Shown here piece by piece: positions 1 to 64,000 of a DNA stretch of 64,000 nt (the first letter of the stretch is position 1; the number at the start of each line of letters is the position of its first letter). Location of the stretch: positions 1 to 64,000 of the forward strand of contig LWRO01000006.1 in NCBI GenBank assembly GCA_001657325.1, given 5' to 3'. This stretch comes from Geitlerinema sp. BBD 1991-9 (GTDB taxonomy: Bacteria > Cyanobacteriota > Cyanobacteriia > Cyanobacteriales > Geitlerinemataceae). The translations under genes were made by a program, and so were the position numbers. Below the pieces are notes generated by a model that ran no database searches, had not been told where the DNA came from, and saw only the letters and a list, made by a program, of their open reading frames with translations.

Positions 1-111
1 GGCTTTCTTGTTTGCTCCCTCCGGTCGCCCGCCGCTTCACCACCCCCCAAGCCTTCGGCTATGGGCGGAGCACTGCGACGGATCTTGGTAGAAGTTCAGC
101 AAGCGACCACA

Positions 112-681
112 TCAACGAGACGTAACAGAATCAGAGAATACCGTCTCTTCTAATTGCTGAAGCGCTCGATCGAAATCGTTGTTAACCACGCGAACGTCAA
201 ACTCGTCCGATGCTGCAATTTCTTCGCGGGCGTGTTGTAACCGACGCTCGATCGCGCTTTCCGAGTCGCCGTTACGGCCGCGCAACCGGCGCTCTAACTC
301 CTCAAGCGACGGCGGCAACACGAAAATCGAGAGCGCATCTGGAAAACAACGGCGCACCTGTCGCGCTCCCTCTAACTCAATTTCCAAAATAACCCATTCT
401 CCTCGATCGAGTTGCCGTTCGATCGAAACCCGAGGTGTCCCGTAATAATTTCCGGCAAATTCTGCCCATTCGAGCAACTCACCGTTTTCCACCATCTCTA
501 AAAATCGATCGCGGCTGACAAAATAGTACTCTTGTCCGTCCACTTCACCCGAACGAGGCGTTCGCGTCGTCGCCGAGATCGATAAATAGAGTTCCGGGTG
601 GCGCTGGCGAAGCGAACGCAGCAGTGTTCCCTTGCCCACGCCACTCGGCCCTGTCAAAATAATTAACTTGCCGTTGTGCAT
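112..681 (-). CDS. gmk: Guanylate kinase
   Basis: Transfers phosphate from ATP to GMP, giving GDP, in cytoplasmic purine nucleotide synthesis. The 189-residue product has the P-loop GPSGVGKG at residues 11-18. It also has the GMP-binding stretch [18 protein letters not shown], as in all bacterial Gmk proteins, and the family's usual length. The ATG at 681 is the only sensible start, because it lies just before the conserved [10 protein letters not shown] core. The gene lies 66 bases downstream of the remA-like gene on the same strand, the same order (remA-gmk) known in Bacillus and most cyanobacteria, so co-transcription is likely. The reading frame is intact. The assignment is near certain. 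Confidence 0.97.
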
Positions 682-747
682 TTTCGTTTGTCTTCCATTG
701 GCAAAACGGGGCGATCGATCCCCGTTTCTGGATAAACCTCCAGACTA

Positions 748-1005
748 CTATCCCTGACCATCTTTACTGAAGACAAATCGATTCGCAACCGTTTCAGGTT
801 GAATCGCCGAGAGAATAACATGGCTAGAGTCGGTAACGATAACGGCACGGGTTCGTCGGCCGTAAGTCGCGTCAATCAACTGACCCCGTTCTCGAGCGTC
901 CGTAATGATACGCTTAATTGGAGCAGACTCTGGGCTAACGATAGCGACGACGCGATTCGCCGATACGATATTTCCAAAGCCGATGTTAATAAGCTGAATG
1001 TCCAT
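748..1005 (-). CDS. RemA-like DUF370 DNA-binding regulator
   Basis: An 85-residue member of the RemA/DUF370 family. In Bacillus RemA is a DNA-binding activator of biofilm-matrix genes; the cyanobacterial role is not established and is inferred. The family signature is clear: [20 protein letters not shown] at the N terminus, a central [21 protein letters not shown], and [21 protein letters not shown] longer frame runs up to 1119, but conservation starts at the ATG at 1005, which has an AAGGA ribosome site about eight bases upstream, so the short start is chosen. It precedes gmk on the same strand. Confidence 0.92.
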
Positions 1006-1186
1006 AGTGAATCCTTCGCTTACTCGTGTGAGGAACGTCGTGACGACACGATCTAACCTCAATGTTAGATAGAATCCAAAATTTTGGCTGACTCGGCGTA
1101 AATTCAAGCAAAATCGCACTCCTACGCTCCCTAACTCCGAACGCCTCTAATCACTGTACTGTCGAGATTTCAGCAATTTTTTTCCC

Positions 1187-2911
1187 GTGCAACCCGTCGA
1201 TTTTACGATTCTTAGCGCTATTTGTGCGGATTTGCGCTCCCATTGGCTTCCCGCTCGCGTCGAACAGGTGTACCAACGCGATCGAACCCGCATCGCTTTA
1301 GCATTACGCACGATCGAGCGTCGCGGATGGTTGTGCTTGTGCTGGCACCCCCAAGCCGCCCATCTTTGTATCGCCTCCCCGCCACCGAAAGCGCCCGACA
1401 CCTTTACCTTTAGCGATCAACTACGCCACCAACTCAAAGGATTTGCCCTCGTCGCCATCGAACCCCTCGCGCCTTGGGAGCGCGCCCTCGATTTTCAATT
1501 TTCCCGTCGTCCCGGCGATCCGGTGGTTTGGCACCTCTACGTCGAAATTATGGGCAAATATAGCAACGTCATCCTCGCAAATGCCGATAACGTTGTCGTC
1601 ACCGCGGCCCACCAAGTCACCGCCGCTCAGTCGAGCGTGCGCCCTATTCTCACGGGACAGCCCTACGAACCGCCCCCCGCCCTCACGGAAGCCGCCCCCC
1701 ATCTCGAAGAACCATTCGATCGATGGAAAGAGCGCGTGTCTCTGGTTCCCGATACGCTACGCCGCAACCTTTTTAAAACCTATCGAGGACTCAGCTCGAC
1801 CTTGGTTCGTGCCTTGGGGAGCGCAACACAAATCGATCCCGAGCGCAACACGGATCGTCTCACAGATGCCGAATGGAAGGTATTATTTGAAGCTTGGAAA
1901 AATTGGTTGATTACATTAGATAAAGAAACGTTTCAACCTGGATTGACGATGGCTGGATATACCGTTTTAGGATGGGATGCCATCCAACCTGTTGACGATT
2001 TGCAATCCCTCATCGATCGCTACTACAGCGATCGATTCAACCAGCAATCCTTCAAACAGTTGCACCACCAACTTTCGCAAAAAGTTCGCAACGCCCTGTC
2101 GAAGCTACAAACCAAACGTCAGACGTTTATCGATAAATTACAGCAGTCCGACGATGCTGAAACCTACCGCCAGCGGGCCGATCTTCTCATGGCACATCTC
2201 CACGAGTGGAAAGCTGGCATGAAGAACATCGTATTAGCCGATTTTGAAACTGGCAAACCGGTTAACATTCCACTCGACCCCGAACGAAATGCCGTACAAA
2301 ACGCACAGTTTCTCTACAAGCGCCATCAAAAGCTAAAACGGGCAAAAGATGCCGTCAAGCCGTTGCTGGCAGAAACCGAGGCTGAAATTCACTATTTACA
2401 ACAGGTCGAAGCTTCTCTGTTACAATCTAAAGAATACCGTCAAGGTGTCGATCTGGTAGCGCTAGAAGAAATTCGAGACGAGCTAATCGAGCAAAATTAT
2501 CTGTCACGTTCCCAGCATCGCAGCCGAAACAGTTCTGAAGTCGATAACTTTTACCAATATCGATCGCCCAACGGTTTTGAGGTTCTCGTCGGACGAAATA
2601 ATCGCCAAAACGATCGACTTTCCTTCCGTTTGGCGAACGAGTACGATCTCTGGTTTCACACCCAAGAAATTCCGGGAAGTCACGTTTTATTACGGTTAAA
2701 TCCGGGTGCTGTTCCCGACTCGGACGATTTACAGTTCGCGGCCGATCTCGCTGCATATTACAGTCGCGCCCGAGATAGCGATGCTGCCCCAGTTGTCTAC
2801 ACCAAACCAAAATTCGTCTACAAGCCTAAGGGTGCAAAACCCGGTATGGCGATTTACAAACACGAAACTGTAATTTGGGGAAAACCCGGAGCCGTGGAGG
2901 AAGATAAATAG
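1187..2911 (+). CDS. NFACT family protein (Rqc2/RqcH homologue)
   Basis: A 574-residue NFACT protein, the bacterial counterpart of eukaryotic Rqc2/NEMF. Characterised members bind obstructed 50S subunits carrying peptidyl-tRNA and recruit tRNA-Ala for C-terminal tailing, marking nascent chains for degradation; some were first named fibronectin-binding proteins. The N-terminal NFACT-N fold starts MQPVDFTILSAICADL and includes VEIMGKYSNVIL. A coiled-coil region spans roughly residues 280-430. The NFACT-R domain near the end carries FEVLVGRNNRQND and DLWFHTQEIPGSHVLL. The start is GTG at 1187; the family start residues follow it directly. It is divergent from the remA-gmk pair. Confidence 0.93.
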   Translation: MQPVDFTILSAICADLRSHWLPARVEQVYQRDRTRIALALRTIERRGWLCLCWHPQAAHLCIASPPPKAPDTFTFSDQLRHQLKGFALVAIEPLAPWERALDFQFSRRPGDPVVWHLYVEIMGKYSNVILANADNVVVTAAHQVTAAQSSVRPILTGQPYEPPPALTEAAPHLEEPFDRWKERVSLVPDTLRRNLFKTYRGLSSTLVRALGSATQIDPERNTDRLTDAEWKVLFEAWKNWLITLDKETFQPGLTMAGYTVLGWDAIQPVDDLQSLIDRYYSDRFNQQSFKQLHHQLSQKVRNALSKLQTKRQTFIDKLQQSDDAETYRQRADLLMAHLHEWKAGMKNIVLADFETGKPVNIPLDPERNAVQNAQFLYKRHQKLKRAKDAVKPLLAETEAEIHYLQQVEASLLQSKEYRQGVDLVALEEIRDELIEQNYLSRSQHRSRNSSEVDNFYQYRSPNGFEVLVGRNNRQNDRLSFRLANEYDLWFHTQEIPGSHVLLRLNPGAVPDSDDLQFAADLAAYYSRARDSDAAPVVYTKPKFVYKPKGAKPGMAIYKHETVIWGKPGAVEEDK

Positions 2912-3017
2912 ATGAGGTGATGGGGAGATGGGATTTTTGCATCCGAAATGACGAATTCGACCGTACAGAATCGTCAATAGATGAATCGCAGATCGTAGAT
3001 CGTAAATCGTAAATTGT

Positions 3018-3959
3018 ATGAACGATAAATCGTCGATCGATTCTCAAGCCTTAACCCTGACAGCTCGGGGAAATTTAGCCATTGCGATTTTAGGAATTCT
3101 GTTTGCCCTGTTGACTCGATCGAACGCCATTTTGCTCGATGGTGCTTTGTCAATCGTCAACGCCGCCTTTGCGTTTTTGTTATTGCGTCTCGATCGACTG
3201 TCCCAACGTTCCGATCGAGAACGGTTCGCGTTTGGAGACGAGATGTTCGGGCCGATGCTCGAAGTGGGTAAAGGGTCGATCGAGTTAACCTTGCTCGGCT
3301 TTGCGGCGTTGTCCGCCATCGTGACCGTCGTTGCGGGGGGACAGTCCGTTAATTCGGGAATGGCGATCGGCTACGGGGCGCTCGTCGCGGTAGCGGGAAC
3401 GATCCTCGCAGCGCGTCAAGGAAAATCAGCGCAACGCAGCGGTACACCCACTCTCGATCGAGACGCCAAACACTGGTTTAACCACGGGATGACCGGTGCA
3501 GCTCTCGCCGTCGCCTTTATTTTCGCCTTCCTGATGCGCGAAACCGATCTCTCGGAAACCCTGCGCTATCTCGACCCCCTGCTCGTATTGGGGATGATGG
3601 CTGTTTCGATTTCCCATCCCTTGCGAACCGTTCGCGATAACTGGACACAACTGTGGGGACGGACACCGGAACGCGCTTTAGAAACTCGCGCTCGCCGTTT
3701 CCTCGATCGAGCCTTGCGCCTCGTTCCCCATCGAGAATCACGCCTGCGCGTCGGACGACTCGGACAGCAGGTTTACGTGCGTGTCGATCTCGTGATTTCC
3801 CCCGATAACGACCTCACTGACGACGTTCGCGACCACGATCGCGTGCGAAAACTCCTGTTCGATCGACTGCACGAAGGCTTTCCTCACCTCGCCTTGGACG
3901 TGAACTTTACGGCCGATCGGATTTGGATGCAACGGGCGATCGGCGAAGATGAGGGGTAA
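3018..3959 (+). CDS. Cation diffusion facilitator-like transporter
   Basis: A 313-residue membrane protein resembling the cation diffusion facilitator (CDF) family, which exports divalent metals in exchange for protons. Hydrophobic segments are visible around residues 18-60, 90-135, 155-175 and 185-200. A soluble C-terminal domain of about 90 residues follows, as in CDF proteins. The helix-1/2 region contains SNAILLDGALSIVNAAFAF, where CDF proteins carry the SxAxxxDG-type metal motif. The second expected metal motif (HxxxD) may be WFNHGMTG near residue 155. The substrate cannot be read from sequence. It starts with ATG 106 bases after the NFACT gene, and the gap ends in short ATCGTAAATCGTAAAT-type repeats. 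Confidence 0.8.
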   Translation: MNDKSSIDSQALTLTARGNLAIAILGILFALLTRSNAILLDGALSIVNAAFAFLLLRLDRLSQRSDRERFAFGDEMFGPMLEVGKGSIELTLLGFAALSAIVTVVAGGQSVNSGMAIGYGALVAVAGTILAARQGKSAQRSGTPTLDRDAKHWFNHGMTGAALAVAFIFAFLMRETDLSETLRYLDPLLVLGMMAVSISHPLRTVRDNWTQLWGRTPERALETRARRFLDRALRLVPHRESRLRVGRLGQQVYVRVDLVISPDNDLTDDVRDHDRVRKLLFDRLHEGFPHLALDVNFTADRIWMQRAIGEDEG

Positions 3960-4053
3960 ATCCCCTGATGGGTTTCACTAATTTTACGGATTTGATTTCC
4001 GGACAGATCGGTTATGCTCTAGGTGAAAGGGTTGGCCTATCCCCTCAAATGCT

Positions 4054-4605
4054 ATGACCCAACCGAAACTACACGACCTCGCCCGTGAAGGCAACGCCCA
4101 AGCGATTTCTGCGCTGTTGAACCAGTTTTTGAAATCCCAAGGGGTTCGATCGAAAGTTGCCCTCAAAGAGGGATGTTTGCATATTATCTTGGAGTCGGAA
4201 GGCAATGCCCCCGATCGGGCGAGCTGTGTCGAACTCGTGCGAGCCAAGGTGGTTCACTGGGAAATTGAAGGGATCGAGCGCGTGCGCGTGTACGGTCGTA
4301 AAACTGGCGAACTCGCCGCAGCCTGGAATCAAGAATTTGCCGTGGCCGTTGGCGGATATTCCAATCTGTTGTTTTCCCACTCTCGCGGGACGACGGGGAC
4401 GCCGGAGATCGACAACTCTCCCCCCATCTCGCAACCGCCCAAGCCCGCTCGTCCAAAATCGTCGCCGCGTATCTTCGTCGGGATCTTCATTTTTATTGCC
4501 ATCGTCTTCGTCTCGATTGGAGCTTACATCGTCCTGCAAAATTCTTTGGACTCCCCTGACGATACCGAGGGGTTTCAGCCTCGAACCCGTTCCCAACCGA
4601 TCTAG
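4054..4605 (+). CDS. Conserved cyanobacterial membrane-anchored hypothetical protein
   Basis: A 183-residue protein of unknown function. The first 100 residues form a domain seen at the N terminus of many otherwise unrelated cyanobacterial proteins, with pattern LAREGNAQAISALLNQFLKS at the start and VRVYGRKTGELAAAWNQEF at the end. A Pro/Ser-rich linker (about residues 120-145) follows. One transmembrane helix, IFVGIFIFIAIVFVSIGAY, lies near residues 146-166, leaving a short outside or periplasmic tail. It looks like a single-pass anchor for the N-terminal domain. It starts at ATG 94 bases after the transporter gene. No function is proposed. Confidence 0.72.
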   Translation: MTQPKLHDLAREGNAQAISALLNQFLKSQGVRSKVALKEGCLHIILESEGNAPDRASCVELVRAKVVHWEIEGIERVRVYGRKTGELAAAWNQEFAVAVGGYSNLLFSHSRGTTGTPEIDNSPPISQPPKPARPKSSPRIFVGIFIFIAIVFVSIGAYIVLQNSLDSPDDTEGFQPRTRSQPI

Positions 4606-4691
4606 TCGATCGTTCTCTACCGTTTTAAGCGTTGGGGCTTGCTGACAACAAGCCTCGACCGGTTGACCGCATCTAAATCGAGACTTGCCCT

Positions 4692-5528
4692 ATGTCGATC
4701 GAGCCAATTCCCACGCCTCTCGTTTCAGCCAATTGGCTAACCCAGCATCTCAACGATCCCAACGTCGTCATCGTAGACTGTCGCTTTTCCCTCGCCGAAC
4801 CCGAACTCGGCCGCCAGCAGTACCTCGACACTCATCTTCCCGACGCGTTTTACCTGCACCTCGAACGGGATCTCGCCAGTCCCGTGCAACGACACGGCGG
4901 CCGCCATCCGCTCCCCAACCCGCAAATTCTTGCCGGAAAACTCGCCGCCATTGGTATTACATCCTCAAAAACCTTTGTCGTCGCTTACGATGATTCGCGA
5001 TTTGCTTTCGCGTCTCGATGCTGGTGGCTGCTGCGCTATCTCGGACACGAACGGGTGGCGATTCTCGACGGCGGATTTTCTCAATGGCAATCCCAGGGCT
5101 ACCCCGTAACCCGCGAGTTACCCCAACCTCGATCGGGACACTTTACCGTGCAGTTACATCCCGATTGGGCGATCGATATCGCACAGGTCAAGCGTTGTCG
5201 AAACTTACCCGATGTCGCCCTCGTCGATGCGCGAGATGCCGATCGATATCGAGGCGAACGGGAACCCATCGATCCGATCGCCGGACACATTCCAGGTGCT
5301 ATTAACCTGCCCTGGAAAACCATGACGGACGATCGAGGTTTTGCACTCTCTCCCGAGCGCCAACGCCAGCTTTGGCAAACTCTCACCTCTGCTGACGAGG
5401 TGGTGGTCTACTGCGGGTCGGGCGTGACAGCCTGCGTTCATATCTTGTCTCGCCAAATGGCAAAACTCCAGCCCGCCAAGTTGTATCCTGGAAGCTGGAG
5501 CGACTGGTGTTCTTATCAAAGCGGGTAA
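4692..5528 (+). CDS. Thiosulfate sulfurtransferase, two-domain rhodanese
   Basis: A 278-residue sulfurtransferase with tandem rhodanese domains, moving sulfane sulfur from thiosulfate or 3-mercaptopyruvate to an acceptor such as cyanide or a thiol. The C-terminal catalytic loop VVYCGSGVTAC puts the active cysteine at residue 241. The N-terminal domain has YDDSR at the equivalent place, so it lacks the cysteine and is structural only, which is normal for this family. The CRYC-type loop CGSGVTAC is closer to mercaptopyruvate sulfurtransferase (CGSG[TV]) than to classical rhodanese (CRKGVT), so the natural donor may be mercaptopyruvate. Its stop codon lies inside the tRNA-Gly gene on the other strand. 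Confidence 0.92.
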   Translation: MSIEPIPTPLVSANWLTQHLNDPNVVIVDCRFSLAEPELGRQQYLDTHLPDAFYLHLERDLASPVQRHGGRHPLPNPQILAGKLAAIGITSSKTFVVAYDDSRFAFASRCWWLLRYLGHERVAILDGGFSQWQSQGYPVTRELPQPRSGHFTVQLHPDWAIDIAQVKRCRNLPDVALVDARDADRYRGEREPIDPIAGHIPGAINLPWKTMTDDRGFALSPERQRQLWQTLTSADEVVVYCGSGVTACVHILSRQMAKLQPAKLYPGSWSDWCSYQSG

Positions 5529-5591
5529 CGCGATTCGAACGCGCGACATTCACCTTGGCAAGGTGACGCTCTACCACTGAGCTATACCCGC
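5520..5591 (-). tRNA. tRNA-Gly (anticodon GCC)
   Basis: The reverse complement folds as a full cloverleaf. The acceptor stem is GCGGGTA/TACCCGC, the D arm is GCTCAGTGGTAGAGC, and the anticodon arm is TCACC-TTGCCAA-GGTGA with anticodon GCC. A five-base variable loop and a T arm with TTCGAAT complete it. CCA is not encoded. The last nine bases of the tRNA (acceptor 3' strand and discriminator) overlap the end of the convergent rhodanese gene. Confidence 0.97.
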
Positions 5592-6113
5592 GAGACGCTC
5601 ACTTGCGCTTGCGTGTTATCCATATTCGCAAACTTTTCTGGGCTTGTCAACCTTTTTGGCAAATTTTTTTCGCACGAGTCTGCATTTCGCCGGCTTCCGC
5701 CCCAGTCAGAGACCCAAATAACGGCTATGCCAAACCCGATTGCCAGGAATCCGAACGGCAACTCAGACGTGCGACTTTCGCGGTCGCCCAGGGAGGGTGA
5801 GGCAACCGCGAGGGTACGCCCCGACTGAATTTCAGATTCAGAGTCGGAGCGCTGTCGGCTAAAGCGGTCAGTCAGATTCGAGCGGCAATCGGGTCGAGAT
5901 CGATCCGTTTACCGCGAGGCGAAAGGCTCTGTCGAGTAATGGTAGGGTGTGTGACGCGGACGAAAAATGGGTTTGAATTCCAGTTCATGAGATTTCCGCG
6001 TCACGCACCAAGCACTGTTGTACCGCTGCTCTAGGCGAAAGGCTCTGTCGAGTCTCGATCGAAACTCGACAAAAGTCGTGCCAACTGAAAGACGATTCGA
6101 GAGAACTCGATCG
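5592..6113. other. Intergenic region with repeats, no gene seen
   Basis: Between tRNA-Gly and the CyRepA1 gene there is about 520 bases with no convincing coding frame; the short open frames have no recognisable protein features. It contains a 21-base direct repeat (5917-5937 and 6033-6053, beginning AGGCGAAAGGCTCTGTCGAG) and an inverted repeat with arms GTGTGTGACGCGG (5947-5959) and CCGCGTCACGCAC (5996-6008). These look like dispersed cyanobacterial repeat elements. No stable RNA was recognised. Confidence 0.6.
5917..6053. repeat. 21-base direct repeat flanking a palindromic element
   Basis: AGGCGAAAGGCTCTGTCGAG plus T is present at 5917-5937 and again, identical, at 6033-6053. Between the copies lies the inverted repeat 5947-5959/5996-6008 (12 of 13 positions paired). 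The layout, direct repeats around an inverted repeat, is that of a small inserted element, but 21 bases is long for a target duplication and no transposase is present. Confidence 0.6.
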
Positions 6114-9100
6114 CTACTCCAAATCCAACGTCAACTGCACGCAGTTCTCGGGTAGAGTGAGAATTGCCTCCTCGTCCCAGGGGTCTTCGTAGCGTTTCCG
6201 ACGACGACCCTTCGATCGATCGCGCAGTTCCTGATTGGCTTTATCGATCGCCAACCACTGCTCGAACACCATCCATCGATCGTCTTGCGGGGGTTCGATA
6301 CGATAGACGCGAACGGGCTTCTTGTCGTGACGCTCGCAGCGCAAACACGTCAACCCATAGCCGAGCTTGTCTAAAAACCGTCGTAGAATGACAATCGGCG
6401 TTGAATTTTTCGCCAGTCCGATTCCTGTAATCGTCTTGATATCCGCGCGGTGTTTGAGTGCGATCTCCGCCATCGCCTGTAAATCGAGATCGGTGTTGCG
6501 TAACTCCCGTTGCGGGTTGGCTAACAATGTCGGAAGACCCAAAACTTCGATCGTTCCCACCGTCGCCCCCAATTGCGATCGATTGAAATCGGGTTGGAAA
6601 ATCTGTCCTCGACCTTGACGCACGAGCTTACGAGCCACGCGGAGATCGCGCTCGGCGAGATACTCCCGTCCGATCGTCAAGAAATAATGCAGGCGCAATT
6701 TGTCGTACCATCCCTTATCGTCCCGCTGTACCAATTCCCGGGTGACGGGGACGCGATAGCGCCGATACAGATCGTACTTGCGCAACGCTCGACGATCGGC
6801 AGGGGTTTTCACCAAGGTTTTTTTCAGTTCGCGGTACTCGATGTCGTTCAACGTCGTTGCGTCAGCGATGGTCTGACAATCCGCTTCGTAGTTCTGGCGC
6901 TGGACTTCGGCGATCTGACGTTGCAGCGTTTCTGATGGCGATTCTGCGGCCTTGTTTTTCCCAGTGTTGCGCTTGGAGCGTCGCGTTTTTTTAGCCGGAG
7001 GAATTTCGACGATCTGGTGTCCTTCAGCCGCCAAAGCCGTCACGACTGAATCGCGATATCGAGCCATCGTCGCGTTTAAACGCACGGCCATTTTCGCCCA
7101 ACAGGTCAGAGATTCTGCTTGGAAACCCATTTCGAGATCGCCGAGAGACTCGAAGTCTGACTGTTGTAGCAAACGCACGTTCAATTGCATCAGGCGCTTT
7201 CCGGAAGCCAGCAAGCTCGGAATCGAGGTCGAGCCGTTCCCTACTTTGTTAAAGCCGTACCGAGCCACCCATAAATGGCGGGGGACGTTGTCTCGAACCC
7301 GAGCCATGGCTTGACGAACGCTGTTTTCTGACTGCACCCCTTGGGCGATCGACCAAACGGAGGTGAAACGACCGCGTAGGTCGATGCTAACTCCGGTTTC
7401 GATCGAAGGCGATGCGAACACGACATCGTAATTTTTCAACAGTCGATCGAGCGTCCCCATACAGCGATACGCTGGGTGCGTCGGTTCGGTGACGGATTCG
7501 GCATCGACACGCAAAATCTTCAGATCGGGAAACTGTTTGGAGAAATAGGCTTCGAGCGATCGCGTACTCCAAGGACTCGTCAACTTTTGCGCCGACAGAC
7601 AGACAAAGGGCTTGCCACCGTTGCGAACGTACTCTTCCAAATCCCGAACCATCCGTTTGGGGGTACTTTCGGTGTAGTGGTGAATCTGCCAACCTTCATC
7701 TAGACCCGGTTGCCAATCGTTTTGAACGATAAACGGTGCAGACTTAATCCCCGCCAAAGCCAACAGATAATCGAGGGATGTATCGCTCAAGTCGGCATCG
7801 GCAGCGAACACCTGTCCGGCTTCGTCTATGGTGTTTTGCATGAGGGCTTTGAGCGATCGCAAAACAGCCACGCGATGACTGCGGCAGGTGTCGGAGTTCA
7901 AACCGTGCCACAGCACTTGTTCGACTTCGTCGAGGATAACGACGGCATTCGTCCAATCTTCGGGATCGAATTGAGCTTGGGAGTCTGGGTGTAGGGAGTC
8001 GATACACAAACCGTACCCGATGCCGACTTCTTTCGGATCGCTGAGGTGGCTGATGTAGGGCAGGCCGAACCGCTGACAGAGGGCTTCGACGAGTTGGACG
8101 CGGTGGCCGATGACGAGGACGCGCTGTCCTTTTTCGATCGCTCGCTGGACGACGCGCTGCAAGAATTCAGTTTTACCGGTACCTTTCGGAGATCGAATAC
8201 CGATCAGTGCAGCGGTGTCGGGAATGAGGAGTTCGGGTAAAAACCGCTGCTTGAGGTGTATATCGGGGGTATAGGTCAGACGCGCGAGCGATCGAGCGTG
8301 CCAGGTGTGAAAAGGTAAGGCAGTTTGAAAGGCTCGATCGAGTGCGTCTCGGCCTTGGCTGGCGATCAGGTCGTCAACCCCTTTGCCGTCTTCGATATCC
8401 CAGGTGACGACTTTGACTTCGCAACCCGCTTGTTCGAGGAGATAGCTGGTTTGTCGGACGGCTGCGTTAACGGCTTTGATGGTGTTCGGCTTGCGATCGC
8501 GATCGAAGACGATGTACACGGGACGCTTGGTTTTCGCCAGCATATCGAGTTGGGGAATCAAGCGCGGCTTACCGATGCGGTTGCCCCATTCGTCCCGTTT
8601 GACGCGGTAGCCGCCGTTAATCCCCGGAAGGGCAATGGCTGCATAGCCGGCACTGAGGAGTGCGCCTGCTTTTTTCGCCCCTTCGGTGATACACAAGGGG
8701 ACGGAGTCGTTTTCGAGCAACCACTGCCAAAAGCCAAAGTCCGATCTCGATCGATCGAGATCGGCTTGGGAGAGCGGTACCCCAGCTCGATCGGCAATGG
8801 CTTGCCACAGGTGTGGAGGAACCCGTAACGCGAACAATCCCGTGGCGGTTTTGGGAGGATGTTCGTATTTGATGGTTTTGCAACGTTCGGTTGACGTAAC
8901 CGTGGGTCGATGATTCGTGCGGGGCTGGTTCGGTTTGAAACACCCCCACAAATCGTCTTCTCCCGTTAGGAGATCGACCCCCGAACACCACCAACCTCCT
9001 TCTTCCAAGTGGCGGTAGCGCTCGAGGAGCGAACTCGAGAGCCGACCGTCGTTCCGACGGGGAAGATCGGCAGAATAGAACAAGTAGTCGTAGGGGAGTG

Positions 9101-9179
9101 TCCCGTCGAGAGAAACGACGTTCAAGCGGGTTAACTCCTCATCGACCTGGCTGTTCGACCATTCAACGAGATAATTCAC
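6114..9179 (-). CDS. CyRepA1-family plasmid replication protein (DUF3854)
   Basis: A 1021-residue protein of the cyanobacterial CyRepA1 replication family, known from cyanobacterial plasmids and, in some genomes, the chromosome. Residues 1-120 are family-specific. A DUF3854/Toprim-like primase fold follows at about 120-285, with PLCITEGAKKAGALL, FDRDRK near 225 and GKGVDDLI near 265. An SF-type ATPase comes next, with Walker A GIRSPKGTGKTEF (328-339) and Walker B AVVILDEVEQV (412-422). A basic stretch KKTRRSKRNTGK is near residue 735. Primase plus helicase in one chain suits an initiator. The start ATG at 9179 lies just downstream of a strong inverted repeat. The frame is intact, so it may still be active, although its flanks look chromosomal. 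Confidence 0.88.
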   Translation of the reverse strand: MNYLVEWSNSQVDEELTRLNVVSLDGTLPYDYLFYSADLPRRNDGRLSSSLLERYRHLEEGGWWCSGVDLLTGEDDLWGCFKPNQPRTNHRPTVTSTERCKTIKYEHPPKTATGLFALRVPPHLWQAIADRAGVPLSQADLDRSRSDFGFWQWLLENDSVPLCITEGAKKAGALLSAGYAAIALPGINGGYRVKRDEWGNRIGKPRLIPQLDMLAKTKRPVYIVFDRDRKPNTIKAVNAAVRQTSYLLEQAGCEVKVVTWDIEDGKGVDDLIASQGRDALDRAFQTALPFHTWHARSLARLTYTPDIHLKQRFLPELLIPDTAALIGIRSPKGTGKTEFLQRVVQRAIEKGQRVLVIGHRVQLVEALCQRFGLPYISHLSDPKEVGIGYGLCIDSLHPDSQAQFDPEDWTNAVVILDEVEQVLWHGLNSDTCRSHRVAVLRSLKALMQNTIDEAGQVFAADADLSDTSLDYLLALAGIKSAPFIVQNDWQPGLDEGWQIHHYTESTPKRMVRDLEEYVRNGGKPFVCLSAQKLTSPWSTRSLEAYFSKQFPDLKILRVDAESVTEPTHPAYRCMGTLDRLLKNYDVVFASPSIETGVSIDLRGRFTSVWSIAQGVQSENSVRQAMARVRDNVPRHLWVARYGFNKVGNGSTSIPSLLASGKRLMQLNVRLLQQSDFESLGDLEMGFQAESLTCWAKMAVRLNATMARYRDSVVTALAAEGHQIVEIPPAKKTRRSKRNTGKNKAAESPSETLQRQIAEVQRQNYEADCQTIADATTLNDIEYRELKKTLVKTPADRRALRKYDLYRRYRVPVTRELVQRDDKGWYDKLRLHYFLTIGREYLAERDLRVARKLVRQGRGQIFQPDFNRSQLGATVGTIEVLGLPTLLANPQRELRNTDLDLQAMAEIALKHRADIKTITGIGLAKNSTPIVILRRFLDKLGYGLTCLRCERHDKKPVRVYRIEPPQDDRWMVFEQWLAIDKANQELRDRSKGRRRKRYEDPWDEEAILTLPENCVQLTLDLE

Positions 9180-9235
9180 GGTGGTTGCGTTCAGTTGCGA
9201 GAGGATGAGCGTATTAGAGGAGTAGAGACTCTATC

Positions 9236-9300
9236 ATACGCTATATGTAGTGTGTCAACTGTTTTTGAAATAATAATAGACACCATATATAGCGTGTATA
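9236..9300. promoter_or_regulatory. Imperfect inverted repeat upstream of the replication gene
   Basis: Arms ATACGCTATATGTAGTGTGT (9236-9255) and ACACCATATATAGCGTGTAT (9280-9299) are imperfect reverse complements separated by about two dozen bases. They lie 57 bases upstream of the CyRepA1 start, between two divergent genes, in locally AT-rich sequence. An operator for replication-gene autoregulation, or part of an origin, is an inference from position. Confidence 0.5.
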
Positions 9301-9322
9301 TTGATTTGAAAGCACGATTCGT

Positions 9323-9345
9323 AACGCCAGCGTCACGCTGGCGTT
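9323..9345. promoter_or_regulatory. Perfect 11-bp inverted repeat in a 5' leader
   Basis: Arms AACGCCAGCGT and ACGCTGGCGTT flank a single C, giving a 23-base perfect palindrome 40 bases upstream of the ATG at 9385. It is GC-rich in an AT-rich gap and has no T-run, so an operator or DNA-binding site is more likely than a terminator. Confidence 0.55.
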
Positions 9346-9384
9346 TGTGGCAACTTGAAGACAATAGATTTTGGGCAGTGAGAG

Positions 9385-9753
9385 ATGTTTCTGTTCGATC
9401 GACTGCGCCAATTCTGGCGAGACCTCACCCGAGACGAATCGGACTCGGCTATCGAAGCGAAGCGCCAAGTTCGTCTTCAGCAGGCCGTGCAGGGGCTACA
9501 CAACGTTTTTCAGAAACATCACTTGCAACCGGGGATCGACTATTCTATCAGGTTTGGGACACGGGGACTGGGTTTATCGCTCAATAGTCCTCGGGCGAAC
9601 GGTTTGGTGCGATCGAATCCTGAAGCACGTGCTGCTCTCGACGGTGTACTTTGCTGTTTGGGCGACATCGACGGTTACGCCGGTTATCCTTGTCGCCTTC
9701 CTCGATCTCCAGCTTACGTCACAGCTTGGAAACGCGCTAGTCAGAAACGGTAA
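9385..9753 (+). CDS. Small hypothetical protein divergent from the replication gene
   Basis: A 122-residue protein that I do not recognise. It begins MFLFDRLRQFWRDLTRDESD, with an amphipathic charged N-terminal half rich in Arg, Gln and Glu (about residues 1-45). A Gly/Leu-rich stretch GTRGLGLSLNSPRANGL follows near 58-75 and the C terminus is Arg/Lys-rich. No signal peptide or membrane helix is seen. The ATG has GAGAG immediately upstream, and the frame ends just before a clear terminator, which supports a real transcription unit. Its position opposite CyRepA1 across shared inverted repeats suggests a link to the replicon module, but that is inference only. Confidence 0.55.
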   Translation: MFLFDRLRQFWRDLTRDESDSAIEAKRQVRLQQAVQGLHNVFQKHHLQPGIDYSIRFGTRGLGLSLNSPRANGLVRSNPEARAALDGVLCCLGDIDGYAGYPCRLPRSPAYVTAWKRASQKR

Positions 9754-9765
9754 ATTTTTTTTGCG

Positions 9766-9794
9766 AAGCCCGTAATTTTACGGGTTGTTTTTTT
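9766..9794 (+). terminator. Rho-independent terminator
   Basis: Stem AGCCCGTAA/TTACGGGTT with a two-base loop, followed by GTTTTTTT. It ends the small gene at 9385-9753. Confidence 0.85.
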
Positions 9795-10032
9795 GAGATC
9801 GATCGAACGTTCGTTAGATTCATTTATCTGAATTTTAAAAAACATAAAAAACCGGACTTTCTACTCTCGAGAATCTTTGCAAAAGCTTTGCAAAACCTCC
9901 GTGGTTCTACGCTAGGCGGTTTTGAGAAAGCCATGAATAATTGAACTATCAGGGCGCACACCTCAAGTTTTGCTGGATTACAGACTCGGAACTCAATCCT
10001 CTGGAAGCAGGAAAAAACAACGATTTAGACCC

Positions 10033-11733
10033 ATGACTCTTCTCAAGCTCGATCGCTTCGTCCACATCGCCGCTGCGTCCGCGACCCTGATGGCCTTTTC
10101 TGCTCAGAGTGCTTCGGCGGGCGCACTCTCCAACGGCGCAACCTTAAACGTTTTCGTCGAGTGCATCAATGACGGCGTGGCTTCCGTCTATCAAGAAGGC
10201 GGTAATAACGGTTGGCACTACACCTCCGACTCAGCCAACGACGGCACCGGCGGTTCCGTCTACGATATCTTTGGCATGGCCGTCAAAGAGACCCAGGACA
10301 GCGTTTTTGTCGTCATCAACGGTAATATGCCGCTCTCGGGCGCAGATTCGTCCGGGGCCTGGGATACGAAAATTGGCTGGGGTGACTTATTTATCAACCT
10401 GTCTCCCGAGCAAGGCTTTAATAGCGGCAATCTCTTCGGCGTGAGATTTGCCGATCCCTTTGGCGATCTGCCTGTTGGCGTTTACGGTGGGGTCGATCCC
10501 ATCAGCGTGACGGGTTCCAACAACGGTTGGAAAAACGTGGACAGCTACACGAACAATTTCGTCAGATCTGATGGCACGGCGAAGAAATCGAACGTCGAGA
10601 TCGATAAATTGTTTGGCGATCTGTCTCACGATACCGACTACTTCGATCGAAGCAAAAGCTACAACGCCATCGGTAGCGGTGCGTACCTCGGCGGTATCGA
10701 ATGGCTCGACGACGCAGCGCTCAAAGCAGCAGGATTTGAAACCCAAGAAGGATTTGGTGGCTCTGAAACAGTCGCCTTCCGTTTCGACAGCAAGCTCCTC
10801 ACCTCCTACGTTCCCGATCTGACGGACGAAACCTACACCCGTTTCATCGGTAAAAACTGGCAAGAACAGCTTCAACACAATGCTGAAAACGCTGGAATTG
10901 ATTGGCAGCCGTGGGAGGAGCAGTTGAACGAGTTGCAACAAACAGCGAACGAGCAACTGCAACCGCTACAAGAAGAAATGGATCGGTTAATGCAACCGGC
11001 CACGGAATTGCAAGACTTGGTGAACTACGTCAAAGATGCTGAGAACCAAGTGAAGCAGATCGATCGAAACTTATCGAGCTGGCAGCGCAGTCTCAACAGT
11101 TCTCAAAACAAAGTTAATCGCTGGGAAAACGAGCGCAATAACTACCAGCAGCAACGAGACCAACGCCAACAAAATTTAGATCGGCACAACCAACGGCTAC
11201 GCGATTTACAGTCGCAGCTCTCCAATCCCAATCTAACTTCCAACCAGCAAAACCAACTGAAAAACCAAATCAAAACGGTCAAGCGCCAGCGAGACAACGA
11301 GCAGCGTCAAATCAACAATTGCAACAATAAAATTTCTCAGCGCGATCGGTGGATTGGAAACGAAGCCAACAAAATCGACAACTACCAGCAAAACATTGAT
11401 GGTGCAAAACGTCAAAAAGACGAATTACAGTCCTCGATACCCGATCGAACTCGAAAAGAGCTGGAAAACGATCTCAAACAGCTCAAAAACGAACTTTCTA
11501 AAACGGACGACTACAAAGCGATCGACTCGCAAATGAAAGCCGTGAAACAAGAAAAATCTCGCGGCGAAAACCAGGTTCGTCAAAACCTAGCTTCAAAAAT
11601 TCAAACGTCGGTTAGCGAACAGCGTATCGCGTCGGCTTCAAATGACGTATCGGTTCCCGAACCTTCAACTGTGGCTGGTTTGGCAATCTTTAGTCTGTTC
11701 GGTGTAACTCGCAAGCTGCGCCGACGGGACTAA
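10033..11733 (+). CDS. XDD3-type exosortase-dependent (PEP-CTERM) surface protein with coiled coil
   Basis: A 566-residue exported protein. The N terminus, from MTLLKLDRFVHIAAASATLM to about AQSASAGA, is a signal peptide. The next 260 residues (GATLNVFVECINDGVASVYQ onward) resemble the XDD-type exosortase-dependent surface proteins of cyanobacteria. Residues about 275-525 form a long Gln/Asn/Arg-rich coiled coil. The C terminus is a PEP-CTERM sorting signal: VPEPST, a hydrophobic helix, then RKLRRRD. Such proteins are expected to be cut by an exosortase and released to the cell surface or matrix; no exosortase gene is in this window. The frame is open up to a TTG at 9970, but the signal peptide shows that the ATG at 10033 is the start. 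Confidence 0.85.
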   Translation: MTLLKLDRFVHIAAASATLMAFSAQSASAGALSNGATLNVFVECINDGVASVYQEGGNNGWHYTSDSANDGTGGSVYDIFGMAVKETQDSVFVVINGNMPLSGADSSGAWDTKIGWGDLFINLSPEQGFNSGNLFGVRFADPFGDLPVGVYGGVDPISVTGSNNGWKNVDSYTNNFVRSDGTAKKSNVEIDKLFGDLSHDTDYFDRSKSYNAIGSGAYLGGIEWLDDAALKAAGFETQEGFGGSETVAFRFDSKLLTSYVPDLTDETYTRFIGKNWQEQLQHNAENAGIDWQPWEEQLNELQQTANEQLQPLQEEMDRLMQPATELQDLVNYVKDAENQVKQIDRNLSSWQRSLNSSQNKVNRWENERNNYQQQRDQRQQNLDRHNQRLRDLQSQLSNPNLTSNQQNQLKNQIKTVKRQRDNEQRQINNCNNKISQRDRWIGNEANKIDNYQQNIDGAKRQKDELQSSIPDRTRKELENDLKQLKNELSKTDDYKAIDSQMKAVKQEKSRGENQVRQNLASKIQTSVSEQRIASASNDVSVPEPSTVAGLAIFSLFGVTRKLRRRD

Positions 11734-11770
11734 AATCCAGCTTTCTCACTTTCCATGTGATGCTCTCTGA

Positions 11771-11803
11771 GACCTAAGTGCTTCAGCACTTAGGTCTTTT
11801 TTT
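11771..11803 (+). terminator. Rho-independent terminator
   Basis: Perfect 11-bp stem GACCTAAGTGC/GCACTTAGGTC with a TTCA loop and a run of seven T. It lies 37 bases after the PEP-CTERM gene. Confidence 0.92.
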
Positions 11804-11903
11804 GACTCTTGTATTAATGATTTTTTTGTTTTTTGGCAGCCTCGATCGATTTCCAAATATCGAAAAGACCAACGGCTGTATCTCAAGACTGTAAAAATAG
11901 TCA

Positions 11904-12113
11904 GTGTGTTACGCGGAAATCTAATGAGTCGGGTCTGTTGAAATTGCGATGTAATTTGATTTCCTATAATACCAAGATCCTTGTCGGGGCGAACGGCCGT
12001 TCGCCCCGATGTCAACGGTTTCGGAATTTCATAAACTCTGCTTATCACCCTAACTCCAACAGACCCAAAAATTCGGCTAAAGTCGAGACAAATGAGATAC
12101 TCGCGTAACGCAC
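11904..12113. repeat. Outer inverted repeat interrupted by a miniature element
   Basis: GTGTGTTACGCG (11904-11915) pairs with CGCGTAACGCAC (12102-12113), 11 of 12 positions. The arms resemble those of the palindromic element at 5947-6008. Here the two arms are pushed apart by the miniature element at 11931-12066, which suggests one repeat inserted in another. Confidence 0.5.
11931..12066. mobile_element. Miniature inverted-repeat element, family 1, copy A
   Basis: A 136-base element with terminal inverted repeats GGGTCTGTTG and CAACAGACCC and a central palindrome TCGGGGCGAACGG/CCGTTCGCCCCGA. It is about 85-90% identical by eye to the element at 32282-32436 over most of its length. It has no coding capacity and no transposase in this window, so it is a non-autonomous element that would depend on one elsewhere. 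Confidence 0.82.
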
Positions 12114-12296
12114 CAACAACGATTTTTACTGTTTTGAGATGCGCCCCTTAAAGACTCTCAATTTCAGTATTATCTTTATTTTATGGATGCGCTTTTTATT
12201 GACAAAATTACGATGATTTGATAATTTAATTTATAGAAACAGTGTTTATTGTAGGATATTCTATTTCTTAAAAAAATTGCGATCGAGCTTATACAA

Positions 12297-12399
12297 AGGG
12301 TGCATCTCAATTTCGTAGAATGACCCCTCCGCCTTTGGCACCTCCCCTTAGCCAGGGGAGGATGGGTGGGGTTGCGATCGCAAAAGTAAGATGCACCCT
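12297..12399. mobile_element. Miniature inverted-repeat element, family 2, copy A
   Basis: Ends AGGGTGCATCT (12297-12307) and AGATGCACCCT (12389-12399) are perfect 11-base inverted repeats. The interior carries CACCTCCCCTTAGCCAGGGG, part of a common bacterial repeat. The right end contains the first ATG of the following gene. Copy B with the same ends is at 31486-31632. Confidence 0.75.
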
Positions 12400-13776
12400 A
12401 TTAAAAGTCTGTTTAAGAGAAATTTAAACGATTCAAATCCTAAAAATATGACCTACGCAGATCCACCCAATCTTGATTTCGCAGATCTAGAAAAAAACTA
12501 TCAAAAAAGAACGTATTGCTTCGATTTATATCAAAAGAAGCTAGAGAAAGACAATCCTCGATTGCTGAACTGGATCGGTTCGATCGATTACTCAGGCTAT
12601 GTTAGAGAACAGTGTCTGAACAACCTAATTGCAAACTATCAGATCGGTGACGAGAATAGGATATTACTAAGATTAGAAGATTGGGTTCCTCAAATTCAGA
12701 AAATTGCAGAACAGTGGATATTGGATAACTTCGATCGACTGTCCATCAAACAAATTAATTTAAACTATCGATTGATTTTATACTTATCTCGAAAAAAGAG
12801 ACTTCAGAACAGTCAAGGCCTGCAATTTATAAATTCATGTTTGTTAAAGAAAGCTGAAGAACTCACTCGCAAACAGTTCTATGCTCTGAATTCTAACTTT
12901 CGTAGATATTTGTATTTGCTTGGCGTGCCTAGAATCCAGAAACTTCGCCAATGGATGCTGTTTGACAAAGATCCCTTTAATCGTCTTCTTTTTCTCAAAC
13001 TGCTTTCATACGATCGACTGACTCAAGAAGAGCGTGATATCTTACAATTTGACCGATCCGCACTTGTCAAAAGACGTGTCCTGAGCTTTGAACTTGAAAA
13101 TGATATTATTCCCGATCTGGAGAAATTAATTACCTTAATCGTGGATCGGAGTCAGAGCGTTAGATTAATTGCAAGATATTTCTTGTTAGAGTATTACAAT
13201 ATCAATGCTTACGATTTGTACAAAAATAGAAGTGACTATGCCTTTTATTATATTGCCGATTACTCTAAAGAAGAGGATATTGATTATTTATTGGATGGTG
13301 TATTTTCTCAGAACAATCGAATCAAATATATATGCTTAAAGGCAATTTGTCACATCGATCCGAATTATCTACAACTCTTAGATCTCAAGCAAATCATTCT
13401 AGAAAATCAACGAATTCGTAGTTTGGTTGTTCGTTATCTTCCTTCGATTTTATCGATCGACGAACTCATTGACTATAAAGAAACTCTAAGACAAGCAACA
13501 CCCAATGGAGTATTAATCTATCTCAATACAATTTTGGGTAAGTCATATTGGCATTTTGTTGACCAGTTACTGTCTTTATTGATTGAAGATATGTCACGAG
13601 ATGATATTGCCTTTATTCGCCAGCGATTGTTTACCCAGAAACAGGTATATACATCTGTTTCACTTATTCTAAGAACGAGTATCTCCGATCGGCTCAATAT
13701 ACTGAAAACCCAAAAAGACCCTCGACTGAAAACAATTATTCAAAAAATTGAATTTATACTTAAAAATGCACGATAA
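12391..13776 (+). CDS. AT-rich helical-repeat (HEAT-like) hypothetical protein
   Basis: A 461-residue, almost entirely alpha-helical protein that I cannot assign to a named family. Repeating units such as YVREQCLNNLIANYQIGDEN, DWVPQIQKIAEQWILDNF and RSQSVRLIARYFLLEYYN look like degenerate HEAT repeats, usually scaffolds for protein contacts. No enzyme motif, signal peptide or membrane helix is visible. Base composition is markedly more AT-rich than the flanking genes, with many AAA, ATT and TTA codons, suggesting horizontal origin. The listed ATG lies within the terminal repeat of the miniature element at 12297-12399; the next ATG at 12448 (MTYADPPNL) may be the ancestral start. Neither has a good ribosome site. 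Confidence 0.68.
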   Translation: MHPIKSLFKRNLNDSNPKNMTYADPPNLDFADLEKNYQKRTYCFDLYQKKLEKDNPRLLNWIGSIDYSGYVREQCLNNLIANYQIGDENRILLRLEDWVPQIQKIAEQWILDNFDRLSIKQINLNYRLILYLSRKKRLQNSQGLQFINSCLLKKAEELTRKQFYALNSNFRRYLYLLGVPRIQKLRQWMLFDKDPFNRLLFLKLLSYDRLTQEERDILQFDRSALVKRRVLSFELENDIIPDLEKLITLIVDRSQSVRLIARYFLLEYYNINAYDLYKNRSDYAFYYIADYSKEEDIDYLLDGVFSQNNRIKYICLKAICHIDPNYLQLLDLKQIILENQRIRSLVVRYLPSILSIDELIDYKETLRQATPNGVLIYLNTILGKSYWHFVDQLLSLLIEDMSRDDIAFIRQRLFTQKQVYTSVSLILRTSISDRLNILKTQKDPRLKTIIQKIEFILKNAR

Positions 13777-14018
13777 TGAAATTGAATCTTAGAAGTTGTT
13801 TGAAATTTCACAAAATCGACAAACATAAAAAATAAAACTTTTGTATTTTATCGCAATACTTTGTTTGCGGCTCCAGAATTTATAAAAAATTAATAAGATA
13901 ATCCTTGTCTAATATTTTCTTAATTTTATTTATCAATTTTTTTAACTGGATATTAACCTTCGATCGACCGCCAACCCCGTAATGTTGGTTTGGTTCACGT
14001 CAGAACGGTGCGAGCGCC
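13777..14018. other. AT-rich promoter region
   Basis: About 240 bases with no gene. It holds the Pho-box-like pair at 13941-13959 and otherwise only AT-rich sequence. Confidence 0.6.
13941..13959 (+). promoter_or_regulatory. Pho box (SphR/PhoB-type site)
   Basis: Two 8-base half sites, TTTAACTG and ATTAACCT, are separated by exactly three bases (GAT). The known cyanobacterial Pho box is a direct repeat of PyTTAAPyPy(T/A) with 3-base spacing; each half here differs at one end position. The site is 59 bases upstream of the ATG of the multidomain phosphatase, so phosphate-starvation control is a well-supported inference. Confidence 0.72.
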
Positions 14019-17000
14019 ATGAGCATACTGGACTTTTTGAATATCTTCGACCTGGATACTAACACTTTCCTCGACGATCTCCGAGACGAGACCGAAGGTT
14101 CCCCCACACTACCCAACGGAATCGCCTCAGGAGACACCGGCCAAACCAGTACTATCTTGTGGACGCGCAGCACCGAGACAGACTTCGTCGCGATCGAATA
14201 CGCCACGACCCCGGATTTTAGCGAAATTCTCGGCACGCTCTCCACCGAAGTCAGCGACCCCAACCAACCCGTCAAACTCGAACTGAGTGGACTGCAACCG
14301 AACACCGAATACTACTACCGCGTCACCGATGGCGAAGGGAGTTCTCAAATCGGTCGGTTCAAAACCGCAGCCGAAGTCGGAACAGTCGAAGGATTGCGAT
14401 TTGGTGTTTCCGGCGACTGGCGCGGCGAACTCTCCCCCTATCCCGCAATTACCAACGCGGACGAAAAAGACCTCGACTTCTTCGTTCTCCACGGCGACAC
14501 CGTCTACGCCGACTTCCCCTCCCCCGCTCTCAACAAGCCTCAAGCCGAAACCCTCGATGAATTTCGCCTCAAACACGCGGAAGTCTACGGCGAACGCGCT
14601 GGACTTAACACCTGGGGAGAGTTACGCGCCTCGACAAGCGTGTTCGCCACCATCGACGACCACGAAGTTACCAACGACTTCTCCGGCGGCGCACCCGCAT
14701 TTACCGATCCCCTCGGACGCTTTGGAATGGGAAGCGAACTCATCAACGACACGCCTCTCTACGACAACGGGTTGCAAGCGTTCCAAGAGTACAATCCGAT
14801 TCGAGACGAGTTTTACGGTGAAACTGGAGATTCCCGCACCGAAGGCGAACGCAAACTCTACCGTACTCAAACTTACGGGAGCGATGCGGCTGTCTTTATT
14901 CTCGACAGTCGATCGTTCCGCGACCCCGCACTTCCCCAGGCCGATCTCAACGATACGCTCGAAATCCTAGAGTTTCTCGGCGCAAGCTTCGACCCAAGTC
15001 GCACCATGTTAGGACGAGTGCAAGTCGAAGACCTCAAACAGGACTTACTGGCTGCCGAAAATGCAGGTGTCACCTGGAAATTCGTGATGGTTCCCGAACC
15101 GATTCAGAACTTGGGTCTCATCGCAGCAGGCGATCGATTTGAAGGGTACGCCGCCGAACGCACGGAAATCCTGAACTTCATCGATACTAACGATATCGAT
15201 AACGTGGTCTTCGTTGCGGCGGACATCCACGGAACCGTCGTCAACAACTTGACGTATCAACTCGAACCCCTCGGCCAGCAAATTCCGACCAACACCTTTG
15301 AAATCAGCACGGGTTCCGTGGCGTTTGACGCACCTTTCGGACCGACGGTCATCGATCTGGCCGCCGATGTTGGCTTGCTGTCCCCCGAACAGGTGACGTT
15401 CTTTAACAGCCTCCCCCGGGAAGGACAAGATGCGTTTATTGAAGAACTGACCAACGCACAGTTACAATCGCTCGGTTACGATCCGATCGGACTCCAAGGA
15501 TCGCCCATCAACGCCCAACTCCTCCAAGGTGGCTACGTCGCAACGCAAACCTTCGGTTGGACGGAGTTCGAGATCGATCCGAACACCCAGGAACTTCTCG
15601 TGACCACCTACGGCATCGACCCCTACACCGAAGCCGAACTCAACACGAATCCCGAAACCATTCTCGATCGATCGCCTGAAGTTGTTTCTCAATTCTCGGT
15701 TACACCGGAATTCGACACCGCGCGATTCGCCTCCTTCAACGCCTCCCTCAACCGCAACACGGAAGGCCAACTGATCGCCGACCTCTCCACACCCGAAAAT
15801 GCCCAGGCGCAGACGATCGCCGAAATTATCCAACGCAATAGCCCCGATGTCGTCCTCGTCAACGAGTTTGACTTCGATGCGAACGGACAAGCGGCGCAGT
15901 TGTTCCAAGACAACTACCTCTCCGTCAGTCAAAACGGCGCGTCTCCCATCAACTACCCCTATCGCTACGTCGCCCCCTCCAACACCGGAATTGCTTCTGG
16001 CTTTGACTTCGACAACAACGGATCGATCGTCACCACTCCCGGCGAAAACGGCTACGGAAACGATGCGTTCGGTTTTGGAAACTTCCCCGGACAGTTCGGG
16101 ATGGTGTTGTATTCCAAATACCCCATTGAAACTGACGAAATTCGCACCTTCCAAAACTTCCTCTGGAAAGATATGCCGGGTGCGTTACTCCCTGACGACC
16201 CCGACACCCCCGAACCCAACGATTGGTATTCCGAGGAAGAACTCGAAGCGTTCCGCCTGTCGTCCAAGAGTCATTGGGACATTCCCGTCAACATCAACGG
16301 TCAAACGATTCACGTTCTCGCCAGCCATCCCACGCCTCCCGTATTCGACGGGCCCGAAGATCGCAACGGCCGCCGCAACCACGACGAAATTCGCTTCTGG
16401 GCAGATTACGTCACCCCCGATCGAGGCGATTATATTTACGATGACGCAGGAAACACGGGCGGCTTGACTTCAGGCGATCGATTCGTCATCGTGGGCGACC
16501 AAAACGCCGACCCCTTCGACGGCGACAGCACCAACAACGCCATCTCGCAACTGCTAGACAATCCCACCGTCAACACCCGCGTCACACCTGCCAGTATCGG
16601 ATCGATCGATGCAACCAACCGCCAAGGTAGCAACAATCTCACGCAAACTGGAAATCCCGCCTACGACACAGCCGATTTTGGCGAAGCGGAATTTAACGGC
16701 CCCGGTAACGTGCGCGTCGATTACGTCTTGCCCTCAGAAAACCTCGAAATTACCGATGCAGGGGTGTTCTGGCCGACCGCCGACGATCCGCAATTCGGCT
16801 TAGTAGGCGATTTTCCCTTCCCCAGTTCCGACCACCGCCTGGTGTACGCCGATGTCGTCGTTGCGCCGCCTAGCGTAGATGTTCCAACTGTTTCCAGTAT
16901 CGATCGCCTCACCGTCAGCAACATCGACCTCCTCGGTGAAGTCAACTTCCCCACCGGACTCGAGTTCGGCGGTACGGAAGTCGGCGGGTTGTCGGGAATC

Positions 17001-20000
17001 ACCTACGATGCAGAACGGGGACTTTACTACAGCCTCTCCGACGATCGATCTCAAACTAACCCCGCCCGTTACTACACCCTCAACATCGATCTCAGCGACG
17101 GTAGCCTCGACAATAACGACGTGAACTTTATCGGGGTGACAACGCTTCTCGACCGCAACGGCGAACCGTTCCCCGAAAACAGCCTCGACCCCGAAGGCTT
17201 AGCCCTCACCTCCTACGGCACGTTAATTGTCTCCTCGGAAGGCGATGCGAACAACTTAGTCAACCCGTTCGTCCGCGAGTACCGCATCGACGGACAGCAA
17301 CTCGGCGAGTTCAGCGTTCCCGCCAAGTACTTGCCCACCGCCGACAACAGCAACGGCATTCGCAACAACTTAGCGTTTGAAAGCTTGACGCTGACTCCCG
17401 ACGGAAGCCGCCTGTACACAGCAACAGAAAACGCCCTCAACCAAGACGGCCCCGCTGCAACGGTTGAAACGAGCAGTCTGTCGCGCATCCTCGAATACGA
17501 CCTCGCCACGGGACAACCGGCCCGCGAGTTCGTCTACGAAGTCGAAGAAGTTCCCGACGAACCAATTCCCGCCGACGCTTTCAGTACGAACGGTTTAGTG
17601 GAACTGTTAGCCCTCGACAATAACGGAACGTTCCTCGCCCTCGAACGTGCGTTTTCTGTGGGTGTGGGTAACACCGTCAAACTCTACGAAGTCAACAGCC
17701 AAGGCGCACTCGATGTCAGCGGTGAAAACGATTTGTTCTGGGAAGAAGAAGGGATTCCTTTTGAAATCGATCCCCCGGTTCAAAAACGGTTGTTGCTGGA
17801 TTTTGCCGAGATTGGCGTAACGCCGGACAACTTAGAAGGGTTGGCGTTGGGTCCGGTGTTACCGGACGGTCGCCAATCCCTCATCGTCGTCAGCGACAAT
17901 AACTTTAACGAGACGCAATCGACGCAGTTCGTTGCGTTGGCGTTGGAATTAGACAGTATTCCAGCGGCGGTTCCGACGTTGGAAACGGTGGGATTTGTGG
18001 ACGACGAAGACGCGCCGTTTGCTGGAGATTCCGACGATCCGGCGATTTGGGTCAACTCTGATAATCCCGATAACAGCTTAGTCATTGCTACGGCGAAGGA
18101 CGGCGGTTTAGTCACCTTCGACCTCAATGGAAATCTCTTGCAACGGATTCTCCCGGCTGGGTTCGGCGAGATTCGCTATAACAACGTCGATATCGTGTCG
18201 GATTTCGATTTAGGGGAACGAACGGTCGATTTGGCGATCGCTTCTGACCGTGAAAACGACACGCTGGCGATTTGGCGCATCGACGAGAATTCTCGAGAAC
18301 TGGTCGATGTCACCTCACCGAATATCCTCGAAACCATTTTCGGGGTAGACGACGGCGAACAAACGGCTTATGGGTTGACCGCTTACACGGAGGCGGAAAC
18401 AGGAATACCTTATGTGTTCGTCAGCCAAGGCGACGGAAATCTCCTCGCACAGTTGGAGTTGGTGGCCAACGATGAAGGTCAAGTCAGCGCGAATTTGGTG
18501 CGAACGCTTTCGCTTCCCGTTCCAACCGGCGATCCTGAAGATTCGCAATCGGAAGGTTTGGTGGTGGATGTCGATCGAAACGTGCTGTACGTAGCCCTTG
18601 AAGAAGAAGTCGGCTTGCTGAAAACTGATGCGTCGCCGAACGGGAACGGTGAGTTTACGTTGGTTCAGGCGATCGATTCGGGAGACGAAACCCGATCGTT
18701 CGACGAGATCGTCGTGTTTGGCGATAGTCTCTCCGATGTCGGTAATGCTTTTATTGCCAGCAGCGGTGCGAATCCGCCTTCACCTCCCTATTTTGAAGGA
18801 CGTTTCAGCAATGGCGAACTGGTTGTCGAACGCTTGGCCCAAAGCCTGGACTTGGAAGCGTCACTTCCTGTTCTCGCTGGGGGCAACAATTTCGCTGTTG
18901 GGGGAGCAACCACTGGCTTCGGCACGTCCATCCAAGGTGCGCCCAACATCGGCGAACAAATCAACCTATACCTTAACCAAGACAGTCCCGATGCCAGCGA
19001 TTTGGTTTATCTCTACGCCGGAAGCAATAATTTCGTGCAAAGCTCGACACCTGTAGACCCTGCAACGGTCGTCAACGATATTGTCGGTCACATCACCACG
19101 TTAGCTGAGGCCGGGGCGCAAACCTTCATCGTGCCGAATTTGGGAGATTTCGGTCAGTCGCCGTTCGTGCGCTCGATCGGACGTAGTGAAGAAATTAGCA
19201 CGTCGATCGAGAACTTTAACGTCCTCCTCGATACATCGTTAGATGTCTTGGAAAGCGATTTGGGTGTTGACATTATCGAGTTAGATTTTGCTGGGGTTAT
19301 CGATGCCATTCAGGACAATCCTTCGGCGTTTGGCCTCAGTAACATTCAGGAAGCGGCATTCGATATCACCACGGGAACGGTTGTTGAAAATCCCGATGAA
19401 TATCTATTCTGGGATGATTTCCACCCGTCGGCAGCCATTCAGGAAATCGTGGCTCAAGCGGTTCGGGGAGAACTGGAAGGACTCGTTTCACCGGAATTTT
19501 CACCACTCAAAGCCGATATTGAAGGGTTGTCGATCTACGATGCGGGTGACGGCGAGGGCTACATCCTGGTTTCGAGTCAGGGGGATAGCACGTATGCCGT
19601 GTTCGATCGTGAAGGCGACAATCCTTACCTCGGTAGTTTTGTCGTCGCCGACAACGCCACCATCGACCAAGCCAATGAAAGCGATGGTTTAGATGTCGTC
19701 AGCGCGAATCTCGGCGATAAATACCCTGATGGTTTGTTGGTGGTACAAGACGGGGCTAACGATCCGCAAGCCGTGTTTGAAGATGACGAGGAGTTGGAAA
19801 ACCGCAGTACGAACTTCAAGTTCGTGTCTTGGGACGGTGTCGCCCAGGCGTTAGGCTTGTCTAGTGGAGATGGGTTGACGGGTGATGACGATGAATCTTC
19901 CGAGTCGAACGGAGATGACGAAGACGGATCGTTCGATCGATCGTCTCGCAGTCGCAATCCTATCGCCGAAGATTGGGAAATCGTGGCTACGTTTGACGCG

Positions 20001-20132
20001 CCAACTGTTGCCGGTTCGACTTCAATTTTGGAAGCAGAGTCTTCGACATTAGCGGTGGATGGGTTGGCGGTTGCGCCTGACAACCGGGAAGCGAATTTGT
20101 GGGGAAATCCTTTCGGAAACGATTCGATTTAG
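14019..20132 (+). CDS. Giant multidomain phosphoesterase: PhoD, EEP, phytase-like, beta-propeller phytase with inserted GDSL esterase
   Basis: A 2037-residue protein built from phosphorus-scavenging enzymes. Residues about 28-120 are a PhoD N-terminal domain (LPNGIASGDTGQTSTILWTR). About 125-515 form a PhoD metallophosphatase with FVLHGDTVYADF, IDDHEVTNDF and VAADIHG. About 568-945 form an endonuclease/exonuclease/phosphatase domain (FASFNASLNRN, VLVNEFDFD, IVGDQNADPFDGD, SSDHRLVY). About 955-1312 match the phytase-family esterase-like domain. About 1318-1558 begin a beta-propeller phytase (DSDDPAIWVN). A GDSL hydrolase (FGDSLSDVG, Ser1570; DDFHP, His1802) interrupts it at about 1560-1825. 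The propeller resumes at ADIEGLSIYDAGDGEGYILV. No classical signal peptide or RTX tail is visible, so the export route is unclear. A Pho box lies upstream. Confidence 0.9.
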   Translation: MSILDFLNIFDLDTNTFLDDLRDETEGSPTLPNGIASGDTGQTSTILWTRSTETDFVAIEYATTPDFSEILGTLSTEVSDPNQPVKLELSGLQPNTEYYYRVTDGEGSSQIGRFKTAAEVGTVEGLRFGVSGDWRGELSPYPAITNADEKDLDFFVLHGDTVYADFPSPALNKPQAETLDEFRLKHAEVYGERAGLNTWGELRASTSVFATIDDHEVTNDFSGGAPAFTDPLGRFGMGSELINDTPLYDNGLQAFQEYNPIRDEFYGETGDSRTEGERKLYRTQTYGSDAAVFILDSRSFRDPALPQADLNDTLEILEFLGASFDPSRTMLGRVQVEDLKQDLLAAENAGVTWKFVMVPEPIQNLGLIAAGDRFEGYAAERTEILNFIDTNDIDNVVFVAADIHGTVVNNLTYQLEPLGQQIPTNTFEISTGSVAFDAPFGPTVIDLAADVGLLSPEQVTFFNSLPREGQDAFIEELTNAQLQSLGYDPIGLQGSPINAQLLQGGYVATQTFGWTEFEIDPNTQELLVTTYGIDPYTEAELNTNPETILDRSPEVVSQFSVTPEFDTARFASFNASLNRNTEGQLIADLSTPENAQAQTIAEIIQRNSPDVVLVNEFDFDANGQAAQLFQDNYLSVSQNGASPINYPYRYVAPSNTGIASGFDFDNNGSIVTTPGENGYGNDAFGFGNFPGQFGMVLYSKYPIETDEIRTFQNFLWKDMPGALLPDDPDTPEPNDWYSEEELEAFRLSSKSHWDIPVNINGQTIHVLASHPTPPVFDGPEDRNGRRNHDEIRFWADYVTPDRGDYIYDDAGNTGGLTSGDRFVIVGDQNADPFDGDSTNNAISQLLDNPTVNTRVTPASIGSIDATNRQGSNNLTQTGNPAYDTADFGEAEFNGPGNVRVDYVLPSENLEITDAGVFWPTADDPQFGLVGDFPFPSSDHRLVYADVVVAPPSVDVPTVSSIDRLTVSNIDLLGEVNFPTGLEFGGTEVGGLSGITYDAERGLYYSLSDDRSQTNPARYYTLNIDLSDGSLDNNDVNFIGVTTLLDRNGEPFPENSLDPEGLALTSYGTLIVSSEGDANNLVNPFVREYRIDGQQLGEFSVPAKYLPTADNSNGIRNNLAFESLTLTPDGSRLYTATENALNQDGPAATVETSSLSRILEYDLATGQPAREFVYEVEEVPDEPIPADAFSTNGLVELLALDNNGTFLALERAFSVGVGNTVKLYEVNSQGALDVSGENDLFWEEEGIPFEIDPPVQKRLLLDFAEIGVTPDNLEGLALGPVLPDGRQSLIVVSDNNFNETQSTQFVALALELDSIPAAVPTLETVGFVDDEDAPFAGDSDDPAIWVNSDNPDNSLVIATAKDGGLVTFDLNGNLLQRILPAGFGEIRYNNVDIVSDFDLGERTVDLAIASDRENDTLAIWRIDENSRELVDVTSPNILETIFGVDDGEQTAYGLTAYTEAETGIPYVFVSQGDGNLLAQLELVANDEGQVSANLVRTLSLPVPTGDPEDSQSEGLVVDVDRNVLYVALEEEVGLLKTDASPNGNGEFTLVQAIDSGDETRSFDEIVVFGDSLSDVGNAFIASSGANPPSPPYFEGRFSNGELVVERLAQSLDLEASLPVLAGGNNFAVGGATTGFGTSIQGAPNIGEQINLYLNQDSPDASDLVYLYAGSNNFVQSSTPVDPATVVNDIVGHITTLAEAGAQTFIVPNLGDFGQSPFVRSIGRSEEISTSIENFNVLLDTSLDVLESDLGVDIIELDFAGVIDAIQDNPSAFGLSNIQEAAFDITTGTVVENPDEYLFWDDFHPSAAIQEIVAQAVRGELEGLVSPEFSPLKADIEGLSIYDAGDGEGYILVSSQGDSTYAVFDREGDNPYLGSFVVADNATIDQANESDGLDVVSANLGDKYPDGLLVVQDGANDPQAVFEDDEELENRSTNFKFVSWDGVAQALGLSSGDGLTGDDDESSESNGDDEDGSFDRSSRSRNPIAEDWEIVATFDAPTVAGSTSILEAESSTLAVDGLAVAPDNREANLWGNPFGNDSI

Positions 20133-20161
20133 GCGTTTAAGTCTCGATCGAAACAACGATT

Positions 20162-20183
20162 GTGGGGAACGTTTGTTCCCCAC
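20162..20183. terminator. Hairpin between convergent genes
   Basis: Perfect 9-bp stem GTGGGGAAC/GTTCCCCAC with a GTTT loop in the 65-base gap between two convergent genes. Only a weak pyrimidine run (TTCTTTCC) follows, so it may be a bidirectional terminator of modest strength. Confidence 0.55.
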
Positions 20184-20197
20184 TTCTTTCCACATTG

Positions 20198-23100
20198 TCA
20201 CAGCGCATAGATTTTGACGATATTCGACAAACCCGCAAACTCAAGCTCGACTCGAGGGAAATCACCGCGATAGACAATCTTTCCGGTACACGTCTCATCT
20301 AAACGAAACTTGAGATAGCTGCCGCTATTTGCACCGATTACAGCTTGTCCTAATTTAACTTTACTACCCTGTCGATCGATCTGAATTTTGAGTTCTTGTC
20401 GGTTAAATCGATCGTCTAAAAACACCTTTAGAGCTTTTTCTTTACGAGTCACTCTGACGTTCATCGTATCGATTTGAAAACTACTTAAAGTTTCGCTGAA
20501 ATGTTGTATCTCAACGTTCGGAGGCAATCCCTCGATCGAAGCGTGTGGTTTAATTTTTTTCTGGATAGGGATTTGAGGTTGCTCTTCGATCGCGATCGGT
20601 GGAATTGGAATCCTTGCGAGATCGAGATGCCATTTTTTAGCTTTTTGCGTGAGTTCTCGATCGAGTTTTTGTGCGCGTTCTGGATTCACCCCTCGCTCGT
20701 ATTCGACTTGTTGGCGTTTCGTCGCCAGCCATCGCTGACGAGCTTCTCGCTGTTCTGCTTCGGGAATTTCTGTATTTTCAGTAAAACGTTCGTAGAATTG
20801 TAATGTGGGAACAAATTCACCGATGCGCTCGAACGTTACACCCACCTCAGATAACGTGAGATGCGATTTCCAATCAGACTGAGCCACGACTGCTTTTAAA
20901 AACGCCACGTACTGCGATCGATGGTTTCTCGCTTCGTCGGGTAATAAGCGAGAACGTGCGATTTTACGAACGATGTCCCACCGAAGCGGATCGACTTCAG
21001 GAACGTTAAACTTGCTTGAGTTAAACTTGTTTAAGCGTTCGATCGCTTCCAGCCAAATTTGAGCTTTCAGAAGATACTCAATTTCGTCCGCATAACGCTG
21101 TTGTTTTTCCAAAGCCCAGCCAATATCTTCTCGTCGATCGAGCCAATTTTTGTGAACGGGTTTTCCAGCCTCTTCCCAGATGTTTAAAATGACCGTATCT
21201 TCTTCAGCCTGTCGCAAATCAGCTAAACCTTCTGGAAATCCCCGAACTTGTGCTTTGGCAAAGTAATAGTCGTGGGTATTCACAAAATTGCAAGCGTTCC
21301 AACAGCTAACTGCTCGGGGCCAAGTTTGACTTTGAAAGAAACACCGACCTGCAATCTCCAAGAGTTTTGGATAGCTTGAAAGTTCCTCAAAAAGTATGCC
21401 TAAATTTTGCCATTGTTCGCGACTGAAGCTTCCCGTTTTTTGGGTCGAACGATCGATGGCTTTAGCATAATCGTCAATCGCTGTTTGCCAAGGTTTACTC
21501 GATCGATGTTTTTTAGCAAGATCGATGTTTTTTTCTAAAAACTGTGTAAATTGCTGTAAACGGCTTGTGGATAGCGGTCGATCGATAGCAAATTCGACGA
21601 TCGATCGTTCGATGAGATGGCCGTTATAGTGAAATGCTTCATACAAACTCTGTAAACGTTGCCAGTGCAAACCTTCCCAAAAACACACCCAAGCCTCATC
21701 GAACCGACGGAGTTCGAGAAATCGATCGCCAGCTTCTTCCCACTTTCCTTCAAACTTCAACGCATAAGCTTCACAAGATTGAGCTTCTGTATTTAACGTC
21801 AAAGAATAATAAAATTCTCGAGCGCGTCGCAACAGGTCAGGATTTTGATGAGTGTGACCGTCTTTTTCCAACTCTCGAGCATTACGATGGCGATCGTCTC
21901 GATCGAGGACTTTTAGGCTTTCACCTAAAACCAAAGTACCAACACGATTGTCGGTATTCCATACCGTCGGATTGTCTGCTTTTTCGATAAACTTTTCGAG
22001 TCGATCGAGATTGGCTAGTTTCCAAAGGGATTCTTCCCCAGTTGGTGAATCGATAATAATTAATTCTTCCGTCGCACGACTTGCGGCAACATAAAGCTTA
22101 TTAAAAAAGTATTCGAGAGCGAGATTGAGCCGAGAATTGTTTGTAATTTCTAATAAATCTAGATTTTGGTAGTGCTTGGAAAACTCATCGCCAAATTTAT
22201 AAACCACGACGAGTGGATATTCACTGCCTTTAATTTGGCTGGCACTAAAAACGTTTTTGGGTAGCTCTCTGTTCAGGGCCTCTGGGAATAGCTGTCTTAA
22301 ATTTTCATCTTGGCATACGTAATCAATTTCGCCGCCCTCATCACAGGGAACGATAAAGATTGGATCGGTATGTAAGTGATTTTTTAAATTTTCAAGAGTT
22401 AGATTTTGTCCAAAAATAAACTTTTGAGGGTCTAAGCTGTGACCGATTTTCCAGGCAATTTGAGGTTTGATTTCTCGAATCCGAAAAATAACGTGTCGCC
22501 AGAGAAGAATTGAGTTAGTAAATTGGACGATTGCAGGACTCGATCGATAGTTTGCCTCGAGTTCTTTGAATGTCATTTTTAAGTTTAGTTGGCCGTCGGG
22601 ATCTAAGCTTGCAATGACTTGTTCGTAAAAAGCAGAACGAATGCTATCCCATCGAAATCCTGTCGGATTTAGAGTTTGAAGTGGATCGCCTGCAAAGGCA
22701 AAGGGTAAACTAAAGACAGGGGAGTATAATTCATACTGAGTTAATGCGGAAAGTCGAACAATAAGCTGTAGTTCGAGTTTAGTAAAATCTTGTGCCTCGT
22801 CGCAAAAAATAGCGCTATGGCTTGCTGAATAGTAGTGTCCTTGTAAAATCGTGCGAACCAGGTCTTGATCGTCCCAATATCCCTGTTCTTCTGTTAGATT
22901 TTTATACCAGCGCCAAACTCCATGATAAATGGCTTGGAATCGATCGACCTCGATCGTTTTTTCTCGACGCGGAATTTCTTGATAAGCACTGGGGGTCATA
23001 TCTTCTAAACTATAACCCTTGATAAAAGCGCGAATGACGTGCCAACATTCGTCTGCTGAGAACTGATTGAAGGCATTTTTATAGAGTTGCTCGAAGCGAT

Positions 23101-24400
23101 AAAATGAAATATGTTTGTCGAGATCGAAGCGGCTGATTTTATAATGAGGTAGCTTGCTTAATAAAAAATCTTGAAAAGGATAAAAAAATGAATCAATTTC
23201 CGAAGCTTGACCATCAAAATCGATAAATTCATGATGATATCTGAGTAGTTTTTTGATTCCATTACGGGCAGTCTCTAAAAGTTTTTGATTATATGTTAAA
23301 AATAGTGGTTTAGGATGTTCGTTGCCGTTTTGATAGTCAAATTGCTCGACGATTTGGAAGTAACGCCGACAGCAATCAGCAAATAAGTAAAATAACATAG
23401 TTGATTTACCACTCCCCGCACGACCATTGATAAAGAGTGGTAATTTACTATTTTGCAAAATGACTTCTTCTTCGCTAGATAGAGCAAAATTAATTGCAAA
23501 ATTTTGCCCAGATTCAACTGTTAAAACTTGCTCAATTTCTCCCCATAATGTCGGATCGCTGACGAGATACTCGGGATAATATTGTCGTGAATAACGCGCG
23601 AGATCGTTGCGAGTCAAGGTTTGAGCTAGTCGATTGATGTGTTTGTCAAACAGTCCGGTGTGACGACCCACGAAATCAATTTCTTCTGGAGATGGTATAG
23701 AATTAAAGGGAGATAATAAAACAATTGAAAATGGTTCTGGACAGTCTTGCAATTCGACTAAACTATATAAAACTGCTTTGTTCGGTGAATCTTGTTTGTA
23801 TTTAATACAGACATTTTGGTAGTCAGTTTCTTGGTCTGCGATCGTTTGGGATGTTGATGCATTTGCAATGCTGTAAATCAGTTCGTGATACGTTTGCCAG
23901 AAATCTTTGACGGCTCGATCTTGAAATCGCTCGATCCAACAGGGTGTTTCATAGACCCCCCATTCCTTAGAACTGTCTTGAAAACTAGGTCGATGAGTCC
24001 AGCTTGTTAAGTCTGGAGGGAGTCTTTTATGCGAAGACACTGAGGATTTTTGTTGGAGAGTTGCGTTAATATCCCTTTCAATTTTTAAGATATCAATTGC
24101 TCGATCGAAATGAGTTCTTCCATAAGTTTCGGGATTATCTAAAAAATTTTCGTAGTCGTTACCGCCCCGCGTTAAAATATCCAAAAAACACAAAACTCGG
24201 ACATTTTGAATTTTGACGATTTTACCAATCAATCGAAAATTTTGAATAGGACGTTTCAAATAGGGGTAAATCCATTCAAAGTAGCTTTGAACGACTGGCA
24301 TTCCTTGATGTTCTATTTCATTTTTGATTGTCATGAGGCGATCGAAGATGTGATGCTCGATCGCATCGTTTTTACAGCTTTCTGTTACGTAAACGAACAT
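20198..24400 (-). CDS. Large SF1 (UvrD/TRANK1-like) helicase with helical-repeat C terminus
   Basis: An SF1 helicase-like protein of about 1400 residues. Numbering from the upstream ATG at 24412: residues 1-300 are a family-specific N-terminal region; Walker A NGRAGSGKSTML is at 329-340, Walker B AIFCDEAQDF at 534-543, motif III AGDPLQT at 574-580, and ANYRSSPAIVQF at about 620-631. SASQIKGSEYPLVVVYKF (723-740) and LYVAASRATEELIIID (773-788) complete the core. Residues about 860-1240 look like TPR-type helical pairs, and the last 100 are beta-rich. The layout recalls eukaryotic TRANK1 and uncharacterised bacterial relatives. The ATG at 24400 has GGAG six bases upstream and is preferred. No partner nuclease gene is adjacent; the function is unknown. 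Confidence 0.82.
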   Translation of the reverse strand: MFVYVTESCKNDAIEHHIFDRLMTIKNEIEHQGMPVVQSYFEWIYPYLKRPIQNFRLIGKIVKIQNVRVLCFLDILTRGGNDYENFLDNPETYGRTHFDRAIDILKIERDINATLQQKSSVSSHKRLPPDLTSWTHRPSFQDSSKEWGVYETPCWIERFQDRAVKDFWQTYHELIYSIANASTSQTIADQETDYQNVCIKYKQDSPNKAVLYSLVELQDCPEPFSIVLLSPFNSIPSPEEIDFVGRHTGLFDKHINRLAQTLTRNDLARYSRQYYPEYLVSDPTLWGEIEQVLTVESGQNFAINFALSSEEEVILQNSKLPLFINGRAGSGKSTMLFYLFADCCRRYFQIVEQFDYQNGNEHPKPLFLTYNQKLLETARNGIKKLLRYHHEFIDFDGQASEIDSFFYPFQDFLLSKLPHYKISRFDLDKHISFYRFEQLYKNAFNQFSADECWHVIRAFIKGYSLEDMTPSAYQEIPRREKTIEVDRFQAIYHGVWRWYKNLTEEQGYWDDQDLVRTILQGHYYSASHSAIFCDEAQDFTKLELQLIVRLSALTQYELYSPVFSLPFAFAGDPLQTLNPTGFRWDSIRSAFYEQVIASLDPDGQLNLKMTFKELEANYRSSPAIVQFTNSILLWRHVIFRIREIKPQIAWKIGHSLDPQKFIFGQNLTLENLKNHLHTDPIFIVPCDEGGEIDYVCQDENLRQLFPEALNRELPKNVFSASQIKGSEYPLVVVYKFGDEFSKHYQNLDLLEITNNSRLNLALEYFFNKLYVAASRATEELIIIDSPTGEESLWKLANLDRLEKFIEKADNPTVWNTDNRVGTLVLGESLKVLDRDDRHRNARELEKDGHTHQNPDLLRRAREFYYSLTLNTEAQSCEAYALKFEGKWEEAGDRFLELRRFDEAWVCFWEGLHWQRLQSLYEAFHYNGHLIERSIVEFAIDRPLSTSRLQQFTQFLEKNIDLAKKHRSSKPWQTAIDDYAKAIDRSTQKTGSFSREQWQNLGILFEELSSYPKLLEIAGRCFFQSQTWPRAVSCWNACNFVNTHDYYFAKAQVRGFPEGLADLRQAEEDTVILNIWEEAGKPVHKNWLDRREDIGWALEKQQRYADEIEYLLKAQIWLEAIERLNKFNSSKFNVPEVDPLRWDIVRKIARSRLLPDEARNHRSQYVAFLKAVVAQSDWKSHLTLSEVGVTFERIGEFVPTLQFYERFTENTEIPEAEQREARQRWLATKRQQVEYERGVNPERAQKLDRELTQKAKKWHLDLARIPIPPIAIEEQPQIPIQKKIKPHASIEGLPPNVEIQHFSETLSSFQIDTMNVRVTRKEKALKVFLDDRFNRQELKIQIDRQGSKVKLGQAVIGANSGSYLKFRLDETCTGKIVYRGDFPRVELEFAGLSNIVKIYAL

Positions 24401-24788
24401 AACTATCTCCATTTCTCACGGTGCAACGTTATCTGGCTAAAGATATTTGACGAAAAGAGTAAAGTCCAAAAATATCTTAAAAGACCCAAAAAATTTTTTG
24501 TTCGATCGAGGGTTATTCGATCGAGTCTAAAAAACGTCATTTGCAGGGTTGACGCAGTTGTCAAATAGCTGCCGAAGATTATCTAAAAAAAATTAATAAG
24601 TACTGGTCTAATTCTATCCTAAATTAATAGATGATACGATTAAATTGCAAAAAAAATTATCAATCGATCGCGGATTCAACATAAATTTGCATTTTTTTAG
24701 AATTCTTTAGTTCTTGTGCGACTTAAATCAACAAAATTTAATATAGAAATGCTACGATCGAGTCTCGTAATCGACTGTCCGAGGTTCG
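24401..24788. other. AT-rich divergent promoter region
   Basis: About 390 bases between divergent genes, rich in A and T tracts. No gene, structured RNA or repeat was recognised. A short forward frame overlapping the helicase start is a shadow. Confidence 0.55.
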
Positions 24789-25571
24789 ATGGTGAACGCC
24801 TTCAAAAAATTCATTTTCAGCCTTTGCTGCTGCCTCCTCACCCTCAATCTCTTTGCCTGTCGTGACGTTTCCCTCAACACCGTCACTACAGATGGCATTG
24901 ACCCATCTCCCAACCCAACATCTCCCTACGAATATCACCGCATTCACAGCCGTGACGGAATCGGAAAATTTTACCTAGGGCGAGAAATTGCCAAAATAAT
25001 GGGACATACGGAAATGATGTGGCTCGAACGGCCGAGCCGCCAAACCCAAGAACGTCCGAACCAAGCGATCGAGGCGCTCGATCTCCAACCGACCGACACC
25101 GTAGCCGACATCGGTGCGGGAACCGGGTATTTCAGCTTTCGCATCGCCGCACGAATCCCTGAAGGAACAGTGTTCGCCGTCGATATCCAACCCGAGATGG
25201 TCGACGTTCTCGAATTCCTCAAAACCGAAAACCAAGTTAAAAACCTCGAACCCATCCTCGGAACCCCGAAAGATCCCCAACTCCCCGAAGGCAGTATCGA
25301 TTTAGCGTTGATGGTGGATGCGTACCACGAATTCGAGTATCCGCAAGAATTGATGGAACACCTATTTCAAGCCTTAAAGCCAGGTGGCCGCGTCGTTTTG
25401 CTCGAGTATCGCCGCGAAAACCCGCTTATCCCCATCAAAACACTACACAAAATGACCCAACAGCAAGCCAAGCGAGAAATGGCAGCAGTCGGCTTAACCT
25501 GGCGTGAAACGCTAAACGACTTACCCAATCAGCATTTTATGGTGTTCGAGCGACCGAAGCAGCCGATCTGA
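24789..25571 (+). CDS. Class I SAM-dependent methyltransferase with lipoprotein signal
   Basis: A 260-residue protein with a methyltransferase core behind an export signal. Residues 1-24 (MVNAFKKFIFSLCCCLLTLN then LFAC) are a typical lipoprotein signal with a lipobox cysteine at 24. The Rossmann core has motif I VADIGAGTGYFSF at about 100-112, motif II VFAVDIQPEMVD, motif III region LGTPKDPQLPEGSIDLALMV and a post-core LKPGGRVVLLEYRREN. SAM-binding residues are intact. A SAM-dependent enzyme outside the cytoplasm would lack cofactor, so either the signal is not used or SAM is not the ligand there. The ATG at 24789 has GAGG at good spacing. A 2Fe-2S ferredoxin gene follows 98 bases on. Confidence 0.85.
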   Translation: MVNAFKKFIFSLCCCLLTLNLFACRDVSLNTVTTDGIDPSPNPTSPYEYHRIHSRDGIGKFYLGREIAKIMGHTEMMWLERPSRQTQERPNQAIEALDLQPTDTVADIGAGTGYFSFRIAARIPEGTVFAVDIQPEMVDVLEFLKTENQVKNLEPILGTPKDPQLPEGSIDLALMVDAYHEFEYPQELMEHLFQALKPGGRVVLLEYRRENPLIPIKTLHKMTQQQAKREMAAVGLTWRETLNDLPNQHFMVFERPKQPI

Positions 25572-25668
25572 GTCTGCTATTTTGTGGAAGAATGAAAAAC
25601 TGTATCCATTACTGAATCGCGATAGAGGCTTTGTTCGCGACAGTCCCGTAGGAGTATCACCACTGCTT

Positions 25669-25989
25669 ATGTCTAAAACTTACACTGTCGAGATCCTGCA
25701 CGAAGGTCAAAACTATACCCTCGAAGTCCCCGAAAACCAGACGATCCTCAAAGCCGCCCACGATGCTGATATCGATCTCCCGAGTTCCTGCTATGCTGGC
25801 GTTTGTACCACCTGTGCTGGCAAAATCCTAGAAGGAACCGTCGATCAAAGTGAAGGGATGGGGATCAGTCCTGAAATGCAAGCGGAAGGATATGCCCTGT
25901 TGTGTATCTCCTACCCTCGATCGAACCTGAAAATCGAAACCAACAAGGAAGACGAAGTTTACCAACGCCAGTTCTCACAACCCGCGTAG
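25669..25989 (+). CDS. 2Fe-2S plant-type ferredoxin
   Basis: A 106-residue soluble electron carrier of the plant-type ferredoxin family. The cluster ligands are in CYAGVCTTCAGK (C-x4-C-x2-C) with the fourth cysteine in YALLCISYPRS. The fold starts TYTVEILHEGQNYTLEVPEN. An extension of about ten residues after the usual end (NKEDEVYQRQFSQPA) is seen in ferredoxins other than the main photosynthetic PetF, so a specialised partner is likely but unknown. The frame is open further upstream, but family conservation begins at the ATG at 25669. Confidence 0.93.
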   Translation: MSKTYTVEILHEGQNYTLEVPENQTILKAAHDADIDLPSSCYAGVCTTCAGKILEGTVDQSEGMGISPEMQAEGYALLCISYPRSNLKIETNKEDEVYQRQFSQPA

Positions 25990-26102
25990 GGGAAATGAGG
26001 GGATGATGAGGTGAAAAGATAGAGAAATCTCAAATCATTCGGTCATCTCATCATCCGATTCACGTTCCATCCTCGTTACCGAGCGCACAACCTCGAAAAA
26101 TT

Positions 26103-26285
26103 ATGACCACCCATTTCATCACTGCCGAAATCGACCTGACGGAATCGCCCAAACAACTCCAACAGGATATCGAGTCCGAACTGCAAAAACGCGGGGAGCC
26201 GTTACGTTGGGCGGTAACAGACATTAATCCCACGACTCAAAAAGCGCGAGTCGAAGCGGTCGTCACTCGGGACGCTGACGCTTAA
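26103..26285 (+). CDS. Small conserved hypothetical protein
   Basis: A 60-residue acidic protein (MTTHFITAEIDLTESPKQLQ...). Its pattern, an N-terminal strand, an amphipathic helix and two C-terminal strands, suggests a compact alpha/beta fold. It ends five bases before the GTG of the DUF3326 gene, so the two are almost certainly one transcript and probably act together. I do not recognise the family. Confidence 0.62.
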   Translation: MTTHFITAEIDLTESPKQLQQDIESELQKRGEPLRWAVTDINPTTQKARVEAVVTRDADA

Positions 26286-26290
26286 CCACC

Positions 26291-27346
26291 GTGAGCGTTC
26301 GTCCGTACACGATCCTCGCCCTCGTTCCCACGGGAATCGGTGCTGCTGTCGGCGGTTACGCTGGCGATGCGATTCCCGTGGCGCGCGCTTTGGCACAAAT
26401 CAGCGATCGACTCATTACCCATCCCAACGTCCTCAACGGCGCACAACTGTACTGGTCTGACCCCAGTATCTTCTACGTCGAAGGGTACGGTTTAGACCAA
26501 TTCGCCGCTGGTCGTTGGGGCTTGCAACCCGTACATCAAAACCGGGTAGGGATGATTTTAGACCGATCCATCGAACCCGAGCTGCGCCTGCGGCACCTCC
26601 AGACCGCCGATGCCACCCGCGCGACCTTGGGACTCGACTTAACCGATTACGTTGTCACCGATCGACCGTTAGGGGTTCGCGTTCGTACCTCCGACGCAGG
26701 AGCGAGTTGGGGAACCCTCGAAAACCCCGATAGCTTGCTCCGAGCTGCCGAAACCCTCATCCAGCGTGCCGGCGCTGAAGCCATTGCCATCATCGCCCGC
26801 TTTCCCGACGAAAGCGGTGAAGTCTTACAGAATTATCGCACCGGCCGGGGCGTCGATCCCATTGCCGGTGCCGAAGCCGTTATCAGCCATCTCGTGGTGC
26901 GTCAATTTCAAATCCCAGCCGCCCACGCACCAGCACTGTTGCCCCTCCCCCCCGATCCCGACCTATCCCCCCGAGCCGCTGCTGAAGAATTGGGGTATAC
27001 CTTCTTACCCTGCGTGTTGGTGGGATTGAGTCGCGCCCCACAATTTTCCGTTTCGCCAAGCGATCGAGCAATTCGATCGAGCGACGTCGATGCCGTTGTC
27101 GTTCCCGAAACCGCTTGTGGAGGCAGTGCTATTCTGAGTTTGAGTCAAACGGCCGCAAAAATCGTCGCCGTTCGCGATAACTGCACCCAAATGCAGGTTC
27201 CCCCCGATCGGGTCGGGGTTCCGGCCGTTGTGGTGGACTCGTATCTCGAAGCTTTAGGGGTTTTAGTGGCGCATCGGGCTGGCATTAGCCCGGCTGCCCT
27301 GAAGCCCACGCTCTCATCGTGCCGTCAACTGTCTTGCTTAGCGTGA
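26291..27346 (+). CDS. DUF3326 domain protein
   Basis: A 351-residue protein of the DUF3326 family, found widely in cyanobacteria and plants; the biochemical role is unknown. It opens with ILALVPTGIGAAVGGYAGDA, a glycine-rich loop. It also has ITHPNVLNGAQLYW, VPETACGGSAILSL and a conserved cysteine-bearing SSCRQLSCLA tail. Annotation pipelines sometimes relate such proteins to nicotinate-nucleotide phosphoribosyltransferase-like folds, but no catalytic motif of that family is evident. The start is GTG at 26291, immediately after the 60-residue gene. The following CPBP protease gene overlaps its end by 28 bases, giving a tight three-gene unit. Confidence 0.82.
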   Translation: MSVRPYTILALVPTGIGAAVGGYAGDAIPVARALAQISDRLITHPNVLNGAQLYWSDPSIFYVEGYGLDQFAAGRWGLQPVHQNRVGMILDRSIEPELRLRHLQTADATRATLGLDLTDYVVTDRPLGVRVRTSDAGASWGTLENPDSLLRAAETLIQRAGAEAIAIIARFPDESGEVLQNYRTGRGVDPIAGAEAVISHLVVRQFQIPAAHAPALLPLPPDPDLSPRAAAEELGYTFLPCVLVGLSRAPQFSVSPSDRAIRSSDVDAVVVPETACGGSAILSLSQTAAKIVAVRDNCTQMQVPPDRVGVPAVVVDSYLEALGVLVAHRAGISPAALKPTLSSCRQLSCLA

Positions 27347-27930
27347 CCTCCTCCCCGCCCCCTCCCGAGACGGAGTCCCTCACCCGCACCCAAATTTTGG
27401 TGGCGATGGGAATTACTGCCGTCGTTTTGCTTGGAATTGCCAAACTTTGGCTCAAATTTGGGTCGGCGAGCTTGTTGCCCGTATACTGGAACCTAAACGC
27501 CATCGTTTGGGGGGTCGGACTCAGTTGGGCGATCGTTCTAGCCAGCGCTCTGCTGTACCGCTTTTGGCCGGCCTACCGCCAAAGTGCCAGCTTTTACTTG
27601 GAACTCGTCATCAAGCCCCTCGCTTGGCCCGATCTCGTGTGGTTGGGACTGTTGCCGGGCATGAGCGAAGAACTGTTATTTCGCGGGGTAATGCTGCCAG
27701 CGCTGGGTTTGAACCTACTCGGTCTCGTCCTATCGAGCATCTGCTTTGGCATCTTACATTTGAGTAGCGCCAAGCAGTGGCCGTATACGATTTGGGCTAC
27801 TGTAGTGGGAGGCTTGCTAGGGGCCAGCGCGATCGTGACGGGAAACCTACTCGTTCCGATCGTCGTTCACGTCACGACAAATTGGATGTCAGCTTGTCTG
27901 TGGAAGTTACGCCAATCCCGTGCAGTGTGA
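27319..27930 (+). CDS. CPBP family intramembrane glutamic protease
   Basis: A 203-residue membrane protein of the CPBP/Abi family, related to Rce1-type CAAX proteases. The catalytic signature SEELLFRGVMLPALG and the later HLSSAKQWPY and NLLVPIVVHVTTNW are present. They supply the Glu-Glu, Arg and two His/Asn positions used by these enzymes. Four or five hydrophobic helices are visible. The start is GTG at 27319, inside the end of the DUF3326 gene, so translational coupling is probable. The substrate is unknown. Confidence 0.88.
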   Translation: MPSTVLLSVTSSPPPPETESLTRTQILVAMGITAVVLLGIAKLWLKFGSASLLPVYWNLNAIVWGVGLSWAIVLASALLYRFWPAYRQSASFYLELVIKPLAWPDLVWLGLLPGMSEELLFRGVMLPALGLNLLGLVLSSICFGILHLSSAKQWPYTIWATVVGGLLGASAIVTGNLLVPIVVHVTTNWMSACLWKLRQSRAV

Positions 27931-27953
27931 GGACGGCAATTCGATCTAAAGCT

Positions 27954-27988
27954 CGTCAATCGTCAATCGTCAATCGTCAATCGTCAAT
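27954..27988. repeat. Heptamer tandem repeat (CGTCAAT x5)
   Basis: Five exact tandem copies of CGTCAAT fill the gap just before the inositol phosphatase start. This is the short tandemly repeated repetitive (STRR) type known in cyanobacteria. Confidence 0.9.
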
Positions 27989-27991
27989 CCG

Positions 27992-28849
27992 ATGAGTGGT
28001 GCTAACTTCGATCGACTCCACGTTTTTCTCGACATTGCAACCGAAGCCGCTCTTGAAGGGGGAGCGGTTCTAAAATCCTACTGGGGCAAACTCGATGAAA
28101 TTGAAGAAAAAGGCCGGCCCGGCGATCTGGTCACCGCTGCTGATAAAGCTTCTGAAGCCAAGGTTTTGGAAGTTTTACAGCGTCACGTCCCCGATCACGG
28201 CATTTTAGCTGAAGAGTCCGGAAATCTTGGAAATTCTGCGAGTCCTTATCTCTGGGCGATCGATCCCCTCGATGGGACGACGAACTACACCCACCAATAT
28301 CCCGTGTTCGCCGTGTCGATAGGATTGCTCGTTGACGGATTCCCCCAAGTGGGTGTGGTATACAATCCTATCCGCAACGAACTGTTTCGTGCCGCAAAAG
28401 GATTGGGGGCAACCCGCAACCGCGTTCCGATTCGAGTTTCAACGATCGATTCCCTCGATCGAAGCTTATTAGTAACAGGTTTTGCTTACGATCGCCACGA
28501 CACCGAGGATAATAACTATGCCGAATTCTGTTACTTGACCCATTTGACTCAAGGCGTTCGACGAGGTGGTTCGGCCTCCCTCGATTTAGCTGACGTGGCT
28601 TGCGGCCGCATTGACGGCTATTGGGAACGAGGCCTGTCTCCCTGGGACATCGCTGCCGGAATTGTTCTGGTCGAAGAAGCTGGAGGACTCGTCACGGCTT
28701 ACAATCGATCTCCGCTCGACCTGGACTCGGGGCGTTTGCTTGCCACGAACGGTCAATTACACGACGAACTCAGCGATCGATTGTGCGAGGTTAGTCCCCT
28801 AGACCGTTTGCCGGGAATCGGACACTTAAGGCATCGATCTCCCGTCTAA
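27992..28849 (+). CDS. Inositol monophosphatase family protein
   Basis: A 285-residue Mg-dependent phosphatase of the inositol monophosphatase/SuhB family. The signature motifs are complete: GDLVTAADKASE, AEESGN (metal-binding Glu), WAIDPLDGTTNYTHQYP (Asp, Asp and the GT loop) and WERGLSPWDIAAGIVLVEEA. The substrate may be inositol phosphate, or histidinol phosphate as in some family members; the hisZ gene two positions downstream keeps the latter open but does not prove it. The start is ATG at 27992, right after the heptamer repeats, with no strong ribosome site visible. Confidence 0.92.
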   Translation: MSGANFDRLHVFLDIATEAALEGGAVLKSYWGKLDEIEEKGRPGDLVTAADKASEAKVLEVLQRHVPDHGILAEESGNLGNSASPYLWAIDPLDGTTNYTHQYPVFAVSIGLLVDGFPQVGVVYNPIRNELFRAAKGLGATRNRVPIRVSTIDSLDRSLLVTGFAYDRHDTEDNNYAEFCYLTHLTQGVRRGGSASLDLADVACGRIDGYWERGLSPWDIAAGIVLVEEAGGLVTAYNRSPLDLDSGRLLATNGQLHDELSDRLCEVSPLDRLPGIGHLRHRSPV

Positions 28850-28922
28850 TAGCGAACGCAGTACAGTAGAAACAATAAAGGACTATAAATATTAGTAATC
28901 CCAGGGAGGTGGTGACGACACG

Positions 28923-29852
28923 ATGTCGTTATCTTTCGAGATCGAACGAGGACTGTTTCAGCTAGACTTTACCGACTATCACGCAATTTTGGGCATTTCC
29001 CTCGAGGCGGATACGAGCACGATTCGCAAGCGCTATATCAAAATCGCTCGTCGCTTGCATCCCGATGTCTGTCGCCTCGATAACCGCGACCTCGCCCAAG
29101 CTGTGCTGTCGAAGTTAGTGAACCCAGCCTATGCGAAATTGTCCAGCGAACGGGAGTACGCTGACTACGAGGTGTTGTTGCGGATGATGGGCAACCGTCT
29201 CATGCAAGAACACCCAGAAGTCCAGCTGCAAAGCGATCGAGCGAAAACGCTGCTGCAAGCCGAGCGATTTGAACCGGAGTATCGAGCAGCCGTTGAAGAA
29301 TTCGCGGTCCATCAGTACGACGACTTGCAGAGAACCCTCGACGCGATCGGCGACCTGAGCGAACTCAACTACGTCTACCTGTTCCGCCGCGAACAGAAAA
29401 ACAAAGGTTGGCCTCAAACGTCTAAAGATCGCCGTCCCACGGTTCCAGCACCGCCGAGACCTTCGACCGATTCCTTTGTCGAACAATACTTCCAACGGGC
29501 GCAATCGCTTCTCGAACAGAACAGCTTCGCCCAAGCCCGTAAGGAGTTGCAAGACGCACTCAAGCTCGATCCGAACAACAGTCGGTGTCACGGATTGATG
29601 GCACTCGTTTATATCAAACAAAACGAGGTCAAACCCGCTAGCATCAACTTGACGTTAGCAAACTCCCACGCCACCAAGGCATTGAAGCTCGACCCCAAAG
29701 AGCCGATCGCTCTCGACGCCCGGAAAACCCTCAATCGCCTCGCGGCCAGAGCAGGAGGAACGGCCGCAAAACCCAAAACGAAACCGCCGAAAAAAACCGA
29801 TAAGGGAGGAGGGGGTTTGTTCGGTGGCCTCTTCGGTGGTAAGAAGAAATAA
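28923..29852 (+). CDS. J-domain protein with TPR repeats
   Basis: A 309-residue co-chaperone-like protein. The J domain (residues about 15-85) contains FTDYHAILGISLEAD and the essential HPD triad in RRLHPDVCRL, so it should stimulate an Hsp70. A linker rich in Pro follows. Tetratricopeptide units occupy about 185-275 (YFQRAQSLLEQNSFAQARKE...). The tail is Lys- and Gly-rich with GGGLFGGLFGGKKK. There is no membrane segment. The ATG at 28923 follows GGGAGG at a longish spacing. Similar DnaJ-TPR proteins are common in cyanobacteria without a known client. Confidence 0.88.
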   Translation: MSLSFEIERGLFQLDFTDYHAILGISLEADTSTIRKRYIKIARRLHPDVCRLDNRDLAQAVLSKLVNPAYAKLSSEREYADYEVLLRMMGNRLMQEHPEVQLQSDRAKTLLQAERFEPEYRAAVEEFAVHQYDDLQRTLDAIGDLSELNYVYLFRREQKNKGWPQTSKDRRPTVPAPPRPSTDSFVEQYFQRAQSLLEQNSFAQARKELQDALKLDPNNSRCHGLMALVYIKQNEVKPASINLTLANSHATKALKLDPKEPIALDARKTLNRLAARAGGTAAKPKTKPPKKTDKGGGGLFGGLFGGKKK

Positions 29853-29935
29853 CCCAACCTTAACTTGCGTTCCCGGCTATCCAACCCCGACAATAACTCT
29901 CGTCCGATTTCGCAACGCCAACAGTTCACCAACCC

Positions 29936-31174
29936 ATGACGGTACACCAACCTCCCGCCGGCGCGCGGGATTTACTGCCCCTCGACGTGGCCCAAAAACA
30001 ATGGATCGAAGGGCGCTTACAGGATGCGTTCCAACGCTGGGGCTACCATCGCATTATTACGTCGACCCTCGAACGGCTCGATACCTTAATGGCTGGGGGC
30101 GCGATCGATCGATCGACCGTGATTCAATTTCAAGACCCCGACGACGAAATGTTGGGATTGCGGCCGGAGTTAACAGCATCGATCGCGCGGGCCGCTGTTA
30201 CGCGGATGTCAGAATTGACCCTTCCCCAGCGGCTGTACTATAACGCCAACGTCTTCCGCCGTAACGGGGAAAGTCACCACGGCCGACAGCAGGAGTTTTA
30301 CCAAGCGGGTGTGGAACTGCTCGGTGCGCGAGGGGTGATGGCTGATGCGGAAGTGTTGCTACTACTGGCGGACAGCTTGCAAGGCCTGGGATTACAACGT
30401 TGGACGTTGGTATTGGGCGAAGCGGAACTGACACGTGCCTTGCTCGATCCCTTTCCCGAGTCAATTCGCGATCGCGTCCGTCATGCGATTGCTCGTCTCG
30501 ATCGCGTGGCCTTAGAAACCATGGCGTTATCGCCTCAATTGCGAGATCGCGCCCTGGGTTTGTTTGAGTTGCGTGGCCGTCCGAAAGACGTGTTACAGAA
30601 ACTGGCAAGCTTCGATCTCGACGACGATCGGCGGCGCGTCCTCGATAATCTAAAATCCCTCGTCGCCCTGGTCGAAACGATCGATCGAGATCTCCTCGAT
30701 CGGATCGTCCTCGATTTGAGTATCATCGAAACCTTTAATTACTACACGGGTATCGTGTTTGAAGTCGTCTGCGAGTGCGAATCGGGAACGCGGCTGCTCG
30801 GGAAAGGCGGACGTTACGATCGATTGTTAGAACTGTACGATCCCCAAAAACAGCCCTGTCCCGGTATTGGATTTTCCTTAAACCTCGAAGATTTGCAACA
30901 AACGCTCCTGGCGAGCGATCGATTGCCAAAAGACATACCAGCGATCGATTGGTTGGTCGTTCCGACAAATACCCGTTCTCAAATGGCAGCCTTTACTTAC
31001 GCCCAACAGTTACGTCGGGAAACGGCATCGGTGCGGGTGGAATTGGAACTCGGCGATGCTGAAGATCGAAATGCCGTTCTCGAACGCGCTCGTCATCGCT
31101 GTGTCGCGCGTGTAGTGTGGGTGGCAGAAGATGGAACGCCGCAAATCGAAGCCCTAGACGACGCTAAAATGTAA
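29936..31174 (+). CDS. hisZ: ATP phosphoribosyltransferase regulatory subunit
   Basis: A 412-residue class II histidyl-tRNA synthetase paralogue, HisZ. It pairs with the short form of HisG to give active ATP phosphoribosyltransferase, the first step of histidine synthesis. Evidence: PAGARDLLPLDVAQKQWIEG at the N terminus, FQDPDDEMLGLRPELTASIA (motif 2 region) and YYTGIVFEVVCECESGTRLL. GGRYDRLLELYDPQKQPCPG and a length near 400 also fit. The C-terminal anticodon-binding-like portion is short and diverged, which separates it from true HisS. It stands apart from any other his gene in this window. Confidence 0.92.
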   Translation: MTVHQPPAGARDLLPLDVAQKQWIEGRLQDAFQRWGYHRIITSTLERLDTLMAGGAIDRSTVIQFQDPDDEMLGLRPELTASIARAAVTRMSELTLPQRLYYNANVFRRNGESHHGRQQEFYQAGVELLGARGVMADAEVLLLLADSLQGLGLQRWTLVLGEAELTRALLDPFPESIRDRVRHAIARLDRVALETMALSPQLRDRALGLFELRGRPKDVLQKLASFDLDDDRRRVLDNLKSLVALVETIDRDLLDRIVLDLSIIETFNYYTGIVFEVVCECESGTRLLGKGGRYDRLLELYDPQKQPCPGIGFSLNLEDLQQTLLASDRLPKDIPAIDWLVVPTNTRSQMAAFTYAQQLRRETASVRVELELGDAEDRNAVLERARHRCVARVVWVAEDGTPQIEALDDAKM

Positions 31175-31205
31175 AGAACGTTAAAGAAAGTTAACGTTTA
31201 GACCT

Positions 31206-31236
31206 GCGATTCTCCTTCGGAGACGCCTCTCGAACG
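31206..31236. repeat. Dispersed palindromic repeat, variant copy
   Basis: GCGATTCTCCTTCGGAGACG followed by CCTCTCGAACG. It is a variant of the repeat found at 32393-32422, 41975-42004 and 44697-44726. It lies in the leader of the ferredoxin gene. Confidence 0.65.
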
Positions 31237-31253
31237 ACGTTTAGGGAAAGCTC

Positions 31254-31478
31254 ATGCCACATACCATCGTGACCAACACCTGCGAAGGCATCGCCGACTG
31301 CGTTGAAGCTTGTCCGGTTGCCTGTATTCACGACGGCCCCGGTAAAAACGCCAAAGGGACGGATTGGTACTGGATCGATTTCGCCACCTGCATTGATTGC
31401 GGCATTTGTCTGCAAGTCTGTCCGGTGGAAGGGGCGATCGTCGCAGAAGAACGTCCCGATCTTCAGAAAACCCCTTAG
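31254..31478 (+). CDS. Bacterial-type ferredoxin (two Fe-S clusters)
   Basis: A 74-residue dicluster ferredoxin. The second motif CIDCGICLQVCP is a canonical 4Fe-4S set (C-x2-C-x2-C-x3-CP). The first, CEGIADCVEACP, lacks one cysteine of the classical pattern (C-x5-C-x3-CP), as in 7Fe ferredoxins, where that cluster may be 3Fe-4S with help from a later cysteine. The insertion between the motifs (DGPGKNAKGTDWYWIDF) is longer than in clostridial ferredoxins and is usual for this cyanobacterial type. It starts with ATG preceded by AGGGAAAGC. A miniature element lies right after its stop codon. Confidence 0.93.
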   Translation: MPHTIVTNTCEGIADCVEACPVACIHDGPGKNAKGTDWYWIDFATCIDCGICLQVCPVEGAIVAEERPDLQKTP

Positions 31479-31485
31479 CTTCTCA

Positions 31486-31632
31486 GGTGCATCTCAGTTT
31501 TGTCAAATGTCCACCGACCCCTTTTTTCTGAGGAGGACACCCCTATCCTTTCGAGATCGGGATTTGGAGTGAGATTCATCTCCTGAAAATTCCAGCCACT
31601 CCATCTCTCGAGTAGCAAAGCTGAGATGCACC
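31486..31632. mobile_element. Miniature inverted-repeat element, family 2, copy B
   Basis: GGTGCATCTCAG (31486-31497) and CTGAGATGCACC (31621-31632) are perfect 12-base inverted repeats enclosing about 120 bases without coding potential. The ends match those of the element at 12297-12399; the interiors differ. Confidence 0.7.
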
Positions 31633-31767
31633 CGCTATTGAAGACAACGATCGATCGGTTGCTTTAGAGATTTCTGAAGCTGCTCGATTTAACCAACACC
31701 TTAATCCACCTGGGGTTATTGTAATCGACCTAAAAATATCTTCCTCGTGAGTATCTCAGCCTCAACT

Positions 31768-32046
31768 TCAAGAATTTCTAGGTGCAAAACGATCTGGGAT
31801 TTGTTTGAGTTGCGCCTCTAACGACCATCCTTCTGGCTTTTGAGTTCGATCGAACCAATTCGCACCTTGAGATAGCCAACTTTGACGATATTGATAGATG
31901 GTTTGTAGAGTTACGTCATTATAACCAAATTCAGCACCGCAACAATCGCAAATTTCAAACGATGGTGTTCTTCCATCAATCCCCCAAGGAGGATTGAGCT
32001 GTAGTAAGCCACAAATTCGACAAATTTTATCGTCTTTTATGGGCAT
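31768..32046 (-). CDS. Small cysteine-rich (zinc-ribbon-like) hypothetical protein
   Basis: A 92-residue protein with CRICG near the N terminus and ICDCCGAEFGY about 25 residues later, a likely zinc-ribbon pair. YRQSWLSQGANWFDRTQKPE and a charged tail follow. The same layout (PCCG-x2-FGY-D ... YR-x2-W-x2-GA-x-W) is seen in many small bacterial proteins of unknown function. The start ATG at 32046 has AGG at about seven bases. It sits between two miniature elements, in a locally AT-rich gap. Confidence 0.7.
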   Translation of the reverse strand: MPIKDDKICRICGLLQLNPPWGIDGRTPSFEICDCCGAEFGYNDVTLQTIYQYRQSWLSQGANWFDRTQKPEGWSLEAQLKQIPDRFAPRNS

Positions 32047-32281
32047 TGAATACCTGTTCGATAGAATTAGTTGATTTGAATTCTCAATGACTCAATATAT
32101 TCTATCGATGTATCAGAAATTATCGTAAATCTTTTATTTTCAATTAAAATCATATCTAACATATTCTCAATCTAGTTAAAATCTCATGCTTTTCTATTTG
32201 TGCTTGACATAAATACTCGGATTTATCCCTAAAAAACAGAATTGTAAATATTTATTATAATGACAACAGAAAAACCAAATA
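32047..32281. other. AT-rich intergenic region
   Basis: About 235 AT-rich bases upstream of the small cysteine-rich gene; it probably contains its promoter, but no definite site was recognised. The miniature element at 32282 follows. Confidence 0.45.
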
Positions 32282-32436
32282 GGGTCTGCTGGAATTGCAA
32301 TGTAATTTGATTGCCTATGATACCAAGACCCTTGTCGGGGCGAACGGCCGTTCGCCCCGACGCCAACGGTTTCGGAATTTCATAAACTCTGCGCGATTCT
32401 CGTTCCGAGACGCTTCGCGAACACTCCAACAGACCC
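32282..32436. mobile_element. Miniature inverted-repeat element, family 1, copy B
   Basis: A 155-base element with ends GGGTCTGCTGG and CCAACAGACCC and the same central palindrome TCGGGGCGAACGG/CCGTTCGCCCCGA as copy A at 11931-12066. It differs mainly by carrying the 30-base dispersed palindromic repeat (32393-32422) in its right half, where copy A has a shorter unrelated stretch. Confidence 0.82.
32393..32422. repeat. Dispersed palindromic repeat inside a miniature element
   Basis: GCGATTCTCGTTCCGAGACG then CTTCGCGAAC. It matches 44697-44726 almost exactly and 41975-42004 closely. Confidence 0.75.
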
Positions 32437-32497
32437 ACAAAATAGCTCCGATGTGATTTTCGGAAAAAAAACAACGACACACCACAATCTCACCCTC

Positions 32498-34027
32498 ATG
32501 CAAACGGACATTGTCATTATCGGAAGCGGAATTGGCGGACTCAGCTGCGGCGCGCTGCTGGCACGATATGGCTTCAACGTCATCGTCTGCGAAAGTCACG
32601 CAATCCCCGGTGGTGCGGCCCATAGCTTTACCCGCGATGGCTTCAAATTCGACTCCGGGCCCTCCCTGTTCTCCGGCTTGTCTTATCGTCCGTCCACCAA
32701 TCCCCTGCGCCACGTCCTCGATGCTATCGGCGAAACAGTTCCCTGTGCGAATTACGATGCTTGGGGATGTCGCCTCCCCGAAGGAAACTTCAAAACCTCG
32801 ATCGGTTCTGACCAATTTTGCGAGGTTCTCCTCAAGCTGCGGGGACAGCGCGCCGTTGAGGAATGGCGCAATTTGCAAGCTGTTATGGAACCCCTCGCGA
32901 ACATCGCGACGGGAATGCCACCTGCGGCGATGCGTTTAGATTTCGGTGCAATTTTTACGATCGGGCCGTTTCTCCCCACGTTTGCCACTTACGCCTTCGA
33001 TGCGTTGAAACTCACCAAACCTTTTAGTTTCATCTTGGATGAAGTGGTGACAGACGAGTTTATCTATCGTTGGATGGATATGCTGTGTTTCCTCCTAGCA
33101 GGCGTACCCGCTAAAAGCATTAGCGCGGCTGAAATGGCGTTTATGTTTGCTGAGTGGTATCGTCCTGGAGTTGTTTTGGACTATCCGATCGGTGGTAGCG
33201 GCGCGGTTATCGATGCCTTGGTGCGTGGGTTGGAAAAGCACGGGGGACGGTTGATGCTGAACGCTCGCGTCGAGGAAATCTTGCTGCAACAGAATCGCGC
33301 TGTGGGAGTTCGGTTGCGCGGCGGACAGGAAATTCAGGCTAACGAGGCGGTTGTCTCGAACGCTTCGATCTGGGATACCTTGAAACTGTTTCCCGATCGA
33401 TCTCTTCCCGATACCTTTCGCCGAGAGCGTCTCGCAATGCCTCAGTGTGACAGCTTCATGCACCTACACGCGGGCCTCGACGCAACGAGACTTCCCGAAG
33501 ATTTGGAATGTCATTATATTGTCGTCAACGATTGGGAAATTACGAAGCCGCAAAATATCGTGTTGGTGTCGATTCCCTCCGTCCTCGATCCCAGCCTCGC
33601 GCCGCCGGGAAAACACGTCGTTCACGCTTATACGCCGGGAACAGAACCTTACGATCTGTGGCAGAACCTCGATCGACGCAGTGAGGCTTACCAAAAACAG
33701 AAGCAAGAACGAAGCGAGGTGTTGTGGAAGGCGATCGAACGAATCGTTCCCGACGCACGAGATCGAGTCGATCTTTCTCTTGTGGGAACGCCCCTCACCC
33801 ACGCGCGGTTTTTGCGCCGACATCGCGGGACATACGGGCCAGCTATTTCTGCCGAACAGGGGTTGTTTCCCAGCGGAAAGACACCGATATCCGGGTTTTG
33901 GTGTTGTGGCGATTCCACCTTTCCAGGGATTGGCGTACCGGCGGTTGCAGCAAGCGGACATATTGTTGCGAACTCGATCGCGCCGTTGGATAAACATCAA
34001 GCGATATTGCGCGAGATCGGATATTGA
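32498..34027 (+). CDS. Carotenoid isomerase/phytoene desaturase-like FAD oxidoreductase
   Basis: A 509-residue flavoprotein of the CrtI/CrtH group (COG1233). The dinucleotide-binding motif DIVIIGSGIGGLSCGALLAR and IPGGAAHSFTRDGFKFDSG are at the N terminus. The family's C-terminal FAD motif appears as GFWCCGDSTFPGIGVPAVAA. The overall pattern resembles carotenoid isomerase CrtH and related plant FAD oxidoreductases more than CrtI desaturases. The substrate, a carotenoid or other polyene, is inferred only from the family. A longer frame from GTG at 32453 exists, but homology begins at the ATG at 32498. The family 1 miniature element ends 61 bases upstream and may replace the original promoter. 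Confidence 0.82.
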   Translation: MQTDIVIIGSGIGGLSCGALLARYGFNVIVCESHAIPGGAAHSFTRDGFKFDSGPSLFSGLSYRPSTNPLRHVLDAIGETVPCANYDAWGCRLPEGNFKTSIGSDQFCEVLLKLRGQRAVEEWRNLQAVMEPLANIATGMPPAAMRLDFGAIFTIGPFLPTFATYAFDALKLTKPFSFILDEVVTDEFIYRWMDMLCFLLAGVPAKSISAAEMAFMFAEWYRPGVVLDYPIGGSGAVIDALVRGLEKHGGRLMLNARVEEILLQQNRAVGVRLRGGQEIQANEAVVSNASIWDTLKLFPDRSLPDTFRRERLAMPQCDSFMHLHAGLDATRLPEDLECHYIVVNDWEITKPQNIVLVSIPSVLDPSLAPPGKHVVHAYTPGTEPYDLWQNLDRRSEAYQKQKQERSEVLWKAIERIVPDARDRVDLSLVGTPLTHARFLRRHRGTYGPAISAEQGLFPSGKTPISGFWCCGDSTFPGIGVPAVAASGHIVANSIAPLDKHQAILREIGY

Positions 34028-34124
34028 ACGATCGAGGCGAGTACGGATTTCGCATCGAGATCGCCCTCCTCCATACGAAATCCTTTCATTTCACGCTAGC
34101 GATAACGCTGAGAACCAGCCTTGT

Positions 34125-34526
34125 TTATTCTTCAACGTCTCCTTCGACTTGCGATTGGTATTCTTGAGCGTTGAGTGTTTCTTCTAACTCGTCGTCGGGG
34201 TTGTCGAGGCGAACTTTCAACATCCACCCTTCCCCGTAAGGATCGTCAACGAGTCCTTCCGGGGCATCGATCGCATCTTCGTTACGATCGATGACGGTTC
34301 CCGAAATCGGGGCGTACAACTCCTCAACCGCTTTCACCGATTCGATCGATCCGAAGGTTTCCCCTTTCGAGACAGTGTCGCCGACTTCGGGCAATTCCAA
34401 AAATACGATATCGCCTAATTCCTCAAGAGCAAAGGCGCTAATGCCGATCGTGGCGATCTCTCCATCGAGTCGGACGTACTCGTGTGAGTCCAGATATCTC
34501 AAATCCTCGGGATATTCAAGTGCCAT
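34125..34526 (-). CDS. gcvH: Glycine cleavage system H protein
   Basis: A 133-residue lipoyl carrier that shuttles the aminomethyl group between the P, T and L proteins of glycine decarboxylase; in cyanobacteria this serves photorespiratory glycine breakdown. The lipoylation site is the lysine in [14 protein letters not shown], and [16 protein letters not shown] and NPYGEGWML-like [14 protein letters not shown] are conserved. An acidic tail of about ten residues ([10 protein letters not shown]) is extra. The start is ATG at 34526. No other gcv gene is present in the window. Confidence 0.96.
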
Positions 34527-34599
34527 ACGACTGTTTCGCAGTTCTTTCGGTAAAAATCATACTGGAATTTTCTCGATGGCGATATCCCCTATCTCAGAG

Positions 34600-36183
34600 T
34601 TAAGAGACAAGTTCGGGTTGAGACTGACCTTCGCGTTCTCGCTGAGACAAATATACGTCTAGTTGCGCTTCGATCTGGTCTTTGACGATCTGGCGGTACT
34701 CTAAAAAGTGTTCCGCTTGGGCGCACACCGACAAATAACTGCTGATTCCCCCTCGATTGTAACGGTACATCAGCCACAGGTTGCGCCAGAACTGAACGCG
34801 GGTCTTCCGCCAGATTCCCTGTCGCCAAACGATCGTCAGAAGCGCCCGAACGACCACCCAGGAGGCGTTTTTCTGGGTCGATTTTCCCTTGTGGGGATAA
34901 GTCGCTTCGCCGAGGAGTCGGAAATGACGATAGGTTCGATCGAGAAATGCAGCGGGATCGTACAGTCGCCAAAACGCATCGATATATTCGCGGGCGATAT
35001 CTTCTAGCGGACGGGTGGGAACGAAGTTCATCAACGTCGTCTGGTTGATGTTGGCGTTTTTCTCCCGCAGTCGTCCCTCTTTTTCCAAACGATGCCATAG
35101 GGCGGTATCGGGAAGTGCTTGTAACATACTGAACAACGCCGTGGGAATGGCAGTTTTTTCGACGAATTCGACAATTCGATCGCCCGCCTCCGGTTTTTCG
35201 CCGTCGAAGCCGATGATAAATCCCGCCATAACGCGCAATCCCGATTTTGCAATTTGCACGACCGCATGGCTGAGGGGATCGCGGGTGTTTTGATATTTTT
35301 TCGTGGTCGTCAGGCTGTCTGCATCGGGGGTTTCGATGCCCAAAAACACCGATCCGAAATTACACGCCACCATCATATCCATCAATTCTCGGTCTTGTGC
35401 CAAATCGACTGAGGCTTCCGTCGCGAAGGAAAACGGATAGTTGCGTTCTTCCATCCAGGGTTTTATCGCGTTCAGTAACCGCTTGACATTGCGCTTGTTA
35501 CCAATGAAGTTGTCGTCTACGAGGAAAATACTCCGCCGCCATCCCAGTTCGTACAGTCGATCGAGTTCTGCAATAAACTGTTCGGGGCTTTTCGTGCGCG
35601 GTTTTCGTCCGTAGAGAACGATAATGTCGCAAAACTCGCATTGAAACGGACAGCCTCGGGAAAATTGTACCGACATTTCTGCATACGCCTCGAAGTCGAG
35701 GAGATCGAAGCGAGGAATGGGAGTGCAGGTTACGTCGGGTTTTTCGCCGTTCGATCGAAACACGCCCCGTTTTTCGCCGCGATCGAGGGCTTCGACGAAT
35801 ATCGGAAGGGTAATTTCCCCTTCGTCGAGGATTAAATAATCGGTATCGACGGCTTGGAGTTCTTCGGGTAGCGCGGTGGGATAGGGGCCGCCCACAGCAA
35901 CCGCTTTTCCGCGCCGCTTGGCTTCGCAAATCTGCGCCAGCATATCGTCTTTCTGCACGATCATCGCTGACAGTAAGACTAAATCCGCCCAGTTCCACTC
36001 CACTTCAGTGACTTCGCGAATGTTTCGATCGACCAGTTTGAATTCCCAGTCTTGCGGTAAAATCGCCGCGACGGTGACGAGTCCCAGCGGGGGTAACATG
36101 GCTTTACGCCCAATGAGTTCTAGCGTTTTCTCAAACGACCAGAAGCTTTTGGGAAACTGGGGATATAGCAACAGAACGCGCAT
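34600..36183 (-). CDS. B12-binding domain radical SAM protein (DUF4070 type)
   Basis: A 527-residue enzyme with an N-terminal cobalamin-binding-like domain (MRVLLLYPQFPKSFWSFE to about 145) and a radical SAM barrel. The cluster motif is RGCPFQCEFCDI, with C-x3-C-x2-C ligands. SIFLVDDNFIGNKRN, FGSVFLGIETPD and VMAGFIIGFDGE follow, then a DUF4070-like C-terminal domain. The cobalamin motif DxHxxG is not obvious, so B12 may not bind. Related proteins methylate hopanoids or other lipids or modify bacteriochlorophyll; the substrate here is unknown. An upstream open frame to 36267 exists, but conservation starts at the ATG at 36183. Confidence 0.9.
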   Translation of the reverse strand: MRVLLLYPQFPKSFWSFEKTLELIGRKAMLPPLGLVTVAAILPQDWEFKLVDRNIREVTEVEWNWADLVLLSAMIVQKDDMLAQICEAKRRGKAVAVGGPYPTALPEELQAVDTDYLILDEGEITLPIFVEALDRGEKRGVFRSNGEKPDVTCTPIPRFDLLDFEAYAEMSVQFSRGCPFQCEFCDIIVLYGRKPRTKSPEQFIAELDRLYELGWRRSIFLVDDNFIGNKRNVKRLLNAIKPWMEERNYPFSFATEASVDLAQDRELMDMMVACNFGSVFLGIETPDADSLTTTKKYQNTRDPLSHAVVQIAKSGLRVMAGFIIGFDGEKPEAGDRIVEFVEKTAIPTALFSMLQALPDTALWHRLEKEGRLREKNANINQTTLMNFVPTRPLEDIAREYIDAFWRLYDPAAFLDRTYRHFRLLGEATYPHKGKSTQKNASWVVVRALLTIVWRQGIWRKTRVQFWRNLWLMYRYNRGGISSYLSVCAQAEHFLEYRQIVKDQIEAQLDVYLSQREREGQSQPELVS

Positions 36184-36322
36184 AGCCAAAATTTCGATCT
36201 CCCATAAGGTCACGATACGGTAGTGGGACACTCCGTCAAACTTCCTTGCACCATAACACTTCATCAAAAAGTATAGATTCGGCCGTACAGTGGATCGGTG
36301 AATCTCCGCAGTACACGAACCT

Positions 36323-37513
36323 ATGGCTCAGGTTGTTTTAGAGAAGGTCTACAAGCGTTTTCCACCCCGAGATAAACAATCTGACGACGGGGGCGTGTCA
36401 GTGTTGCGCGAGATCGATTTAACTGTTCGCGATGGGGAGTTTCTCGTTCTCGTGGGGCCGTCGGGATGCGGGAAAAGTACGCTGTTACGACTCATTGCGG
36501 GGTTAGAGTCTCTGACGGCGGGGAAAATTTACATCGGCGATCGACTGGCGAACGATCTCCCTCCCAAACGTCGAGATGTGGCGATGGTGTTTCAGAGTTA
36601 CGCGCTGTATCCTCATTTGACGGTTTACGAGAATTTGGCGTTTGGGTTACGGCGGATGGGACGGCGACAACCGCCACTGTGGGAGCGTTTAGCGGTGGCG
36701 GCCACGCAAAAATTTCCGTCGCCGCTGCGTTACATGACGCAACGGGAAGCATCGATCGAGGAACGGGTGCAACAGGTGGCGCAGATGTTGCAAATCGAGA
36801 AATTACTCGATCGACTTCCGAAGGAACTCTCGGGAGGACAGAAACAGCGGGTGGCGTTGGGACGCGCGATCTCGCGAGATCCGCAAGTTTTTTTGATGGA
36901 CGAACCGCTGAGTAACCTCGATGCGAAGTTGCGTTCTGAGACGCGGGGTCAACTGGTGGAATTACAGCGTCGCCTGGGAACGACGACGGTATACGTCACG
37001 CACGATCGCGTTGAAGCGATGACGATGGGCGATCGAATTGCGGTGATGGAGGGGGGACAAATCCAGCAAGTCGGAACGCCGCTGGAACTGTACGATCGAC
37101 CGGCGAACCGTTTTGTCGCAGAGTTTTTGGGATCGCCGACGATGAATTTTTGGTCGGTACGGGTGAAGGATTCTCTGACGTTGGTGTGTCCGCAGTTTCG
37201 CTTGACGCTACCGTCTGCGTGGGAGCGGGTGTTGCGCCATTACAACGGACAATCGATGTGGTTGGGGGTGCGCCCAGAACATTTGAGTTTGAGTGCGGCG
37301 GCCCAGAAAAACGTGCAGGTGCGGATCGATCGCGTCGAAACTTTGGGGAGTGAAACCTATTTCACAGCAAGTTCAGTTGAAAGTCCGTCACTGTCGCTAC
37401 AGGTGAGAATTCCCGGCGATCGTCATGTTGCTGTAGGCGATCGAGTTTGGTTGTCGATCGATCCCGATCGCGTGCATTTATTCGATTTGCAAACGCAAAG
37501 ATCGATCGGTTAA
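36323..37513 (+). CDS. ABC transporter ATP-binding protein, MalK/UgpC type
   Basis: A 396-residue ATPase subunit for a carbohydrate-type ABC importer. The nucleotide-binding domain has Walker A GPSGCGKST, Q-loop VFQSYALYPH, signature LSGGQKQRVALGRA and Walker B VFLMDEPLSNLDAK. A switch histidine is in YVTHDRVEAM. The usual MalK/UgpC C-terminal OB-type regulatory domain (residues about 245-396) includes VGTPLELYDRPANRFVAEFL. An insertion between the Q-loop and the signature (GRRQPPLWERLAVAATQKFP and onward) is usual in cyanobacterial members. There are no permease or binding-protein genes nearby, so this orphan ATPase probably serves several permeases. Confidence 0.93.
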   Translation: MAQVVLEKVYKRFPPRDKQSDDGGVSVLREIDLTVRDGEFLVLVGPSGCGKSTLLRLIAGLESLTAGKIYIGDRLANDLPPKRRDVAMVFQSYALYPHLTVYENLAFGLRRMGRRQPPLWERLAVAATQKFPSPLRYMTQREASIEERVQQVAQMLQIEKLLDRLPKELSGGQKQRVALGRAISRDPQVFLMDEPLSNLDAKLRSETRGQLVELQRRLGTTTVYVTHDRVEAMTMGDRIAVMEGGQIQQVGTPLELYDRPANRFVAEFLGSPTMNFWSVRVKDSLTLVCPQFRLTLPSAWERVLRHYNGQSMWLGVRPEHLSLSAAAQKNVQVRIDRVETLGSETYFTASSVESPSLSLQVRIPGDRHVAVGDRVWLSIDPDRVHLFDLQTQRSIG

Positions 37514-38055
37514 ACAAAAATCGATCGATTCGAGGTCTTGTCTAAGGTGCAGAGATAGTCGGGTGTCCACCAGAGATCTGCTCGATTTTAAGACTGTTTA
37601 ATTCTGGTGAATACTTCGCGATCGTCGGATGTTGTGCGTGAGATCGCGTAGAATTGCGATCTCGATCGCACATATCTCCGATAAAACTCACAACAAACCC
37701 TTGTTCTCGATCGCTTAAAATCGCGATCGAGATCGCGTTAATACGTATTTACACGTAGCTAAACTATAGGTAGCAGAGATAAAAAATATTGGGTTTTACT
37801 GAAATCGCTCCGCATTTGAACGACCCAGCCCAGGAAAATTGACGAGTTGAGATAAGTCAGTCAAAGCTCGATATTCAGGGGTTCTATCACCCAAAACAGC
37901 ACAAAAATAGATTTTCTGTTTTTTTCTTCAGAATATCGGCTAAAACCAGCCAAACAACAAGACGTTCGCCGTTTCAAGACTAGACATTCCAGTTTTCAAC
38001 CCTATCGAACGTCCAGAAATTTAAGCATTAATACCGACAACGATACAATCGTGGG
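37514..38055. other. Intergenic region with HIP-like inverted repeat
   Basis: About 540 bases without a gene. GCGATCTCGATCGC (37656-37669) and GCGATCGAGATCGC (37723-37736) form a perfect 14-base inverted repeat made of HIP1-like units. The remainder is AT-rich and presumably carries the protease promoter; no definite site was identified. Confidence 0.5.
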
Positions 38056-40422
38056 GTGACGATCGTGTTTGACATAGACAGCCAAAGTTTAGAAACGTGG
38101 CATGACGCACCGACAGATATTTACAGCAACTTCAGTCATTTCGATGAAGCACTGAAATCAACGCATCCGTTGTTTAACGTTGCATCCGATACCGTTTTTT
38201 CGCAAACGCTTGAATTGCCAGAGATATTCATCGAAAACACCGAAATCGTCGAGAAGATCGATCGATTCGACAACGCAGAAACCTTCGACAATCCAAATCG
38301 CGAAGTGCGAGACGTACTCACCGGAACGACGGAAGCCGAACTGCTCGAGGTTGACAGCGACGATTCCCTCATCAATCCAACGACAGAATCTCTAGGTTTC
38401 CTCAGCAGTGCGATCGATCTCGGTGTCGTCGAAACCGTCAGCGACGCAAGCGGTCGCATCGACAGCAGCAATCCTGAAGACCTATATCGCTTCCACTTAA
38501 ACACACCCACTGATATCGCCTTCGTGCTTTACGGACTTCACGCCGATGTTGACCTAGAACTCGTCCGAGACACCAACAACAACGGCGAAATCGAAGCCTC
38601 CGAAATCTTGGGTGGTTCGTACCATTCCGGCGACGAACCCGAAGTCATGGGAGGGTTCCTCGAAGCGGGAACTTACTACGCACGAGTTTTGCAATTTGGA
38701 GGCGAGACGACCTACAGCCTCAAATTCGACACTGACGTCATGTCGTCTCCCAACAACCGCATTGCGAATAGCCTCACCACTGCGATCGATCTCAAATCGA
38801 TCGCGGGATGGCGTACCGAACGAGACCGTCTCAACTGGTCGGAAACGAGCGATTTCTACCGTTTTCAACTCGACACACCGAGTCAATTCGATCTCGTAGT
38901 CTACGGTAACTACAGCGATGTTAACCTGACGATTTCTCGCGACGATAACAACAACGGCTCGATCGACTTCGATGAAATTCTTGCCACGTCTACAGCGTGG
39001 AGCGTTGACATTAGCGAAATGCTCGATGCTGGTACGTACTACGTTGAAGTGTCGAATTTCTCCGGTAGTGCGAACTACAACCTGGGTTTCCAAGTCAACG
39101 CCATTGCAGATATGGCTGGAAACACCCTCGATACAGCGATGAATTTGGGGGTTTTAGAAAACACGCAAATTTTGCACGATGTCGTCGCCGACTTCGATCC
39201 CTACGATTATTACCGCTTTGACGTGGCCACACCGACTCCCTTGAGCTTGGCCCTCAGTGGGTTAAACGCCGATGCGGACGTGGAACTGATTCAAGATGCC
39301 AACAATAACGGCGTTGTCGATTTCGCGCTCGGTGAAGTTATCGAAGGTTCTTATCGTTGGGGTAACGCTCTCGAAGAAATGCAATTTGAAAGCCTCAACC
39401 CCGGTACGTACTACGTGCGGGTCGAGCAATACTCAGGCAACACCGACTATACCTTATCGTTAATGCCCGAGTTGTACAGCCTAGAGAGCGGATACGGTGA
39501 GGTCAACGCCTTAGCTGCGGTGTCGTTGGCGACCGGAATTCCCAACGAAGATATCGCCGATGAACTTTTTGAGTGGGACGTTCCCTTCGATGTCAACGCC
39601 ATTGACGCGCCAGATGTTTGGGCCCACGGTTTCCGAGGTCAAGGCGTCACTGTTGCGGTTGTCGATACAGGAGTCGATCTCGATCACGTGGATTTAGCTG
39701 GAAATATCTGGCAAAATCTCGATGAAATTCCCGATAACGGCATTGACGACGACGCTAACGGCTATATCGACGATTTTCGCGGATGGGATTTCGTCAATTT
39801 CGATAACGACCCGAACGACGTTCACGGACACGGTACTCACGTCGCGGGTATTATTGCTGCATTGGATAACGACTTGGGCGTAACAGGCGTTGCACCGGAG
39901 GCGACAATTATGCCCGTGCAGGTTTTAGACGATTCCGGTACGACCGATCGAATCGATCGAATTGCGGACGGGATTCGTTACGCTGCTGACAACGGTGCCG
40001 ATGCGATTAATTTGAGTCTCGGTGGAGCGGGGTACGTTCCTGAAATTGAAGAGGCGCTCGCCTATGCCACGGCCCGAGGTGCTTTAGTCGTGATGGCGGC
40101 GGGGAACGAGGGGGCAGAAGAGCCGTCTTATCCCGCTCACAGTGCAGAGCAATGGGGGATTGCGGTTGGTGCGCTCAGTGCGTTCGGTGGCTTAGCCTAC
40201 TGGTCGAATCGGGCAGCGTTTACAGGAAATTACGTTGTTGCACCTGGGGAATGGATCGATTCGACATTACCCGATAATAGCTATGGCTTTAAGGACGGAA
40301 CGTCGATGGCTGCACCGCACGTATCGGGGATTACAGCGTTGATTCGCAGTGCAAATCCCGGTTTGACGCCCGAACAGGTTCGATCGGCAATTGTCGATAG
40401 TGCAACGCCATTGTTGGTGTAG
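38056..40422 (+). CDS. S8 (subtilisin) family protease with three PPC repeats
   Basis: A 788-residue protease. After about 110 variable acidic residues come three bacterial pre-peptidase C-terminal (PPC) repeats (about 114-225, 234-350 and 353-472). Each carries an EF-hand-like calcium loop: DTNNNGEIEASE, DDNNNGSIDFDE and DANNNGVVDFALGE. A SGYG linker leads to the S8 domain (about 500-788). The catalytic triad is Asp537 (VAVVDTGVD), His592 (HGHGTHVAG) and Ser750 (GTSMAAPHVSG). PPC domains normally sit behind the protease; here they precede it. The start is GTG at 38056, with another in-frame GTG at 38065. There is no classical signal peptide. It is paralogous to the larger gene at 42307-46886. 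Confidence 0.9.
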   Translation: MTIVFDIDSQSLETWHDAPTDIYSNFSHFDEALKSTHPLFNVASDTVFSQTLELPEIFIENTEIVEKIDRFDNAETFDNPNREVRDVLTGTTEAELLEVDSDDSLINPTTESLGFLSSAIDLGVVETVSDASGRIDSSNPEDLYRFHLNTPTDIAFVLYGLHADVDLELVRDTNNNGEIEASEILGGSYHSGDEPEVMGGFLEAGTYYARVLQFGGETTYSLKFDTDVMSSPNNRIANSLTTAIDLKSIAGWRTERDRLNWSETSDFYRFQLDTPSQFDLVVYGNYSDVNLTISRDDNNNGSIDFDEILATSTAWSVDISEMLDAGTYYVEVSNFSGSANYNLGFQVNAIADMAGNTLDTAMNLGVLENTQILHDVVADFDPYDYYRFDVATPTPLSLALSGLNADADVELIQDANNNGVVDFALGEVIEGSYRWGNALEEMQFESLNPGTYYVRVEQYSGNTDYTLSLMPELYSLESGYGEVNALAAVSLATGIPNEDIADELFEWDVPFDVNAIDAPDVWAHGFRGQGVTVAVVDTGVDLDHVDLAGNIWQNLDEIPDNGIDDDANGYIDDFRGWDFVNFDNDPNDVHGHGTHVAGIIAALDNDLGVTGVAPEATIMPVQVLDDSGTTDRIDRIADGIRYAADNGADAINLSLGGAGYVPEIEEALAYATARGALVVMAAGNEGAEEPSYPAHSAEQWGIAVGALSAFGGLAYWSNRAAFTGNYVVAPGEWIDSTLPDNSYGFKDGTSMAAPHVSGITALIRSANPGLTPEQVRSAIVDSATPLLV

Positions 40423-41324
40423 GGAATTCGGGAATTTACGATTTACAATTTGCGATTTACGATTTGAGACACGATCGACGAATTCCCCTTTTCTCTTTTG
40501 CCCGTTCCCCATTCCCTTGAGTTTCTTCAAAAATTCACTCTGAGTGAGGCTGTCAAGCGTGGATTAATGGAACCTTTGAGCGAGTGAGCAAAATACCTGA
40601 AGAAGTCTAGAGGAAAGTTAGAGCAGAGGCCAATCATTCAGGGTATCACGAAAAATTGATTCTGAATCAAAATCTAATGGCTAAAACTCTTGAAATCTCA
40701 TTTTCAATCCTCGATCGTAGAGCTGATTTCTCAACAAGCTTGAATTAATCGAGATGCCCATTCCGTGTGGTTATTTTCGTAGTTTTTAAAAGTATGTTTT
40801 TTGGGGTGGGTAAAATCAAAAATAATAGAGAGGGTTGCTTGTAAAATGTGTTAAGCTAGAAAAACCAACAGAAAGCGATAAGGCTTGGTACTATACCCCT
40901 CTTTTGTCATTTTCGGAGTTAAAATTCCGATCGCAGTTGTTTAATGCTTTTTGAAGAAAGGGCTTGGGAAATATTTCGACTTGAATTCTACAATTTGTAG
41001 ACTCTTGGTGAATACAATCTCCCAAGTTCACGTCCTTCAAGGGCTATAAGATCTTTTTTTAACAGGATCTCACCCAGATCTGACAGAAGAGGGATACAGC
41101 GTTTCTCTGGAAAGTGAGGTACACTTGGTCTTTGATACATAAGGACTTCAGCCAGGAATCTGTACCTCATCAAGTTGAGAAACGCTGTAGATCGATTTTT
41201 CTCGATCGAATCTCAGTTCGCAGTTTACAATTCGATCGCAAAGATCGAAAGATGAACCTCCCAGGTTTAGAAATTCCTGGGAAGTTTCGAGGATTCGATC
41301 GATGTCTAAGCCGAGCTTAAACTC
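40423..41324. other. Intergenic region with repeats and a miniature element
   Basis: About 900 bases with no convincing gene. It starts with ATTTACGATTT-type short repeats just after the protease gene and contains the miniature element at 41095-41189. The middle part (40520-41090) shows no recognisable feature; decayed mobile DNA is possible. Confidence 0.45.
41095..41189. mobile_element. Miniature inverted-repeat element, family 3
   Basis: A 95-base element with TACAGCGTTTCTC (41095-41107) pairing with GAGAAACGCTGTA (41177-41189), and a second paired block TGAGGTACA/TGTACCTCA inside, giving 22 of 29 paired end positions. It has no coding capacity. Only one copy is seen in the window. Confidence 0.65.
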
Positions 41325-41591
41325 TTAATAAGGAGGTGAGGGATACCATCCGTTCAGACAGATAATATAGTTAAGATCGTCGTAAGTCGCGCCAGTTTCT
41401 GCCCCCAAAATTGGTGCAATCTTGGGTAAAGCAAAAGTCGTTCTACCATCACCACCGTACTTACTTCCAAGAATGCTAAACAGGGCTACATTTTGGTTTA
41501 CTTCTAATATTTGTCCGTTGCAAAATGCCCAATTTCTTGGCGCAAAGCTACCTGCAAATAGACGGATTTCTCCAATCGTACCTTCGTTCAT
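41325..41591 (-). CDS. Phage tail-collar domain protein
   Basis: An 88-residue protein matching the phage Tail Collar domain: GTIGEIRLFAGSFAPRNWAF, CNGQILEVNQNVALFSILGS, KYGGDGRTTFALPKI and a NYIICLNGWYPS end. In phages this domain closes tail fibres; in bacteria it occurs in short stand-alone proteins, some tied to microcystin-dependent (Mdp) proteins. The frame is complete, with Met at 41591 and the usual IICLNG tail, so it is not a fragment. No other phage gene is near. It lies between the two S8 protease genes on the opposite strand. Confidence 0.82.
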   Translation of the reverse strand: MNEGTIGEIRLFAGSFAPRNWAFCNGQILEVNQNVALFSILGSKYGGDGRTTFALPKIAPILGAETGATYDDLNYIICLNGWYPSPPY

Positions 41592-41751
41592 ATTAATGCT
41601 CCTGGTATTGTTGAATTGAATACAACGAGATTAGCTTAATCTTCAAGATTTATACATAACTTTTAATAAATATTTAACACTTACAAAAAAATACTGAAGA
41701 AAATTCACAGACGTTAAGTTTACTAAAACTCCAACCTTCACAGAGATGTAT

Positions 41752-41793
41752 TGCCACTACGTCGATTGTACAAATGAGATCGACGTAGTGGCA
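41752..41793. repeat. Perfect 15-bp stem-loop
   Basis: TGCCACTACGTCGAT (41752-41766) pairs completely with ATCGACGTAGTGGCA (41779-41793) around a 12-base loop. It may be an isolated end-pair of a small element or a terminator-like structure for the tail-collar region; no strong T-run follows. Confidence 0.6.
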
Positions 41794-41974
41794 AAACTAT
41801 TTGGTTTTATCGTTTTTTTGCAAAGAACAAAAAACGATAATTCGAGGAGTTTTTTGATGTTTTTGTTTTCGGACTGAAAGCAATTAAATAACAAGCAGGC
41901 AAGCTTGAAATGGATCGAAATGTATGGATTTATATCGTATATTTTGCGTGCTTTTTTGTTTTTGTATTGATTTC

Positions 41975-42004
41975 CGATTCTCGTTCCGAGACGCTCTGCA
42001 AACG
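41975..42004. repeat. Dispersed palindromic repeat
   Basis: CGATTCTCGTTCCGAGACGC then TCTGCAAACG. It is the same family as 32393-32422 and 44697-44726. Confidence 0.7.
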
Positions 42005-42306
42005 GATTTTCTCGTTTGAAGTCATTTACATCAACAAAAAACAATCAGCTTGTTAGTTTTTGATTGACGATTGGGTCTCTGGAAAATAGAGATCTCGGTT
42101 TCAGCAGGCAAGATTTAATATCAAAATTGAGTCGAGTAAGAGTCTTTAGACAGTGAAATATTGAGATGAGATCGACTCAATAGCAGAGATTTTGTGCTGC
42201 TTTTCAAAAAGAGCGATTGATGGATTTATTCGTGCCTTTTTAGAGACTCGAACCTCTTACATCATCAATTATTAATTATCAATTGTCAATTGCAGGGAAA
42301 CAGACT

Positions 42307-45300
42307 ATGTTTGACGAATTAGAGTTCAACGCTCAATATCTACTCGCATCGAGTTCTAGCCTGGATTTTGGAATTTCAAATACAGTACTAATTTCAAATC
42401 CTTCAACTCTAAATCCAATCACTACTGAGAAGATCGTCAATCCCTCCGTTTGGACTGCCAGCGGTGGTGGAGAAATCCCAATATGGGAAATTCAGACCTT
42501 TGACAGTTATCCCGATTTTGGAGACAATCCCAACCCCGAAGAAGATTTTCCAAACGGATCGATCGAGTATGAAAATATTGGATACGGAAAATCCAATCCC
42601 CTTACGGGAGATTGGCATGCAGACGATAAAAACGGGGAAGAAAGTACCGGAATCTTCGATCCAGACGATTTAAGCCAAGCCGTCGATCTCGGTCAACTCG
42701 ATGAATTAACACACTTTAGCGATCGAGTCGATTTCAGCCATCCTAACGATTTCTATCGATTCGAGATTGAAGGAGAACAACAGACTTCTTTTCTGTTGTA
42801 CGGTCTGGAAGGTGATGCCGATCTGAATTTAGTTCACGATCGAAACGAAAACGGTCGCATTGACGACGGTGAATTGATAGATTACTCCGGGCGAGGGTAC
42901 AGTCAAGCTGAAGAAATCGATCGAATTCTCGAAGACGGAACCTATTACCTAAACGTAACGTATTGGTCGGGCGATACCGACTATCACCTGCAACTCAATG
43001 CAACCCCAACCATCCCGACGACGATCTTGCAGGTGATACAATCGACACGGCTCTCAATTTAGGGAAACTCGACGGGACTCGAGCCGTTCGCGATTTCGTG
43101 GGAACCGTAGATACCGAAGACTACTATCGCGTTTGTCTCGACAGCGACGGTAGCATCGGCGTAATGGTGCGAAATTCGACGGCAGATGTCGATTTAGAAC
43201 TGTTGCGAGAAAACGGTGATGTCCTCGCAGGGTCTTATAACTGGGGCGATCGATCCGAACAGTTCGATCGATATCTCGAAGCTGGAACCTATATCGTGCG
43301 CGTAGTGCAGTACGAGGGTAGCACCGACTACGAACTCGTGTTGAGCGATACGCCGTTAGACCCGGCCGGGAACAGTTTCGATGAAGCCTTCAATCTCGGT
43401 ACGCTCAGCACGCCGCAGAATCTAACGGGATTCCTCAACGAAAGCGATCGAGACGACTATTATCGCTTCGATCTCACGCAAGAAACTGACGTGAGCCTGT
43501 CCTTGAAAACTTTCCACGGAAACGCCAACTTAGAACTGATTCGCGACGAGAACGGAAACGGTACTCTCGACAACGGCGAAAGTCTCTCGGCTTCAGAAAA
43601 TCGGGGGAATTACGACGACGCCATCGAAATGACGCTCACCGCTGGAACTTACTTCGTTCGCGTCAAAGAGGGAAACTTTTTCAGTGAAAACAATGTCAGC
43701 GACTATCATCTGGCGTTGAATTCGATCGAAATTGATGGTGCGGGAGACAGTTGCGACACAGCCCTCGATCTCGGAAACACCCCCGACGGTGCGATCCGCG
43801 ATGGTTTTATCGGTCGGAACAACCCCGTTGACTACTACCGCTTCAATCTCGATCGAGCCACAGATACAAACCTCGTCGTTCACGGTTTGAGTACGAGGAC
43901 GGATCTAGAGTTGACGTGGGATAGCAACGAAGACGGAACGATCGACGATCTCGACGAGTGCGTTTATTCTCACGAAGCCAGCAGTTCGGGAAACTTTTCG
44001 GTTGAGATCGATCGAACCCTCAACGCGGGAACGTACTATCTCAGCGTCAACAGCGAGGGGGGTAACAGTCGCTACACCCTGGCAACAGCGATGACGGCGG
44101 AGTTTGAAAGCGATACAGTTGGAAATACCCTCGCCAGTGCAGCTGACTGGGGAACCCTCGAAACCCCCATTTGGGGAAGTGAAGCAGTCGGCTTCGTCGA
44201 TAATACTGATTTTTACCGCTTTACGTTAGACGAGCGCGACGAGATCGAAGTTTTGCTGTATGGGTTGAGTGAAGATGTCGATCTCGAACTGATTCGCGAT
44301 GGTAACGGTAACGGTGAAATCGAGACTGAAGACATCCTCGCCGGATCGTATCGAGGTTACGGTGCCGAATCGATCCGACAATCGATCGACGCAGGAACGT
44401 ACTTCGTGCGCGTCTTCTCTTACGACAACGAAGATAGCAATTACGAATTGTTTCTCAATCGCTCCGATGCGTTTTCCGAGATTGAAGCAGGAGGGGAATT
44501 CGAGACAGCGGCGGAGTTAGGAATCGTTGAAGAGTCGATTTCGGTGCGAGGTTCCAGTCAAATCGATGGAGACGAAGATTACTACCGCTTTGAACTCGAC
44601 ACCGACAGCGCTGTGAGCTTCCTCGCTCGCGACTTGAGCGATTACACGACCGTCACGCTGATTCGAGATGCAGAAGAGCCAGAGGTTCTGACGACTCGAT
44701 TCTCGTTCCGAGACGCTTCGCGAACGAGTAGCGACATCGTTCAGTTCGATCGCTATCTCGAAGCTGGAAGCTACTTCGTTCGTCTCGGATCGTCAAAACC
44801 GGGAAGTGAATACGCCTTGACCCTAGCTGCGGAACCCATGGGACTCGAAGACGGTGTAGGCGATTCGATCGTCGCTGCATTGAATTTGGGAAATCTTGGG
44901 GAATCGTGGCAAACCGTTGGCGAGGGGGTGGGAGGTTTCGATCGAGCCGATTACTACCGCTTTACGCTAACTGAAGAGCGGGAGGTTTCCCTATTACTGT
45001 ATGGCGAAAACGAGTCGGCGAACCTCGAGTTAGTCCGAGATGACAATAACAACGGCGCGATCGACGATGGCGAAACACTCGCCAATCCAATGCAATGGGG
45101 ATCGCAAGCCATCGAGTGTATGTTGTCTGCCGGAACCTACTTCGCGTGCGTGACGGGTTCGACGTGGAACGAGTCGAACTACCGCCTCAACCTCCGCAGT
45201 TTACCGGTGACGATGCCCGAAACGATCGACTCGATCGATTACGAGATCGAGATTCCCGACGATCGAGCGGGGAACAGTTTTGAGACAGCTCGAGATTTAG

Positions 45301-46886
45301 GATCGATCGACGAATTTCAATCCTTCGTTGACGGAGTAAACGGCGAAGACCCCAACGATACCTATTGCTTCAACGTGACGCAAAACAGCGAATTCAGCGT
45401 GTTGTTCTGCGAACTTCGCGACAACTTAAACGTGACGCTGTTCCAGGCGGAGACGGGAGAAGAGATCGACAGTTTCTACACCTGGGGCAACATGGAAGAA
45501 TTTAGCACCTTCCTCAGTACTGGAAGTTACTATCTCCAGGTCACTCCCGATTCTGACAACGCGCCAACCGCTTATCGCTTGAGCGTTCTCTCCGATGCCA
45601 TCGCCGATACAGCCGGAAACGCACTCGTTGCGGCGCGAGATTTGGGCAATCTGGAAGGACAAATCCGGTTCGACGAGTTCGTCGGTGCGTTCGACAGCGA
45701 AGATGTCTATCGCTTTAACGTGGCGGGAAACCATGCCGTCAGTCTCGCCGTGCAGGGGTTATCGTCAAATGCAGACGTTCAACTGGGACGGGATGATAAC
45801 GGCAACGGATCGATCGATCCTGAAGAAGTTCTCGATCTCGTTGACAGCAGCGACAGCCTTGCAGAATGGCAGTTCGACAGCCTAGAAGCCGGAACGTACT
45901 ACCTGCGCGTCGTCAATCCCGAAGACGGAGAGCGATACAGCGTCTCGCTGCAACCAACTCTTTATAGTCTTAAAAGCGGTTACGGCCTGGCTAGTGCCGC
46001 TACCGCTCTCGGACTCGGAGATATCGGAACGGCGAGCGGAAAAATGCCTTGGGGAGTCGATCGAGTCGATGCGTCAGCCGCTTGGGCGCAAGGTTATACG
46101 GGTGAAGGCGTTGTTGTCGCAGTTATCGATACCGGAGTCGATACCTATCACGAAGACTTAGCCGAAAACATCTGGACGAACGCCGGTGAAATCGCCGATA
46201 ACGGCATCGACGACGACGGTAACGGCTTCATCGACGACGTGCGGGGTTGGGATTTCGCCGAAGGTAACAACGACCCCGCCGACCTCCACGGCCACGGCAC
46301 GCACGTTTCCGGCACGATCGCCGCCGTCAATAACGGTATCGGCGTAACGGGGGTTGCCCCGAGCGCGATCGTTATGCCCGTCCGCGTCCTCGGTGCATCG
46401 GGTAGCGGAACCTCGAGCGACGTGGCCGATGGGATTCGTTATGCTGCCGATAACGGTGCGGATGTCATTAACCTCAGCCTCGGCGGTGGATATTCCTCGG
46501 AGATCGAAGCTGCGATTCAGTCCGCCGTTGCCGAAGGCGTTGTTGTCGTCATGGCAGCGGGCAACAGTTACGGCTCGAGTCCCGGCTATCCCGCCCGAGG
46601 TGCGTTCGATCGAGGTATTGCTGTCGGTGCCATCGACGTGGACAACGCTATGGCCGACTTCTCGAACCGAGCCGGAGTCAATAGCGATTACGTGGTTGCA
46701 CCTGGGGTTGACGTTTATTCGACACTTCCCAACAACCGTTACGCAGCCTATAGCGGCACGTCCATGGCGACACCTCACGTGGCTGGAATTGCCGCTCTGC
46801 TGCGTCAAGCCAACCCGAACGCCACCGTTGAGGAAATCGAAAATTCGATCGTTCGATCGGCGAATCCCCAAGGTGTCGTGGCTTAG
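42307..46886 (+). CDS. S8 family protease with nine PPC repeats, interrupted by a one-base frameshift
   Basis: Read as one gene of roughly 1525 residues. The first 230 codons (from ATG 42307, AGGGA upstream) end in a PPC repeat. The remaining eight PPC repeats and the protease lie in the -1 frame. Adding one C to the C4 run at 43004-43007 joins them into a smooth repeat boundary (LQLNATPNHPDDDLAGDTID). Each repeat starts like DxAGNSFDTAxxLG, and at least six carry EF-hand-like loops such as DENGNGTLDNGE and DDNNNGAIDDGE. The S8 domain has Asp in VAVIDTGVD (46128), His in HGHGTHVSG (46293) and Ser in GTSMATPHVAG (46761). It is a paralogue of the gene at 38056. It may be a sequencing error, a recent null allele, or phase variation. 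Confidence 0.85.
43000..43011 (+). other. Frameshift point in the protease gene
   Basis: The incoming frame reads GCA ACC CCA ACC and soon ends at 43062. The outgoing frame reads AAC CCC AAC CAT and continues for over 1200 codons. A single missing C in CCCC (43004-43007) explains the change. No canonical slippery heptamer (X XXY YYZ) with a downstream structure was recognised. Confidence 0.8.
44697..44726 (+). repeat. Dispersed palindromic repeat inserted in frame
   Basis: CGATTCTCGTTCCGAGACGC then TTCGCGAACG. The 30 bases start on a codon boundary of the protease gene and encode RFSFRDASRT, an extra stretch in the loop of the sixth PPC repeat that the other repeats lack. Confidence 0.78.
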
Positions 46887-46940
46887 TTGAGGAGGCAAGG
46901 GGGACAGGGAGGACAAGGGAGACCCGTTTTTCCTCTCTTG

Positions 46941-47017
46941 CCTGTTCCCTGTTCCCTGTTCCCTGTTCCCTGTTCCCTGTTCCCTGTTCCCTGTTCCCTG
47001 TTCCCTGTTCCCTGTTC
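46941..47017. repeat. Heptamer tandem repeat (CCTGTTC x11)
   Basis: Eleven exact tandem copies of CCTGTTC fill the space between the protease gene and the end of the convergent pgk. STRR-type repeat; copy number is expected to vary between strains. Confidence 0.93.
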
Positions 47018-47022
47018 CCTAC

Positions 47023-48228
47023 CTATGCTTCATCCAGAGCAGCAATACCGGGAAGAACTTTACCTTCAAGCAGTTCCAGACTCGCACCGCCTCCGGTCGA
47101 AATGTGGCTCATCTTGTCAGCGACACCCACTTTTTCCACCGCAGCCACGGAGTCACCACCACCGATGATGGTAATCGCGCCCTTCTCGGTCAACCCCGCC
47201 AGAGTACGCGCGATCGCTTCCGTGCCTTGGGCGAATTGGTCGAACTCGAACACGCCCATCGGCCCGTTCCAGATGACCGATTTGCAATCGGCGAGAGCTT
47301 CTTGGAAGGTTTTCACCGAGTCGGGGCCGATATCGAGACCCATCCAACCCTCGGGGATTGCATCGACAGATACAGTTTGCGCGTTGGCATCAGCCGCAAA
47401 ATTATCAGCAACGACAACATCCGTCGGTAGTAGCAGTTCCACACCGCGTTCTTTCGCCTTAGCTTCTAAGGACTTTGCCAACTCCAGCTTGTCTTCTTCA
47501 ACCAGAGACTTACCAACGCTCAAGCCTCGTGCCTTATAGAACGTGAAGATCATGCCGCCGCCGATGAATAGCTTATCGACTTTTTCTAGCAGCGTTTCGA
47601 TCACGCCGATTTTGCTGGATACTTTCGAGCCTCCAACGATCGCCGCGAGGGGACGTTGGGGGTTTTCAATCGCGTTTTGCAGGAACTCGAGTTCTTTTTC
47701 GATCAGATAACCCGCTACGCAGGTATCGATGTGTTGCGTGACGCCTTCCGTGGAAGCGTGGGCGCGGTGAGCCGTTCCGAAGGCATCGTTCACGTAAACG
47801 TCCGCAATCGAGGCCAACTGTTTGGCGAATTCCGGATCGTTTTTCTCTTCTCCGGCGTGGAAGCGAACGTTTTCGAGGAGCATCACACCGCCGTTTTCCA
47901 GCTTGGCGGCTTCGGCTTGCACCGCTTCCCCGATGCAATCGTCGCACTTGACCACGGATTGACCGAGTAATTCTGACAGGCGTTCAGCAACGGGGGTCAA
48001 GCGCATATCTTCTTTGACCTGTCCCTTCGGACGACCGAAGTGGCTCGACAGGACAACTTTAGCGCCCTTACCCATTAAATCTTGAATGGTTGGGAGTGCC
48101 GCGCGAATTCGGGTATCGTCGGTGATTTTACCGGAATCGTCTAAAGGGACGTTGAAATCAGCCCGTACCAGAACGCATTTACCCGATAAATCCGATGCCG
48201 ACAAATTTGCTACAGTTTTCTTAGGCAC
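47023..48228 (-). CDS. pgk: Phosphoglycerate kinase
   Basis: A 401-residue enzyme interconverting 3-phosphoglycerate and 1,3-bisphosphoglycerate with ATP, serving both the Calvin cycle and glycolysis in the cytoplasm. The N-terminal [20 protein letters not shown] signature binds the phosphoglycerate. [23 protein letters not shown] and the C-terminal nucleotide loop [14 protein letters not shown] with [13 protein letters not shown] are intact. Length and start (ATG at 48228, AGGAGGTC upstream) are as expected. It is a single-gene unit ending against the heptamer repeats. Confidence 0.98.
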
Positions 48229-48339
48229 TTTGACCTCCTATATCGCTTTCTTACCTGAGTGTTTCCACAGACCTAGCGGTCGAGTTGGGACTTCGCGCCG
48301 TCACAATTCTACCGGAGACCGGACATCGGAGAGACGACA

Positions 48340-48744
48340 ATGTTTAAGAGCGTACTGTTTCCCCTGGATGGAAGTCGCGAATCGAGCCATGCGGCTGCTA
48401 TCGTCGCCAATCTCGCCCAAACCTATAACGCTCGAGCGATCGTTCTATCGGTGGTCGAACCGATCGAGGAAGGCGAGGAAGTGACGCGGATGAATTCCCC
48501 CGAGGCGATCGCAGAGCTTCTGAAGAAAGCCCAAGAGTTTTTTGCGTCGGAAGGCATCGAAGCCGAAGCGATCGAACGGGAAGGAAAACCCGCCTTCACG
48601 ATTTGCGATATTGCTGACGAACTCGATGTAGATTTGATCGTCATGGGCAGTCGCGGCACGGGTTTAACGAAAGAAGGAGCCGCCGAAAGCGTCACCCATC
48701 TGACGATCGATCTCGCCCCCTGTCCGGTGTTAGTCGTTCCCTAG
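48340..48744 (+). CDS. Universal stress protein (UspA family)
   Basis: A 134-residue single-domain universal stress protein. It has the N-terminal FKSVLFPLDGSRESSHAAAI strand-helix and the C-terminal LIVMGSRGTGLTKEGAAESV region. The ATP-binding G-x2-G-x9-G(S/T) motif begins (GSRGTG), but the distal glycine-Ser pair is replaced by ESVTH, so ATP binding is uncertain; non-ATP UspA-type members are known. The start is ATG at 48340. It is divergent from pgk across about 110 bases. Confidence 0.92.
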   Translation: MFKSVLFPLDGSRESSHAAAIVANLAQTYNARAIVLSVVEPIEEGEEVTRMNSPEAIAELLKKAQEFFASEGIEAEAIEREGKPAFTICDIADELDVDLIVMGSRGTGLTKEGAAESVTHLTIDLAPCPVLVVP

Positions 48745-48855
48745 CCGGGATGATGAGATGATGAAGTGGGGAGATGAGGTATAGCTGACAAATGCTTTCA
48801 CTGTTCGCTGCTCGCTCCCCACTGTTTACTGTTCACTGTTCACGGCTCACTGTAA

Positions 48856-49761
48856 ATGATTCAGTGGTATCCCGGTCACATTGCAAAAGCCGAACGGCAA
48901 CTGAAAGAACATCTCAACCGCGTTGACGTGGTGTTAGAGGTTCGAGACGCACGCATTCCTCTGGCGACGCACCATCCCCAATTGGCGGAGTGGTTGGGCA
49001 GTAAGGCACGAGTTCTCGTTCTCAACCGGGTCGATACGATTTCTCCAGAAGTTCGTCAGGCTTGGCAAGCCTGGTTTTCCGATCGAGGAGAAACAGTCTA
49101 TTTCACCAACGCCCAAAAGGGAACCGGGGTGGCACAGGTGGCAAAAGCGGCTGAAGCGGTTGGCGTAGCGATGAACGAACGCCGACAATCGCGAGGAATG
49201 CGTCCTCGTCCGGTGCGGGCGGTCGTCATTGGTTTTCCGAACGTGGGTAAGTCGGCACTGATTAATCGTTTGTTGCGGCGAAAGGTGGCTGAAAGTGCCA
49301 GACGAGCTGGAGTAACCCGCCAGTTACGTTGGATTCGACTGTCCCATCGAGGAAGCAAACGGGGTAAAGCTTCTGGAACCCTCGATCGAGCGAATTTAGA
49401 ACTGCTAGACGCACCGGGCATTATTCCCTGGCGGTTGGAAAACCAAGCGGATGCGGTCAAACTCGCCATTTGCGACGATATTGGTGAAGCGGCTTACGAC
49501 AATCAGCGCGTCGCAGCGGCGATGGTGGAGTTAATCGTTCAGGTGGAAGCGTCGGGAAACGAAATGGTTCCCCAAAAGGTGCTTCAGCAGCGTTACGCGC
49601 TCGATCCGACCGAAATGACTGGGGAATCTTATCTCCACCTGTTGGCCCGAGAACGCTACCAAAACGATATAGAACGTGCAGCCTGTCAACTTCTCAACGA
49701 TTTCCGCAAGGGAATCCTCGGAACGGTTCCCCTAGAATTACCCCTTGACGGTGAAGGGTGA
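48856..49761 (+). CDS. ylqF: Ribosome biogenesis GTPase YlqF/RbgA
   Basis: A 301-residue circularly permuted GTPase that in Bacillus (RbgA) promotes a late step of 50S subunit assembly. The permuted motif order is seen directly: G4 LNRVD near residue 57, then G1 GFPNVGKSAL near 128, G2 region ARRAGVTRQ, and G3 DAPGI near 190. The N-terminal WYPGHIAKAERQL is the family signature. The usual C-terminal RNA-binding helices follow. The start is ATG at 48856, after short CACTGTT-type repeats. Confidence 0.95.
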   Translation: MIQWYPGHIAKAERQLKEHLNRVDVVLEVRDARIPLATHHPQLAEWLGSKARVLVLNRVDTISPEVRQAWQAWFSDRGETVYFTNAQKGTGVAQVAKAAEAVGVAMNERRQSRGMRPRPVRAVVIGFPNVGKSALINRLLRRKVAESARRAGVTRQLRWIRLSHRGSKRGKASGTLDRANLELLDAPGIIPWRLENQADAVKLAICDDIGEAAYDNQRVAAAMVELIVQVEASGNEMVPQKVLQQRYALDPTEMTGESYLHLLARERYQNDIERAACQLLNDFRKGILGTVPLELPLDGEG

Positions 49762-49822
49762 TGACCTGATGGCGATGGTGTGATGACCTGATGGTGTACG
49801 ATTGCTTCTCCTCCTCATCTCC

Positions 49823-50275
49823 TTACCGGAGGACGACTTCTTCAGTCAGTTTTGCCTTAATGGTAGAAACGAGATTTTGAAAAGGTTGGGAGGTGGGGGG
49901 AGTTGTGTCAGACAAGGATGAGAACGAGGCTTCGGAGTCCGAACGATCGAGATCGGGTTCTGAGGCCTCTTCCTCCTCAGAAAGTTCGTCTCCTTCAAAT
50001 TCAAAATTGTCGGTTAGTAATGCTGCATCGAAAATCGAACGAACGGTGGCACTCGGATTTTGTAAAACGAGGCGACACTTGCGTTTTTGAGCGAGGCGTT
50101 CGAGAGTCAGTAGGATTTTAAGTCCGGCGTAACCGATGGTTTTAACACGAGATAAATCGACGATCCAAAGAGAAGAAACTTTCTTTTTTGAGGTGATATA
50201 ACGCTCGATATCTTGTTGCAGTTGTGCTGCTCCGATAAGGTCGAGCTTGCTTTTGGGTTCAAGTACAATAGTCAT
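49823..50275 (-). CDS. STAS domain protein lacking the usual phospho-serine
   Basis: A 150-residue protein. Residues about 1-95 form a STAS domain of the anti-sigma-factor-antagonist type (WIVDLSRVKTIGYAGLKILL). In canonical antagonists this loop reads like D-S-S-G-L, and the first Ser is phosphorylated by the partner kinase. Here the loop is IGYAGL, so both serines are replaced and that switch cannot operate. The C-terminal 50 residues are acidic and Ser-rich (SEEEEASEPDLDRSDSEAS), probably disordered. It lies downstream of sasA on the same strand with a 160-base gap. Confidence 0.82.
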   Translation of the reverse strand: MTIVLEPKSKLDLIGAAQLQQDIERYITSKKKVSSLWIVDLSRVKTIGYAGLKILLTLERLAQKRKCRLVLQNPSATVRSIFDAALLTDNFEFEGDELSEEEEASEPDLDRSDSEASFSSLSDTTPPTSQPFQNLVSTIKAKLTEEVVLR

Positions 50276-50436
50276 AATCTTGCCCGTCTCGATCGAAAAT
50301 GCGCTTTTAGTATCTGGCGATCGATGAATTCACGCAGTTACCTCGATCGATAAATCCTGTGAGAACTGGGCCGGGAACGGCGTGATTTCGATCGCCGAAT
50401 GCGACTTTTACTTAAAAAGTCAATACCGCTTCCAGT

Positions 50437-51615
50437 CTAGTCGCGATATACGGGCAACGTAAAGTGAAACGTACTGCCTTTCCCGGGGTTTGAATCCACC
50501 CAGATTTGACCGTAGTGAGATCGAACGACACGCTGACATAACGACAACCCCAACCCGTAGCCTGATGTGTTTTCATCTCGTTTCAAGCGAACGCGATCGT
50601 CGAAAATGCGTTTTTGTTTGTCGAAGGGAATACCCGGCCCCGTATCGCTAATGCTGACTTGGACTTTTCCCGAAGTGCGATGGAGGAGGGAAACTTCAAT
50701 GGTTCCGCCTTCTGGCGTGTACTTAATGGCATTGTCGAGGAGGTTCATCACCACCTGGCTCACTTGCTTGGGGTCGGCATAAACAAAGGGTATGTCTTGG
50801 GGAAAATCCGTTTCGAGACACAGTGCTTTGGCTTGACAGCGATCGATCTGTCGATCGAGGGTGTCTTGGCACAACACGGATAAATTCACCTTTTGCGGGT
50901 GAATTGACATATGGCCGTCATAGCTGCGAGACGTTTCCAATACGTCGAAGATCATCTGTTCGATTTGACGAGTTTGGGTGCGAGCGTGTTGGATGAGCTG
51001 ATCGAACAAGGTTGGATTGGCCTCGCGTTTGGCTCGATTGCGCGGTTGATTGAGGGTTTCGAGGGTTTCGAGGGCAATCGAGGTGGAGGTCAGTGGGTTT
51101 CGCAGATCGTGCGCCAACATCGACACCAGTCGATCTTTAAACCGCATTTGTTCTCGGAGTTCTTCGATTTCCTGTTTGAGTTGAAAGACTTCGTCAGACA
51201 GTTTGACAATTTCCCTTGAGGTTGCCAAGGACGACAAGCACGTTGAAGCGGGTTTTTCGCCGTTTTCGATCTGTCTGTGGCATTGTTGCAAAAATTCTTC
51301 GACGGATTTTTGCCATCTCGGCCAGAACCGTTCGAGTTGACCGACGAGATTGCACCCGGTCAAGGTTTGGCGCGGTTCGGGATGGAGTTTGATCAGCGTT
51401 GGCGTAGCGATGAGCTTGAAATGTTCCGCTAAGTATGGCTGCTCGCTCACGTCCACGGCTTCGAGGGCGAAGTTTCCGTCTTCCTTCACGGTGTCTAAGT
51501 AGTTCCGGATGCGCTGAGCTTCTTCCCAAGAACTCGATCGTCGATCGACAAACAGCAATAGCTGTAAGACGGCTTCAGGACGATCGGTAAAGCTGGAAGA
51601 TACGGATTGGGTCAT
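50437..51615 (-). CDS. sasA: Circadian clock sensor histidine kinase SasA
   Basis: A 392-residue kinase that reads the KaiC clock state and phosphorylates RpaA, setting genome-wide daily expression. The N-terminal KaiB-like thioredoxin domain (about 15-105) includes LQLLLFVDRRSSSWEEAQRI and ATPTLIKLHPEPRQTLTG. The HisKA phosphoacceptor His169 is in VSMLAHDLRNPLTSTS. The HATPase domain shows NLLDNAIKYTPEGG, VSISDTGPGIPF and GYGLGLSLCQRVV. All core residues are present. The start is ATG at 51615. No kai gene is in the window, which is usual for sasA. Confidence 0.95.
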   Translation of the reverse strand: MTQSVSSSFTDRPEAVLQLLLFVDRRSSSWEEAQRIRNYLDTVKEDGNFALEAVDVSEQPYLAEHFKLIATPTLIKLHPEPRQTLTGCNLVGQLERFWPRWQKSVEEFLQQCHRQIENGEKPASTCLSSLATSREIVKLSDEVFQLKQEIEELREQMRFKDRLVSMLAHDLRNPLTSTSIALETLETLNQPRNRAKREANPTLFDQLIQHARTQTRQIEQMIFDVLETSRSYDGHMSIHPQKVNLSVLCQDTLDRQIDRCQAKALCLETDFPQDIPFVYADPKQVSQVVMNLLDNAIKYTPEGGTIEVSLLHRTSGKVQVSISDTGPGIPFDKQKRIFDDRVRLKRDENTSGYGLGLSLCQRVVRSHYGQIWVDSNPGKGSTFHFTLPVYRD

Positions 51616-52009
51616 CTCATCTGAAGATGCAACAACGTCAAAGGCATCGGTTGAAAAGCCGAACGATCGGAATTTATGTTTCGATCGAGGAGGTAACGTT
51701 CCTCGCTGCTTAAGCCATTTTTGGAGTTTGGGATACTTATCTCATCGGAAACGGTCAGTCGAGTCATCTCGTTATCGAAAAACAACACCCGGGACGTTTG
51801 GCGATAGCCTAGTCTCTCAAAACGCTACAAATGGCTTCTCTTCTACTTTAATATCTTCTTTAGATTTCGGATCGCTGCCTGAACTCGGCATCGTGCGCCC
51901 CTTGGCAAAGATCGCTCGATATTTTAACGTTTTCAAACGGCCAAACAATCGGCAACAAGGGGGAAAATCGTTGTTTTCACAGGTTTCTTTAAGAAAAAGG
52001 TTGTTGGCG

Positions 52010-53629
52010 ATGTGGGTGACTTTACCAAAAAATCCTTGGCTTCGATGGGCGATCGGTGCAGCTATCGCCTTCTTTTGTATCAGTACTGTTTTAACCCTAC
52101 ATCGATACTACACGTTTTACGCCTCCTACGATCAGGGGATTTTCAACCAGGTTTTCTGGAATGGCAGCCACGGACGCTTCTTCCAAAGCTCCCTGTCGTC
52201 AGCTTTGTCTACGAACGTCGTTCACCAAGGGGAACTTCCGACGGTGTACTACCATCGCCTCGGACAGCACTTCACCCCAGCGTTACTGATTTGGCTGCCA
52301 CTCTACACGCTCTTTCCCTCTCCTGTCACCCTGACCGTTCTCCAAGTGACCTTGGTAACGGTGGCGGGTCTGGTGTTGTACCTCCTGGCACGCCAACACG
52401 TCAACGACTCGATCGCAGCTTTCACGACGATTAGTTTTTATTGCGCGATCGCGGTTCTCGCCCCGACATGGGGAAATTTTCACGATATCTGTCAAATTCC
52501 GCTATTTACCTTCACGCTGCTCTTGGCGATGGAAAAACGCTGGTGGTGGCTGTTTTGGGTTATGGCGATCTGTTTGTTGATGGTGCGAGAAGATTCGGGA
52601 GTCGGCCTGTTCGGTGTGGGCGCTTACATGATGCTGTCTCGTCGTTTTCCCAGTCGCGGTTTGGCTGTATGTGCGCTCAGTTTTGGCTATATGCTGCTGT
52701 TAACCAATTGGGTGATGCCGCTGTTTTCGGAGGACATTTCCGAGCGGTTTATGATGGAGCGCTTCGGACAGTATGCCGAGGGAGACGAAGCTTCGACCCT
52801 GGAAATTATCTGGGGCATTCTCAGCAATCCCTGGCGGTTGTTGGTCGAACTGTTGACGCCTGTGGGACGGACGATTGCTTATTTGTTGGGTCAGTGGTTG
52901 CCCTTGGCGTTCGCTCCGGCGTTGTCGGGGGCCGCGTGGTCGATCGCGGGTTTCCCGTTGTTAAAGCTTTTCATTGCGAAGGGAGAATCGGTACTGTCGA
53001 TTAACATTCGCTATGCCCTAACCGTCGTCCCGGGACTGTTTTACGGGGCGATACTCTGGTGGGCGGTGCGCCCGCAGTTGTTTAAAAAGCCCAAAATTCG
53101 GCAGTTTTGGATGGCTTGTATGACACTTTCGGTGTTCGTTGCTATTTCGGGCAATCCCAACCGCACGCTGTCGTTTTTGATTCCCGATTCGATCGATCCT
53201 TGGGTCAAAGTCTCTCTCTCTCGTCAATGGGAACACGCTCGATCGATCGGCCCGTTACTCGATCTCGTCCCAGAAGAGTCCAGTGTTTCTGCGACCACCT
53301 ACATCATCCCGCACCTGTCGAGTCGCCGCAAAATCTTACGTTTTCCCAAGTTAGAACTCGTGACCGATGAAGGTATCGTCGAGCGGATGGATTACGTTCT
53401 GGTGGATTTGTGGCGATTGCAAACGTATCAAGTAGCGTTCAAACACGATCGAGCGCGTCTAAAAACCATGGTTCCCAAAATTGAGGAGCTGATCGCCACG
53501 GGTGAATATGGTCTCGTCGATTTGCGCGATGGTGTCGTTTTCCTCGATCGAGGTGCAACCTCCAATCCCGAAGGGTTACAAGCTTGGGAATCGTTTCGAT
53601 CGCAATTAGCGGCGAACGGTATCTTGTAA
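52010..53629 (+). CDS. DUF2079 membrane protein
   Basis: A polytopic membrane protein of the DUF2079 family, related in layout to membrane glycosyltransferases of the ArnT/PMT kind; the activity is unproven. The conserved loop after the first helix is present: FYASYDQGIFNQVFWNGSHG (with the conserved Asp) and YHRLGQHFTPALLIWLPLY. About ten hydrophobic helices follow, and a soluble C-terminal domain of about 120 residues begins near LSRQWEHARSIGPLLDLVPE. The open frame extends to TTG at 51728, but that stretch has no family resemblance. The ATG at 52010, just before the first helix, is preferred, giving 539 residues. Confidence 0.85.
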   Translation: MWVTLPKNPWLRWAIGAAIAFFCISTVLTLHRYYTFYASYDQGIFNQVFWNGSHGRFFQSSLSSALSTNVVHQGELPTVYYHRLGQHFTPALLIWLPLYTLFPSPVTLTVLQVTLVTVAGLVLYLLARQHVNDSIAAFTTISFYCAIAVLAPTWGNFHDICQIPLFTFTLLLAMEKRWWWLFWVMAICLLMVREDSGVGLFGVGAYMMLSRRFPSRGLAVCALSFGYMLLLTNWVMPLFSEDISERFMMERFGQYAEGDEASTLEIIWGILSNPWRLLVELLTPVGRTIAYLLGQWLPLAFAPALSGAAWSIAGFPLLKLFIAKGESVLSINIRYALTVVPGLFYGAILWWAVRPQLFKKPKIRQFWMACMTLSVFVAISGNPNRTLSFLIPDSIDPWVKVSLSRQWEHARSIGPLLDLVPEESSVSATTYIIPHLSSRRKILRFPKLELVTDEGIVERMDYVLVDLWRLQTYQVAFKHDRARLKTMVPKIEELIATGEYGLVDLRDGVVFLDRGATSNPEGLQAWESFRSQLAANGIL

Positions 53630-53856
53630 GCAACCCCTTGCGAGCAATCCCCTGGGAACAGTACGCCATGAGTCAAGGCAACGGAGTCTCCTGGGTTCCC
53701 TTTAACTCACGTCGCAGCACGACGCTCTGCAACTTTTTCACCCCTATTGTAAATTTATGTTACGATTTAACCGTCAAAATGGCTTAGTGTCTTGACAGCA
53801 CTCGATCGACCCTTTAAAGTCAAGAGCATACCTGGGTCAACCAACCCGCAACTCAC

Positions 53857-54198
53857 ATGGAAGACAAACAGAAAGTAACGTTATATCTATCGCCAGAACT
53901 TCACCGCCAGCTCAAAATTCGGGCAGCGGTTGATGGAGAGCCGATGTCGGCACTCGCACAAAAAGCATTAATGTTTTATCTCGCGCACCCCGAGGTCGTC
54001 GAAGAAATTCACGCGGTTTCTGGGAACGCCCATCGGATTTATAGCTGCCCTGCCTGCGAAACGAAAACGGTGTTGAGAAACGGCGACCTCGTTGCCGTCA
54101 GCGAGCGTCAAGATATCGTTGTTGACGAAGACATCTCGGTCGAAAAGGTCAACGCCAGCATCGAACAGCAATCCGAAGAAGGTTTGGTGACTTGCTAA
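53857..54198 (+). CDS. Ribbon-helix-helix-like small protein
   Basis: A 113-residue protein. Residues 5-45 (KVTLYLSPELHRQLKIRAAV...MSALAQKALMFYL) have the strand-helix-helix pattern of CopG/Arc-type DNA-binding proteins. The second half contains a CPAC pair (YSCPACETKTVLRN) and an acidic tail, not typical of antitoxins. There is no toxin gene next to it. It lies 58 bases upstream of ycf46 on the same strand, so a role as regulator of that unit is possible. DNA binding is inferred from pattern only. Confidence 0.7.
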   Translation: MEDKQKVTLYLSPELHRQLKIRAAVDGEPMSALAQKALMFYLAHPEVVEEIHAVSGNAHRIYSCPACETKTVLRNGDLVAVSERQDIVVDEDISVEKVNASIEQQSEEGLVTC

Positions 54199-54256
54199 TC
54201 CAGCTATTTCCTCCAGCCAATCACTCAGTTTCAAATTGCTCCGTTTTACTCGGTCG

Positions 54257-55774
54257 ATGGTTATGAAAGAAGAGCTAAGCATCCTCATACAAGCTCAATA
54301 TCCTTTAATCTACTTGGTGACGTTTGAAGAGGAGCGTTCCGAACAAGCCATCGCCACGATCGCGCAATCCGTCAAACCTCAACGGCGGGTTTTTACCTGG
54401 ACATCGACCAAGGGATTAATCGACTACAGCCAATCTGGGGGTGCGAATCCCCACAACACCTTATCCCCGGAAGCTGCCCTCGATTGGGTCGTGCGCCACA
54501 AAGAGCCAGGCATCTACATTTTCAAAGACTTACACCCGTTCTTAGAAAATCCCAACGTCACGCGAGCGATTCGCGATGCCATTGCTTACTTCAAGGGAAC
54601 CGATAAGGCGATTATCATGATGTCGCCGGTACAGCACGTCCCCATCGAACTCGAAAAAGAAGTTGTCGTGCTGGACTTCCCGCTGCCGGACATGAAAGAC
54701 CTCAATCGGGTTTTGTCCCGCCAGCTCGCCGACGGACGCAACAAACGCATCAGTACCGAAGCGCGAGAAAAGCTCCTCAAAGCAGCACTCGGTTTAACCA
54801 AAGACGAAGCCGAGAAGGTTTACCGTAAAGCTCAAGTGACGGCGAACCGCTTGACGGAATCCGAGATGGACATCGTTCTGTCCGAGAAAAAACAGTTAAT
54901 CCGTCGTAACGGCATTCTCGAATATATCGAAGAAGACGAAACCATCGATTCAGTCGGCGGTCTCGACGAGCTGAAGCGGTGGCTGTTCCAACGATCGAAC
55001 GCTTTCACGGAAAAAGCCCGAGAGTACGGTTTGCCCCAACCAAAAGGGATGTTGATCCTTGGGGTTCCCGGTTGTGGAAAATCCCTCATTGCGAAGACCA
55101 CGTCACGCCTATGGGGATTGCCCCTGTTACGTCTCGACATCGGGCGGGTTTACGACGGGTCGATGGTCGGGCGTTCTGAAGCGAACCTGCGCAACGCCTT
55201 AAAAACTGCCGAATCCATTTCGCCGGTTATTCTCTTCATCGACGAGCTAGACAAGGCGTTTGCTGGCGGTGCGGGATCGGCCGACTCCGACGGTGGAACC
55301 TCAAGCCGGATTTTTGGGTCGTTCCTGACCTGGATGCAAGAAAAAACCTCACCGGTATTCGTGATGGCAACCGCGAACCGCGTCGAGCGGCTTCCCGGCG
55401 AGTTTCTGCGGAAAGGACGCTTTGACGAAATCTTCTTCGTCGATCTGCCAACGACAGAAGAGCGTCAAGAAATCTACCGCATTCACCTGTCCAAGCGGCG
55501 GCGCGACATTAGCCGCTTCGACTTAGAGCAACTGGCAAAAGTTTCCGATGGTTTCTCGGGCGCGGAAATCGAGCAAGCGGTAATCGCTGCAATGTACGAA
55601 GCGTTCGCCCAAGAGCGCGAGTTTACCCAGCTCGATATCATTGCTGCCGTTAAATCGACACTGCCTCTGTCCCGGACGATGACCGAACAGGTCACGGCGT
55701 TACGGGACTGGGCAAGGCAGCGAGCGCGCCCAGCGGCCGCCTCCATGGCTGACTATCAACGCCTGGAGTCGTGA
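54257..55774 (+). CDS. ycf46: AAA ATPase Ycf46
   Basis: A 505-residue AAA+ ATPase conserved in cyanobacteria and red-lineage plastids, linked in Synechocystis to carbon and pH responses. The N-terminal domain (MKEELSILIQAQYPLIYLVT) is family-specific. The AAA module has Walker A LGVPGCGKSLIAK, Walker B VILFIDELDKAFAG, a sensor MATANRVERLPGEFLRKGRF with the Arg finger, and a sensor-2 GFSGAEIEQAV. The open frame starts at a TTG further up, but the ATGs at 54257 and 54263 fit the family start. It sits between the RHH-like gene and ycf35. Confidence 0.93.
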   Translation: MVMKEELSILIQAQYPLIYLVTFEEERSEQAIATIAQSVKPQRRVFTWTSTKGLIDYSQSGGANPHNTLSPEAALDWVVRHKEPGIYIFKDLHPFLENPNVTRAIRDAIAYFKGTDKAIIMMSPVQHVPIELEKEVVVLDFPLPDMKDLNRVLSRQLADGRNKRISTEAREKLLKAALGLTKDEAEKVYRKAQVTANRLTESEMDIVLSEKKQLIRRNGILEYIEEDETIDSVGGLDELKRWLFQRSNAFTEKAREYGLPQPKGMLILGVPGCGKSLIAKTTSRLWGLPLLRLDIGRVYDGSMVGRSEANLRNALKTAESISPVILFIDELDKAFAGGAGSADSDGGTSSRIFGSFLTWMQEKTSPVFVMATANRVERLPGEFLRKGRFDEIFFVDLPTTEERQEIYRIHLSKRRRDISRFDLEQLAKVSDGFSGAEIEQAVIAAMYEAFAQEREFTQLDIIAAVKSTLPLSRTMTEQVTALRDWARQRARPAAASMADYQRLES

Positions 55775-55918
55775 AAAAGCTTTCTCCCGACTGCAATCGG
55801 GGGGAAAGGCTAGCTCTACCAAAGCTAGCAATCGATCGAACACCCCATATCGGCGGTGTTTTCTAACCAACCAACCACGTTGTCTGTTTTAGACAAGTTC
55901 CGATAGGAGGAAACTCTC

Positions 55919-56272
55919 ATGTCTCACTTTAGCACCCTGCGTACCAAAATCACCGACGCTGCAATCCTGAAATCTTCTTTGCGCGATCTGGGTATCTCCG
56001 TCAAAACCGAAGCTGACGTTCGCGGCTACAACGGCCAGCGCGTCCGTGCCGACATCGTCGCCGTTCTCGAAGGTGACTACGATCTCGGCTGGTCTCGCAA
56101 CAGCGACGGTTCCTTCGACCTGATCGCCGACCTCTGGGGCGTTGCGAAAAAGCACAACCAAACCGAACTGATCAATTCGATTAATCAAAAATACGCCGTG
56201 AACAAGACTTTGGCTGAAGTGCGCCGTCCCGGTTTGCAAAACGCCAACGTCAAACTCATGGTTCAAAAATAA
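55919..56272 (+). CDS. ycf35: Ycf35 (DUF1257) protein
   Basis: A 117-residue soluble protein of the Ycf35/DUF1257 family, found in cyanobacteria and some plastids; function unknown. It begins MSHFSTLRTKITDAAILKSS and contains VRADIVAVLEGDYDLGWSRN and QKYAVNKTLAEVRRPGLQNA, matching the family along its whole length. An AGGAGG ribosome site eight bases from the ATG predicts strong expression, and a clear terminator follows. It is adjacent to ycf46, so the two are likely linked in function. Confidence 0.94.
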   Translation: MSHFSTLRTKITDAAILKSSLRDLGISVKTEADVRGYNGQRVRADIVAVLEGDYDLGWSRNSDGSFDLIADLWGVAKKHNQTELINSINQKYAVNKTLAEVRRPGLQNANVKLMVQK

Positions 56273-56311
56273 ACTCTCTGCGCGTTCCCAAGCTTGCGGG
56301 TTGACCTTCCG

Positions 56312-56332
56312 AACGGGTTAACCCGTTTTTTC
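56312..56332 (+). terminator. Rho-independent terminator
   Basis: Stem AACGGG/CCCGTT with a TTAA loop followed by TTTTTT, 40 bases after ycf35. Confidence 0.88.
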
Positions 56333-56348
56333 TGTTTTTTTACCGGTT

Positions 56349-56774
56349 ATGGAACTTTCTCAATTGGTGGGATTTTCCGTCCTCGTGGGCGTTCTCGGGG
56401 TCGGTTTATCCGTGTTGCTGTGGGCGTACCTGGGAACGGGAAGCCAAGCGGTGCTATTTGAAACACCCGTGGAAGCCAAAGGTTTAGCCTCGGATACCGA
56501 TCGACTGTTTCAACGAGGTTGTGAGGAGTTTAAGACGGGCAATTATCGCAAGGCGGCGAGCACCTTTGCCGGGTGTTTGCTTTCCCATCCCGAACTGGCG
56601 GAAGCTTACCACAATCGCGGTTTGGCATTAGCGAATTTGAGTCGGGACGACGATGCGGTGGAGGATTTGTTGCTGGCGGGGGAACGGTATGCGGCGATCG
56701 ATCGAGTTCAGGGTCTCAAAGCCGTTCGAGAGGCACTGGCTGCCATTCAAGCACGAAAACGAGAAAATGTTTAA
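56349..56774 (+). CDS. Membrane-anchored TPR protein
   Basis: A 141-residue protein with one N-terminal transmembrane helix (QLVGFSVLVGVLGVGLSVLL) and a short TPR region. The pair DRLFQRGCEEFKTGNYRKAA and PELAEAYHNRGLALANLSRD fits the TPR consensus. It probably presents the repeats on the cytoplasmic or periplasmic face as a protein-contact module. The start is ATG at 56349. It ends 44 bases before the SDR gene. Confidence 0.75.
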   Translation: MELSQLVGFSVLVGVLGVGLSVLLWAYLGTGSQAVLFETPVEAKGLASDTDRLFQRGCEEFKTGNYRKAASTFAGCLLSHPELAEAYHNRGLALANLSRDDDAVEDLLLAGERYAAIDRVQGLKAVREALAAIQARKRENV

Positions 56775-56818
56775 GATCGATCGAAATCTTCGTATTGCTC
56801 AAACTCGTATTTCCCAAA

Positions 56819-57619
56819 ATGCCAACTGCACTCATTACTGGCGCGTCTTCGGGCATCGGCGCGGAATTTGCCCGACAACTCGCCCAACGCCAAAGCGATC
56901 TCGTTCTCGTCGCGCGTTCTGAAGACGCACTGCAACAGCTGGCCCGTCAGCTTCAAGCGCAATACAGCATTCAAACGACCGTTATCGCCTGCGATTTGAC
57001 CAAACCCGAGGCGACGGAACGGGTGTATCGCGAAACGGAGGGGCGAGGTGTTTCGATCGATCTCCTCGTCAACAATGCGGGATTTGGCGATTACGGGGCG
57101 TTTTCTCTTCGAGATCGATCGAAACTACTGGCGATGGTGCAACTCAACGTAACGGCGTTGGTGGACTTGACCCATCGTTTCCTCGTGCCGATGCAGCAAC
57201 GGCGACGGGGCAGTATTATCAACGTGGGATCGATCGCGGGTTTTCAGCCGTTACCGTACTTGGCCGTTTACGCTGCCACGAAAGCCTTCGTTCTCAGTTT
57301 CAGCGAGTCTCTGTGGGCGGAAAATCGCAATACGGGCGTGAAAGTTTTAGCCGTTTGTCCCGGCCCCACTGACACGAACTTTGCAAAGATTGCCGGACTT
57401 TCCGACAGCGACAGTCAAAGCCAGCCCAAAAACCAGAACGCGATCGATTCCCCGGAAACCGTCGTTAAAGACGCACTTTCTGCCTTAAAAAAAGACCAGC
57501 CGAGTGCCGTGGTCGGAAGTATTTTTAATCAAATTATAACCACACTTCCTCGCTTTTTGTCTCGATCGACCTTGGTTACTTCCATTGAAAAACAGTTTCG
57601 CCCGAAGGAAAAACTGTAA
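56819..57619 (+). CDS. Short-chain dehydrogenase/reductase
   Basis: A 266-residue classical SDR. The cofactor loop TGASSGIGAEFARQL and an arginine at the end of the second strand (LVLVARSED) suggest NADP(H). NNAGFGDYG is present, and the catalytic Ser (VGSIAG), Tyr and Lys (YAATKAF) are intact. The C-terminal third (TTLPRFLSRSTLVTSIEKQF) resembles the DltE/YqjQ-type cluster, whose substrates are mostly unknown. Homology starts at the ATG at 56819; the longer open frame upstream overlaps the TPR gene in another frame and is not used. Confidence 0.92.
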   Translation: MPTALITGASSGIGAEFARQLAQRQSDLVLVARSEDALQQLARQLQAQYSIQTTVIACDLTKPEATERVYRETEGRGVSIDLLVNNAGFGDYGAFSLRDRSKLLAMVQLNVTALVDLTHRFLVPMQQRRRGSIINVGSIAGFQPLPYLAVYAATKAFVLSFSESLWAENRNTGVKVLAVCPGPTDTNFAKIAGLSDSDSQSQPKNQNAIDSPETVVKDALSALKKDQPSAVVGSIFNQIITTLPRFLSRSTLVTSIEKQFRPKEKL

Positions 57620-57641
57620 AGATCGAGAACAAAGCTGTTTT

Positions 57642-58604
57642 TTATTCTTCAGAAGAACCAACCGACTCGGCAACCGAAACAACGGCGGGTTGAGGGCGAC
57701 TCGATCGCCACAATGCCAACGCAGAACTCGCGATAAAAATACTCGAGTACGCTCCAAGAATAAAACCGACGATGAGGGTTAAGGCGAAGTATTTTAAAGT
57801 TGCGCCGCCAAAAATAAAGATCGCCACGAGCGGTAACAACGTCGTTGCCGTCGTATTGATCGATCGAGTCAGCGTTTGATTGACCGAATCGTCGATCGCG
57901 TCGTTAATCGAATCGTCCGGGTGAAGTTTGAGGGTTTCGCGGACTCGATCGTAAATGACCACCGTGTCGTTCACCGAAAACCCGACAATCGTCAGCAGCG
58001 CCACGATAAACAAACTGTTCGCCTCGAAATTAGACACCAAACCCAACACCGCAAACAGTCCGACCGTAATCCAAACGTCGTGGAACAGTGCCAGAATCGC
58101 GAACATCGCGTAATCCAGTTGAAAGCGAAAGCTCAGATATGCCACGATACCGAAGATCGCAAACAAAAACGACAACAGCCCCGATCGCAATAATTCTCGT
58201 CCAATCGTGGGGCCAACCGTGTCGATTTGAGTCTTCTTCGGGTCGAACTGGCCGATTTCTGCTTCCAATGCGTCTTCGAGGTTCGATCGAGCCTCAACGT
58301 CCAAATCTCCCGTGCGAATCAACAAACCTTGCTGGTTTTCACCGATGACCTGGACGTTATTCCCCAACCCTTGAGACACGAGAACCTGACGGGCGATCGA
58401 TACCTCAATGGGGGCTTGGCAACTTTCGGGAAGCGAGCAATCTCGCTCTAACTGCAAGCGCGTTCCTCCCGCAAAATCCAAGCCGAGTGGAACGGGACTG
58501 CGAAACTGGACAAACGACACGACCATCGCGATCGAACCGATAACGGCGAGAGCGATCGAAATCGACCACCAAAGCGTGCGTTGTTGTGTTACCCTCAATT
58601 TCAT
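57642..58604 (-). CDS. secF: Protein translocase subunit SecF
   Basis: A 320-residue inner/thylakoid membrane protein of the SecDF complex, which uses the proton gradient to help pull exported proteins through SecYEG. It has the first helix, the [16 protein letters not shown] motif and a small periplasmic domain. The five-helix core includes [15 protein letters not shown] and [20 protein letters not shown]. Its length matches the family. It lies 59 bases downstream of secD on the same strand; the gap contains a 15-base tandem repeat. Confidence 0.96.
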
Positions 58605-58637
58605 TTTTCGTCAAACCTTGGGGACTTCGGCAACTAG

Positions 58638-58679
58638 CTTTTCACAAACTAACTTTTCACAAACTAACTTTTCACTAAA
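58638..58679. repeat. 15-base tandem repeat across the secD stop
   Basis: CTTTTCACAAACTAA occurs twice in tandem (58638-58652 and 58653-58667), followed by a partial third unit (CTTTTCACTAAA). The repeat covers the end of secD and part of the secD-secF gap. Confidence 0.75.
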
Positions 58680-60070
58680 TTCGGACAGAAGAGTTCGGGT
58701 TTCTTAAACTCCGGCAACGTCAGCACGTAAAACAACAACGTCCGACTGCACGTAATTGCCGTAAACATACTCACGCCAACCCCGATGGCCAGCGTGACCG
58801 CAAACCCTTTCACCAAACCCGCACCGAACCAAAACAGGGCCAAACACGCGATCAGCGTCGTCACGTTACTATCTAAAATACTGGAGAACGCGCGGTAAAA
58901 ACCCGATTCCACCGATCGATACAGCGTCTTACCCGATCGAAGTTCTTCCCGCGTGCGCTCGAAAATTAGCACGTTGGCATCCACTGCCATCCCGATACTA
59001 AGAATGAACCCCGCGATGCCCGGTAATGTCAGCGTCACGCCGAGTAACGCATAGCTGGCTAGGGTCAACGCCGCATAAATGGCCAGAGACACGTCAGCGA
59101 TAACACCGGGAAGGCGGTAGTACAAAACCATAAATACCAACACCAGGAGCAAACCACCCAAACCAGCATAGATACTGCGGCGAATGCTGTCGCGTCCCAA
59201 CGTTGCCCCCACCGTCCGGTTTTCTACAATTTCCACCGGAAACGGCAGCGCCCCCGCTCGCAGTTGCGTGGCGAGGGTGTTCGCCTGCTCTAACGTAAAG
59301 TTGCCGTCGATGCGGGCCCGACCTCCCGTAATACCGGTTTCGGCGTACTCCGCGCCCACACCAGGGGCGCTAATCAACTTCCCATCGAGAAAAATTCCGA
59401 GACGGCGACCCGTTCCCGCAATGCGCTTCGTCAGGTCGGCGAACTTATCGCCCCCTTCTCGATCGAAATCGATTGTCACGCTCCAAATCCCTTCCGCCGG
59501 AGTCGAACCCACATTGGCATCGTCGAGACTTTTTCCAGTCAACCCGACCTTTTCGTAAATGCCATCTTGCAGGTCAGTCAACTCCTGCTGTTTTCGATCG
59601 ATCGCCCCCTGAATCTCTTCTAACGCCGCAGCATCGCCATCAGCTTCCAGTTGCGCCTGTTTTTGCAACAGTTCGACCAATTCAGTCTGACGCACTTGTA
59701 ACTGCGCTTGCACTTCCGGGTTGCTGACTTCCTCGCGGAATTCTAACTGAGCCGTTCCACCCAGTACCCGTTCCGCCTGTTCCGGGTCGCTAACGCCCGG
59801 AAGTTGCACGGAAACTCGGTCTTCACCCACGGTTTGCACCAGCGGTTCGCTGACCCCCAGTCCGTCAACGCGGTTGCGAATCACCGTCAACACGGCCTCC
59901 ATATCGCGGGAGGTGATGACGGGAACTTCTTCCGTCGGTTGTACCTGTATGGTCAGCTGCGACCCGCCTTTGAGGTCTAACCCCAGGCGAATGGGAACCT
60001 GCACCAATACGAAAATCGCGGCGAACAGTAAAGCGACGATGAGAACGATAAGAGATTGCTGTTTTTTCAT
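58664..60070 (-). CDS. secD: Protein translocase subunit SecD
   Basis: A 468-residue partner of SecF in the SecDF proton-driven export complex. It has the first helix ([20 protein letters not shown]), the [15 protein letters not shown] motif and the P1 head domain (about 110-290, with [10 protein letters not shown]). The C-terminal six-helix RND-like core includes [20 protein letters not shown] and [16 protein letters not shown]. The ATG at 60070 (MKKQQSLIV) is chosen over the upstream frame because it begins directly before the first helix. It is followed by secF and preceded by pdhB on the same strand, possibly in one operon. Confidence 0.96.
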
Positions 60071-60113
60071 CGGACTGGGGGAAAAGTGCGACGAGAGACT
60101 CCAAACTGGCAAG

Positions 60114-61097
60114 CTAAACTTGCAACGCGGCCATCTTTTTCACCGCATCGACGACTTGATGCGGTTGCACGATGGTCAGACGTTCTAAGGTGCCGTTATA
60201 GGGCGTCGGAATATCTTGGGACGACAGGCGAATCACGGGCGCGTCGAGTTCGTCGAAGAAGTAATCGTTGATGGTGGCGATCAATTCCGCACCGACACCA
60301 CCCGTCTTCATGCACTCTTCAACCACGATAACTCGGTGGGTTTTCCGAATCGAGTTGCCGATCGTTTCGAGGTCGTAGGGTTTCAAGGAAATCAAATCGA
60401 TAATTTCCGGGTCGAACCCTTCTTTTTCTAAAGTTTTTGCCGCTTGGGTGCAGTGGTGGCGCATCCGCGAATAGGTCAAGATCGTCACGTCTTTACCTTC
60501 TCGCACCACTTCCGCTTTATCCAACGGCTGCACGTAATCTCCGCTGGGAAGTTCTTCTTTGAGGTTGTACAACAGCACGTGCTCGAAGAACAGCACCGGG
60601 TTTTCGTCGCGAATGGCAGCTTTGAGCAATCCTTTGGCGTTGGAGGGGGTCGAGCAAGCCACGATTTTCAAGCCCGGAACCGCTTGGAAGTAGGCTTCGA
60701 GCCGTTGGGAGTGTTCCGCACCGAGTTGACGTCCGACCCCACCCGGCCCGCGAATGACCATGGGAATTTTAAAGTTTCCGCCGGACGTGTAGCGTAGCAT
60801 TCCGGCGTTGTTGGCAATTTGGTTGAAGGCCAGGAGCAAAAACCCCATATTCATCCCTTCAATGATGGGACGCAAGCCTGTAATGGCGGCCCCGACGGCC
60901 ATACCCGTGAAGCTATTTTCGGCGATGGGGGTATCGAGGAGGCGAAGTTCGCCGTATTTTTCGTGGAGGTCTTTCGTCACTTTATAGGAACCCCCATAGT
61001 GACCGACATCCTCTCCGAGGACAAAGACGGTCTCGTCGCGTGCCATTTCTTCGTCGATGGCTTCTTTTAAGGCGTTAAATAATAGGGTCTCTGCCAT
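60114..61097 (-). CDS. pdhB: Pyruvate dehydrogenase E1 beta subunit
   Basis: A 327-residue beta subunit of the thiamine-diphosphate-dependent E1 component, which decarboxylates pyruvate for acetyl-CoA synthesis. It contains [20 protein letters not shown] (with the conserved Glu), [33 protein letters not shown] and the C-terminal [16 protein letters not shown]. Its length and plastid-type character are usual for cyanobacteria. The start is ATG at 61097. It sits 43 bases upstream of secD on the same strand. Confidence 0.97.
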
Positions 61098-61317
61098 TGC
61101 AACAGGATGTAAACAGGGTTTGTGGGTTTTAGTCGATCCCAGTCATTTTAACAGTCAAGCGCGATCGTCTCACTGATAGCACTGCATCCGTGCGATCGAG
61201 GGAAACGCATGATGTTTGCAGTTTTCGGTCTCCTGTGCGGTCGATCGATTTAGCCGTCAAATCTGCAAAACTCAATTTCCTACTCGGGTGGTTGTCTCGT
61301 CACCGTTGGAACATCCC

Positions 61318-62073
61318 TCAATAATCGTAGGGATTTTCAGGCTCGGGAACGGGTTCGATCGATTGGGCGACAATTGCTACCTGTCGGCGATCTTGTAACG
61401 TAGCTGTCGCGATTTCACCGCGCACGCGCACCCAAAGATCGGGTTGATAGGCTTGACGAGTTTCGGAGGTTAACCGAACGGGTAAACCGACAGGGTAAGC
61501 ATCGGCGGCACAGCAGGTAATGGTAAACCGTGCCACGATGATGTAATTTTCAGGCAGTTCGTCGGCGTGAATGACGAAGCCGATCACATCGGCGGGTTGC
61601 CCAGCGTAGGCATCGGGTTCGGGATAGACGCTGAGGGTGCGCGTCCAATCGATAATCGATCGATCTTCCGGGTTAGCACTGCCTCGAAAACTCTGGGGTT
61701 CGACGCGCGTGACCGCGAGTGCTTCGGTAACGCCCCGTTCTAAAGCCACTTGACTGGCGAAGGGACGTGGTGTAAAGACCAGTCCGACACAGGCTGAGAC
61801 GACGAGAAATCCGGAACCCCACGCTGGGGGGAACAAGCTGACGTGTTGTTGTGGAAGCATTGGTAAGTGGCGACGCTTCCATAATTGCTGACTTTTCCAA
61901 AAGGCGACGACGATAAATGCAATTCCAGCGACGACGCTCAGCCAAGTATAGGCGGGATGGATGAGGATACGGAGCTTTCCGGTCAGCCAATATTTCAGCA
62001 GCAGCACGCCCCAGGCAAAGATCGCTAGGTTATCTAACCAAAAGTGCCATCGTGGTTCGGATTGGGATTTCAT
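61318..62073 (-). CDS. TIGR03943 family membrane protein
   Basis: A 251-residue protein of the TIGR03943/YcgQ family, usually encoded next to a DUF318 permease to form a two-part membrane complex of unknown substrate. Two or three hydrophobic segments are near the N terminus (about 10-30, 40-60 and 85-105). A C-terminal OB-like domain has VIGFVIHADELPENYIIVAR, FTITCCAADAYPVGLPVRL with the paired cysteines, and DLWVRVRGEIATATL. The expected permease gene is absent in the adjacent sequence. The start is ATG at 62073, 18 bases after the preceding gene, so they are co-transcribed. Confidence 0.86.
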   Translation of the reverse strand: MKSQSEPRWHFWLDNLAIFAWGVLLLKYWLTGKLRILIHPAYTWLSVVAGIAFIVVAFWKSQQLWKRRHLPMLPQQHVSLFPPAWGSGFLVVSACVGLVFTPRPFASQVALERGVTEALAVTRVEPQSFRGSANPEDRSIIDWTRTLSVYPEPDAYAGQPADVIGFVIHADELPENYIIVARFTITCCAADAYPVGLPVRLTSETRQAYQPDLWVRVRGEIATATLQDRRQVAIVAQSIEPVPEPENPYDY

Positions 62074-62091
62074 GAGCTGAAGCCTGAAGGA

Positions 62092-62544
62092 TTAAGGAGC
62101 TTCGGACAGTAAGACGAGCGGTTCGAGTTCGCCTTCGGGAGCAGTAGAGACGCGATCGGCGACGCGATCGCGAATTTCGCTGGCGAGGAGGCGATTGATA
62201 ATTCTCACGCTCGATCGACCGTCGACTTGATAGAAAATTTCGTAAACTCGCTGCACGATGTCGCGCCCCGTTTTTCGCTCGGTGACTGTCTTTTTCTTTT
62301 TGCGGATGTAGACGGAGGGTTTTTCTGTCCTGCCCCAATAAATTTTATAGTTGTCTCGTTCGGGGTTTTGCACGAATTTCAATTGAGGCAGGTGTGGAAT
62401 ATCGAGATACAGGACACCGTCGTCACCACGAACGGTTTGGAAATAGCCCCAATGTTTTTCTTGGTTGTTTAAGGCTCTCGAGAGGGCGAGTTTGAGTTGC
62501 AGGAGGCCTTCAGCTCGATCGAGGAGTTGGGTTGCGAGGGTCAT
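62092..62544 (-). CDS. Conserved cyanobacterial hypothetical protein
   Basis: A 150-residue soluble protein of unknown function. It begins with an amphipathic helix (LATQLLDRAEGLLQLKLALS), then beta-rich GVLYLDIPHLPQLKFVQN and NYKIYWGRTEKPSVYIRK, and a basic KKKKTVTERKTGRDIV segment. No motif for catalysis is visible. It is encoded 18 bases upstream of the TIGR03943 gene, and such tight spacing suggests a shared role. Confidence 0.65.
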   Translation of the reverse strand: MTLATQLLDRAEGLLQLKLALSRALNNQEKHWGYFQTVRGDDGVLYLDIPHLPQLKFVQNPERDNYKIYWGRTEKPSVYIRKKKKTVTERKTGRDIVQRVYEIFYQVDGRSSVRIINRLLASEIRDRVADRVSTAPEGELEPLVLLSEAP

Positions 62545-62847
62545 GGCGTGTGAGGGCTGCTTCAGTTGTCAGAAGTCCTTATTCTATATGAGGGGATACA
62601 CGACCCGATCGCAACGGACACGGAGAGGGGGAATTGGGGGATGAAGGCGGGTTTCGATCGAGGGAAGTGGCAATCGATCGACAAGATATCGACCCAGCAA
62701 TTGTTTCGCGGAATGTCGGGCAATCGAGTTTTCAGGCCATGGCTGGGTTGTCAATTCTCGAGAAGGCGGTTGACTCGATCTCGTCTCACTGCGATCTACA
62801 ATAGAAACCGTCAGTCGTTACGTAAAGCTACAGGATTCAATTTGACG

Positions 62848-63970
62848 ATGGAAGTCGCAGATATCAAACGCGAAGTCGAAATGCTGTCGGATCGCCTGGG
62901 GAAAACCCAGGACTATCTTTGACCTGCCTGCACTGAAGGCGAAAATCGCAGATTTAGAACAGATTTCCGCACAACCGGAATTTTGGGACGATCGAGACGC
63001 GGCGCAAAGAACACTTCAACAACTCAACGATTGCAAGTCGAGTGTCGAGCAATACTGTCAATGGAGATCGAGTCTCGAAGACGCACAAACAGTTTTGGAA
63101 TTGTTGGAAGACGAAACAGACGACGCACTGATTTCGGAAGCGGCATCAAATGTCGATCGACTCAACCGGGAATTGGAGCAGTGGGAACTGCAACAAATGC
63201 TTTCGGGCGAGTACGATAAGGGCGGTGCCGTTCTCACGTTGAACGCGGGTGCAGGGGGAACAGACGCTCAAGACTGGGTGGAAATGCTGTTGCGGATGTA
63301 CGTGCGTTGGTGCGAACAGCACGGTTACAAGGTGACCCAGACGGAACTCTCGGAAGGAGACGAGGCGGGCATTAAGTCTGTCACTTTGGAAATTGAAGGG
63401 CGCTACGCTTACGGCTATCTGAAATCGGAAAAGGGAACCCATCGTTTGGTTCGGATTTCGCCGTTCAATGCCAACGGAAAGCGCCAAACCAGTTTTGCTG
63501 GGGTGGAAGTGATGCCGATTTTGGATAGTTCGGTGGATTTGGCGATTCCCGAAAAGGATCTCGAAATTACGACATCTCGAGCGGGTGGCAAAGGCGGACA
63601 GAACGTCAACAAGGTAGAAACTGCCGTTCGCGTCGTTCACATTCCTTCAGGACTCGCGGTTCGTTGCACGGAAGAGCGTTCGCAGTTGCAAAATAAGGAA
63701 AAGGCATTAGCCCTACTGAAAGCGAAGTTACTCGCCATCGCTGAGGAACAGCGGTTACAGGAAATTGCTGAGATTCGCGGCGATATGGTGGAAGCGGCGT
63801 GGGGAACTCAAATTCGCAACTACGTTTTTCATCCCTACCAAATGGTGAAAGATTTGCGGACGGGAATCGAAACGAATTCGATTAACGACGTGATGAATGG
63901 GGAGTTAGACGGGTTCATCGAAGCGTACTTGCGCCAGAAGAACCAGTTAACCGAAAGTGTCTCCGCGTAA
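62848..63970 (+). CDS. prfB: Peptide chain release factor 2 with programmed +1 frameshift
   Basis: RF2 (373 residues after the shift) recognises UGA and UAA and triggers peptide release. The first 24 codons end at CTT TGA C (62917-62923); a +1 shift at CTT continues as LDLPALKAKIADLEQ. This is the classical autoregulatory site: low RF2 slows UGA termination and favours shifting. An AGGA lies just upstream (62909-62912), near the stimulatory Shine-Dalgarno position. The RF2-specific SPF tripeptide (RISPFNANGKRQ) and the GGQ hydrolysis motif (AGGKGGQNVNKVET) are intact. The start is the ATG at 62848 (MEVADIKREVEMLSDRLGKT), as in cyanobacterial relatives. Confidence 0.96.
62917..62923 (+). promoter_or_regulatory. 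Programmed +1 frameshift site of prfB
   Basis: CTTTGAC, identical to the conserved bacterial RF2 shift site, with TAT before it and AGGA five bases further upstream. Confidence 0.95.
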
Positions 63971-64000
63971 TCGATCGATCGCCTCTTGGCTTTGGAACCG

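Follow-up and report, generated by a model that had tools for sequence, protein, structure and literature searches.

A GDSL esterase domain inserted in a loop of a beta-propeller phytase within a cyanobacterial multi-hydrolase chain

An open reading frame of the cyanobacterium Geitlerinema sp. BBD 1991-9 raises the question whether a whole GDSL esterase can lie inside a beta-propeller phytase without breaking the propeller, and what such a chain would do. The window, i.e. the whole stretch of 64,000 nucleotides that was analysed, had been described in an earlier note as coding at 14019–20132 for five modules in one chain, the GDSL domain being enclosed by the phytase. This observation was confirmed. 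All five modules (PhoD, EEP, PF13449, beta-propeller phytase and GDSL) exceeded their Pfam cut-offs, and since the whole-protein E-values ran from 2.5e-22 to 8.5e-93 and the nesting was seen at eight further loci, the matches are not due to chance. The features are as follows.

13908–13959, forward strand: weak Pho-box-like array of five units, each 8 bases long and recurring every 11 bases (agreement with the consensus at 31 of 40 positions)
14019–20132, forward strand: multi-hydrolase open reading frame, 2037 aa, one frame without stops
14118–14366, forward strand: PhoD_N (PF16655), aa 34–116 (Pfam)
14439–15326, forward strand: PhoD-like phosphatase (PF09423), aa 141–436 (Pfam, 148.2 bits, cut-off 27)
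15768–16835, forward strand: EEP nuclease/phosphatase (PF03372), aa 584–939 (Pfam, 100.7 bits, cut-off 24.5)
16974–17906, forward strand: phytase-like module (PF13449), aa 986–1296 (Pfam, 311.8 bits, cut-off 27.6)
17925–18686, forward strand: first part of the beta-propeller phytase, aa 1303–1556 (NCBIfam, phmmer against PDB; limits chosen for comparison)
18678–19505, forward strand: insert flanked by the aligned phytase residues 1553 and 1830 and made up of linkers and the GDSL domain (phmmer against PDB)
18708–19463, forward strand: GDSL/SGNH hydrolase (PF00657), aa 1564–1815, with Ser1570, Asn1670, Asp1799 and His1802 (Pfam, 80.5 bits, cut-off 23.6)
19500–19856, forward strand: second part of the beta-propeller phytase, aa 1828–1946 (Pfam, phmmer)
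19857–20129, forward strand: acidic C-terminal tail, aa 1947–2037, without Pfam match (set beside the tails of relatives by eye)

The window belongs to a draft assembly of 113 contigs, and a chimeric assembly or a mis-read frame could in principle have produced such an arrangement. Against this stand 2037 codons in a single frame without a stop and eight other loci nested alike, of which two lie in genomes of one contig each (G051 and G107); an assembly artefact was thereby ruled out, and we regard this explanation as extremely improbable. Phage records gave no match to residues 1295–2037. In plasmid records, 187 matches to the whole protein and 45 to residues 1295–1947 were obtained, none covering more than 80% of the length, and a megablast search with the gene found none.

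The modules ahead of the phytase were compared with solved and aligned relatives. The PhoD module matched 2YEQ (E 1.7e-23), in which the Cys of the first PhoD motif is, we assume, a metal ligand. Asp133 of the window protein aligns to this Cys of B. subtilis PhoD, and among 25 aligned PhoD modules the position is Asp in 24 and Asn in one. Because Asp replaces the Cys of the classical B. subtilis type, the module was classed as PhoD-like only. In the EEP module, the columns of the presumed superfamily residues (Asn/Glu/His/Asp/Asn/Asp/Asp-His) were probed; six of eight were invariant in 11/11 rows, and N574 and E616 were found in ten, with a gap in the eleventh. By phmmer against PDB, no relative of the EEP module was obtained up to E 0.1, and no meaningful one of the PF13449 module. 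The five modules had all been termed phosphoesterase-type; their number stood, but as the GDSL family hydrolyses esters and PF13449 is phytase-like by profile, the chain is better described as four phosphoesterase-type modules and one GDSL esterase.

The claim that the phytase is split around a complete GDSL domain was borne out by phmmer against solved chains and by Pfam. The phytase profile (PF02333) matched in two stretches with 220.8 bits (cut-off 21), the best-scoring one (1828–1946) corresponding to profile positions 248–358; the first half was found at 1304–1552 by NCBIfam with 158 bits, where the model itself requires 440. In the comparison with PDB phytases, the break falls between positions 223 and 227 of the solved Bacillus phytase chain, equivalent to window residues 1553 and 1830. 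Judged from the alignment, the GDSL domain is thus inserted in what corresponds to one inter-blade loop, six residues ahead of a conserved Glu, which we take to correspond to Glu260 of Bacillus phytase, a calcium ligand in the active site. The motifs DDPAIW, NNVD, EG, DIEG and DG are all present, and the letters probed in them do not vary among the nine nested copies, but for an Asn in place of the D of DIEG in one. In PMC4017775, DDPA-W, NNxD and the C-terminal DG are counted among the conserved phytase motifs.

On the GDSL side, all residues of the catalytic blocks are present (S1570, G1628, N1670, D1799, H1802). Ser, Gly, Asn and DxxH are presumably the catalytic blocks of GDSL/SGNH hydrolases. 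Ser, Asn, Asp and His were invariant in 40/40 aligned GDSL rows, a 44-row set reduced by a stricter E-value and a length filter, with the Gly position varying. Ser1570, Asp1799 and His1802 had been correctly named; they are invariant in these rows and in 9/9 nested copies. By sequence, the domain matched the lysophospholipase PlaA with an E-value of 2.2e-24.

Two AlphaFold models were built, the first on alignment A1 and the second on alignment A2. Both predicted a single propeller, in which 339 and 335 of the 352 residues of 3AMR were aligned (Z 48.3 and 43.8; rmsd 2.6 and 2.5; 36% identity). In A1, 11 rows with GDSL alone were wrongly aligned to the propeller, which accounts for the first model's low confidence in the N-terminal half of GDSL. 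The second model gave a separate GDSL fold with pLDDT of about 87–97 in most ten-residue blocks, matching 5XTU (Z 35.5) and PlaA 8A26 (Z 34.0) among GDSL relatives at Z 33.7–35.5; its propeller confidence was below that of the first. With pTM values of only 0.70 (first model) and 0.61 (second), the models do not fix the placement of propeller and GDSL fold relative to each other. They support one closed propeller plus one whole GDSL fold as the predicted content of the chain. The earlier note had named two outcomes that would speak against its reading, namely phytase halves that do not form one propeller and a GDSL segment that is a degenerate blade. Neither holds on the predicted structures, since both models give one propeller and the GDSL fold is separate from it; together with the split seen against solved chains, this modelled separation ruled out a degenerate blade.

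Nesting is not a quirk of one genome. The phytase row set comprised 103 rows with two duplicate pairs, i.e. 101 distinct rows, nine of which carry the GDSL insert and 92 of which are uninterrupted at that loop; the loop gap is 270–298 aa in nested rows versus −4 to 28 aa in all others. Named carriers of the nested form are Plectonema cf. radiosum LEGE 06105 and Mastigocoleus testarum BC008. Being found at eight other loci, the arrangement is an inherited design rather than an accident. The GDSL domains of these eight are 44–71% identical to that of the window. Ser1570, Asn1670, Asp1799 and His1802 are nevertheless invariant in 9/9 nested copies, and of the 17 phytase columns probed, 14 are invariant too; active-site residues are kept on both sides. 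The insert might still be a passenger that folds without working, or one whose insertion silenced the phytase: in one nested copy Ser replaces the Gly of block II, and three phytase columns vary (E1529, E1530 and D1833, the last being Asn in one copy). Given the invariance across diverged GDSL domains and the completeness of the predicted folds, we consider a passenger quite improbable.

The insertion history is readable and testable from relatives in three states: uninterrupted, apparently collapsed (several), and one with a possible footprint of the insert. The possible footprint is in a relative (G138) without GDSL in which linker-like sequence is kept; others resemble collapsed derivatives in which GDSL is kept and the propeller is absent. 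G150 and G002 are proteins of the same family with PhoD N-terminal sequence before GDSL and the propeller apparently deleted.

Nesting may have arisen once, followed by loss and transfer, or repeatedly, if a loop that tolerates insertions took up related GDSL domains on separate occasions. Phytase trees were calculated from 50 of the 103 rows (first tree, with only six loci of the mostly non-cyanobacterial L072–L138) and from 24 of the 103 rows (second tree, with none of these). Two tree results favour repeated insertion: monophyly of the nine nested phytases was rejected (p-AU 1.85e-43), and the window and G018 copies have as their sisters two phytases without an insert, those of G293 and G357 (95/74 in the first tree, 82/78 in the second). 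Against it, a single clade of the remaining eight was not rejected when the G166 copy was left out (p-AU 0.255), and the linkers also speak against it: right-hand Pro and Leu are common to 9/9 nested copies, DLxQxPF-like left linkers to several, and G138 retains linker-like sequence without GDSL. The right-hand Pro, which precedes the D of DIEG by four residues, also occurs in 4/94 uninterrupted rows, three of which (G030 and two Pseudomonas rows) show no sign of an insert; this again favours repeated insertion. On this evidence, repeated insertion is a serious possibility that we nonetheless incline against. A further reading, which we hold to be speculative and rather unlikely, is that the GDSL domain behaves as a transplantable unit, having entered one catalytic-face phytase loop via conserved linkers, moved between propeller backbones (G166 versus the rest) and outlasted propeller deletion (G150, G002); the two active sites of the nested state would then make up a single bifunctional enzyme leading from lipid to phosphate, in which deacylation supplies the phosphoester cleavage at the rim of the propeller.

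We consider it likely that the window protein is a cyanobacterial multi-hydrolase phosphate-scavenging chain, with GDSL inserted in one inter-blade loop without breaking the propeller. The PhoD and EEP modules would cleave phosphomono- and diesters and the propeller phytate-type esters; the GDSL domain, as a PlaA/ChoE-like acyl hydrolase, would probably deacylate (lyso)phospholipids or other acyl esters and thereby expose their phosphate to the neighbouring phosphoesterases. The protein may accordingly act on phytate, nucleic acids and lipids, as had been proposed; substrates, export, coupling between modules and a GDSL position on the catalytic face are what we infer.

Every module comes from a known family, so the chain is not a new enzyme class. 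With the Bacillus beta-propeller phytase (1POO, 3AMR; PF02333) it has the predicted propeller fold and the motifs in common, but that enzyme is uninterrupted and single-domain, whereas here GDSL lies between chain positions 223 and 227 and other modules belong to the same chain. The GDSL domain resembles, by sequence and predicted fold, PlaA of Legionella (8A24–8A26), ChoE of Pseudomonas (6UQV) and the Photobacterium J15 GDSL esterase (5XTU); those chains are the hydrolase itself (lengths 282–328), while the window domain is nested in a propeller loop and its function is predicted. Homologous modules occur in Oscillatoria sp. CS-180 (L065: EEP, PF13449, phytase, PhoD) and Phormidesmis priestleyi (L063: Phosphodiest, PF13449, phytase, PhoD, RTX). 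In both, the phytase loop is intact and without GDSL, and PhoD lies on the C-terminal side instead of at the N-terminus. The best reading is a variant of known cyanobacterial multi-domain phosphatases. The combination of cyanobacteria, phytase and GDSL, with or without PhoD, was not found in the open-licence literature. The locus offers a clean natural case of a whole enzyme domain nested in the loop of another enzyme, near its active site in sequence, and adds an acyl hydrolase to the module set of cyanobacterial phosphate-scavenging chains; it also makes it possible to test concretely whether such chains target the phosphate of phospholipids. Related chains carry further modules, namely SurE, GDPD, Phosphodiest, Metallophos, RTX and DUF4114.

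The interpretation as a single secreted enzyme stood for the nested GDSL and the kept active sites, and found no support, in this copy, for secretion: no signal peptide was seen by eye at the N-terminus, and neither RTX nor DUF4114, taken as C-terminal marks of a type I secreted protein, was matched by Pfam at E ≤ 1. Among six nested relatives scanned, DUF4114 was above cut-off in two (L059, L061), RTX matched under cut-off in L140, and L062, L139 and L142 had neither. The tails of L060, L062, L140 and L141 contain 4–5 GGxGxD-like repeats. Export is plausible for nested relatives with such RTX-like or DUF4114 tails. An HlyB-type exporter ATPase was above cut-off in the genome.

Upstream of the frame, the evidence for a Pho-box-like array is modest. 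Its score is the joint highest five-unit score in the 64 kb window, tied with 32133, and was reached in first-order Markov shuffles of the upstream stretch by 9/2000 with five units, 237/2000 with three and 244/2000 with two, the unit number having been chosen after the array was seen. A two-unit pattern was not above chance (4 found versus 3.18 expected in the window; 13 versus 14.3 in L139). According to PMC9846622, Nodularia under P limitation induced an 'atypical alkaline phosphatase (esterase-like activity of phytase family protein)' and likewise a GDPD protein with a phytase domain. The Nodularia proteins of these two kinds, nsp7010 and nsp6490, share annotation classes with the window chain and are both induced by P limitation, according to PMC9846622 and PMC3610870. 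The putative link to the Synechococcus PhoA-type atypical alkaline phosphatase comes from annotation in the former source, and the word GDSL is absent from its main text. A phosphate-scavenging role of the window chain fits both the induction of these relatives by annotation and the Pho-box-like array upstream.

The frame 14019–20132 (+) was open over 2037 codons without a stop, and its product, to which all residue numbers refer, was divided by profile searches into the following modules:

aa 34–436 (+), PhoD_N and PhoD (Pfam)
aa 584–939 (+), EEP (Pfam)
aa 986–1296 (+), PF13449 phytase-like module (Pfam)
aa 1304–1552 (+), phytase, first stretch (NCBIfam)
aa 1564–1815 (+), GDSL, between both phytase stretches (Pfam)
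aa 1828–1946 (+), phytase, second stretch (Pfam, profile positions 248–358)

Aligned to the solved Bacillus phytase, the break fell at chain positions 223/227, corresponding to residues 1553/1830. The GDSL domain matched Legionella PlaA (E 2.2e-24), with Photobacterium J15 esterase and ChoE also matching, and the PhoD module matched 2YEQ (E 1.7e-23). Sequence searches for solved relatives found none for the EEP module up to E 0.1 and gave no meaningful match for the PF13449 module. The first PhoD motif (aa 131–134, 14409–14420) carries Cys in B. subtilis PhoD, whereas 24 of 25 PhoD modules compared, the window protein included, have Asp and one has Asn; the replacement of Cys by Asp suggests that these chains have a different metal site.

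The earlier note had described a single phytase propeller hosting a GDSL domain, and two AlphaFold2 models, both of residues 1301–1954, were compared with solved structures. The first (56 alignment rows, 11 of them misaligned GDSL-only rows) reached a mean pLDDT of 80.7 and a pTM of 0.70, the second (23 rows, alignment checked) 83.7 and 0.61, pTM values so low that the models do not fix the placement of the guest relative to the propeller. Against 3AMR, 339 of 352 residues were aligned with the first model (model residues 9–654, Z 48.3) and 335 with the second (Z 43.8), and the Foldseek top match was 1POO (E 3.2e-29, 635 columns). The GDSL part of the second model (259–523) matched 5XTU with Z 35.5 over 262 residues. 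The halves are thus predicted to form one propeller and the GDSL segment a separate GDSL fold, so that the two outcomes named as speaking against the nesting, halves that do not combine and a guest that is a degenerate blade, both fail on predicted structure.

Nested copies were sought in 59 genomes of relatives, in 388 genomes of the order (at most 2 candidates scored per genome, misses being possible) and in 386 genomes of the phylum (at most 3 candidates per genome, E limit 1e-75), yielding 3, 5 and 3 nested alignments, respectively, with the window counted each time. A pattern-based scan of 84,980 species' genomes gave 4 among the best 80 loci of the matches listed. Carriers within the window's own order were the genomes G018, G051, G107 and G166; the others were Richelia sp. 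UBA3308, Mastigocoleus sp. MO_188.B34, Plectonema cf. radiosum LEGE 06105 and Mastigocoleus testarum BC008. From these named carriers the window, too, is probably cyanobacterial. Both phytase halves were present in 103 rows (101 distinct) of the gathered loci, with 270–298 extra residues at the loop in the 9 nested rows, including the window, vs −4 to 28 in the 94 uninterrupted ones (92 distinct), whose nearest representatives include G293, G357 and Phormidesmis priestleyi. The nesting is real, recurrent and well preserved, in a known kind of protein. No paper on phytase with GDSL in cyanobacteria was found in the open-licence literature, which is not proof of novelty.

Asp1569, Ser1570, Asn1670, Asp1799 and His1802 of the GDSL domain were invariant in all nine nested copies; Gly1628 is Ser in one, and Asp1800 varies. 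The phytase columns were invariant in 14 of 17 cases probed, the exceptions being E1529 and E1530, which adjoin the invariant E1528, and D1833, which is Asn in one copy. The probed positions are the putative active-site residues of the two domains. Glu1835, six residues past the end of the insert, aligns with 1POO chain position 232, which we take to be Glu260, an active-site calcium ligand, and we therefore infer that the insert probably sits on the catalytic face of the propeller. DDPA-W, NNxD and a C-terminal DG are named as conserved phytase motifs in one source (PMC4017775).

In the GDSL tree (44 rows), the nine nested domains, four non-nested ones and a PhoD-GDSL protein of G002 formed one set with support 97/94. 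A single clade for all nine nested phytases was rejected (p-AU 1.85e-43, 50-row phytase tree), while one leaving out G166 was not (p-AU 0.255, 24-row tree); the rejection appears to come chiefly from the G166 propeller being placed elsewhere. On the right side of the insert, the position four residues ahead of the DIEG Asp is Pro in 9/9 nested rows vs 4/94 uninterrupted ones, namely G138, G030 and two Pseudomonas rows. The G138 chain (L158:6640–12366) has no GDSL, and its loop is about 11–17 residues longer than in most other uninterrupted cyanobacterial rows (13 vs −4 to 2, on the scale that gives 270–298 for nested copies). This loop holds DLTQV and TDTSPVVPDIEGL, which by eye look like the linkers to the left and right of GDSL in nested copies, and may be a footprint of GDSL loss or the state before insertion.

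The propeller is absent and GDSL kept in L147 (G150), L145 (G002) and L146 (G011), which have the look of collapsed derivatives. The 590-residue frame of G150 (L147:4368–6137) matches the G051 chain piecewise in order, namely residues 4–26, the start region of the phytase-like module, linker with GDSL, and the RTX-like tail, with overlapping matches and hence rough borders; it looks like a collapsed derivative. G002 (L145:5528–8314) has PhoD (84% over 568 residues) fused to GDSL. In six genomes of the same family, GDSL is preceded by a short stretch that resembles the PhoD module start; in the one scanned (L146, 3393–4688), PhoD_N scored 25.1 bits, below the cut-off of 30. All these proteins are read as having arisen by deletion in nested or window-type ancestors, the reverse direction also being possible. 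The window's genome additionally encodes a GDSL protein outside any phytase (G000:C58:82850–83677 (+), L149), 60% identical to the nested domain, and a broken PhoD-module relative (G000:C40:15054–15653 (−), loci L004 and L151) with 42% identity to aa 1–206 and internal stops (5 TGA, 1 TAG, 1 TAA).

Six other nested chains (L059, L061, L062, L139, L140, L142) were scanned with Pfam. All contained EEP, PF13449, phytase and GDSL; four (L059, L061, L140, L142) also had PhoD, located on the C-terminal side, whereas that of the window protein is N-terminal. L059 has two SurE stretches in addition, and SurE, Phosphodiest, GDPD, Metallophos and choice_anch_I modules occur in uninterrupted chains. These varied module sets place the window protein, as judged by domain content, in a modular class of multi-hydrolase chains. 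In L059, L066, L069 and L157, the PF13449 module and the phytase are separated by two SurE stretches, and in the first three of these the first 31–33 residues of the phytase segment were not found by BLAST; the SurE stretches may represent another insertion, close to the N-terminus of the phytase. In L141:8660–11482 (G107), PF13449 is absent and the frame starts with an apparent EEP C-terminus joined straight to the phytase. Genes reported to be induced by phosphorus limitation in Nodularia include those for an atypical alkaline phosphatase and for a GDPD protein that carries a phytase domain (log2 changes up to 5.53 and 5.45, PMC9846622; PMC3610870), proteins resembling the window class by annotation (PMC9846622).

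The window chain would most likely strip phosphate from several organic sources, and its GDSL domain would make acylated phosphorus compounds, e.g. lysophospholipids, accessible to the phosphodiesterase modules. This proposal draws on what is known of the PlaA-like and PhoD enzyme families and on the GDPD modules of the related uninterrupted chain L155.

Upstream, a Pho-box-like array at 13908–13959 (five units, 11-base period, 31/40 positions) had its score reached by 9 of 2000 shuffles, the five-unit count having been picked after the array was seen; scored as two or three units (244/2000 and 237/2000) it was not unusual. A second five-unit array of equal score (31/40) lies at 32133–32184 (+), ahead of an ORF at 32453.

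No signal peptide was seen by eye at the N-terminus and the C-terminal tail had no Pfam match, so export of the window protein is a guess from its relatives. Of the six Pfam-scanned chains, L059 and L061 have DUF4114 and L140 has an RTX match below the cut-off; L062, L139 and L142 have neither. By motif count over the nine nested copies, the tails of L060, L062, L140 and L141 hold 4–5 GGxGxD-like repeats and the other five none. In a review of RTX proteins, the putative members include four predicted phytases and five phosphatases (PMC3034196). The window's genome has an HlyB-type ATPase (742 bits vs a cut-off of 726). The window ORF and its closest relatives L139, L149, L145 and L146 end in short tails without RTX-like repeats, several of which, by eye, finish with hydrophobic residues; these tails are possibly an export signal.

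A gene at 20198–24412 (−), convergent with the multi-hydrolase gene, encodes a 1404-aa protein whose only Pfam matches are weak, sub-cut-off UvrD-like ones; 6114–9179 (−) encodes a 1021-aa protein with DUF3854.

What the first reader, a model, noticed from the sequence alone, without database searches (positions are those of the whole stretch)
20198..24412. Stand-alone giant SF1 helicase with TRANK1-like layout
All SF1 helicase motifs are intact, flanked by about 300 N-terminal residues of unknown fold and about 550 C-terminal residues of helical repeats plus a beta-rich end. It sits alone in an accessory region beside an AT-rich helical-repeat gene and miniature elements. Large helicase/repeat proteins in such places are often defence-related, but nothing here proves it. 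It is a good candidate for an uncharacterised single-gene system.
Basis: partly seen in the sequence, partly recalled or inferred. Interest (0 to 1): 0.6.

Follow-up and report, generated by a model that had tools for sequence, protein, structure and literature searches.

The report
Vertically inherited giant cyanobacterial SF1 helicase
This is a real, intact 1,404-residue motor protein of a family that no searched library or paper names; it is passed down within some cyanobacterial families as a single stand-alone gene, shows no sign of being an anti-virus island gene, and probably couples an RNA-acting N-terminal domain to an ATP-driven helicase and a long protein-binding tail.

Summary
The ORF is real and intact, but on the minus strand (24412 to 20198, 1,404 aa; likely start at Met5, 24400). 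All SF1 helicase motifs are present. Predicted models give five parts: an N-terminal b-a-a-a-b-b-b-b-a domain in the element order of RelE/ParE toxins, a second alpha/beta domain, a UvrD/HelD-like core with little room for a 2B subdomain, a TPR-type solenoid and a beta-rich end. No Pfam, NCBIfam or PADLOC model names the family. It is patchy in Cyanobacteria, yet single-copy and consistent within clades: 7/7 genomes of a sister genus at one site, 11/13 of another family. In its tree all nine families with two or more members are clades. It is under purifying selection (omega 0.14). 46 loci of the clade share no partner gene beyond local synteny, and 129 neighbours show no recurrent defence system. 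So this is an uncharacterised, mostly vertically inherited one-gene helicase. The accessory-defence reading is weakened, not excluded. Best reading: an ATP-driven RNA/RNP surveillance helicase. The next nearest relatives carry a RelE/ParE-like domain before the motor; here that domain is inferred from topology and three invariant residues only.

The parts
20198..24412 (-). whole ORF, 1,404 aa; likely true start at 24400 (Met5)
24101..24400 (-). N-terminal domain, residues 1-100 counted from Met5; element order b-a-a-a-b-b-b-b-a as in RelE/ParE (predicted); invariant R56 (24233-24235), R78 (24167-24169), Y83 (24152-24154)
   Evidence: no significant profile match to ParE
23492..24100 (-). second alpha/beta domain and linker of unknown fold
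22013..23491 (-). SF1A helicase core, UvrD/HelD-like
23402..23425 (-). motif I (Walker A) GRAGSGKS
22787..22801 (-). motif II DEAQD
22676..22690 (-). motif III GDPLQ
22541..22552 (-). motif IV NYRS
22220..22231 (-). motif V KGSE
22076..22093 (-). motif VI YVAASR
20633..21919 (-). TPR-type alpha-solenoid (predicted)
20207..20539 (-). beta-rich C-terminal domain (predicted); missing in the f11 clade
20162..20183 (.). perfect 9-bp inverted repeat between the two convergent genes, terminator-like on the plus strand

Best explanation
A single-gene, mostly vertically inherited ATP-driven SF1A helicase/translocase of some cyanobacterial families. The motor core hydrolyses ATP and moves on single-stranded nucleic acid. 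The N-terminal RelE/ParE-like domain contacts, and perhaps cuts, RNA (most likely mRNA, by analogy on the ribosome), and the C-terminal solenoid with its beta-rich end recruits the protein or RNP substrate. In the cell it would act as an RNA/RNP surveillance or processing factor, resembling Schlafen in plan (RNase-like front, SF1 motor behind). Shown: intact motifs, purifying selection, descent with host families, no conserved partner gene. Predicted: the order of domains. Inferred: RelE kinship, RNA as substrate, the cellular role.
For: Motifs intact and invariant. Motor superposes on UvrD (Z 22.1) and HelD (Z 22.0). N-domain element order with pLDDT 83-96. The next nearest relatives have in the same place a domain that matches a ParE profile (hhalign P 3e-5, probability 73%), and another ORF of the same order has PF05016 over its cut-off just before UvrD. 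Invariant R56, R78, Y83 recall RelE R61, R81, Y87, whose mutation lowers cleavage (PMC2807027). Vertical descent: every family with two or more rows is a clade; 11 of 13 genomes of family f28 carry it in single copy. Purifying selection on all parts. No conserved partner or defence linkage.
Against: The window clade's N-domain has no significant sequence match to ParE/RelE, and its fold alone was not searched. Nothing here shows that the substrate is RNA rather than DNA. Patchy presence and two broken copies do not suit an important housekeeping role.
Confidence: 0.4

Rival explanations
1. Single-gene anti-phage defence: the C-terminal solenoid senses an invader, the SF1 motor acts as switch or translocase, and the RelE-like N-domain shuts down translation (effector, NTPase, repeat sensor, as in STAND/Avs proteins).
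For: The plan effector-NTPase-repeats is typical of immune proteins (own knowledge). The solenoid evolves fastest (omega 0.22 vs 0.10 for the motor). Patchy presence. A more distant relative lies on a plasmid near a GmrSD_N-DUF3696 pair, and one homologue lies at the end of a contig classed as viral.
Against: No recurrent defence neighbours, fixed sites within genera, tree follows host families, no PADLOC model fits.
Confidence: 0.25
2. DNA repair or replication accessory helicase of the UvrD/Rep type, with the solenoid as a docking arm.
For: UvrD, Rep and PcrA are among the best structural rows.
Against: All SF1A cores look alike, so this says little; N-domain and solenoid have no counterpart in UvrD; motifs IV and V are only about 105 residues apart, leaving little room for 2B (comparison from own knowledge); absent from many complete genomes.
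Confidence: 0.2
3. HelD-like factor that frees or recycles stalled RNA polymerase.
For: M. smegmatis HelD gives the tightest superposition among the top rows (Z 22.0, 3.6 A over 345 residues).
Against: Its Z is tied with UvrD, and HelD's polymerase-entering extensions were not tested for.
Confidence: 0.06

Closest known systems
RelE/ParE-UvrD fusion helicases (e.g. L092: ParE_toxin 6-82, UvrD 218-474) and their longer relatives with TPR-type repeats (L041, L050, L107-L112)
   Same: N-terminal small domain, UvrD-like motor; the longer ones also have helical repeats behind it
   Different: The window clade has an extra domain of about 150 residues before the motor, a beta-rich end, an N-domain with no significant ParE match, and only about 25-30% identity in the motor
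Schlafen (SLFN11/14)
   Same: RNase-like front plus SF1 motor in plan (own knowledge); SLFN11 superposes on the motor with Z 18.1
   Different: Pfam SLFN-g3 helicase is below cut-off (19.9 vs 24 bits); the Schlafen RNase fold was not found; Schlafen has no such solenoid (own knowledge)
GajB of Gabija
   Same: UvrD-like motor (weak PADLOC match, E 2.8e-4)
   Different: About 500-aa models against 1,404 aa; no GajA-like gene beside it
HelD
   Same: Motor fold (Z 22.0)
   Different: RelE-like front and long solenoid; HelD arms not tested
TRANK1
   Different: Could not be compared here

Membership tests
SF1A UvrD/Rep-type helicase | Motifs I, II, III, IV, V, VI with catalytic residues | tested here: met
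   Read in the sequence and invariant in 24 homologues
SF1A UvrD/Rep-type helicase | Curated Pfam cut-off of PF00580 | tested here: inconclusive
   20.9 bits for the whole protein, 23.1 for residues 5-800; cut-off 23
RelE/ParE toxin superfamily (N-domain) | Significant profile similarity | tested here: inconclusive
   No Pfam hit; hhalign P 0.02-0.07; the relatives' N-domains do match (P 3e-5)
RelE/ParE toxin superfamily (N-domain) | Fold | tested here: inconclusive
   Element order agrees, but the domain alone could not be searched; the motor fills the fold list
RelE/ParE toxin superfamily (N-domain) | Ribosome-dependent RNA cleavage | not testable with these tools
   Needs an assay; invariant R56, R78, Y83 only suggest it
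Gabija GajB | Full-length match and adjacent gajA | tested here: not met
   17.9 bits over part of the motor; neighbours are a phytase fusion and a methyltransferase
Defence-island gene | Recurrent linkage with defence genes | tested here: not met
   129 neighbours of 26 loci, no recurring system; no matched background set was run
Schlafen | SLFN helicase model over cut-off | tested here: not met
   19.9 vs 24 bits
Schlafen | Schlafen RNase core | not tested
   N-domain could not be searched alone
TRANK1 | Kinship with the eukaryotic protein | not testable with these tools
   No eukaryotic proteins on hand
TPR proteins (solenoid) | TPR motif models | tested here: inconclusive
   None in the window protein, weak hits in up to 4 of 21 homologues; Z 8-10 with very high rmsd

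The most novel reading that the evidence does not exclude
A new class of one-protein, vertically inherited RNA surveillance or immune helicase in cyanobacteria: a divergent RelE-type ribonuclease driven or gated by an SF1 motor and aimed by a fast-evolving solenoid, a prokaryotic counterpart of Schlafen in plan that lies outside defence islands.
Probability: 0.15. Interest if true: 0.8.

Novelty: new variant of a known kind. Interest (0 to 1): 0.45.

Why it matters
A 1,400-residue ATP-dependent machine is kept under purifying selection in several cyanobacterial families without a name or known task. If the N-domain is a RelE-type RNase, it would join a toxin fold to a motor in one polypeptide without an antitoxin gene, and would show that such conflict-type parts can become vertically inherited cell machinery. 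Guilt by association cannot find such genes, because they have no conserved neighbours.

Tried and rejected
Pfam, NCBIfam and PADLOC on the whole protein: only weak matches, mostly to the motor core. PDB by sequence, single and profile: nothing relevant. Direct profile-profile test of the N-domain against ParE: not significant. A second RelE-like copy at about residues 140-260 was considered from its element order; hhalign gave nothing. Empty-site test by synteny of the flanks in sister genera: homologues of the flanking genes are scattered or missing, so no clean empty site. Search among phages: no match. Papers on TRANK1-like or RelE-UvrD-TPR proteins of bacteria: none found; DefensePredictor's main text holds neither 'UvrD' nor 'helicase'. 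The PADLOC neighbour scan has no background control. Whole-bacteria distribution could not be surveyed: the one genome-contig scan found a single locus.

Full report
OBSERVATION. The ORF lies exactly at 20198-24412, on the minus strand, 1,404 aa. Most homologues begin at its fifth residue (MFVY/MYVY), so the start is probably 24400; residue numbers of the N-domain below count from there. Motifs I to VI of SF1 helicases are present and their catalytic residues are invariant in 24 homologues. The gene is single: its stop faces the stop of a 2,037-aa phytase/PhoD/lipase fusion, with a perfect 9-bp inverted repeat between them, and it diverges from a methyltransferase gene.

ANATOMY. Two AlphaFold2 models cover the protein. 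The first (residues 5-800, mean pLDDT 84.6) has an N-terminal domain of about 100 residues (block means of pLDDT 83-96) ordered E-H-H-H-E-E-E-E-H, a second alpha/beta domain, and the motor. The motor superposes on UvrD (Z 22.1) and on HelD (Z 22.0). Motifs IV and V are only about 105 residues apart, which leaves little room for the 2B subdomain of UvrD (comparison from own knowledge). The second model (residues 781-1404, mean pLDDT 85.0) is an alpha-solenoid followed by a beta-rich domain. The solenoid's best rows are mostly TPR proteins, Z about 8-10 with very high rmsd, so 'TPR-type' is a description, not a membership.

N-TERMINAL DOMAIN. The order of elements is that of RelE/ParE toxins (own knowledge). 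By sequence the window clade shows no match: no Pfam hit to any such family, hhalign P 0.02-0.07. Two facts make RelE likely all the same. First, the next nearest relatives, UvrD-type proteins of the same order, have in that place a domain that matches a ParE profile (hhalign P 3e-5, probability 73%), and another ORF carries PF05016 over its cut-off directly before UvrD. Secondly, among the residues invariant in 19 homologues are R56, R78 and Y83: at the start of one central strand, just after the last strand, and in the following helix. In E. coli RelE, mutation of R61, R81 or Y87 to alanine significantly lowers cleavage (PMC2807027). This is a resemblance, not a test.

DISTRIBUTION AND DESCENT. 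In 59 genomes (the own one counted), 25 have a match (18 of 46 genera); a few of these are the more distant RelE-like-UvrD relatives. In an even draw of 386 genomes of the phylum, about 20 carry a close homologue. Presence is clade-wise: 7 of 7 genomes of genus g6 at one site beside a conserved block that includes a fructose-bisphosphatase gene, 11 of 13 genomes of family f28 in single copy, six genomes of g38; six other genomes of the window's own family lack it. In a maximum-likelihood tree of 38 proteins all nine families with two or more rows are clades (8 changes, the minimum possible). The gene therefore descends mostly vertically, with losses. Two broken copies were seen, in G007 and G027.

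SELECTION AND COMPOSITION. In genus g6 omega is 0.137 for the whole gene, 0.08 for the N-domain, 0.10 for the motor and 0.22 for solenoid and beta end; four neighbouring genes have 0.025-0.047. All parts are constrained, the tail least. GC of the gene is 0.41 against 0.52 for its flanking genes, with L035 the largest gap among 51 loci, where the mean gap is 0.03. That may be local AT drift or an old transfer; the tree gives no support to a recent one, since the window's protein groups with its own family at 100/100.

NEIGHBOURHOOD. 46 loci of the clade and 5 of its relatives were compared. Genes recur mostly within genera or families, apart from widespread paralogous groups. Of 129 neighbours of 26 loci, Pfam shows histidine kinases, response regulators, CHAT, ABC, Uma2 and metabolic genes; PADLOC gives scattered, mostly generic matches and no recurring system. 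No background set was run, so a weak enrichment cannot be excluded.

MECHANISM. Most likely the motor translocates on nucleic acid, the N-domain contacts or cuts RNA, and the solenoid recruits the target. The motor's competence is shown by sequence only; RNA as the substrate rests on the RelE-like reading; the biological role is inference.

VERDICT. The protein belongs to an unnamed family, read here as a variant of RelE/ParE-UvrD fusion helicases, and is not a demonstrated defence system.

Noticed in passing
window 14019-20132 (+): 2,037-aa protein that joins PhoD phosphatase, endonuclease/exonuclease/phosphatase, two phytase-type and GDSL lipase domains in one chain.
   Followed up: partly
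   Followed up: partly
window 12391-13776 (+): AT-rich 461-aa ORF with no Pfam match and no match in 58 related genomes.
   Followed up: partly
window 6114-9179 (-): 1,021-aa protein with DUF3854, next-door kind of gene often seen on mobile elements (own knowledge); not examined.
   Followed up: no
L075 (Crinalium plasmid pCRI9333.06): A more distant relative of the motor lies on a plasmid near a GmrSD_N gene and a DUF3696 ATPase gene.
   Followed up: partly
L074:184-4536: Homologue at 33% identity at the end of a contig classed as viral; an IS-type transposase gene separates it from a terminase gene.
   Followed up: partly
L160, L161 (G130): Two copies in one genome, the second on an 87-kb contig that may be a plasmid; they are sisters in the tree.
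   Followed up: partly
L029, L039, L148: The f11 clade lacks about the last 300 residues, beta-rich end included.
   Followed up: no
plasmid collection, hits H3-H30: A UvrD-helicase gene with weak similarity to the motor (24%) is common on Shigella and some E. coli plasmids; not read.
   Followed up: no
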